Assembly (NCBI GenBank): GCA_016935635.1
Contig: JAFGQP010000288.1
Location: forward strand, 1-34,800
Length of the DNA: 34,800 bases
Direction: 5' to 3'
From: Sedimentisphaerales bacterium
GTDB taxonomy: Bacteria; Planctomycetota; Phycisphaerae; Sedimentisphaerales; Anaerohalosphaeraceae
The notes under the pieces are model-generated. The model worked only from the letters and a program-made list of their open reading frames with translations. It made no database searches and had not been told where the DNA came from. Made by a program: the position numbers and the translations under genes. Positions 1-34,800 of this stretch are shown piece after piece; the stretch's first letter is position 1; every line of letters starts with the position of its first letter.

Positions 1-119
1 ATAAATAGTATAAAAAGGGGACGTTTAAAAGTCAAATCCTCAGTTTTTGATTGACAATAACACGCAAATTACGGACAGTTATGCCAGACTTTGATAATAG
101 ACGATTCGTTGGAGATAAA

Positions 120-983
120 ATGACTTTATATATAAATGGCCAGAGTGTTGATCCCCAAAACATAGAAGAGGAAGTTGCCCGCCTTCGCCCGGAATATGAG
201 CGTGTTTTTGCGGACATGGAACAGGATGACAGAGAGACGCAGCTTGCCGATTGGGCCAGAGAAAATGTCATTGAAGGAATTCTTCTGCAGCAGGAGGCCA
301 TGCGGCACAAGAGCCTAATTGCCTCTCAGGATATTGACGACGCCATGAAATCCATGATTGACCGGCATGGAGGACATGACGGTTTTGCCTGTTTTCTGAC
401 GGACCAGAAGTTAACCGAACAACAGGTACGGTCCGATATTGAAAAACAAATACGTATGCAACGTTTGTTGGAAAAGATAGAATCCCAGGCAAAGGAGCCT
501 ACGGACAAACAGATACGTAAATTTTACGAAGACAATCAAACTCAATTTATGCTGCCGCCGATGATGAGGGCGGCCCATATCGTAAAACACCCCGGGCCGA
601 ACTTGGATCGCGAACAGCTCAAAGCGGATTTGCTGGCTGTTTTGGAGAAATTACATCAAGGTGAGGATTTTTCAAAACTCGCACAAGAGTACTCAGATTG
701 TCCGGATCGCGGGGGCGATTTGGGCTGGTTTTCACCGGGGCAGATGGTTGAAGCTTTTGAAGATGTTGTGAAAAAACTTCGTCCAGGTGAAATCAGTGAC
801 GTATTTGAGACAGAATTTGGTTTTCATATTGCTAAATTGATAGACATTCGTCCCTCGGCGGCCATTGACCTGGATCAGGTTCGCGGTTTTATTTCGGAAG
901 AACTCCATCGCCAATTTCGCCAGAAAACGGTCGAGCATTTCATTGATGAACTGAAAAGCAGGGCCGTCATTGAGGACCGATAA
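120..983 (+). CDS. Parvulin-type peptidyl-prolyl cis-trans isomerase
   Basis: A 287-residue protein expected to catalyse cis-trans isomerisation of prolyl bonds. The C-terminal half holds a PpiC/rotamase domain with the hallmark blocks RAAHIVKHPG, FSKLAQEYSDCPDRGGDLGWF and EFGFHIAKL. The N-terminal half is charged, helical and SurA-N-like. I place the start at the ATG preceded by GGAG five bases upstream (111-114). The track's TTG start 23 codons earlier has no ribosome site. With this start there is no signal peptide or lipobox, so the protein looks cytoplasmic, unlike SurA or PrsA. A short helical tail (IDLDQVRGFISEELHRQFR) follows the rotamase. It is a single gene, about 185 bases from the next. 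The family call is secure; the client protein is unknown. Confidence 0.9.
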   Translation: MTLYINGQSVDPQNIEEEVARLRPEYERVFADMEQDDRETQLADWARENVIEGILLQQEAMRHKSLIASQDIDDAMKSMIDRHGGHDGFACFLTDQKLTEQQVRSDIEKQIRMQRLLEKIESQAKEPTDKQIRKFYEDNQTQFMLPPMMRAAHIVKHPGPNLDREQLKADLLAVLEKLHQGEDFSKLAQEYSDCPDRGGDLGWFSPGQMVEAFEDVVKKLRPGEISDVFETEFGFHIAKLIDIRPSAAIDLDQVRGFISEELHRQFRQKTVEHFIDELKSRAVIEDR

Positions 984-1168
984 TCATTTTCGTTTTTACA
1001 GAGTTTAGTTCTATTTTTTCCCATTCCTATAAAAACCGTGCCGAACAGCTGGTAATAGGGCAAATGCATCCTTAAAGAAGTCTGACGCAGTTCTGATTAA
1101 GCGCACATCGGATTTGGACGATTCTGCATCATAGCGATGATTGTATTTCGGACTGTCAGAGTATATGA

Positions 1169-1885
1169 ATGAACTATAATAACAGCGACATCAAAAACGG
1201 CTGTAAGGCAGATTTCCCATCTGCTGCAAGGCGGCTTTTCAGGTTTATTCTCGTGCTCACGTTCATATTCCATGGTAGTCTGTTCAAATTGTCAGCGGCG
1301 GCAGCGGAAAACGAAGACAATAAAATCAACGCAGAATATAAACTGAAGGCCGCTTTTATATACAATTTCATGAAATTTGTTGAATGGCCTGATTTTCATT
1401 CCGATTCTCAATCCAATAAATCCGAAAAAAACAAAGAGACCGTGGTTCTTGGTGTGCTTGGTGAGAATCACCTGAAAGACCATCTGAATTCTCTTTCTGA
1501 AAAAACCATCAAAGACAGGCCGGTCAAAATAGTAATCGTGGACACTTTTGAAGCTTATAAAAAGAAAAACAGCAAAGCGGCTGTCAAGGATTATTACACC
1601 GAAATACAAAAAATCATGTCATCCTGCCATTTGCTGTTTGTGGGTGCTTCCGAAAAGGAACGGGTTGCCGAAATCCTGAAGCTCACCGAAAAAATGCCGG
1701 TTCTGACGGTCAGCGATATCAGTCATTTCGCCGAGGCCGGCGGAGTTATTGAATTCGTTACTGAAAAGAACAAGATACAGTTTAATATTAACACGGTTTC
1801 TGCCGAAGCAAAAAAACTGAAAATCAGTTCTCAGCTGCTTCAGCTTGCTCGAAAAGTATACAAAAAAGAAATTCCCAAATCATAG
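1169..1885 (+). CDS. YfiR/DUF4154 family periplasmic protein
   Basis: A 238-residue protein with an N-terminal hydrophobic segment (about residues 22-45, ending SAAAAE) that looks like a long signal peptide. The mature part opens with the family hallmark KAAFIYNFMKFVEWP and carries the second typical block SSCHLLFVG. In Pseudomonas, YfiR is a periplasmic repressor of the CHASE8-containing cyclase YfiN. Only one cysteine lies in the mature region, so the disulphides described for Pseudomonas YfiR cannot form here. The next gene, 39 bases downstream on the same strand, is a histidine kinase with a CHASE8-like periplasmic domain, so the pair probably forms a sensor unit. The family call is strong; control of the kinase is inferred from family and context. 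The ribosome site is weak. Confidence 0.88.
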   Translation: MNYNNSDIKNGCKADFPSAARRLFRFILVLTFIFHGSLFKLSAAAAENEDNKINAEYKLKAAFIYNFMKFVEWPDFHSDSQSNKSEKNKETVVLGVLGENHLKDHLNSLSEKTIKDRPVKIVIVDTFEAYKKKNSKAAVKDYYTEIQKIMSSCHLLFVGASEKERVAEILKLTEKMPVLTVSDISHFAEAGGVIEFVTEKNKIQFNINTVSAEAKKLKISSQLLQLARKVYKKEIPKS

Positions 1886-1924
1886 ATCAGATTGGGATCG
1901 CAAGGCATCGCCGGGAAACAAATC

Positions 1925-3934
1925 ATGAAATGGATTAATGATCTGACAATTCGCCGCAAACTGCTTGTGGTGCTGATGAGCATCTGTATGATTGTGCTGC
2001 TGCTGTCAGGCGGAGCAATGATTGCATGGAATCAATACGCATTCCGGCAGAATATGATTAAAGATCTGGTTATGCAGACCCAGATTGCTGCTGACAACTG
2101 CAGGGCGGCAGTGGCCTTCGAAGATACCCAAATTGCTTCCGGCCTGCTTGAATCATTCCAGGCAAGACCTTCTGTCGTTTCGGTAATCATTGATACCCCC
2201 GCACGCCCTGATTTTGCACGATATGTTCGCAAAAACAGCCAGGTGCGTAGCCATGACCAGTCCGCCATGGAAGGCTGGTCTTTTGCCGGTGATGAACTGG
2301 TGATTCAGAAGAATATTGTTCTGGACGGCGACATTATCGGCCACTTGACGCTGAGTTCGGATTTACAGCCCTTGAAGACCAACCTTCGCAGAAATACGAT
2401 GATTGTCACAGGCGTTATCGGTTTGGGCTTAATGATCGGATATTTGCTGTCCAGCCGTCTTGAACGGCTGATTTCCCAGCCTATCCTGGCTTTAACGGGC
2501 GTTGCCAAGGAAGTAACCTATCGAAAGGATTATTCTGTCCGTGCCGTCAAGTATTATAACGATGAAGTCGGTGTCCTGATCGACACATTCAATCAAATGC
2601 TTGGTCAGATTCAAAAAGAGATGACGGACCGCATGCAGGCGGAAGCTGAATTGCGAAAGCACCGGGACCATCTGGAGGAAATGGTCAGTGAACGCACCAG
2701 CGAACTGAAACTATCCAACCAGCGATTAAAAGTGTCGGTAGAACGCGCCAACCTGATGGCAAAACAGGCAACTCAGGCCAATAAGGCAAAAAGTGAATTT
2801 CTTGCGAACATGAGCCATGAAATCAGAACTCCGATGAATGCCATCCTGGGTTTCGGTGAATTGCTCAGAGACGAGCCCATGTCGGAAGAACAGAAAAGTT
2901 ACGTGGATACCATCCTGTCCAGCGGCAATAATCTCCTGCAGATTATCAATGATATTCTGGATTTCTCAAAAATTGAGGCGGGGAAATTGAGTACTGAAAA
3001 AGTTGATTTTTCTCTGACTCAGATGCTCGAAGAAATGGAATCTCTGTTTCGGCCGATGTGCGATCGCAAGAATCTCGACTTTGATATATTATGCTGCAGT
3101 GAATTGCCTGAAATCATGAGAACGGATCCGGTTCGACTCAGACAATGTCTGGTCAATCTAATCAACAATGCCATTAAATTTACGGAACAGGGACATGTCT
3201 ACCTGAATGTCGGCCTAGAGACCATCAATCAGGTCCGTCATATTCGATTTGATATTGAAGATACCGGTATCGGGATCCCCAAAGACAAGCAGATGCTGAT
3301 ATTCGAAGCATTTACTCAGGCCGACGGCAGTCATACTCGCAAATTTGGGGGCACCGGACTTGGTTTGACTATAACCAGGCAGCTCGTGGAACTGCTGGGC
3401 GGACGAATATCACTTCGCAGTAATGAAGGACGGGGGACCCTCTTTACCATTCAAATGCCTCTGGGGATTGATTTGGACGGCCAGCCCGCTGCGTTACGCC
3501 CCCGTGCACTTGAAATCTCACCGTCAGATTCCACAAACTCTTTTATGCAAATCAAAGGCAGGTTACTGGTTGCAGAAGATGCTCATGCCAATCAGACGCT
3601 CATACGGATTATGCTGCAGAAGATGGGGCTGGAGGTCACTCTGGCAAACAATGGTCAGGAGGCTCTTGAAAAAATCAGCAATGGTCAGTATGATCTGGTT
3701 TTGATGGATATGCAAATGCCGGTAATGAATGGATATGATGCCGCTCGCCATATCAAAGCCATGGGTATTCACATCCCCGTCATTGCACTGACAGCGCATG
3801 CCATGAAAGGGGATGAAGAAAAATGCCGCCAGGCAGGGTGCGATGATTATCTGACCAAACCCATTGAACGGGCAAAGCTGGAGAAGATTCTTCGGCACTA
3901 TCTATGCCCGTTATCCAGCACCAGCACAGTCTGA
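1925..3934 (+). CDS. Hybrid sensor histidine kinase with CHASE8-like sensor and receiver domain
   Basis: A membrane hybrid kinase of 669 residues. In order: a transmembrane helix (about 12-36), a CHASE8-like periplasmic sensor ([21 protein letters not shown]), a second transmembrane helix (about 155-178), a HAMP domain, and a coiled coil. Then come a HisKA domain with the H-box [18 protein letters not shown] (phospho-accepting His298), an HATPase domain with N-box [23 protein letters not shown] and GGTGLGLTI, and a C-terminal receiver whose phospho-acceptor is Asp595 in [13 protein letters not shown] (with the conserved Lys in DDYLTKPI). There is no Hpt domain or DNA-binding output, so an external phosphotransfer partner is expected. 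I chose ATG 1925 over the track's start 11 codons upstream because GGGA precedes it and the protein then starts at the usual [13 protein letters not shown]. It is probably co-transcribed with the YfiR-like gene. Confidence 0.92.
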
Positions 3935-3946
3935 CAGCCCTTTGTG

Positions 3947-4213
3947 TCAGGCGTGTCCAAAGACCATCATCTGAACTTCAATTCCATCGATGGCATTGAG
4001 TTTATTGCTCAATTCCTGTGCGGTTGGCAGATCATCGGTCATTTCGAGAAGCACAAGTCCATTGGGTGAACAAAAACCCGTGTCTGTTTCGTGCAGGCCA
4101 AGTCGCGTACGGATGCTGCAGCCATAATCCGTCAGAACCTCCTGAACAGGACGGACGTTGTGGACCCTGTCATTAATATGAACTCCCAGGATGATATGTT
4201 GTTTGAGCGGCAT
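3947..4213 (-). CDS. Small ACT-like protein, resembling the TM1266 (iron-hydrogenase regulator) family
   Basis: An 88-residue protein with a beta-alpha-beta ACT-like pattern: a first strand HIILGVHINDRV, a helix with PVQEVLTDYG, and a C-terminal strand GIEVQMMVFGH. The phrases IRTRLGLHE and CSPNGLVLLEM recall the putative iron-only hydrogenase regulator family (TM1266-like). No hydrogenase gene lies in this window, so the role is open. I use the internal ATG at 4213 because AAAGGA lies about seven bases upstream of it. The track start five codons earlier would bury that site inside the gene. It is the last gene of a five-gene minus-strand run, 20 bases after the DUF2007 gene and convergent with the histidine kinase gene (12 bases apart). 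Confidence 0.6.
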   Translation of the reverse strand: MPLKQHIILGVHINDRVHNVRPVQEVLTDYGCSIRTRLGLHETDTGFCSPNGLVLLEMTDDLPTAQELSNKLNAIDGIEVQMMVFGHA

Positions 4214-4233
4214 TCGATATCCTTTCATGTGGA

Positions 4234-4506
4234 CTATTGCTGTTCTTCAAACGACGTAAAATCGACTTGATTCCAATCAAAATGACTATTCTGTGCTTCC
4301 TGCAGAACTTCACGGGCACGTTCGAGGTCGCTTTTGCGTACCAGTATTTTAATCCCGCCGGCCGAAAGAGTGTAATAAAGACCTGCTATGGGCATATTTT
4401 CATCGCCTACAAAGCACGGAATCCCTGCATTTTCAAGGTCAATTTTTGCCAGATGTGCATTTTCCGGGGTATCAAATTGAGCGGCAGTGACCAATTTTTC
4501 ATCCAT
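4234..4506 (-). CDS. DUF2007 family (putative signal-transducing) protein
   Basis: A 90-residue soluble protein. The sequence LVTAAQFDTPENAHLAKIDL, followed by LENAGIPCFVGDEN and GGIKILVRKSDLERAREVL, matches the layout of the DUF2007 fold: an ACT/PII-like small domain found alone or fused to zinc ribbons. The biochemical role of the family is not established. The start is well supported by AAGGG six bases upstream of the ATG. It sits 18 bases after the M42-like peptidase gene, so it is probably translated from the same message. The C-terminal tail (NQVDFTSFEEQQ) is acidic and looks disordered. Confidence 0.75.
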   Translation of the reverse strand: MDEKLVTAAQFDTPENAHLAKIDLENAGIPCFVGDENMPIAGLYYTLSAGGIKILVRKSDLERAREVLQEAQNSHFDWNQVDFTSFEEQQ

Positions 4507-4524
4507 AATAATCCCTTTCGCTAA

Positions 4525-5616
4525 TCATTCCAGGAATAACTCGCCAAGCTGGCCTATCCGTTTTTTGTACTGCGGCATTGGTGTCCGATGTAATTGTACC
4601 TGATTTACCCCCTGCATGACAAGCGCTAAAAATAGTTTTATCATATTCAGATAGTCATTCACTGAAACAAATTCCGATGCGATTTTGCCTTTTTGAAAAT
4701 CACGATTATGATAATTTCCAAGAGGGACGCACAAAGCCCCGGCTGTATATCTGAATTGTGTAAAGATAGATGCCTCGCAAGTTCCGGCATCCATTAATTT
4801 TCGCTGATAAAGGAAGGATTTATCCTGTTTCTGAAGATTGACTGCAGTCGACAGCATCCATTGAGTAACGGCCGGATTAAATATACGACTGCGGTCGCCG
4901 ACCCGAATCACCACCCCTTTGCCAATAGGGGCGGTGGGCAGGGTAGAACTGGTCTCGATGGAGATGACCACGCTGTCTTTGGGCAAGAACTTATGGGTGC
5001 AGGCAAATTTCGCACCGTGCAGCCCGGCTTCTTCGGCCACGGTGAACAACCCTGCTGCTTTGCGACGAATCTTCCGGCGGCAGAGCTGGTCAAAAAGACA
5101 CAGAATAGATGCACATCCAATCAGATCGTCGCAGGCCCGGCTGCATACCTGGTCGTTTTGAATCTGACAGGCGGGCAGATCCCACATGGCCAGATCGCCT
5201 TTATTTGCCGAACCATGTAGTGAGAACCATACCCGCTTTTGCTTGTTTTTTTCATCAAATTGAATCTTGGTGATGATGCCAGGAACAATGCCCGTTGAGG
5301 CAAATACTTTAATCTTTGTGCCCCGACGAAAATATGATTTTTCGACACCGCCATAGAACAGGGCAGTTGTCTTATTTCGAATTGACTCTTTTTCGACAAT
5401 AAAGCCGGGGTGATCCTGATGGGCGACAAAGGCAAGAGGAGTGTTTGCGTATTGCGAACCATAGACAGCCAGAATATTTCCCATCTTATCGACAGTTGTT
5501 TGGATGCGTCGGTCTTCGCAAAATTGCAGAATGGCTTCACGAACAATGGATTCCCGATAAGGGGCTGTTGGATTCTGGAGGAATTTTTTTGTGATTGCTA
5601 GTATTTGCGATTTCAT
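4525..5616 (-). CDS. M42-like metallo-aminopeptidase
   Basis: A 363-residue cytoplasmic peptidase of the M42 (TET/glutamyl aminopeptidase-like) type. Candidate metal ligands and catalytic residues occur in the expected order: AHQDHPGF (His about 66), CDDLIGCA (Asp about 163), EEAGLHGA (the Glu-Glu pair about 194), an acidic residue in SIETSS where the family usually has Asp, and NYHNRD near the C-terminus. The insert between the first two metal motifs (VFASTGIVPGIIT) matches the beta-barrel lid domain of M42. It likely trims small peptides. Its start lies 3 bases from the upstream agarase-like gene's stop codon, with no clear ribosome site, which suggests translational coupling. The Asp-to-Glu change and the His context make it a divergent member; M42 versus M20 is the main alternative. 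Confidence 0.78.
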   Translation of the reverse strand: MKSQILAITKKFLQNPTAPYRESIVREAILQFCEDRRIQTTVDKMGNILAVYGSQYANTPLAFVAHQDHPGFIVEKESIRNKTTALFYGGVEKSYFRRGTKIKVFASTGIVPGIITKIQFDEKNKQKRVWFSLHGSANKGDLAMWDLPACQIQNDQVCSRACDDLIGCASILCLFDQLCRRKIRRKAAGLFTVAEEAGLHGAKFACTHKFLPKDSVVISIETSSTLPTAPIGKGVVIRVGDRSRIFNPAVTQWMLSTAVNLQKQDKSFLYQRKLMDAGTCEASIFTQFRYTAGALCVPLGNYHNRDFQKGKIASEFVSVNDYLNMIKLFLALVMQGVNQVQLHRTPMPQYKKRIGQLGELFLE

Positions 5617-5619
5617 AAT

Positions 5620-7689
5620 TTATTGGATTTGAGTGGTTTTATAGCGATATTTATACATGAGTTTCCCGACTTCTTTGACGGCTGAGATCGTTTCAGGATA
5701 GGGTGTATCACAAATATCTACAAGACCTATCTGATAATTTTCGCCGTCTCCACGCCCAGTGGTAGCCTGGTCACGGTATTGAAACCAATGTGTGCCTATA
5801 ATATAAGGATTTCGTAATGCCCCCAATACATATTCTTTGTATGTATCCGCCCGGTCCTGCTGATTTTGGGTTTCTTTGAGGCCGGTATGGAACATTCCTC
5901 TGTCAAGAGCACCGAAGTGGAATTCCCCAATAATTACCGGCTTGTCTATCCCTTCGGGCAGGCTGAGATCCGCAACAGAATATTCATATCGGTTAAAGGA
6001 AATTACATCACAGTGTTTGGCTGCGGCGCGAACGGCCAACTCATTTGCCCAAGCGAATCTGCAGCCGAGATAAAGCTGAGCGGGGGCGGCGGCTTTTAAT
6101 TCGCTGCTGATGAGCTCAAAATATTTTTCTGCCAGGACAGAATAAAACGCTTTCAGGTCGGGAAGAGCCTTGTTCTTATCCGGCTGTTTTTGGGTATCAA
6201 TTATCTCTTGCCATGAGCTATAGCTGCCGCCCCATGCAGAATTCAGTTTGTCTGTCGTCTTATATTTGTTTTTGAGCCATTCTACGAAGGCTTTTTTGGC
6301 GGGCTGATCGGCAGGGCTGGCCAGGGCCGCCATAGCAAGGGATGTTTCGTCTCCCCAGGAAAGTTCATTGTCCACAAAAAAACCAAGACACCAGGGATCG
6401 CCGATGGATTTTCCTTCCTCGCGTTCAATGGCAGCCTGCAGGCTGGATTTGAATGAGGCATCGAACGGATCTGGGAACTTGCCCCAGTATCCCTCGGAGC
6501 CTTCGATCGAACGCGCGTGAACGCCGAGGGTCGCGGTGTAAGGTGTTTTGCGTAAACGATAAATACTGGATTCCGACCAGTTGCCGATGGTGTTCATCCC
6601 CCAGCTTTTGAGACGCTGATGGCATAGTTCTGCATGGATGGAATACCAGTCTTTCCCGTACTTTCTCAGGAGATTGGCACCAGCAAAATTGAAAGTGTCA
6701 TACTCGCCTTTGTCTTTATAATAGCCCACCGGTGCCCATGAGCCGCGTCCCCAAAATGCCTTCCATTCCGCATCTTCGCGGGGCAGCCACTGAAAATACG
6801 ATTCACGGAGCGTAACCGGGGTTTCCGAATGTGTGCCGACACAGTCCACACCATGCGACCAGAATAAATTCCCATCCGGGTCCATCAGCCACCAGTTTGG
6901 CCCAACCTTTTCCACGCGGAAAAAACCCATCGCTTTCAGTCTTGGACCTTTAGACCATCCGCCCCAGGAGTTTCGGTCCTCGGCGCCGGGATAGGCGGCG
7001 ATCGCAGCTGTTTCCGCTTCTTTACAAGTAATCAGGTCTTGTTCTGTGCGAATTTTTCCCGGCCAGTCCGCATGGATAAATTGGCCGAATGAATCAATAA
7101 AAGGGATAAAGGCGTCTTTATTCAATACATTCACGGCACCTTCTGCCCGAAGATTGCTGATTTCAAATTGATAATTTTGAGTTGGCCTGGCAACAAAAAA
7201 TATAAGCTGGTTAATCTGTTTGGTGTCAAGCGGCGAGGGTTGAGGATACCCTCGCATACCAACCAACTCAAAAGGTTTATCAAGCGTCCATGGGGCAGTG
7301 TACAGCCGGACAGAAAGGGATTGCCGCCGGCCCGAAGGGATCGTGATGGATTGCGTAATGCAGTTCCTGATGCCGTCAGCTCCGGGGTTGTCAACCCGTA
7401 AATGGATTTTAAGGGGATGGGAGGATACATTGCGAATATCAGCCGTTATTTGCTGATAGCCCGTGCAATCCCAAAATTTTGATGGACATTGAATAGTCAC
7501 TCCGGGCCAGTCCTGGTTGTGTGCGGTCTGAACAGCCAGCTTGTTTGCGGATAATTCAAGCCGGGCATCCACGGCAATCAGATGTTTTGAAATTTCCGTT
7601 TTGCTGAAATCAAGCAGCTGCATATCATGTGCTGCGTACATGGTGCCGACTGTTCCAGCAAACAAAAGAATTGATATGAACGATTTCAT
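5620..7689 (-). CDS. Secreted GH50-type agarase-like glycoside hydrolase
   Basis: A 689-residue exported enzyme. Residues 1-20 form a signal peptide (MKSFISILLFAGTVGTMYAA). Residues of about 25-190 form a beta-rich carbohydrate-binding-like module. From about 225 a TIM-barrel domain starts with GFFRVEKVGPNWWLMDPDGNLFWSHGVD, typical of GH50 beta-agarases. Candidate catalytic acids are Glu about 441 in FVDNELSWG (acid/base) and Glu about 588 in IIGEFHFG (nucleophile), in the order and rough spacing of GH50. Predicted substrate: agarose or a related galactan, though specificity within GH50-like proteins cannot be read from sequence. It is second in the minus-strand run, 34 bases after the C_GCAxxG_C_C gene. 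No sulfatase, TonB or SusCD partner lies nearby, so this is not a standard polysaccharide utilisation locus. Confidence 0.85.
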   Translation of the reverse strand: MKSFISILLFAGTVGTMYAAHDMQLLDFSKTEISKHLIAVDARLELSANKLAVQTAHNQDWPGVTIQCPSKFWDCTGYQQITADIRNVSSHPLKIHLRVDNPGADGIRNCITQSITIPSGRRQSLSVRLYTAPWTLDKPFELVGMRGYPQPSPLDTKQINQLIFFVARPTQNYQFEISNLRAEGAVNVLNKDAFIPFIDSFGQFIHADWPGKIRTEQDLITCKEAETAAIAAYPGAEDRNSWGGWSKGPRLKAMGFFRVEKVGPNWWLMDPDGNLFWSHGVDCVGTHSETPVTLRESYFQWLPREDAEWKAFWGRGSWAPVGYYKDKGEYDTFNFAGANLLRKYGKDWYSIHAELCHQRLKSWGMNTIGNWSESSIYRLRKTPYTATLGVHARSIEGSEGYWGKFPDPFDASFKSSLQAAIEREEGKSIGDPWCLGFFVDNELSWGDETSLAMAALASPADQPAKKAFVEWLKNKYKTTDKLNSAWGGSYSSWQEIIDTQKQPDKNKALPDLKAFYSVLAEKYFELISSELKAAAPAQLYLGCRFAWANELAVRAAAKHCDVISFNRYEYSVADLSLPEGIDKPVIIGEFHFGALDRGMFHTGLKETQNQQDRADTYKEYVLGALRNPYIIGTHWFQYRDQATTGRGDGENYQIGLVDICDTPYPETISAVKEVGKLMYKYRYKTTQIQ

Positions 7690-7723
7690 GGGACTCCCTT
7701 CACAGATAATTTGTCTTCAAAAG

Positions 7724-8164
7724 TTATTTATCCAGCATGGACTCTAAAATCTCGGCAGCAATCCGTACAAATTCCGGGCAATGTTCAAAGGCGCCTGGCT
7801 GGTTGACCCGTATGAGTCCTTCTGGTGTGTTAAAATCAAATCCAAGCAATTCCCGACAAACGACCGAGCCGGCCCGGTGCTTGAATTCCTCTGTAAACAT
7901 CCGGACCTTTTTATAGGTCTCAAACTTGGCAGTTTTATCTTTAGGGTCTGTGGTTCCGAACTGTAATCCCAGGACAAGTACCGCCCCCGTTACAGCGCCG
8001 CACATATCACCGTTTCGACCAACACCGCCGCCCAGACCGGAGGCAATTCTCAGTGCGGTATTTCTGTCTAAATTAAATGTGCCCGCATAAGCGGCTAAAA
8101 TAGCCTGTGAACAGGAATAACCTTCCTCAAATAGGTCGACCGCTTGTTGAATGCGTTGTTCCAT
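7724..8164 (-). CDS. C_GCAxxG_C_C family protein
   Basis: A 146-residue protein of the cysteine-motif family found widely in anaerobes. The four conserved cysteines are visible: Cys18 (YSCSQAIL), Cys55 (MCGAVTGAVLVLGL), Cys103 (VVCRELLGFD) and Cys129 (EHCPEFV). The glycine-rich stretch ASGLGGGVGRNGD between the first two is also typical. The family is suspected of redox or metal-related roles; no reaction is established. It has no signal peptide, so it is probably cytoplasmic. AAGGAT precedes the ATG by about nine bases. It is first in the minus-strand run and lies just downstream of a good -35/-10 promoter. Confidence 0.85.
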   Translation of the reverse strand: MEQRIQQAVDLFEEGYSCSQAILAAYAGTFNLDRNTALRIASGLGGGVGRNGDMCGAVTGAVLVLGLQFGTTDPKDKTAKFETYKKVRMFTEEFKHRAGSVVCRELLGFDFNTPEGLIRVNQPGAFEHCPEFVRIAAEILESMLDK

Positions 8165-8207
8165 GGCCTAGATCCTTATATCATTGCTCTGGTCTTATTA
8201 TGGCAAT

Positions 8208-8236
8208 ATAATACCATCAATGTCGCATTTCATCAA
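8208..8236 (-). promoter_or_regulatory. Sigma-70-type promoter of the minus-strand five-gene run
   Basis: On the minus strand TTGATG is followed after exactly 17 bases by TATTAT. The predicted start is near 8201, giving a leader of about 37 bases before the C_GCAxxG_C_C gene. Confidence 0.6.
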
Positions 8237-8264
8237 ACATTTTTGTCAATAATTTGGATGTGCC

Positions 8265-8300
8265 AATAAAAAAAAGGCCCGCAGAAATCTGCAGGCCTTT
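8265..8300 (-). terminator. Rho-independent terminator after the PEP-CTERM gene
   Basis: Read on the minus strand, AAAGGCCTGCAG pairs with CTGCGGGCCTTT around a four-base loop, with one mismatch, and is followed by a run of T. It lies 35 bases past the stop of the PEP-CTERM gene and separates it from the promoter of the next minus-strand unit. Confidence 0.85.
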
Positions 8301-8334
8301 GTCAATCAACTGAGCTGAAAAGGTGCCAGAGAGT

Positions 8335-8592
8335 TTATTTCTTTCGAACAATGCCAAATAAAAAGGCTGCACCGCCGCCGCACAACAATAACGTGCACGG
8401 TTCCGGCACGGCGACAAAGGAAATGGATGCCTCAAACAGCATATCACTGCTGTCGTATCCTGTTCCGGGCAGACTAAAATCATCCTGCGTTGTGACTCCC
8501 TGATTGGTCAATTCTTCCATACTGACATGGGTAATCGCAAAAGCTGACGATATCAGGGTTAAGGCAAGGAACATAAGCATCATTTTTTTCAT
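8335..8592 (-). CDS. Very small PEP-CTERM sorting-domain protein
   Basis: An 85-residue exported protein. It has an N-terminal signal peptide (MKKMMLMFLALTLISSAFA) and ends with a PEP-CTERM anchor: VPEPCTLL, a hydrophobic stretch, then the basic end VRKK. PEP-CTERM proteins are processed by exosortase in bacteria that make exopolysaccharide. Only about 45 residues would remain between signal cleavage and the PEP motif, and this stretch (THVSMEELTNQGVTT...) is acidic with no recognised domain. The true start is the ATG at 8592, with GGAG six bases upstream; the track's TTG start lies in the ribosome site. It is 59 bases after the coiled-coil gene and followed by a terminator. Sorting signal secure; function of the mature peptide unknown. 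Confidence 0.85.
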   Translation of the reverse strand: MKKMMLMFLALTLISSAFAITHVSMEELTNQGVTTQDDFSLPGTGYDSSDMLFEASISFVAVPEPCTLLLCGGGAAFLFGIVRKK

Positions 8593-8651
8593 TTTAATCT
8601 CCAACAGAACAGTTATTGATAAAATGAGTTAAACAAGAGACTGCCGGACCA

Positions 8652-8960
8652 TTATTCGAAGTTCGGATTGTTGTCCGGCTCGGTATGCGAATTGCCCGGT
8701 CCACGCAATTGCTCCACCTGTTTGCGGAGCTCTGTATTTTCACGACGTGTCGCTTCCAGATCAAAAATCAGGTATTTCACACCCACACGAAGATAATCCA
8801 GTGAATTTTGCAGGGTGCTGATCTTGTCCTGAAGCATTTTGTATCCCTCGGTGCTGCGGCGGGCCAGAAACATGATTTTTTCCCGCTGAGGAACAGGAAT
8901 GTCTCCCGCGGCATTCAGCAATTCTGTCAATTTATCTTCATAATTCGATTGGTTCATCAT
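8652..8960 (-). CDS. Hypothetical coiled-coil protein
   Basis: A 102-residue soluble protein I do not recognise. Residues of about 1-45 are helical and charged. Residues 45-85 form a probable coiled coil (LQDKISTLQNSLDYLRVGV, then LEATRRENTELRKQVEQL). The last 15 residues are polar and disordered (GPGNSHTEPDNNPNFE). There is no membrane segment or signal peptide. Two ATG codons in tandem follow GGGGGTGT, so the start is at 8960 or 8957. A strong minus-strand promoter lies about 100 bases upstream. It is transcribed toward, and probably together with, the PEP-CTERM gene. That it is a real gene is supported by the promoter, ribosome site and terminator-bounded unit. Confidence 0.7.
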   Translation of the reverse strand: MMNQSNYEDKLTELLNAAGDIPVPQREKIMFLARRSTEGYKMLQDKISTLQNSLDYLRVGVKYLIFDLEATRRENTELRKQVEQLRGPGNSHTEPDNNPNFE

Positions 8961-9065
8961 ACACCCCCAAAGTTAAGCGATAAATTCCGAAGCCAGACAA
9001 CCGCTGTCACAGGCCTGAACAATACTTCCATACCCCCAGAAGATTGTACGTTTAATACAAGGCTG

Positions 9066-9094
9066 ATTATAACAAATCTTTGGTTTTTTTGCAA
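9066..9094 (-). promoter_or_regulatory. Sigma-70-type promoter of the coiled-coil/PEP-CTERM unit
   Basis: On the minus strand TTGCAA is followed after exactly 17 bases by a consensus TATAAT. The predicted start near 9059 gives a leader of about 100 bases. Confidence 0.7.
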
Positions 9095-9291
9095 ATGACA
9101 TCCGCACATTACACGCACCAGACGAAGGCAAAAGCCTCCAGAAAGCGGTAACAAGGTTTTTATCGGGACTGTCGCCAAGAAATATTATTTTTCACGCGAT
9201 TCAACGACAGCTTTTGAGCTTATTTCTTGTATGTTCCATATATAGACATGGTACATCTGTATATCTGTGAGATATTTAAAAAATAAACTAA

Positions 9292-9334
9292 ATACAAAAT
9301 TGTAAATTGATAAAGATATGCTACAATTTTGTTA
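9292..9334. promoter_or_regulatory. Operator pair A (WTACA-N4-TGTAW) overlapping the likely activator promoter
   Basis: Two palindromes 29 bp apart: ATACAAAATTGTAA (9292-9305) and the imperfect CTACAATTTTGTTA (9321-9334). A possible core promoter, TTGTAA (9300-9305), 16 bases, TACAAT (9322-9327), is built from the same bases, so a protein bound here would cover both -35 and -10. No -24/-12 element fits between this pair and the ATG at 9379. The arrangement suggests autoregulation of the activator gene rather than enhancer action. Confidence 0.6.
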
Positions 9335-9378
9335 ACATCATCAATAAATCCATAGTGGCATGTTTTGAGGTTAAATAG

Positions 9379-10899
9379 ATGGCGAACAAGCTTGAACGGG
9401 AAGTCGATTTGCTGGCGGATGTGGCCAAGGCATTTGCGGAGTCACTAAATCTGGAAGCAACTCTGGAGTCCATTTTGAAATCCATGGATTCCTTTTTGAA
9501 ACTTGAACGCGGACTGATTACGCTGCTGGATCCGCTTAGTGAAATGATCGATATTAAAGTGGCCCATGGCATCGATGAGGAATCCAGAAAAAATGTCACT
9601 TATCGTGTCGGAGAGGGAATTACCGGCCTGGTAGTGCAGACGGGCAAGGAAGTGGTTGTACCGGATATCCGTCTGGACCCCCGTTTTCTGGCCAAAACCG
9701 GCCAGCGCAAGATTCCCAAGGGACAAAAGATATGCTTTATTTGCGTTCCGATCAAGCTGGAAGGGATTACCATCGGCGCCATCAGCGTTGACAAGAAAGT
9801 CAAGACTGGGGAAGATTTCGATTCCCATGTGCGATTGCTGGAAGTCATTGCCACCCTGATTGCTCAGGCCGTCAAACTGAACAAAACGATTGAATCCAAC
9901 AAAAAAGAATTGCTCAGTGAAAATGAACGGCTCTTGCGGGAATTAAAGACCAAATTCAAGGTCCAGAATATGGTCGGCACCAGCAATGCCATTCAGGAGG
10001 TATATCGGCTGATTTTACAGGTAGCCGACAGCAGCGCCACAGTCCTGATTCGTGGAGAGAGCGGAACCGGCAAGGACCTTGTGGCTCACGCCATCCATTA
10101 TAACAGCCATCGTTCCGACAAGCCGTTTGTCAAAGTCAATTGCACTGCACTGCCGGATACGTTGCTGGAAAGTGAATTGTTTGGGCATGAAAAGGGGGCA
10201 TTTACCGGGGCGACGGAACGGAAACCGGGACGATTTGAACTGGCCAATGGAGGGACTATTTTTCTGGACGAAATCGGGGATTTTTCGCTCAACCTCCAGG
10301 TCAAGCTTCTGCGGGTCATCCAGTTCAAGGAATTTGAACGCGTTGGCGGCACAGAAACCATTAAGTCCAATGTCCGGATTATTGTTGCGACGAATAAAAA
10401 TCTCGAAGAAAGCATTAAAGAAAAGCTCTTCAGGGAAGACTTGTATTACCGAATCAACGTATTTCCGATTTTTATCCCGCCGCTGCGTGATCGCAAAGAC
10501 GACATTATGCTGATGGCCGATTTTTTTCTTGACCGTTACGCCAGGGAAAACAACAAAAGGATCAATCGGATTTCAACGCCTGCCATCGAAATGCTGACTA
10601 GCTACCACTGGCCCGGCAATGTGCGAGAGTTGGAAAACTGCATCGAAAGGGCGGTATTGGTCTGTGACAGCGATGTCATTCGCTCCGACCATCTTCCGCC
10701 GTCGCTGCAGATGGTGCAGAAAACATACCAGCTCGATAATCTGTCTCTCCTGGATCGGGTGGAATCGCTGGAGAAAGAATTGATTGTGGATGCCCTCAAA
10801 AAAACTGGAGGCTGCCAGCGGGATGCCGCACAGGAACTGGGGGTGACTGAACGTATTCTTGGGTATAAAATTAAAAAGTATAACATCCTGCGTAAGTAG
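9379..10899 (+). CDS. NifA-like sigma-54-dependent transcriptional activator (GAF-AAA-Fis)
   Basis: A 506-residue enhancer-binding protein. Residues of about 15-170 form a GAF sensor domain. Residues 195-425 form the sigma-54 AAA+ domain with Walker A GESGTGKD (about 226), the sigma-54 contact loop GAFTGA (about 273), Walker B TIFLDEIGD (about 294) and NVRELENCIERAVL. The C-terminus is a Fis-type helix-turn-helix (CQRDAAQELGVTERILGYKIKKYNI). The GAF-AAA-HTH order without a receiver domain matches NifA rather than NtrC; GAF domains of NifA are known to sense nitrogen status. No nif genes are present. Instead, sigma-54 promoters lie before the neighbouring porin-amt-glnK and glnN units, so it probably activates ammonium assimilation. 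GAGG precedes the ATG by eight bases. The gene symbol is withheld because the target is not nif. Confidence 0.9.
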   Translation: MANKLEREVDLLADVAKAFAESLNLEATLESILKSMDSFLKLERGLITLLDPLSEMIDIKVAHGIDEESRKNVTYRVGEGITGLVVQTGKEVVVPDIRLDPRFLAKTGQRKIPKGQKICFICVPIKLEGITIGAISVDKKVKTGEDFDSHVRLLEVIATLIAQAVKLNKTIESNKKELLSENERLLRELKTKFKVQNMVGTSNAIQEVYRLILQVADSSATVLIRGESGTGKDLVAHAIHYNSHRSDKPFVKVNCTALPDTLLESELFGHEKGAFTGATERKPGRFELANGGTIFLDEIGDFSLNLQVKLLRVIQFKEFERVGGTETIKSNVRIIVATNKNLEESIKEKLFREDLYYRINVFPIFIPPLRDRKDDIMLMADFFLDRYARENNKRINRISTPAIEMLTSYHWPGNVRELENCIERAVLVCDSDVIRSDHLPPSLQMVQKTYQLDNLSLLDRVESLEKELIVDALKKTGGCQRDAAQELGVTERILGYKIKKYNILRK

Positions 10900-10910
10900 C
10901 AAGGTCATAA

Positions 10911-10954
10911 ATACAAAAATGTAACATTGCAAAAAAGGGCATACAAATATGTAT
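10911..10954. promoter_or_regulatory. Operator pair B upstream of the porin-amt-glnK operon
   Basis: ATACAAAAATGTAA (10911-10924) and ATACAAATATGTAT (10941-10954), exactly 30 bp apart. The first begins 11 bases after the activator stop codon. The nearer copy is centred 131 bp upstream of the -24 element at 11078, a normal enhancer distance. Confidence 0.75.
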
Positions 10955-10967
10955 GTCTTTTTTTATT
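10931..10967 (+). terminator. Probable terminator of the activator gene, overlapping operator B2
   Basis: The palindrome CATACA-AATA-TGTATG is extended by G-T and G-C pairs and by an A-run pairing with the following T-run (tctttttttatt). This gives a plausible rho-independent hairpin 32 bases after the stop. The stem is AT-rich, so termination may be weak. The same bases are operator copy B2. Confidence 0.5.
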
Positions 10968-11075
10968 TGGACGATTCCTTCATCCTTGCTTTGCATGCTC
11001 ATATCAATTCCCAGGATATTCATAAGTTGCTGTCCTGAAAACACATACAACATTGCCAAAACCATCCGTCAAATG

Positions 11076-11092
11076 TTGGCACACCTGTTGCT
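11076..11092 (+). promoter_or_regulatory. Sigma-54 promoter of the porin-amt-glnK operon
   Basis: TTGGCACACCTGTTGCT matches the -24/-12 consensus TGGCAC-N5-TTGCW, with GG and GC separated by exactly ten bases. The predicted start near 11103 gives a leader of about 77 bases. A possible degenerate operator half (TACAACATTGCC) lies at 11046-11057. Confidence 0.88.
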
Positions 11093-11179
11093 TATAGACC
11101 CGGAGTGAGGTGCAACAGGCCTGAGCTTCACAACCTTGTGTGTAAAACAAAACAGAAAACGATGATTATGGAGATTGCA

Positions 11180-11998
11180 ATGAGTAAGACAAGAACAGCA
11201 AAAGCAATGGTATGTGCAATGGTGTGTGTATTAAGTATGGCGACCTGCGCGGAAGAAACCTCTGTGCCAACCGTCTCCGACGAACCCGCACTGGGCGTTG
11301 GAGTATCCGCGGCATTCATGAGCAAGTATATCTGGCGCGGCCAGCTGCTCAATGATGACTACGTCATGCAGCCTTCAGTGGGACTGACTTACGGGAATTG
11401 GTCTGCATCGCTGTGGGGCAACGTCGATATGACGGATTATCATGACAATGACTGGGAATTTACGGAATACGACTGGACAATCGGATATGCCGACAAGATT
11501 CCAGGATTTGATATTCTGAAGTATTCGATGGGTGCAATTTATTATTACTTTCCGAGTGTAACCGATGACAGCGACACCGTGGAAGTTTATGCCGGCCTGG
11601 GCCTGGACATGCCGCTGAGTCCGACACTGACCATGTATCGCGACATTGATGAAGGCGATGGAACCTATGTTGCATTCAGTGTCAGCCATGCGATTGAAAA
11701 AATCGCGGAATTGTCTCCGGATATGCCGGTTGGAATGACTGCATCGGCCAGTCTGGGCTGGGCCAGCGAAGGCTACAATAAATTTTACTGGGGCGGCCTG
11801 TCGGAAAGCGGAATGCAGGATTTGACACTGTCGGTTGGTTTCCCGATTCCCGTGTTGGGCTGGACACTGACACCAAGTATTAATTATGTCACGCTGCTGG
11901 ATAGCGATGTACGTGCAGCGGATACGTATGCAACCTACAGCGGTAACAATGACAGTGACTATGTCTTTACAGGCATAACCCTGTCGACCAGCTTCTAA
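11180..11998 (+). CDS. Outer-membrane beta-barrel protein, TorF-like putative porin
   Basis: A 272-residue exported protein. The ATG at 11180, with GGAG six bases upstream, gives a proper signal peptide (MSKTRTAKAMVCAMVCVLSMATCAEE); the track start 25 codons earlier lacks one. The mature part consists of alternating amphipathic strands rich in Tyr, Trp, Asp and Gly and ends in Phe (TGITLSTSF), the usual recognition signal of outer-membrane barrels. The opening phrase VSAAFMSKYIWRGQLLNDD resembles the family annotated as TorF/putative porin (TIGR02001-like). It is the first gene after a sigma-54 promoter and 31 bases before amt, so a role in passage of a nitrogen compound across the outer membrane is likely but not shown. 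Family call moderate; barrel call good. Confidence 0.8.
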   Translation: MSKTRTAKAMVCAMVCVLSMATCAEETSVPTVSDEPALGVGVSAAFMSKYIWRGQLLNDDYVMQPSVGLTYGNWSASLWGNVDMTDYHDNDWEFTEYDWTIGYADKIPGFDILKYSMGAIYYYFPSVTDDSDTVEVYAGLGLDMPLSPTLTMYRDIDEGDGTYVAFSVSHAIEKIAELSPDMPVGMTASASLGWASEGYNKFYWGGLSESGMQDLTLSVGFPIPVLGWTLTPSINYVTLLDSDVRAADTYATYSGNNDSDYVFTGITLSTSF

Positions 11999-12029
11999 TC
12001 ATATAAATTCAAATAGAAAGGTATTCAAT

Positions 12030-13394
12030 ATGCGACACCATTTAAAAATAAACAAAGGTTTGCTTTTAGTGAATATTTTGCTGTTCATGCTTTGGGCGGG
12101 GGCGGCGCTGGCAGATGAGGCCGCTCCAGCTCCCGTAGACCCGGTGGCGGAGGCAAAAACCGAATTGCAAACCAATCTGAATATTGTCTGGACCTGTATA
12201 GCTGCATTTCTGGTGTTTTTCATGCAGGCTGGTTTCGCCATGGTGGAAACCGGATTTACCCGCGCCAAGAACTCTGTCAATATTTTGATGAAAAATCTGA
12301 TGGATTTTTCTGTCGGCAGCCTGGTTTATTTTGTTGTTGGTTTTGGTTTAATGTTTGGGGTATCCAACGGTGTTTTCGGTACAACTCTGTTTGGACTCAG
12401 CGGTACTGAGCCGGGAGCGGACTGGAACTGGACGTTCCTGATATTTCAAACGGTCTTTGCTGCAACCGCCGCCACGATTGTTTCCGGTGCAATGGCCGAA
12501 CGAACCAAATTTATTTCCTATCTGATTTACAGCGCGGTGATATCACTAGTGATTTACCCCATCTTTGGTTCCTGGGCATGGGGCAACCTGCTGCTGACGG
12601 ATAACAACAGCTGGCTGGCCAATATGGGCTTTCATGATTTTGCAGGCTCGACTGTAGTACATTCTATCGGTGGATGGCTGGCCCTGGCCGGGGCCCTTAT
12701 CCTTGGACCGCGTATCGGCAAATATGGCCCGGATGGCAAACCCAAAGCGATCCTGGGGCACAATCTGCCCCTGGCGGCACTGGGTGTATTTATCCTGTGG
12801 TTCGGATGGTTCGGGTTTAATCCCGGCAGCACCACCGTCGGCAACGGTTCCATCGGTTACATTGCGGTAACCACTAATCTGGCTGCGGCCGCAGGAGCAG
12901 TCATGGCATTGATCACCTCATGGATTATCATCAAAAAACCGGATATTTCCATGACCTTGAATGGAGCACTGGCCGGCCTGGTTGCAATCACGGCTCCCTG
13001 TGATGGCGTTTCCCCGATGGGTGCAATTGTTATCGGCTCTGTCGGCGGCATCCTGGTTGTACTGAGTGTGCTGTTCTTTGATTACGTGCTGAAAATAGAT
13101 GACCCGGTGGGCGCAGTCAGTGTGCATGGCGTCAATGGATTGTGGGGCACGATATCCTATGGATTATTTGCCATGGACGGCGGATTATTTTATGGCGGGG
13201 GATTCAAACAGCTGGGAATTCAATTGCTGGGTGCCGGAACTGCGTTTGCCTGGGCGTTCGGCCTGGGGCTGGTGATGTTTATTCTCCTGAAGAAAACCGT
13301 TGGACTTCGCGTCAATCTGGAAGAAGAACGTAAAGGCCTGGATATCGGCGAACATGGTATGGAAGCCTATAGTGGATTTCAAATTTTCAGTTAA
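12030..13394 (+). CDS. amt: Ammonium transporter, Amt family (copy 1)
   Basis: A 454-residue inner-membrane ammonium channel. A cleavable signal (about residues 1-33, ending [11 protein letters not shown]) precedes eleven predicted membrane helices. Family blocks include [41 protein letters not shown] and [11 protein letters not shown]. The twin pore histidines are His211 (VVHS) and His366 (VHGVNGLWG). The cytoplasmic C-terminal tail [27 protein letters not shown] is the segment known to couple Amt to PII. AAAGG lies before the ATG. It is the middle gene of the sigma-54-driven porin-amt-glnK operon, 20 bases before its PII partner, the usual arrangement for PII gating of ammonium uptake. Confidence 0.95.
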
Positions 13395-13414
13395 CATCCT
13401 ATTGGAGAATAAAC

Positions 13415-13756
13415 ATGAAACTGATAATAGCATATATACAACCGCATAAACTGGAAGAAGTCAAAGCCGCCCTGGCCAAAGCCGAGGTGGGGAAAATGTC
13501 GGTCACAAACTCACTGGGCTGCGGGGCTCAGATGGGGTACGAAGAAAGCTACCGCGGCGTGAAATTTGAGGTGAATCTGCTCAAAAAAGTGCGTCTTGAA
13601 ATTGCCGTCAATGAAAGTTTTGTGGAAAAAACCATTAATACCATTATCTCGGCAGCGCGTACCGGCCAGATTGGCGATGGAAAAATCTTTGTTGTTGGAC
13701 TGGAAGACTGCATCCGGATTCGAACGGGTGAGCGAGGCTCTCCAGCGATAGGCTAA
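13415..13756 (+). CDS. glnK: PII nitrogen regulatory protein (GlnK-type, copy 1)
   Basis: A 113-residue PII protein expected to form trimers, sense ATP/ADP and 2-oxoglutarate, and plug Amt through its T-loop. The B-loop [11 protein letters not shown] and C-terminal RIRTGE for nucleotide binding are intact, and Gln39 needed for 2-oxoglutarate is present. Numbered against E. coli GlnK without gaps, the T-loop reads [17 protein letters not shown]: Arg38 is Ala, Tyr46 is kept, and residue 51 (the uridylylated tyrosine) is Phe. Control by GlnD-type uridylylation at that site is therefore not expected. It differs from the second copy at 12 of 113 positions. GGAG precedes the ATG. It is the last gene of the operon. 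Confidence 0.95.
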
Positions 13757-13781
13757 TTGGCATAACACAACCTCTTCCAAA

Positions 13782-13848
13782 GCCGGCGGTATTCTGAAAT
13801 CCAGGATACCGCCGGCATTGTATTGCTGGTGATTCAATAATCACCAGC
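13782..13848 (+). terminator. Two tandem perfect hairpins after glnK copy 1
   Basis: An 11-bp perfect stem (GCCGGCGGTAT / ATACCGCCGGC, 13782-13816, 13-base loop) is followed nine bases later by a 10-bp perfect stem (GCTGGTGATT / AATCACCAGC, 13825-13848, four-base loop). Neither has a T-run, so they may act as a weak terminator, a 3'-end stabiliser or a processing site. Confidence 0.5.
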
Positions 13849-13854
13849 GGCTCG

Positions 13855-13898
13855 ATACAAATATGTAACCAATTTATCTCAGAGTTACATAAATGTAG
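13855..13898. promoter_or_regulatory. Operator pair C upstream of the second amt-glnK operon
   Basis: ATACAAATATGTAA (13855-13868) and TTACATAAATGTAG (13885-13898), exactly 30 bp apart. The nearer copy is centred 87 bp upstream of the candidate -24 element. A zero-spacer variant TACATGTA occurs at 13948-13955. Confidence 0.75.
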
Positions 13899-13976
13899 TT
13901 TTATGCAATTCTTAGGAATAACCTTAAGTCATTTCATTAAAATGAGATACATGTATTTTTATCGTTATTTTTGTTT

Positions 13977-13992
13977 TGGTATGGATTTTGTA
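13977..13992 (+). promoter_or_regulatory. Weak candidate sigma-54 promoter of amt copy 2
   Basis: TGGTATGGATTTTGTA keeps the -24 GG and a -12 G at the correct ten-base spacing, but has T instead of C in both TGGC and TTGC. Its position relative to operator pair C copies the other two units. The sequence alone would be unconvincing. Confidence 0.45.
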
Positions 13993-14053
13993 ATATAGAT
14001 CAATCAATCGCGTGAACAGCAAATACAATTCAAATTGTTGGAGTCAAAAAAGA

Positions 14054-15406
14054 ATGAAAACAGCAAAATGTAGCAGATGGTTGGCAGGCTTGTGCCTTTC
14101 AATATTGTTGGCATTACCCGGCCTTGCCTCGGCACAAGACAATGCAGGTATTGATGTTGCCCAACTCAAGCAGGGATTAGATACCGTATGGGTCTTGATT
14201 GCGGCATTCCTGGTATTCTTTATGCAGGCCGGTTTTGGCATGGTCGAAACCGGATTTATCAGGGCCAAAAATGCCTGTAATATTTTGACGAAAAACTTTT
14301 TAGATTTCTGTATGGCTTCACTGGGCTTTTTCCTGGTGGGCTATGGATTTATGTTTGGAGATGGCAATGGCTTTATGGGAATTAAGGGCTTCTGCCTGAG
14401 CGGTCTGGATTCCACTGTGAATGGACTTCCATTATATGCATTCTGGCTTTTCCAGGCGGCATTTTGCGGCGCAGCAGCAACTATCGTAGCCGGCGGCATG
14501 GCCGAACGAATGAAATTTGTCGCCTATTTAAGCTACTCATTCCTTATTTCTGCTTTGGTTTATCCGATTGTAGGACATTGGGTATGGGGCGGAGGCTGGT
14601 TGAGCAAAATGGGATTTGCTGATTTTGCCGGCTCGACGGTTGTGCATACCGTAGGCGGCATCGCCGCTCTGGTTGGAACAGTTATGCTCAAACCCCGTCT
14701 CGGCAAATATGGCATAGATGGTAAACCCCGCGTGCTGGCTGGCCATAACATCCCGCTGGCCTCACTGGGCGTATTCATCCTGTGGTTTGGCTGGTTTGGT
14801 TTTAATCCCGGCTCAACCCTTTCTGTCGGCAATGGCGACCTTATTTCGCGTATTTCGATTAATACGAATATGGCTGCAGCATTAGGCGGCATCACAGCGA
14901 TGGCTGCTGTATGGTACCGTTTTGGAAAGCCGGATTTATCCATGGCCATGAACGGTGCTTTAGCCGGCTTAGTCGCAGTAACCGCTCCCTGTGCGTATGT
15001 CGATCCCTGGGCAGCGATGGTGATTGGAATGATTGCAGGAATCATCGTAGTTTTTGGAGTTGAATTGCTGGATAAACTGCATATTGACGATCCGGTGGGT
15101 GCTGTACCGGTTCATGGTATGTGCGGCATATTCGGTACAATCTGTATCGGCATATTCGGCAAAAGCTCGCTGGGTTTGGCCAATGATGGATTTATCTATA
15201 GCGGCAATCCGACGCAATTAGGTATTCAAATGGTTGGCAGTTTCGGAACCATTGCCTTTGTGGTCATCATGATGGGAATTATATTTAAAGTGATTGATCT
15301 TACCGTCGGGCTTCGAGTTAGCCGGGAAGAAGAACTTCGAGGTCTGGACATTGGCGAACACGGAATGGAAGCATATAGCGGATTCCAAGTGTTCAGCACC
15401 ATGTAA
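14054..15406 (+). CDS. amt: Ammonium transporter, Amt family (copy 2)
   Basis: A 450-residue Amt paralogue. I start at ATG 14054, which gives a normal signal peptide ([28 protein letters not shown]); the track's GTG start 14 codons earlier adds a polar extension ahead of it. GGAG lies ten bases upstream. Family blocks [34 protein letters not shown] and [11 protein letters not shown] are intact. The pore histidines are His198 and His354, and the PII-coupling tail [27 protein letters not shown] is present. It is clearly related to copy 1 but diverged through the helices, so the duplication of amt is older than, or less homogenised than, that of glnK. It has its own operator pair and a weak sigma-54 promoter, and is followed 19 bases later by glnK copy 2. 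Confidence 0.94.
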
Positions 15407-15425
15407 ATTGAATTGGAGAATGATT

Positions 15426-15767
15426 ATGAAACTGATTATTGCATATATACAACCTCATAAACTGGAAGAAGTCAAACAAGCTCTGGCCAAAGCCGAGGTG
15501 GGAAAAATGTCGGTCACAAACTCACTGGGCTGCGGGGCACAGATGGGCTATGAGGAAAGCTATCGCGGCGTTAAATTTGAAGTCAATCTGCTGAAAAAAA
15601 TACGCCTCGAAATCGCTGTGAATGAAGATTTCGTCGAAAAAACAGTGGATACCATTATTGGTTCGGCACGAACCGGCCAGATTGGTGATGGTAAAATATT
15701 TGTCATGGATTTGGTGGATTGTATTCGCATTCGAACTGGAGAACGGGGAGGCAAGGCAATAGGCTAA
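15426..15767 (+). CDS. glnK: PII nitrogen regulatory protein (GlnK-type, copy 2)
   Basis: A 113-residue PII protein, identical to copy 1 at 101 of 113 positions. The first 58 residues, including the whole T-loop, differ at only one position (Ala18 to Gln). The differences cluster in the C-terminal half (e.g. VGLED versus MDLVD). It shares the same unusual features: Ala at position 38 and Phe at position 51, so it should not be uridylylated there. DNA identity with copy 1 is very high over the first half of the gene, pointing to recent duplication or gene conversion. The ATG follows GGAG; the longer track ORF starting inside amt is not used. Likely partner of Amt copy 2, and exchangeable in mixed trimers with copy 1. 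Confidence 0.95.
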
Positions 15768-15803
15768 AGCAAATCCTTAACAGTATAATTTCAGTCGGAA
15801 ACA

Positions 15804-15841
15804 GCCTGGGGTTACAAATATGTAACTCCAGGCATTTTTTT
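15804..15841 (+). terminator. Rho-independent terminator after glnK copy 2, built around an operator palindrome
   Basis: GCCTGGGGTTACA pairs with TGTAACTCCAGGC (13 bp, one G-T wobble) around the loop AATA, followed by seven T. The inner part is exactly TTACAAATATGTAA (15812-15825), the same 14-base sequence class as the operators. Unlike the others it has no partner 30 bp away. Confidence 0.9.
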
Positions 15842-16016
15842 GAGCAGCTGCTTTCTTTGCAGCAAATCAATGCAATCATACTCGGGATGCAATGGAGGTC
15901 TTGAAATAGTCAGGGGCCGGCCTGCTAAAAGCGTTACCATGGGACAAGTTTACCGACTACGACATCCAAACCAGACAGTCAAATTCCAAAATCCATGGAT
16001 ACTGGAAAGATAATAA

Positions 16017-16060
16017 TTACAATATTGTAATCATTAATATAAATAAATACATAAATGTAT
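16017..16060. promoter_or_regulatory. Operator pair E upstream of glnN
   Basis: TTACAATATTGTAA (16017-16030; a perfect 16-bp palindrome with its flanks) and ATACATAAATGTAT (16047-16060), exactly 30 bp apart. The second shares its 12-base core with copy C2. The nearer copy is centred 96 bp upstream of the -24 element. Confidence 0.78.
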
Positions 16061-16092
16061 ATTTACCAGAAATAGCCATGGTTGCCAAATAG

Positions 16093-16115
16093 ATTATAAA
16101 ATTATATTTTATAAT
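16093..16115. repeat. AT-only palindrome between enhancer and sigma-54 promoter
   Basis: ATTATAAAAT-TAT-ATTTTATAAT, perfect 10-bp arms around three bases. It lies midway between operator E2 and the -24/-12 element, where an architectural bending protein would sit at many sigma-54 promoters. No protein can be assigned. Confidence 0.6.
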
Positions 16116-16147
16116 GAGTTATGAAAATATTGGCGGCTTTTTCTTTT

Positions 16148-16163
16148 TGGCACGCCACGTGCA
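16148..16163 (+). promoter_or_regulatory. Sigma-54 promoter of glnN
   Basis: TGGCACGCCACGTGCA matches TGGCAC-N5-TTGCA at all but one base, with GG and GC exactly ten bases apart. The predicted start near 16174 leaves a leader of about 343 bases. Confidence 0.88.
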
Positions 16164-16279
16164 CAGAATATAAACAGAGCTTTTTGATAATGCTGAAGAA
16201 TGCCTAAAACCACCAGCAGTCTGCTAAGATGTTTGAATGCCCCGGATGTGCGGCAGGGTCATGTCAAATGCGTCTTAGA

Positions 16280-16365
16280 TCGGGGGATTGTATCAGCGAC
16301 TGGTTACAGCGTTTTTGGTGTTCTTCATGCAGGCCGACTTCCGGTTTCTCCGGGGTCGGCCCTTG
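16280..16365 (+). pseudogene. Decayed amt gene fragment in the glnN leader
   Basis: Translation of 16312-16335 gives FLVFFMQA, identical to the start of helix 1 in both intact Amt proteins. Over 29 bases the DNA agrees with amt copy 1 at about 25 positions. Upstream, GGGATTGTA lines up with the codons for NIV in copy 1 after a one-base frameshift. Downstream, CCGGTTTCTCCGGGG resembles the TGF(T/I)RA codons after a short deletion. There is no start codon with a ribosome site, and the frame stops soon after. It is too degraded to make a channel. Its position after operator pair E and a sigma-54 promoter copies the other two amt units. Confidence 0.65.
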
Positions 16366-16516
16366 TAAAAATCAGACAGATGAATCGGACAGCAATAAGT
16401 TCATTTGTAAAGGGATGAAATAGATTGTAATTATCGGGTGTCTGCTATAGGATTTACCCTGTGTAAATTCAGTATGGCAAAAAATGAATAAAGACTTTAT
16501 TAGCGGAGAAATTGTA

Positions 16517-18622
16517 ATGGAGACGCCAAAATGTACCAAAGATATTTTTGGGTCAAATGTATTTAATGATGCCGTGATGCGTGAGCGGCTTCCCAAGAAT
16601 ATCTACAAAGCCTTTGTCCAGGCTCGCAAGGGAAACCAGGAAATGACCCCTGCGGTTGCCGATGTGATTGCCAATGCGATGAAGGACTGGGCCATTGAAA
16701 AGGGTGCTACGCATTATTGCCACTGGTTTCAGCCAATGACAGGCCTGACGGCTGAAAAACATGATGCGTTTATCAATCCCACTGCCGACGGCCGGACAAT
16801 CCTGGAATTCGGCGGCAAAGAACTGATTAAGGGTGAGCCGGATGCGTCCTCTTTCCCGTCGGGCGGACTTCGTGCCACCTTTGAAGCTCGCGGCTATACC
16901 GCCTGGGATATTACCTCGCCGGCCTTTATCCGTGAAATCGGTAAAAATATCACACTGTATATTCCCTGTGCCTTTTGCAGCTACACCGGCATGGTCCTGG
17001 ACAAGAAGACCCCGCTGCTGCGTTCGATGGAGGCCTTGAGCAAGCAGGCGGTTCGTGTTCTGAAAGTGCTTGGAAATACGGAAGTCAAATCAGTCATAGC
17101 CACCCTCGGCCCTGAGCAGGAATACTTCCTGGTGGATCGCAAGTTCTTCGAAAAAAGACTGGATCTCCTGCTGGCCGGCCGTACACTGTTTGGCGCCCCT
17201 TCGCCCCGTGGCCAGGAAATGGAAGACCATTATTTCGGTTCACTGAACGAGCGTGTTGCCACCTATATGAACGAAGTCAATAATGAACTGTGGAAGCTCG
17301 GGGTGTCTGCCAAGACACAGCATAACGAAGTGGCTCCGGCCCAGTATGAGCTGGCCCCGATTTTTTCAACGGTCAATGTTGCCACCGACCACAATCAGTT
17401 AACAATGGATGTCATGCAGAAAGTGGCCCTGCGGCACGGCTTTGTCTGCCTCCTGCACGAAAAGCCCTTTGCAGGCGTCAATGGGTCGGGCAAGCATAAC
17501 AACTGGAGCGTCTGTACCGACACCGGGGTCAATCTTCTGGAGCCGGGCAATACGCCTCATGACAATATGGTATTCCTGGTCTTCCTGTGTGCCGTGATTC
17601 GCGGCGTGGATAAATATTCAACCATGCTGCGGGCGGCCGTGGCGACTCCGGGCAATGACCATCGTCTTGGCGCCAACGAGGCTCCTCCGGCGATTGTCTC
17701 GATTTTCCTTGGCGACCAGCTCACTGATATTTTCGAGCAGCTTGCCAGCGGCAAAGCCAAAAGCAGCAAGCAGGGCAGCGACATGAAAGTCGGTGTAACC
17801 ACGCTGCCTCCTCTGCCCAAAGACACCACGGACCGCAATCGCACCAGCCCGTTTGCCTTTACCGGTAATAAGTTTGAATTCCGTATGGTTGGATCATCGC
17901 AATCCACCGCCGGCCCGATGTTTGTCCTGAATACAATCGTTGCCGATGTGTTGTGTGAAATGGCCGATCAGCTTGAAAAGAGCAAAAACATCAATGCCGA
18001 TGTCCAGAAACTGCTTCAGAAAATCGTCAAAGAGCATTCTCGCATCGTTTTCAATGGTGATAATTATTCTGAAGATTGGGTCGCCGAAGCGGAAAAAAGA
18101 GGCCTGCCCAATATCCGCAACTGTGTCGATTCGATCAAGACCATTGCACAACCCGAACATGTCAAACTGTTCGGCAGGCATAATGTGCTCAGTAAGGTTG
18201 AACTGCATGCACGTGAGGAAATTCTGCTCGAAAACTATGCCAAGACGCTCAATATTGAAGCGGGTGCCATGCTGAATATCGGCCGTCGCCAGATTCTGCC
18301 GGCGGTTATGGAATATGCCGGCTTGGTTGCAGACAGCCTTAATACGATCTCCGATGCCGGCGGATCCTGTACCACGCAAAAGAAATTGCTGACGAAAATG
18401 ACCGATTTGATTGACCGTCTCAATGATGGACTGGAGAATTTGGCCGAGTCCATCGCCAAGGCAAAGGCGATTTCCAATGTCGAAAAAAAGGCCGACGCCT
18501 TTAAAGATAAAGTCGTCCCAGCCATGGTTGAAGTTCGTGCGGCATCCGACGAACTGGAGGCCCTGGTTGATGCAGAAATCTGGCCTCTGCCGACGTACGC
18601 TCAGATGCTTTATGTGAGATAA
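16517..18622 (+). CDS. glnN: Glutamine synthetase type III
   Basis: A 701-residue GSIII, which forms glutamine from glutamate, ammonium and ATP. The length fits the family (about 700-730). Recognisable blocks are TLGPEQEYFLVDR, HNEVAPAQYELAPIFSTVNVATDHNQL, HEKPFAGVNGSGKHNNWS (the active-site and ammonium-site region) and RTSPFAFTGNKFEFRMVGSSQS. I use ATG 16517, which has GGAG eight bases upstream; the ATG 11 codons earlier has no site and would bury that GGAG. GSIII lacks the adenylylation loop of GSI, so control is expected to be transcriptional, matching the strong sigma-54 promoter and paired operators upstream. A terminator ends the unit before gltB. Confidence 0.95.
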   Translation: METPKCTKDIFGSNVFNDAVMRERLPKNIYKAFVQARKGNQEMTPAVADVIANAMKDWAIEKGATHYCHWFQPMTGLTAEKHDAFINPTADGRTILEFGGKELIKGEPDASSFPSGGLRATFEARGYTAWDITSPAFIREIGKNITLYIPCAFCSYTGMVLDKKTPLLRSMEALSKQAVRVLKVLGNTEVKSVIATLGPEQEYFLVDRKFFEKRLDLLLAGRTLFGAPSPRGQEMEDHYFGSLNERVATYMNEVNNELWKLGVSAKTQHNEVAPAQYELAPIFSTVNVATDHNQLTMDVMQKVALRHGFVCLLHEKPFAGVNGSGKHNNWSVCTDTGVNLLEPGNTPHDNMVFLVFLCAVIRGVDKYSTMLRAAVATPGNDHRLGANEAPPAIVSIFLGDQLTDIFEQLASGKAKSSKQGSDMKVGVTTLPPLPKDTTDRNRTSPFAFTGNKFEFRMVGSSQSTAGPMFVLNTIVADVLCEMADQLEKSKNINADVQKLLQKIVKEHSRIVFNGDNYSEDWVAEAEKRGLPNIRNCVDSIKTIAQPEHVKLFGRHNVLSKVELHAREEILLENYAKTLNIEAGAMLNIGRRQILPAVMEYAGLVADSLNTISDAGGSCTTQKKLLTKMTDLIDRLNDGLENLAESIAKAKAISNVEKKADAFKDKVVPAMVEVRAASDELEALVDAEIWPLPTYAQMLYVR

Positions 18623-18660
18623 CAAGTAGGCGACATAGCAATACAACAATTCGAAGAATT

Positions 18661-18700
18661 GCCCTGCTGGCAGATGCATCTGACCGGCAGGGCTTTTTTT
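18661..18700 (+). terminator. Rho-independent terminator after glnN
   Basis: GCCCTGCTGG pairs with CCGGCAGGGC (one G-T wobble), with the self-complementary CAGATGCATCTG inside, then seven T. It separates glnN from the gltB promoter. Confidence 0.9.
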
Positions 18701-18754
18701 GACATAAACACGAGATTTACTTGCAAAATCTTCATTTCTCGCAACGATTGAATC

Positions 18755-18783
18755 TTGACAGCAAAGCGGGATTTCGCTAAACT
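18755..18783 (+). promoter_or_regulatory. Sigma-70-type promoter of the gltB-carA operon
   Basis: A consensus TTGACA is followed after exactly 17 bases by TAAACT. The predicted start near 18790 gives a leader of about 47 bases. No WTACA-N4-TGTAW site or -24/-12 element was found here, so this operon seems to lie outside the sigma-54 regulon. Confidence 0.78.
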
Positions 18784-18836
18784 ATCCCGAATTTTGTGAC
18801 CTCTAAAAACAAATAGAAATAACGAGACTACCGAGA

Positions 18837-21800
18837 ATGCATTCGATACCAGAAAATCAGGGTTTATACGAGTCACGATACGAACACGACGCCTGTGGTA
18901 TCGGCGCCGTGGTGAATATTAATGGACATAAGGATCATGCCATCCTTGAACACAGCAAGCAAGTCCTCCTGAATCTGCATCATCGCGGGGCAGCCAGTGC
19001 GGATGATGTTACTGGCGACGGAGCAGGCATCCTGTTTCAGATTCCGCATGAATTTTTCGTGGATGTCTGCAAATCCCAGGGGATTGGATTATCTCATCCC
19101 GGCACCTACGGCGCAGGGATGGTCTTTGGTTCCAAAGACCCGCAGCTTCGTGCCAAATGCGATGCTATTCTTGAACGTGCCATTGATCATTACGGCATGA
19201 AGGTGCTTGGCTGGCGTGATGTACCCTGTAAGAACGACTGCCTTGGGCCGATCGCATTGCAGGCGGAACCCAATATCAAGCAATTATTTGTTGATGGCAT
19301 GGCTTATCGCGATGAGGAATTGGAACGTCGTCTGTTCCTGGCTCGCAAACGGGCGGAAAAGCAGGTTGCCGCTCTCGGCAAGCAGGGTGAGGACTTCTAT
19401 GTGAGCACTCTTTCCTGCCGAACAATCTGCTATAAAGGCATGTTCATGGCATGGCAGTTATTCGCATACTATCCCGATTTGTCGGACGAGCGAATGACCT
19501 CTGCTTTAGCAATCGTTCATCAGCGCTACAGCACCAACACATTTCCGAACTGGAAGCTGGCCCACCCATTCCGCTGCATTGCGCATAATGGTGAGATTAA
19601 CACCCTCAGCGGCAACCGGAACTGCATGCGGATGCGGGAACAGAGCCTGGAAGCCCCGGTTCTTGGAGAAGACTTGTCCGATTTGATTCCTGTGCTGACT
19701 CCCGGCGCCAGCGACTCGGCCAATTTTGATGAAATGCTGGAGCTTTTAGTCCGTGCCGGCAGGAGTATGCCGCATTCCATGATGATGATGATTCCAGAGG
19801 CCTTCGGTGCCCGATATCACATCAGCACCGATAAACGGGCGTTTTATGAATATCATTCCTCTATTATGGAACCGTGGGACGGACCCGCAGCAATGGTTTT
19901 TACCGATGGTCGCTTTCTGGGCGGGACTCTGGACCGAAACGGCCTGCGTCCCAGTCGATACCTGGTCACTACCGATGGCCTTGCGGTACTGGCCAGTGAA
20001 GCCGGTGTCATCGAATTTCCGCCGGACCAGGTACGCCAGAAAGGGCGTCTTCAGCCCGGCAAGATGTTCCTGGTCGACACTCAGGAAGGCCGAATTATCA
20101 CGGACCAGGAAATCAAAAGTAATATCGCTCGTCAGAAACCATACCGTCGGTGGCTGGAAGAAAACCGCATCGAATTGCGGGGTCTTTTTGATACACCCAA
20201 AGCGGCAATTACCGATATCGATACATTGTATACACGGTTGCGGCTCTTTGGGTACACCCGTGAAGAAATGCGGATGGTTATTGCCCCGATGGCTCAAAAC
20301 GGCCAGGAACCGGTAGGCTCCATGGGCAACGATGCCGCGCTTGCCGTATTAAGCGACAGGCCTCGCCTGTTATATGATTATTTCAAGCAGTTGTTTGCTC
20401 AGGTTACCAATCCTCCGATTGATCCCCTGCGAGAAGGATTGGTGATGAGTCTGATGAGCTTTACCGGCAAAAAACGGAATGTTCTGGATGAGACTCCACA
20501 ACATTGCCGTCAGTTGAAACTGCCTCATCCGCTCCTGACAAATGAAGATATGATTCGTCTTCGTAATGTTAAACGCGAAGACTTCAAAGTGGCAACGCTC
20601 TCAGCCTTCTTTGATGCTCATTCCAATGACCCCGGCGTTAACCTGGAGCGTTCGCTGGATAAACTGGTTGCCGCCGCACAGCGGGAAATCGAAAATGGTG
20701 CATCTTTACTGGTCATCAGCGATAAAGGCAGTGATGCTGACAAGGCGCCGATTCCTGCCTTGCTGGCCGTTGCTGCGGTCCATCACGGCCTGATTGGAAA
20801 AGGCCTAAGAGGGGAAGCGGGTCTGATTGTGGAAACCGGTGAAGCTCGCGAAGTCATGCATTTCTGCCTGCTTTGCGGATTCGGCGCCAATGCCGTAAAT
20901 CCCTACCTGGTATTTGAAATGCTGCAGGAATTGCAGCGGCAGGGCGATTTATCTGCCAAGACGGATTTAGGTCAATGTGCCGACAACTTCATCGCCGCCA
21001 TCAAAAAAGGCATTCTCAAAGTCATGAGCAAGATGGGCATATCGACGCTTCGCAGTTATTTTAATGCCCAGTTGTTTGAGGCAGTCGGGTTAAACAAGGA
21101 ATTTGTCGATAAGTATTTTGCTGGAACCAGCTCCCGCATTGCAGGGATCGGACTTCGCCAGATTGCCGCAGATGCGGTTCGACGGCACCGGGAAGCCTAT
21201 CGCAATCGCAAGCCCGGCGAACTTGAAATGGAATACGGCGGAGAATATCATTTCCGCTGTGACGGGGAGCGTCACCTGTGGACCCCGACTACTGTTGCCA
21301 GCCTGCAGCACGCAGTCATCAATAATGATCCGAAGGCTTATCAGGAATTTGCCAAAGCGATCAATGAGCAGGATAAAATGCTTTGTACACTGCGGGGATT
21401 ATTTGAATTTGTACCAGGCAGCCCCGTGCCTTTGGAAGAAGTGGAGCCGGCATCCGAAATTGTCAAGCGGTTTTGTACCGGGGCCATGAGTCACGGTTCC
21501 ATCAGCAAAGAGGCCCATGAATGCATGGCCATTGCGATGAACCGCATCGGTGCCATGAACAATACCGGAGAAGGCGGAGAGGATCCCGAACGCTATAAGC
21601 CGCTGCCCAACGGCGACTCATTAAACAGCGCCATCAAACAGGTGGCCAGCGGCCGGTTTGGTGTAACGATCAATTATCTGGCCCATGCCAAAGAGCTGCA
21701 GATTAAAATGGCCCAGGGCGCAAAACCGGGCGAAGGCGGCCAGCTTCCCGGCCATAAAGTGACCGATGAAATTGCGCAGCTTCGTTTTTCGACGCCGGGC

Positions 21801-23390
21801 GTAACGCTGATTTCGCCTCCGCCGCATCACGACATTTACTCGATTGAAGACCTGGCTCAGTTGATTTATGATCTCAAGTGCAGCAATCCTTCGGCCAAAG
21901 TCTCTGTTAAACTGGTGTCGGAAGTAGGTGTCGGAACCGTTGCTGCCGGTGTCTGCAAAGGCAATGCCGATGAGGTCTTGATCAGCGGGCATGACGGAGG
22001 AACAGGCGCCAGTCCATTATCTTCGATTAAGCATGCCGGCTGCCCGTGGGAAATCGGCCTGGCTGAAACACAGCAGGTGCTGGTCCTGAACGGACTGCGA
22101 GACCGGATACGCGTACAGGTGGACGGCCAGCTTCGTACCGGCCGGGACATTGTCATCGGCGCCTTACTGGGAGCCGAGCGGTTCGGATTCGGTACCTGTG
22201 CACTGGTTACGATGGGATGTACCCTGCTTCGGCGCTGTCATGACGGTGCCTGTACGTATGGGATTGCGACTCAGGACCCCGAATTGCGCAGCCGATTCCG
22301 CGGCAAACCCGAATACATCATTCGCTATCTGACGTTTATTGCCGAGGAAGCGCGGCAGATTATGGCCCAACTGGGCTTCCGCAAAGTCGAGGACATGATC
22401 GGCCAGGCAGATCGATTGTGTGCGAAAAAAGCGGTTGAACATTACAAGGCCCAGGGGCTGGATTTCTCGAGACTATTCCATGTGCCGGAACACAAAGGCT
22501 CCAAGTGCATTCGGCTCAGTCGTCCTCAGTCTTATCGGCTTGAAGACCATCTGGACTGGCAGATTATCGAAAAATGCAAATCCGCCATCGAAAAAGGCCA
22601 GAAAGTCTCGCTGGATATGCCAATTCGTAATGTCAATCGTACCGTTGGAGCCATTCTGAGCAATAACATTGCCCTGAAATACGGCCTCAACGGATTACCC
22701 GAAGATACGATTGATATTACTTTTCACGGCTCGGCCGGGCAGAGCTTTGGCGCCTTTCTGGCTCACGGAATTACGCTCCATCTTGTAGGTGAAAGCAATG
22801 ATTATCTGGGCAAAGGATTATCCGGCGGCAAAATTATTGTCGAAACCCCGCCGGATTCGCCCTTCATGGCTCATGAAAATATCATCGTCGGCAATACCCT
22901 GCTGTATGGCGCCACAAGCGGCGAGGTTTATATCAATGGGATGGCCGGCGAACGATTCTGCGTTCGCAACAGCGGTGCCATCGCGGTGGTCGAAGGCGTC
23001 GGGGATCACGGTTGTGAGTACATGACCGGCGGCCTGGTAATCGTACTGGGCAAAACCGGCTGTAATTTTGCTGCGGGCATGAGCGGCGGCATTGCTTATG
23101 TTCTTGATGAGATGCAGTTATTTGATACCCTGTGCAACCTGGATATGGTCGATTTGGAAAACGTCTGGCGGCAGGAGGACAAGGATATCCTGCATCAGCA
23201 TATCGTAAAGCATGAAAAACTAACTCGCAGCAGCCGGGCGAAGCGGATTCTCAATGCGTGGCCCGATATGGTGGGTCGTTTTGTGAAAGTAATACCGACG
23301 GATTACCGCAAGGCCCTGGAACGGATGCGTGAACAGGAACGCAGGGCCGCGGAACAGACACCGGCAACTGAGGAGGTATTCCATGGCTAA
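18837..23390 (+). CDS. gltB: Glutamate synthase, large (alpha) subunit
   Basis: A 1517-residue GOGAT large subunit, which makes two glutamate from glutamine and 2-oxoglutarate. It starts with a short propeptide before the catalytic Cys20 (HDACGIG), the N-terminal nucleophile of the class II glutaminase domain (to about 430). Then follow the central domain, the FMN-binding synthase barrel with GGTGASPLSSIKHAG, and the C-terminal GXGXG beta-helix (GLSGGKIIVETP...). The 3Fe-4S cysteines are about 1128, 1134 and 1139 with normal C-x5-C-x4-C spacing, but the text is CTLLRRCHDGACTYGIATQ where most family members have CHLNTCPVGIATQ. It overlaps gltD by 8 bases. It is the first gene of a six-gene operon. 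Confidence 0.96.
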   Translation: MHSIPENQGLYESRYEHDACGIGAVVNINGHKDHAILEHSKQVLLNLHHRGAASADDVTGDGAGILFQIPHEFFVDVCKSQGIGLSHPGTYGAGMVFGSKDPQLRAKCDAILERAIDHYGMKVLGWRDVPCKNDCLGPIALQAEPNIKQLFVDGMAYRDEELERRLFLARKRAEKQVAALGKQGEDFYVSTLSCRTICYKGMFMAWQLFAYYPDLSDERMTSALAIVHQRYSTNTFPNWKLAHPFRCIAHNGEINTLSGNRNCMRMREQSLEAPVLGEDLSDLIPVLTPGASDSANFDEMLELLVRAGRSMPHSMMMMIPEAFGARYHISTDKRAFYEYHSSIMEPWDGPAAMVFTDGRFLGGTLDRNGLRPSRYLVTTDGLAVLASEAGVIEFPPDQVRQKGRLQPGKMFLVDTQEGRIITDQEIKSNIARQKPYRRWLEENRIELRGLFDTPKAAITDIDTLYTRLRLFGYTREEMRMVIAPMAQNGQEPVGSMGNDAALAVLSDRPRLLYDYFKQLFAQVTNPPIDPLREGLVMSLMSFTGKKRNVLDETPQHCRQLKLPHPLLTNEDMIRLRNVKREDFKVATLSAFFDAHSNDPGVNLERSLDKLVAAAQREIENGASLLVISDKGSDADKAPIPALLAVAAVHHGLIGKGLRGEAGLIVETGEAREVMHFCLLCGFGANAVNPYLVFEMLQELQRQGDLSAKTDLGQCADNFIAAIKKGILKVMSKMGISTLRSYFNAQLFEAVGLNKEFVDKYFAGTSSRIAGIGLRQIAADAVRRHREAYRNRKPGELEMEYGGEYHFRCDGERHLWTPTTVASLQHAVINNDPKAYQEFAKAINEQDKMLCTLRGLFEFVPGSPVPLEEVEPASEIVKRFCTGAMSHGSISKEAHECMAIAMNRIGAMNNTGEGGEDPERYKPLPNGDSLNSAIKQVASGRFGVTINYLAHAKELQIKMAQGAKPGEGGQLPGHKVTDEIAQLRFSTPGVTLISPPPHHDIYSIEDLAQLIYDLKCSNPSAKVSVKLVSEVGVGTVAAGVCKGNADEVLISGHDGGTGASPLSSIKHAGCPWEIGLAETQQVLVLNGLRDRIRVQVDGQLRTGRDIVIGALLGAERFGFGTCALVTMGCTLLRRCHDGACTYGIATQDPELRSRFRGKPEYIIRYLTFIAEEARQIMAQLGFRKVEDMIGQADRLCAKKAVEHYKAQGLDFSRLFHVPEHKGSKCIRLSRPQSYRLEDHLDWQIIEKCKSAIEKGQKVSLDMPIRNVNRTVGAILSNNIALKYGLNGLPEDTIDITFHGSAGQSFGAFLAHGITLHLVGESNDYLGKGLSGGKIIVETPPDSPFMAHENIIVGNTLLYGATSGEVYINGMAGERFCVRNSGAIAVVEGVGDHGCEYMTGGLVIVLGKTGCNFAAGMSGGIAYVLDEMQLFDTLCNLDMVDLENVWRQEDKDILHQHIVKHEKLTRSSRAKRILNAWPDMVGRFVKVIPTDYRKALERMREQERRAAEQTPATEEVFHG

Positions 23391-24807
23391 AGCAAAGGGA
23401 TTTATCGAATTTTCACGGCAATCGACCGGCTATCGTCCGGTGGACTGCAGGATTAAGGATTACAGGGAAATCGAGATTCCCCTGACACCCGATGAATTAA
23501 GAAAACAGGCGGCTCGCTGCATCGACTGCGGTATTCCATTCTGTCATGGCACAGGCTGCCCGGTTCGCAACAACATCCCGGAATTTAACGACCTGGTGTA
23601 TCAGGGACGCTGGCAGCAGGCCTGTGATGTGCTGCATGCAACGAACAATCTGCCTGAAATCACCGGCCGAGTGTGTCCGGCACCCTGTGAAACTGCCTGC
23701 ACGCTGTCCATTAACGATAAACCGGTAACCATTCGGCACATCGAATATCAGATTGTGGAGCGTGGTTTTGCCGAAGGCTGGATCAAACCCCTGCCGGCTC
23801 CGGATAAAAATGGCAAGACTGCTGCCGTTATCGGCTCCGGCCCTGCGGGGCTGTCTGCTGCTCAGCAGCTTGTTCGGGCGGGATTTGATGTTTCAGTCTT
23901 CGAAAAAGACGAAAAAACCGGCGGTCTTCTGCGGTATGGAATACCGGATTTCAAGCTGGAAAAATGGGTCATCGACCGTCGGCTGGAACAGATGAAGGCT
24001 GAAGGAGTCAAATTCCACACCGGCGTAGACGCCGGCAAAGACATTTCTGCCCATTATCTGCAGAAAATGTTCGATTATATCTGCATTACCATGGGGGCGG
24101 GCAAACCGCGTGATTTACCGATCCCGGGCCGTGATCTGTCGGGCATTTACTATGCCATGGAGTTCCTGACTCAGCAGAATAAGCTGAATTCCAGTGAGCC
24201 GTTCAATCTGTCGAGTCGAATTAGTGCAGCCGGCAAAAATGTTCTGGTTATTGGCGGTGGTGATACCGGCAGCGACTGCGTGGGAACATCACGCCGTCAG
24301 GGTGCCGCGTCAATTACCCAGATTGAAATTCTGCCCCAGCCGCCGGAAAGCCGACCAGCGGATACGCCATGGCCGATGTGGCCCCGTCAAATGCGCACGT
24401 CATCTTCGCATGAGGAAGGCTGCAATCGGATGTGGAGTATTGCCAGCAAGCAGTTTGTCGGCGATGCCTCCGGCCTGAAGGAAGTTCATGCCTGCAGAGT
24501 CGAGTGGAAGCAGGACAATGGACGCTGGGTGATGGACGAAATCCCCGATTCGGAATTCGTGATTAAAGCGGAATTGGTTCTGCTGGCCATGGGATTTGTT
24601 CATGTAGAACATAACCAGCTCATCAAAGACCTGAATCTTGACCTGGATGCCCGAGGGAATATCATGGTGAATCAATATCAAACCAGCGTTCCTTCGGTTT
24701 TTGCGGCGGGCGATACCGTGTCCGGCGCATCTCTGGTGGTCCGGGCGATTGACAGCGGTCGCATGGCGGCTGACGCGATTTTAAACTGGTATCAGAAAAA
24801 CAGTTAG
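23383..24807 (+). CDS. gltD: Glutamate synthase, small (beta) subunit
   Basis: A 474-residue NAD(P)H-dependent subunit that passes electrons to GltB. The N-terminus carries the cysteine clusters for two 4Fe-4S centres (CIDCGIPFCHGTGCP and CPAPCETAC). The FAD-binding motif is VIGSGPAGLSAAQQL and the nucleotide-binding motif VIGGGDTGSDC, with the final FAD block VFAAGDTVSGASLVVRAI. The start is ATG 23383 behind a perfect AGGAGG (23371-23376, six-base spacer), overlapping the gltB stop by 8 bases, so translation is coupled. The longer track ORF runs back into gltB and is not used. Length and motifs are normal for the family. Confidence 0.96.
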   Translation: MAKAKGFIEFSRQSTGYRPVDCRIKDYREIEIPLTPDELRKQAARCIDCGIPFCHGTGCPVRNNIPEFNDLVYQGRWQQACDVLHATNNLPEITGRVCPAPCETACTLSINDKPVTIRHIEYQIVERGFAEGWIKPLPAPDKNGKTAAVIGSGPAGLSAAQQLVRAGFDVSVFEKDEKTGGLLRYGIPDFKLEKWVIDRRLEQMKAEGVKFHTGVDAGKDISAHYLQKMFDYICITMGAGKPRDLPIPGRDLSGIYYAMEFLTQQNKLNSSEPFNLSSRISAAGKNVLVIGGGDTGSDCVGTSRRQGAASITQIEILPQPPESRPADTPWPMWPRQMRTSSSHEEGCNRMWSIASKQFVGDASGLKEVHACRVEWKQDNGRWVMDEIPDSEFVIKAELVLLAMGFVHVEHNQLIKDLNLDLDARGNIMVNQYQTSVPSVFAAGDTVSGASLVVRAIDSGRMAADAILNWYQKNS

Positions 24808-24827
24808 ACTTAAAGGATTAAAAAAAC

Positions 24828-26495
24828 ATGGCGATACGGATAGCGCTGGTACAGTGTAATGTTGCAGTGGGCGATCTGACCGGCAATGCCGCTATGATTC
24901 GCAGTAACGCTGCCGCAGCCCTGACCGAAGTTGCCGATATCGTCGTTTTTCCCGAGATGTGTCTGTGCGGCTATCCGCCGGAAGACTTGCTTCTGCGTCC
25001 GCGGTTTCTGGAGGATACCCGGAGGGCCCTGGACCAACTGGCCGACGGCTGGGAAGGTCCGGTTCTGATGGCGGGATTTGCCGAACAGCAGGGCAAAAAT
25101 GTTTATAATTCGCTGGCTGTAATTCAGGGCGGCAGGATTGCAGCGGTTTACCGCAAAATGCTTTTGCCCAATTACGGCGTATTTGACGAGAAACGCTATT
25201 TTACTCCAGGATATGAACCGATTGTTTTTGAGCTCAACGGCGTACGCCTGGCGTTGACTATCTGTGAGGATATCTGGAACCTCGACTGGCTGACACGGTT
25301 CCTCAAGGAGTGTCGGTTTGATGCCATTATCAATATCTCCGCATCGCCGTTTCATTCGGGCAAATCGCCCCAGCGTCAGGCCATCATTGGACAATGCGCC
25401 GCCCATTTTCGAAAACCGGTCCTGTATTGTAATCTGATCGGCGGTCAGGATGAACTGGTATTTGACGGGCGAAGTCTGGTTGCTGACCACTCCGGCACGA
25501 TCATCGCCTCCGGCAAGGCATTTCAAAATGATATTGTCTATGCCGATATCACGATGCAGAATCAGTCCGCAATTGTCTGTTTATCCAAATCAACTGAATC
25601 AGCGCCAGCAAAAGAGGAACTGGAACCCGTCGCCGAAGTCTATCAGGCCCTGGTACTGGGCACGCGGGATTATGTCCGCAAAAACGGATTCAGCAAGGTC
25701 ATGATCGGTCTCAGCGGCGGCATCGACTCGGCCCTGACCGCAGCCATTGCCGCTGATGCACTGGGGCCGGACAATGTGCTGGGCATCACCATGCCGTCAC
25801 GATTCAACAGCACTGATACGCAGGACGACGCCCGCAAGCTGGCTGAAAATCTCGGGATTCAATTTCACAGCCTGCCCATTGAAAGCATCCTGAAAGAATT
25901 CAGCGGCGTGCTTTCCGCGGTGCCGGGCTGGAACGAAAAAGGTCTTGCCTACGAAAATCTGCAGGCCCGTATTCGCGGCTGCCTGATGATGTCGCTGTCC
26001 AATCAGTTTGGATGCATGGTTCTGACCACCGGCAATAAAAGTGAAACCGCCGTCGGTTATTGTACGCTGTACGGAGATACGGCCGGGGGCTTTGCTGTGA
26101 TTAAAGATGTCCCCAAAACGCTGGTCTATCAACTCAGCGATTATGTCAATCGCGTCGCACAAAAACAGCGCATTCCGCAAAGCACCATTGATCGTATCCC
26201 CACCGCCGAACTGCGGACCAATCAGAAAGACAGCGATTCACTGCCGGAATATGACATTCTTGACGTGATTTTACAGGGTTACATCGAACGGGATAAATCC
26301 CCCTCCGAACTGATCGCCGAAGGTTTCCCGCCGCGAACGGTAGAGCGGGTATTTCGCCTGGTGGATTTAGCGGAATACAAGCGGCGCCAATGTCCGCCGG
26401 GGGTCAAAATCACACCGCGGGCCTTCGGCAAGGACCGGCGCATGCCCATTACCAATCGATATAAACCGGATTTTCCGGAAATGCATGAAAGATAA
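24828..26495 (+). CDS. nadE: Glutamine-dependent NAD+ synthetase
   Basis: A 555-residue two-domain enzyme catalysing the last step of NAD synthesis: amidation of nicotinate adenine dinucleotide with ammonia from glutamine. The N-terminal nitrilase-type glutaminase domain has the full triad Glu43 (FPEMCLCGY), Lys110 (RKMLLPNYG) and Cys146 (TICEDIWN). The C-terminal synthetase domain has the ATP pyrophosphatase loop GLSGGIDSALTAAIA (about 293) and the substrate blocks TTGNKSETAVGYCTLYGD and PTAELRTNQKDSDSLPEYD. AAGGA precedes the ATG. It lies 20 bases after gltD. A nadE between gltD and carB is unusual for a biosynthetic operon, but fits a theme of glutamine-using enzymes. Confidence 0.95.
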   Translation: MAIRIALVQCNVAVGDLTGNAAMIRSNAAAALTEVADIVVFPEMCLCGYPPEDLLLRPRFLEDTRRALDQLADGWEGPVLMAGFAEQQGKNVYNSLAVIQGGRIAAVYRKMLLPNYGVFDEKRYFTPGYEPIVFELNGVRLALTICEDIWNLDWLTRFLKECRFDAIINISASPFHSGKSPQRQAIIGQCAAHFRKPVLYCNLIGGQDELVFDGRSLVADHSGTIIASGKAFQNDIVYADITMQNQSAIVCLSKSTESAPAKEELEPVAEVYQALVLGTRDYVRKNGFSKVMIGLSGGIDSALTAAIAADALGPDNVLGITMPSRFNSTDTQDDARKLAENLGIQFHSLPIESILKEFSGVLSAVPGWNEKGLAYENLQARIRGCLMMSLSNQFGCMVLTTGNKSETAVGYCTLYGDTAGGFAVIKDVPKTLVYQLSDYVNRVAQKQRIPQSTIDRIPTAELRTNQKDSDSLPEYDILDVILQGYIERDKSPSELIAEGFPPRTVERVFRLVDLAEYKRRQCPPGVKITPRAFGKDRRMPITNRYKPDFPEMHER

Positions 26496-26521
26496 ATAAC
26501 TTAGCATGAGGACACTGGACA

Positions 26522-29500
26522 ATGCCAAAACGTACAGATATCAAGAAAGTCTTGATTATCGGCTCCGGCCCGATAGTCATCGGTCAGGCCTGCGAGTTCG
26601 ATTACTCCGGCACACAGGCCTGTAAAGCACTGCGCAAACTCGGTTACAAAATTGTTCTGGTCAATTCCAATCCAGCAACAATTATGACCGACCCCGGCAT
26701 GGCCGATGTCACGTATATTGAGCCATTAAATGTCAAATCGCTTGAAATGATTATTGCCAAGGAACGCCCCGATGCTCTGCTGCCTAATCTGGGCGGCCAG
26801 ACCGGTCTGAACCTGTCTTCCGACCTGGCCCAAAAAGGCATTCTTGAAAAATACGGCGTCCAGATTATCGGCGTCAAAGAAGACGCAATCCAGCGGGGAG
26901 AAGACCGTCAGATATTCAAAGACACCATGGCTTCTCTGGGGATTGAGACGCCGCGCAGTGAAATCGCTTACAATCTTGAAGATGCCGAACGCATTGTTCA
27001 GCAGATCGGCCTGCCCTGTGTGATTCGTCCGGCCTATACCATGGGCGGCACCGGCGGGGGGCTGGTTTATAATATTGAAGAATTCCGTACTATTGTCAGC
27101 CGCGGTCTCTCGGCCAGCCTGGTCGGCCAGGTTCTGATTGAAGAATCGGTCGAAGGCTGGGAGGAACTCGAGCTGGAAGTCGTTCGGGATTCCAAAGGCC
27201 AGAAAATCACCGTCTGCTTTATCGAAAATATCGATGCCATGGGGGTTCATACGGGTGATTCATTCTGCGCCGCTCCCATGCTGACGATTGAAAAATCGCT
27301 CCAGGACAAACTTCAGCAGTATTCCTATGCCATCGTGGATGCCATCGGCGTCATCGGCGGCACCAATGTCCAGTTTGCCCACAATCCTCAAAATGGACGC
27401 GTGGTAGTCATTGAAATCAACCCCCGCACATCCCGCTCTTCGGCTCTGGCGTCCAAGGCAACGGGCTTTCCAATCGCGTTTGTCTCTTCGCTGCTGGCCG
27501 GCGGCCTGACGCTTGACGAAATTCCCTATTGGCGGGATGGGACGCTCGAAAAATACACGCCCTCCGGCGAGTATGTTGTCATCAAGTTTGCCCGATGGGC
27601 TTTTGAGAAGTTCCGCGGCATCAAAGATCAGCTGGGTACCCAGATGCGCGCCGTTGGTGAAGTCATGAGCATCGGCAAAAATTATAAGGAAGCCCTGCAA
27701 AAAGCTATCCGTTCACTTGAAAGCGGTCGGTACGGACTGGGCTTTGCCAAAGATTTCAACAGGAAATCGCTCGATGAGCTGATGAATATGCTGGCGTTTC
27801 CGACCAGTGAACGGCAGTTTATTATGTACGAAGCGCTTCGCAAGGGAGCGTCAGTGGAAGCCCTTCACGCCAAAACCTATATCAAAGCCTGGTTCATCCA
27901 GCAAATGAAGGAGCTGGTCGAGCTCGAAGAACAGATTCTGCAGTACAAGGGAAAAACGCTTCCCGATGCACTTCTGCAGCAGGCCAAAAAGGATGGATTT
28001 GCCGATAAATATCTCGCCAAGCTGCTGGGGATTTCGGAAAAGGATATATTCCAGAAACGCATGGCGGTTGGCGTCACGGAAGCCTGGGAACCGGTTCCGG
28101 TCAGCGGCGTCGAAAACGCAGCCTATTATTATTCGACCTACAATGCCCCCGACCAAGTCGCTGTCAGCAATCGCAAAAAAATCATGGTTCTCGGCGGCGG
28201 CCCCAACCGTATCGGACAGGGTATCGAATTCGATTACTGCTGTGTCCATGCGGCTTTCGCACTCCGTGATATGGGGTATGAAACCATCATGGTCAACTGC
28301 AACCCGGAAACGGTCTCGACCGACTATGACACCTCGGATAAGCTCTACTTTGAACCACTGACAGTCGAAGATGTGCTGCAGATTTATAACAAGGAAAAGC
28401 CTGAAGGGATCATCGTGCAGTTTGGCGGCCAGACCCCCCTGAATATCTGTAAGGAACTGGAACAGGCCGGGGTGCGTATTCTGGGTACCTCGACCGATTC
28501 CATCGATTTGGCCGAAGACCGCGACCGCTTCAGTAAGGTTATCAAAAAACTGGGCATTCCCCAGCCTGCATCAGGCATGGCGTCAAATCTTGAACAGGCC
28601 CTTAAGATCGCAAAGACAATTGGCTACCCCCTGATGGTCCGTCCCTCCTATGTGCTGGGCGGACGAGGCATGGAAGTTGTCTATGATGAGCAGATGCTGA
28701 CTCATTATGTCAATGCCGCTGTGGATATTTCCCCGGACCGTCCGATTCTGATTGATAAATTTCTCGAACATGCCCTTGAAGTGGAAGCGGACGCCATCTC
28801 CGACGGCAAAGACGCCTTCATTCCCGCCGTCATGGAACATATCGAACTGGCCGGCATTCACTCCGGCGATTCGGCCTGCGTCCTGCCGCCGGTATCGATT
28901 CCGCCCCAGCACCTGCAGACAATTGAAGACTATACACGAAAAATCGCCGGAGAATTGAAAGTCTGCGGCCTGATTAATATTCAATATGCCATTGCGGGCG
29001 ACAAAGTTTATATTTTAGAAGCAAATCCCCGCGCTTCGCGGACGGTCCCCCTGGTATCCAAGGTGTGCAATATCCAGATGATCCAGATTGCAACCCAGTT
29101 GATGATGGGCAAAAAACTTTCCGAAATATCGCCTTCACGGAAAAAAATATCGCACTATGGCGTTAAAGAAGCCGTCTTCCCGTTCAATATGTTCCCTGAA
29201 GTGGATCCGATTCTGGGGCCGGAGATGCGATCCACCGGTGAAGTCCTTGGCATGGCCGATTCGTCAGGCCTGGCTTTTTATAAGTCCCAGGAGGCCGCTC
29301 AGCAGTTCCTGCCTCTGACGGGCAAGGTTTTAATTTCGGTCGCCCAGAAAGACCGCAATGAGATTCTTGAGCCGGCCAGGGTACTCAGAAAAGCCGGCCT
29401 GGATATTATGGCCACGGAGGGTACATATCATTTCCTGACTGAGCAGGGAATCGAAGCCGAGAAGATACTGAAACTCCATGAAGGCCGCCCCAATATCCTC

Positions 29501-29722
29501 GACAGCATTATGAACAGTGAAATTAAAATGGTGATTAATACACCGGCCGGCAAACAAAGCAGCCATGATGATTCATACATATGCAAAGCGTCAATTAAAT
29601 ACAAGGTTCCGTATGTCACAACGACTGCGGCAGCGCTGGCGGCGGCAAAAGGCATATTGGCATGCAAAGAAAAACAACGCGACGTCAAATCGCTGCAGCA
29701 ATATCATAAGGAAATTGGATAA
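26522..29722 (+). CDS. carB: Carbamoyl-phosphate synthetase, large subunit (divergent copy 1)
   Basis: A 1066-residue CarB with all four regions: a carboxyphosphate ATP-grasp half ([36 protein letters not shown]), a middle oligomerisation domain, a carbamoyl-phosphate ATP-grasp half ([33 protein letters not shown]) and a C-terminal MGS-like regulatory domain. It departs from E. coli-type CarB more than copy 2: [19 protein letters not shown] replaces the usual FEPxIDYVVxKxPRFxFEKF, and the allosteric block is INTPAGK where INTTSG is usual, changing one threonine of the effector site. ATP and metal ligands look intact, so it is probably active but differently regulated. It sits 26 bases after nadE and 11 bases before copy 2. 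Arginine versus pyrimidine supply cannot be decided here. Confidence 0.92.
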
Positions 29723-29733
29723 GGACTAAACGA

Positions 29734-32700
29734 GTGCCGAAAGATAAATCCATAAAAAAAATTCTGATCATCGGTTCAGGACCCATTGTAATCGGTCAGG
29801 GCTGTGAATTTGATTATTCCGGTGCACAGGCCTGCAAAGTGCTTCGCAAGGAAGGGTATCAGGTTGTCCTGGTCAACAGTAACCCTGCGACCATTATGAC
29901 AGACCCGGAAATGGCGAACAAGACGTACATTGAGCCCATTACGCCGGCAATGGTGGCCAAAATTATAGAAAAGGAACGCCCGGACAGCCTGCTGCCGACA
30001 CTCGGCGGGCAGACCGGCCTGAATACTGCTGTGGCACTGGCGGAAATGGGAGTTTTGAAAAAGTACAAGGTCAGACTCCTCGGTGCCGACCTGCAGGCCA
30101 TCAAAAAGGCGGAAGAGCGCGACCGCTTCAAAAAGATTGTACAGGATATCGGTCTGGAAGTCCCCAAAAGCGGCTTTGCCCACTCGATTGAGGAAGCCAT
30201 GAAAGTCATGGAGCAAATCGGCTTTCCGCTGATTATCCGTCCTTCTTATACACTGGGCGGCATGGGCGGCAACGTAGCCTATAATCTCGATGAATACAAA
30301 CGCATGGTGCAGTGGGGCCTGGACCTCAGCCCCAAACGGCAGATTCTGGTCGAAGAATCCGTTGTCGGCTGGAAAGAGTATGAACTGGAAGTGATGCGGG
30401 ACCGCAAGGATAATGTGGTGATCGTCTGCTCAATTGAAAACCTTGACCCGATGGGCATCCATACCGGCGACAGCATCACCGTCGCACCGGCCCAGACCCT
30501 GTCGGACAAAGAATACCAGGCGATGCGTGACGCGGCACTGAAAATCATCCGCGCCATCGGAGTTGAAACCGGCGGCTCGAATATCCAGTTTGCAGTCAAT
30601 CCCAAAAACGGCAAACTGTATGTCATTGAGATGAATCCGCGTGTGTCCCGCAGCTCAGCCCTGGCCTCCAAGGCCACTGGTTTCCCGATTGCCAAGATTG
30701 CATCGCTCCTGGCGGTTGGTTATACTCTCGATGAAATTCCTAACGATATTACCAAGAAAACACCCGCCTGTTTTGAGCCGACCATTGACTATGTCGTCGT
30801 CAAATGGCCGCGATTTACGTTTGAAAAATTCCCGCAGACCAGTCCTGAACTAACGGTTCAGATGAAATCGGTCGGTGAGGCAATGGCCATTGGCCGCACC
30901 TTCAAGGAAGCATTCCAGAAAGCCATCCGGTCCCTGGAAATTGAACGCTATTCTCTGGATGCACGCCATATCAAACCCGGACTGAATGACGACCAGTTGC
31001 AGGAACGGCTGCGGAAAAATTACTGGGATAAATTATGGTATGTTGCGGAAGCCTATCGCCGGAAATATACCACCGAAGATCTCTTTGAGCTGACCCATAT
31101 AGATCCCTGGTTTTTGAATCATATCAGGGATCTGGTCGAAATGGAGAAAAAACTGTTTTCTGCCGGGCTGGACAAGGTATCCAATGAAATGCTTCGTCAG
31201 GCCAAAGAAGCCGGATTCAGCGATAAATATCTGGGGATCAAATTGGGTGTCGAAGAAACTGTCATTCGCCGAAAACGCCTGCAGGCAGGCATTCAAGCCG
31301 TGTACAAGAGGGTTGATACCTGCGGCGCAGAGTTTGAAGCCTCGACGCCTTATCTCTATTCAACCTTTGAAGCGGAATGCGAAGCCAATCCAACCACCCG
31401 TCGCAAGATTATAATTCTCGGCGGGGGACCCAACCGCATTGGTCAGGGCATCGAGTTTGATTATTGCTGCGTTCATGCGGCCTTTGCGCTGGATGAAATC
31501 GGCATCGAATCGATTATGGTCAACTGCAACCCGGAAACGGTATCGACCGATTACGACACATCGGATCGGCTCTATTTTGAACCGCTGACGTACGAAGACG
31601 TGATGTCAATCATCGATACGGAAAAACCGGATGGCGTCATTGTGCAGTTTGGCGGACAAACACCCCTGAAATTGTCCAAAGCCCTTCACAAGGCGGGTGT
31701 TCCGATTATCGGCACCTCGCCCGGCAGCATCGAAATCGCTGAAGACCGCAAATTATTCAATAAGCTGGTGGAAAAACTCAATCTGCTCCAGCCGTTCAGC
31801 GGTACGGCCACCAGCTACGAAGAAACACTGAAGGTGGCCAGAAAGCTGGGGTATCCGCTGCTGGTTCGCCCCTCTTTTGTGCTGGGCGGGCGGGCCATGG
31901 ACATCGTTTACGATGAGTCCTCCCTGAAAGCGTGTGTCGATGAGGCTCTCGAAGTATCCGGCGAACACCCCATCCTGATCGACAAGTTCCTGGATGATGC
32001 AACAGAGCTTGATGTCGATGCCATCAGCGATGGCCAGACCGTCGTGATCGGCGGTGTCATGGAGCATATCGAAGAAGCCGGGATTCATTCCGGCGACAGC
32101 GCCTGCTTCCTGCCTCCGGTAACACTCAAGCCGGAGACCATCGCCGAAGTCAAACGCCAAACCCGACTCCTGGCTCTGGAACTGCAGGTCAAAGGCCTGA
32201 TCAATATTCAGTTTGCCATTAAGGATGATAAGGTTTATATTCTCGAAGTCAATCCGCGTGCTTCACGGACGATTCCGTTCGTTAGCAAGGCCATTGGTGT
32301 TCCGCTGGCCAAGCTGGCCGCTAAAATTCAGGCCGGAATGACCCTTCAGCAGCTTGGCTTTACCAAAGAAGTCTCGCGGAATCATTACGCTGTCAAGGAA
32401 GCGGTTTTCCCGTTCCTCAAGTTCCAGGGCGCCGATGTCATTCTTGGCCCCGAAATGCTGTCCACAGGTGAAGTCATGGGTATTTCCGATGACTACGGCG
32501 TTGCCTATGCCAAATCCCAGATTGCCGCCGGCTGCAATTTGCCCACGAAGGGAACCGTCTTTATCAGCGTACGCGATGCGGATAAGCCTCGCGCTGTGCA
32601 AATGGCCCGAAAGCTCCACGAGCTGGGCTTTAAAATTCTGGCCACCAAAGGCACCTGTATCGAATTGATTAAAAATAACATTCCTTCGGAATTTGTACGC

Positions 32701-32946
32701 AAGATGATTGAAGGTCGCCCCAACGTGGTTGACCTGATGATTAATAACCAGATCGACTTGATTGTCAATACCACCGTCGGGGAGCAGACCATCCGGGATT
32801 CCTTCCCGATTCGCCGTACAGCTCTGGATCGGCAGATTCCGTATATTACGACCATTCGCGGCGGTCTTGCAGCAGCACGTGCCATTGAAGCCCTGCAAAA
32901 TGAAAAACTGACGGTTAAATCGATTCAAGCCTATTACAGGAAGTAA
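29734..32946 (+). CDS. carB: Carbamoyl-phosphate synthetase, large subunit (canonical copy 2)
   Basis: A 1070-residue CarB close to the standard bacterial type. The first half has [30 protein letters not shown] and [19 protein letters not shown], as in E. coli. The second half has [20 protein letters not shown] and [18 protein letters not shown]. The C-terminal MGS domain has LATKGT and the usual VNTTVGEQ, so the common nucleotide-effector site is kept. The start is a GTG with AAGGA eight bases upstream; the first gene of the pair uses ATG. carA follows after 3 bases, so this copy is the more likely main partner of the small subunit. The two CarB proteins align along their whole length but differ at many positions, so the duplication is not recent. 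Confidence 0.95.
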
Positions 32947-32949
32947 TTT

Positions 32950-34089
32950 ATGTCGAATAACAAAGCGATTTTATTGCTGGAAGACGGTACATTATTTACC
33001 GGCCGGTCTTTCGGCGCCAAAGGGACCGCCGTTGGCGAGGTCGTGTTCAATACCTCGATGACCGGCTATCAGGAAATCACGACGGACCCGTCTTACTTTG
33101 AACAGATATTAACGATGACCTATCCAATGATAGGCAATTACGGCACCAGCAGCGATGACTGGGAGTCTCGCAAACTGTTTTGCTCGGGCTTTATCGTCAA
33201 GGAAAATTGCCCCTTCCCGAGCAACTGGCGGAATGAAAAAACATTCAGTGATTACCTGAAGGAAAATAATGTCGTCGGCCTGGAAGGCATCGATACCCGC
33301 AGGCTGGTCCGCCACATCCGGACACAGGGGGCCATGCGGGGTATTATCTCCTCTTCGGAACTCGACATCAATAAGCTCAGGAAAAAACTGGATGCCTACC
33401 CCGGCCTGGTCGGACGTGATATTGTCCAGCACGTCACCCTCGGCAAGTCGTATACATGGACCAAAGGCGTAGTGGATGTTCTTACCGGCCAAGAATGCAA
33501 GCCAAAACCTGTATACAGGGTTATTGCCTATGATTTCGGCATTAAACAAAACATCCTGCGTCTGCTGATTTCGCATGGGTGCAAAGTGGAAGTGGTCCCG
33601 GCCGATACCACCGCCGCTCAGATACTCAAAAAGAAACCCGACGGCGTCTTTCTCAGCAACGGCCCCGGCGACCCTGCCGCAGTAACCTATGCAATCGATG
33701 CCATCCGCGGCCTGCTGGGCAAAATGCCCATTTTCGGCATCTGTCTGGGCCATCAGCTTCTGGGACTGGCTCTCGGCGGCACAACCTATAAACTCAAATT
33801 TGGTCATCGCGGGGCCAACCACCCGGTCAAAAACCTCGAGACCGGCAAGATCGAAATCACCAGCCAGAATCATGGCTTCTGTGTCGATATCAATTCGCTC
33901 AAAGACAAAAATGTCGAATTGACACACATGAATCTCAATGATAACACGCTGGAAGGGTTACGATGCAAAAAGCTCAAGGCATTTTCAGTCCAGTACCACC
34001 CGGAAGCCTCTCCCGGCCCGCATGATTCACAATACCTGTTTAAACAGTTTACCGACTGGATGGGCAAAGCCAGAAAGGCTAAAAAATAA
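32950..34089 (+). CDS. carA: Carbamoyl-phosphate synthetase, small (glutaminase) subunit
   Basis: A 379-residue glutaminase subunit that supplies ammonia to CarB. The N-terminal CPSase small-chain domain begins LLLEDGTLFTGRSFGA and includes GEVVFNTSMTGYQEI. The C-terminal class I amidotransferase domain has the nucleophile Cys265 (FGICLGHQLLGLA) and the partner residues His350 and Glu352 (YHPEASPGPHD). AGGAAG lies before the ATG, overlapping the end of carB copy 2, which stops 3 bases upstream. The order carB-carB-carA is the reverse of the usual carA-carB, and no second carA lies in the window. It ends the operon just before a strong terminator. Confidence 0.96.
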   Translation: MSNNKAILLLEDGTLFTGRSFGAKGTAVGEVVFNTSMTGYQEITTDPSYFEQILTMTYPMIGNYGTSSDDWESRKLFCSGFIVKENCPFPSNWRNEKTFSDYLKENNVVGLEGIDTRRLVRHIRTQGAMRGIISSSELDINKLRKKLDAYPGLVGRDIVQHVTLGKSYTWTKGVVDVLTGQECKPKPVYRVIAYDFGIKQNILRLLISHGCKVEVVPADTTAAQILKKKPDGVFLSNGPGDPAAVTYAIDAIRGLLGKMPIFGICLGHQLLGLALGGTTYKLKFGHRGANHPVKNLETGKIEITSQNHGFCVDINSLKDKNVELTHMNLNDNTLEGLRCKKLKAFSVQYHPEASPGPHDSQYLFKQFTDWMGKARKAKK

Positions 34090-34102
34090 CTTATCACAAT
34101 GG

Positions 34103-34137
34103 AAAAGGCCTGCGATTTCACACCGCAGGCCTTTTTT
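34103..34137. terminator. Bidirectional rho-independent terminator after carA
   Basis: AAAAGGCCTGCG pairs with CGCAGGCCTTTT around a nine-base loop, with an A-run on the left and a T-run on the right. It can serve both carA and the converging gene at 34185. Confidence 0.9.
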
Positions 34138-34184
34138 ATGTCTCAATGAAGCATCCCTTCCTTCGTATTTCTGCAGAGGCACTA

Positions 34185-34772
34185 TTAGTTCAGCATCCCC
34201 ATCAGAACCAGTCTGGCTTCCTGACGCACATTGACTGACTTCTTCAATTCGGCCTGAGCTGCGGCCAGTTCTTTCTGGGCAGCTTCTTTGGCGGTTCTCA
34301 GGGCCTTCAATTTGGCTGTTACTTCGTCGGCAGTCGCGGATTCGTTCTGCAATACTTCGGTTAATGCGGCCGAAGCCTTCTGAACTTCACTCTGCTCTCT
34401 GGCAGGCTGCTGTGCCGCTTGTCCACCCTGGCCTTGACCACCTGGGCGGGTACCGCGTCCGGCCATGCCCATGCCGAGTCCTCGTGCATTAGCCTGCGTG
34501 GACAACGTCATTACTTTCTTGAGAGGTGTTTCAATTTTTGCCCATTCTGCATCGGTGGCATTCAACTGGGTCTTGGCCATTTCAAGCATACGGGCCTGAA
34601 AGTCAAACTGGCCTCCCTGAGGTCGCTGCCCGCCCTGCGCACCGCCAAAACCACCCTGTGGTCTTTGGGCCGGCGGCTGGGCCTGATTACCAGCTGCCCA
34701 GATAAATGGTATCGAAACAGTTGCCAGTAAAAGAGTCGCAATCACCACCATCATTTTACGATTCATAAACAT
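34185..34772 (-). CDS. Secreted Gly/Gln-rich helical protein, unknown function
   Basis: A 195-residue exported protein. A signal peptide (MFMNRKMMVVIATLLLATVSIPFIWAAG) is followed by a low-complexity Gly/Gln/Pro stretch (RPQGGFGGAQGGQRPQGGQ). Then come a helical segment (MLEMAKTQLNATDAEWAKIETPLKKVMTL), a second Gly/Gln-rich linker (about residues 100-120) and a long Ala/Lys/Glu helix likely to form a coiled coil. The helical arms on flexible linkers recall Spy/CpxP-like periplasmic proteins, but I see no firm family match. AAAGGA lies eight bases before the ATG. It converges on the car operon and shares its terminator. A real gene with high confidence; function open. Confidence 0.75.
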   Translation of the reverse strand: MFMNRKMMVVIATLLLATVSIPFIWAAGNQAQPPAQRPQGGFGGAQGGQRPQGGQFDFQARMLEMAKTQLNATDAEWAKIETPLKKVMTLSTQANARGLGMGMAGRGTRPGGQGQGGQAAQQPAREQSEVQKASAALTEVLQNESATADEVTAKLKALRTAKEAAQKELAAAQAELKKSVNVRQEARLVLMGMLN

Positions 34773-34800
34773 AGTTCCAATCCTTTCTGTGTGAAAATAA

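Follow-up and report, generated by a model that had tools for sequence, protein, structure and literature searches.

In cyanobacteria, glutamine synthetase regulation is known to be controlled by leader RNAs and by small RNAs, through elements other than the one described here (PMC6316151). Among them, the glutamine riboswitches, comprising the glnA and downstream-peptide aptamers, are described as restricted to cyanobacteria (PMC6316151). The literature that we searched, whose coverage was incomplete, did not describe a glutamine synthetase leader with an element derived from amt. We analysed a 34,800-nucleotide stretch of DNA (hereafter the window) from an uncultured genome; compared by glnN, its closest relatives with a name are Planctomycetota/Sedimentisphaerales MAGs. 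An earlier note, made from the letters of the window, had described the remnant of a third amt gene in the leader of glnN. Our comparison with related genomes suggests, with a probability of about 0.55, that this stretch is what is left of an ancestral amt2 once located upstream of glnN, and that it has been retained in the leader as a structured RNA element, for which we propose a function.

Gene island and glnN promoter region

The island contains, in order, a sigma-54 activator gene (encoding GAF, AAA and Fis-type HTH domains), an ORF at 11105 without Pfam match, amt1 (12030-13394, + strand), glnK1, amt2 (14054-15406, + strand), glnK2, glnN (16517-18622, + strand), gltB and gltD. glnN encodes a type III glutamine synthetase (GSIII_N, E 4e-77) and has an alternative in-frame ATG at 16484. 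This gene order is widely common in the family, and the amt modules differ in number and type. The congener G002 (L281, G002:C300) has three amt-glnK modules in tandem, with two divergent amt types. Gene orders thus compared indicate a rapid turnover of amt modules at this locus. The reading frame of the G002 amt1 is broken near L281:5130, either by an error or in reality. The DNA of glnK1 (13401-13700) and glnK2 (15412-15711) is 83% identical over 300 bases, closer than that of the adjoining amt genes, a likeness that may reflect recent duplication or gene conversion. A glnA-like gene for a glutamine synthetase of another type lies between glnK and glnN in G029 of genus g14 (L116, 7643-9618), and a relative of that gene likewise follows glnK in G017 (L292).

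Exact TACAWWWWTGTA operators were counted eight times in the window (0.02 expected), at 9293, 10912/10942, 13856/13886, 15813 and 16018/16048. The site at 15813 is inside the terminator hairpin behind glnK2. Three pairs are spaced at exactly 30 bp; they precede the 11105 ORF and amt1, amt2, and glnN. The glnN pair (16018-16029 and 16048-16059, + strand) is followed by a canonical sigma-54 -24/-12 promoter, TTGGCACGCCACGTGC, at 16147-16162 (+ strand; TGGCAC core at 16148-16162), which agrees with the operator pair and sigma-54 promoter reported by the earlier note. G001, another congener, also has a 30-bp operator pair, and a canonical sigma-54 site lies upstream of the amt-like stretch in both genomes. 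We infer a glnN transcription start near 16174. The predicted leader is 343 nt long, as the earlier note had estimated (about 343 bases), or 310 nt when counted to the ATG at 16484.

glnN of several other genera has operators and/or a sigma-54 promoter without an amt relic, and its leaders there are ~50-160 nt. Because these relic-free genera have it before glnN, the operator/sigma-54 arrangement does not by itself argue for a lost amt. That glnN inherited the regulation of the third amt, as the earlier note suggested, is possible: the glnN promoter may have come from a lost amt2, but could equally be glnN's own. In genus g2, and in contrast to glnN elsewhere, the glnK2-glnN gap (L118, 8770-8897; L122, 11078-11196) lacks a sigma-54 site; inspection by eye only suggested a sigma-70-like promoter there (TTGAC, about 17, TATACT/TATGCT).

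amt ancestry of the leader core

A repeat search of the window revealed one 36-base family with three copies, 75-78% identical, at 12196 in amt1 (paralogous site 12196-12231), 14196 in amt2 (14196-14231) and 16301 in the glnN leader. Within the leader copy, the 22-base core GCGTTTTTGGTGTTCTTCATGC (16309-16330, + strand) is identical in the glnN leader of G001. When 39 family genomes were searched, positions 16300-16341 matched the amt2 of relatives (G025, G015) at 90% over 42 bases with E 2.0e-9, and the amt-like stretch is therefore not a chance resemblance. The leader matched the window's own amt1 with E 0.06. The closest sequences to the leader element were the amt2 genes of genera g2 and g14, which matched far better than the window's own amt1 and amt2. 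The stretch reported by the earlier note is thus real; its closeness to both intact amt genes holds at the above 75-78% over 36 bases, but its nearest kin lie in g2 and g14. In the G001 leader, the core together with its continuation matched the amt2 of G030 at 36 of 37 bases. Judged by sequence similarity, the amt ancestry of the core is secure.

The core pattern proved specific to these two settings: in the 39 family genomes, all matches other than the leaders lie in amt genes. A covariance model of core plus hairpin (see below) was used to scan 161 genomes of the order, and 120 matches were taken from the resulting table. Of these, 111 fell inside listed amt matches; the nine outside comprised both leaders, another six amt genes and a single weak match by chance. 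This last, a candidate non-amt copy in G143, lay in an oxidoreductase-like gene. Viral contigs, considered as carriers of the core, gave no match. Further amt types of G001 and G002 were rejected as parents of the core; the site reads MTPGLAFF in amtC and FFMNLGFAAVES in amtX.

The earlier note had placed a frameshift before the core and a deletion after it, a description that the flanks do not bear out. Compared with amt, the sequences beside the core matched no better than chance against a shuffle control (p 0.07 in the window, 0.10 in G001) or against real 60-mers (p 0.21 and 0.13). The GC-rich hairpin that follows the core overlaps the amt codons AGFGMVEAG and is not unrelated sequence. 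Homology along the gene beyond the core, as in a pseudogene, was not observed; the downstream match was limited to the hairpin. The 60 bases before the core were suggestive by eye of amt2 homology (DTVWVLIAA) in G001, but were set aside at p about 0.1. Gapped alignment of the whole leader with amt at loose gap costs was likewise discarded; the alignments were long and uninformative, and their significance varied with the part chosen.

Conservation of the element in a congener

In G001 the same element occupies the same place, between the sigma-54 promoter and glnN. Read from the core, the G001 and window elements share 22 identical bases, then differ by one change, share GGCCG, differ by one change and share CTTC, after which the hairpin begins. 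Identity at fourfold-degenerate sites between the two genomes was 39% for glnN, 46% for the activator gene, 51% for glnK1 and 44% for gltB. The core is identical at 22 of 22 positions while these sites are 39-51% identical, and it has not diverged at the neutral rate. Because of this difference, the element appears to be under selection, conserved rather than decaying. The leader comparison is one of two sequences, window and G001; the assembly of the third congener, G002, breaks inside glnN. Coding parts of the window and G001 do hold identical runs of 23-36 bases; however, these are not comparable, because in coding DNA the amino acids hold two positions in three. Outside the element, alignment of the two leaders was only weak (60-65% identity and numerous gaps, p 0.02).

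These findings bear on the simplest reading of the element, in which a third amt module was lost to decay and left the core as its last recognisable, functionless scrap. Plain decay would account for the secure amt homology, and amt modules do come and go at this locus (three in G002). However, a run of 22 neutral matches at the fourfold identities given above has a chance of ~1e-7, and the hairpin was kept with a compensatory pair. We strongly disfavour this explanation. Of the proposed remnant of a third amt, the amt ancestry stands, but the element is conserved in G001 and not decaying.

Predicted structure of the leader RNA

The hairpin, GGCCGACTTCCGGTTTCTCCGGGGTCGGCC (16332-16361, + strand), has a folding energy of -22.7 kcal/mol in the window (z -4.4) and -27.2 kcal/mol in G001 (z -5.1). 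One compensatory pair, A-U versus G-C, separates the two. In an alignment of 13 sequences, amt coding rows included, 97% of cells were paired and 3 cells were changed on both sides, modest numbers for which controls were lower. The helices of the leader are in this way backed by compensatory change. Neither leader matched an Rfam family, and no glutamine riboswitch was listed at cut-offs of E 10 and E 5. An intrinsic terminator or attenuator was considered and rejected: the strong hairpin, which has no U tract behind it, is followed by CUUGUAAAA and UCUUAAUUG, with no U run, and a terminator scan did not call it.

A 5' arm, GCTGAAGAATGCCTAAAACC (16192-16211, + strand), is predicted to pair with the core. 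The computed 5' arm-core duplex had an energy of -20 kcal/mol in the window and -23 kcal/mol in G001 (p 0.003 each versus shuffles), and full-leader folds of both leaders contained the same helix. In amt2 mRNAs, no significant upstream pairing arm for the core was found; the downstream AAGAACACC (codons KNT), tried as its partner in these mRNAs, was rejected at p 0.04-0.6. The 5' arm varies between the leaders while the core stays, and the core is therefore held by more than the 5' arm helix.

Conservation of the core beyond the needs of 5' arm pairing could also arise if the element paired with, or served to decoy, an antisense or trans-acting RNA directed against amt, with the leader copy titrating that RNA. 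Such a role would suit a sense sequence that is common to amt2 and glnN transcripts. Nevertheless, a search across 13 genomes revealed no recurrent second site within two mismatches (<=2) of the 18-base core, and a decoy seems to us improbable.

The 5' arm also has an ATG, which in both genomes opens a reading frame through the core (72 aa in the window, 16200-16418, + strand; 66 aa in G001), in a frame other than that of amt. If this small ORF were translated, its peptide or its translation might control glnN. The GCA/GCG and CGA/CGG changes between the leaders are silent in its frame, and the N-terminal parts are weakly similar (p 0.02). However, one of the same changes is accounted for by the hairpin, in the window the core is crossed by two open frames out of three, the ribosome-binding sites are poor, and no homologue was found in 161 genomes beyond the shared core. 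The ORF is probably not a gene, and control of glnN through it is unlikely. A retained leader-RNA element remains the reading that we prefer.

Synonymous constraint within amt2

Between the amt2 genes of g2 and g14, the proportion of identical codons among identical amino acids was 0.82 at the element (20 codons) versus 0.44 gene-wide. This stretch had a z of 4.45 and ranked first of 393, and 0 of 2000 column permutations reached as high a value. The peak held within g2 (rank 1) and within g14 (2/2000). In the same genomes, the control genes glnN, gltB, activator and glnK peaked at 0.59-0.64. The peak was not seen among the amt2 genes of other genera (the window's included) or in a broad amt1 comparison; when four g2 genes were set against a single g14 gene, a small comparison, amt1 peaked at 0.83 near the same site. 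That amt1 peak (L118, L122, L123 and L141 of g2 versus L116 of G029) lay just upstream of and over FLVFFMQA, with codons unlike those of amt2.

In 8 of 9 g2/g14 amt2 genes, the hairpin formed by the codons AGF-GMV-EAG exceeded at least 95% of synonymous shuffles in stability; this was so for 1 of 14 genes in amt1 and for 1 of 7 genes in the other amt2. The amt2 of the window (14218-14260) has kept a weaker hairpin at these codons through a different pair that still matches, GGT with ACC for GGC with GCC.

The downstream constrained codons and the hairpin are both left unexplained by another possibility, that the core is an internal sigma-54 promoter (TTGGTGTTCTTCATGC) giving glnN a second, nearer start. 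Its GG-N10-GC spacing fits in both leaders; however, this spacing is forced by the amt codons L-V-F-F-M-Q, and the CACG half of the -24 consensus (TGGCACG-N4-TTGC) is absent. A canonical sigma-54 site, moreover, is already present upstream in both genomes. Such a promoter is, in our estimate, unlikely.

Origin of the element

In a tree of glnN proteins, the genus of the window (g1) formed one clade with g2, g13 and g14 (support 99/95). An intact amt2-glnK2 immediately precedes glnN in g2, and likewise in G060 of g14. In the amt tree, the window's amt2 fell outside the g2/g14 amt2 group with moderate support (88/81). An amt of the g2/g14 amt2 type is absent from G001 and is not among the three modules of G002; an intact amt of the right type at the site upstream of glnN was found in neither congener (G001, G002). 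The simplest account would be that the g1 ancestor had an amt2 of the g2/g14 type before glnN, lost all of it but the element, and gained other amt modules. The earlier proposal that the island once held three modules accordingly receives divided support: the three amt-glnK modules of G002 and the amt2-glnK2 before glnN in g2 and G060 speak for it, but the congeners have no amt of the right type at that place.

Discussion

According to the reading that we prefer, the fragment would come from an ancestral amt2 whose lineage is still intact in the sister genera g2 and g14. When amt2 was lost in the ancestor of the genus, the pyrimidine-rich 22-base core and the GC hairpin would have been left in the sigma-54-driven leader of glnN, and this piece may have been retained because it worked as RNA. 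In g2 and g14, the same piece is held at synonymous sites within amt2. In the glnN leader, next to the hairpin, the core would have come to form the 3' arm of a long helix; the 5' arm of this helix lies just past the predicted transcription start. The core could then either close the long helix with the 5' arm or be freed for another partner, next to the stable hairpin. The leader transcript would presumably be made under nitrogen limitation. Most likely, the element would act in cis as a structure in nitrogen-starvation mRNAs and tune their stability or translation; alternatively, within the same role, it may be a docking site for a trans-acting RNA or protein.

A farther-reaching reading, which we put forward tentatively and consider rather doubtful, is that a nitrogen-responsive RNA element resides in the amt coding sequence of one lineage and was kept in the glnN leader of a sister lineage after amt was lost there. 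A regulatory RNA would then have been handed between nitrogen genes through gene decay. If true, an RNA element within coding sequence can persist after its gene is gone and be co-opted as the leader of another gene, and ammonium uptake would be linked to glutamine synthetase control in an uncultured Planctomycetota group. The core, the 5' arm and the hairpin together make up a testable element. The case also serves as a warning against taking every recognisable gene scrap in a leader for a dead remnant.

The element shares features with several known systems. Like the glutamine riboswitches, it would place a structured 5' leader RNA, with a predicted role, in glutamine synthetase regulation (PMC6316151); unlike them, the leaders of the window and G001 have neither an Rfam match nor a known aptamer fold. 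The proposed RNA-level tuning of nitrogen assimilation resembles that of gifA by NsiR4 (PMC6316151). However, NsiR4 is a trans-acting sRNA that acts on the mRNA of an inhibitor protein, and no trans partner was found here in the 13 genomes searched. As in amt/AmtB pseudogene fragments, the leader element is amt-derived and no longer codes for Amt, but it is conserved, short (22-60 bases) and provided with a pairing arm. The local synonymous constraint and stable hairpin of g2/g14 amt2 are like those of RNA structures embedded in bacterial coding sequence. Unlike such structures, the element is also present outside coding sequence, in the leader of another gene in a sister genus.
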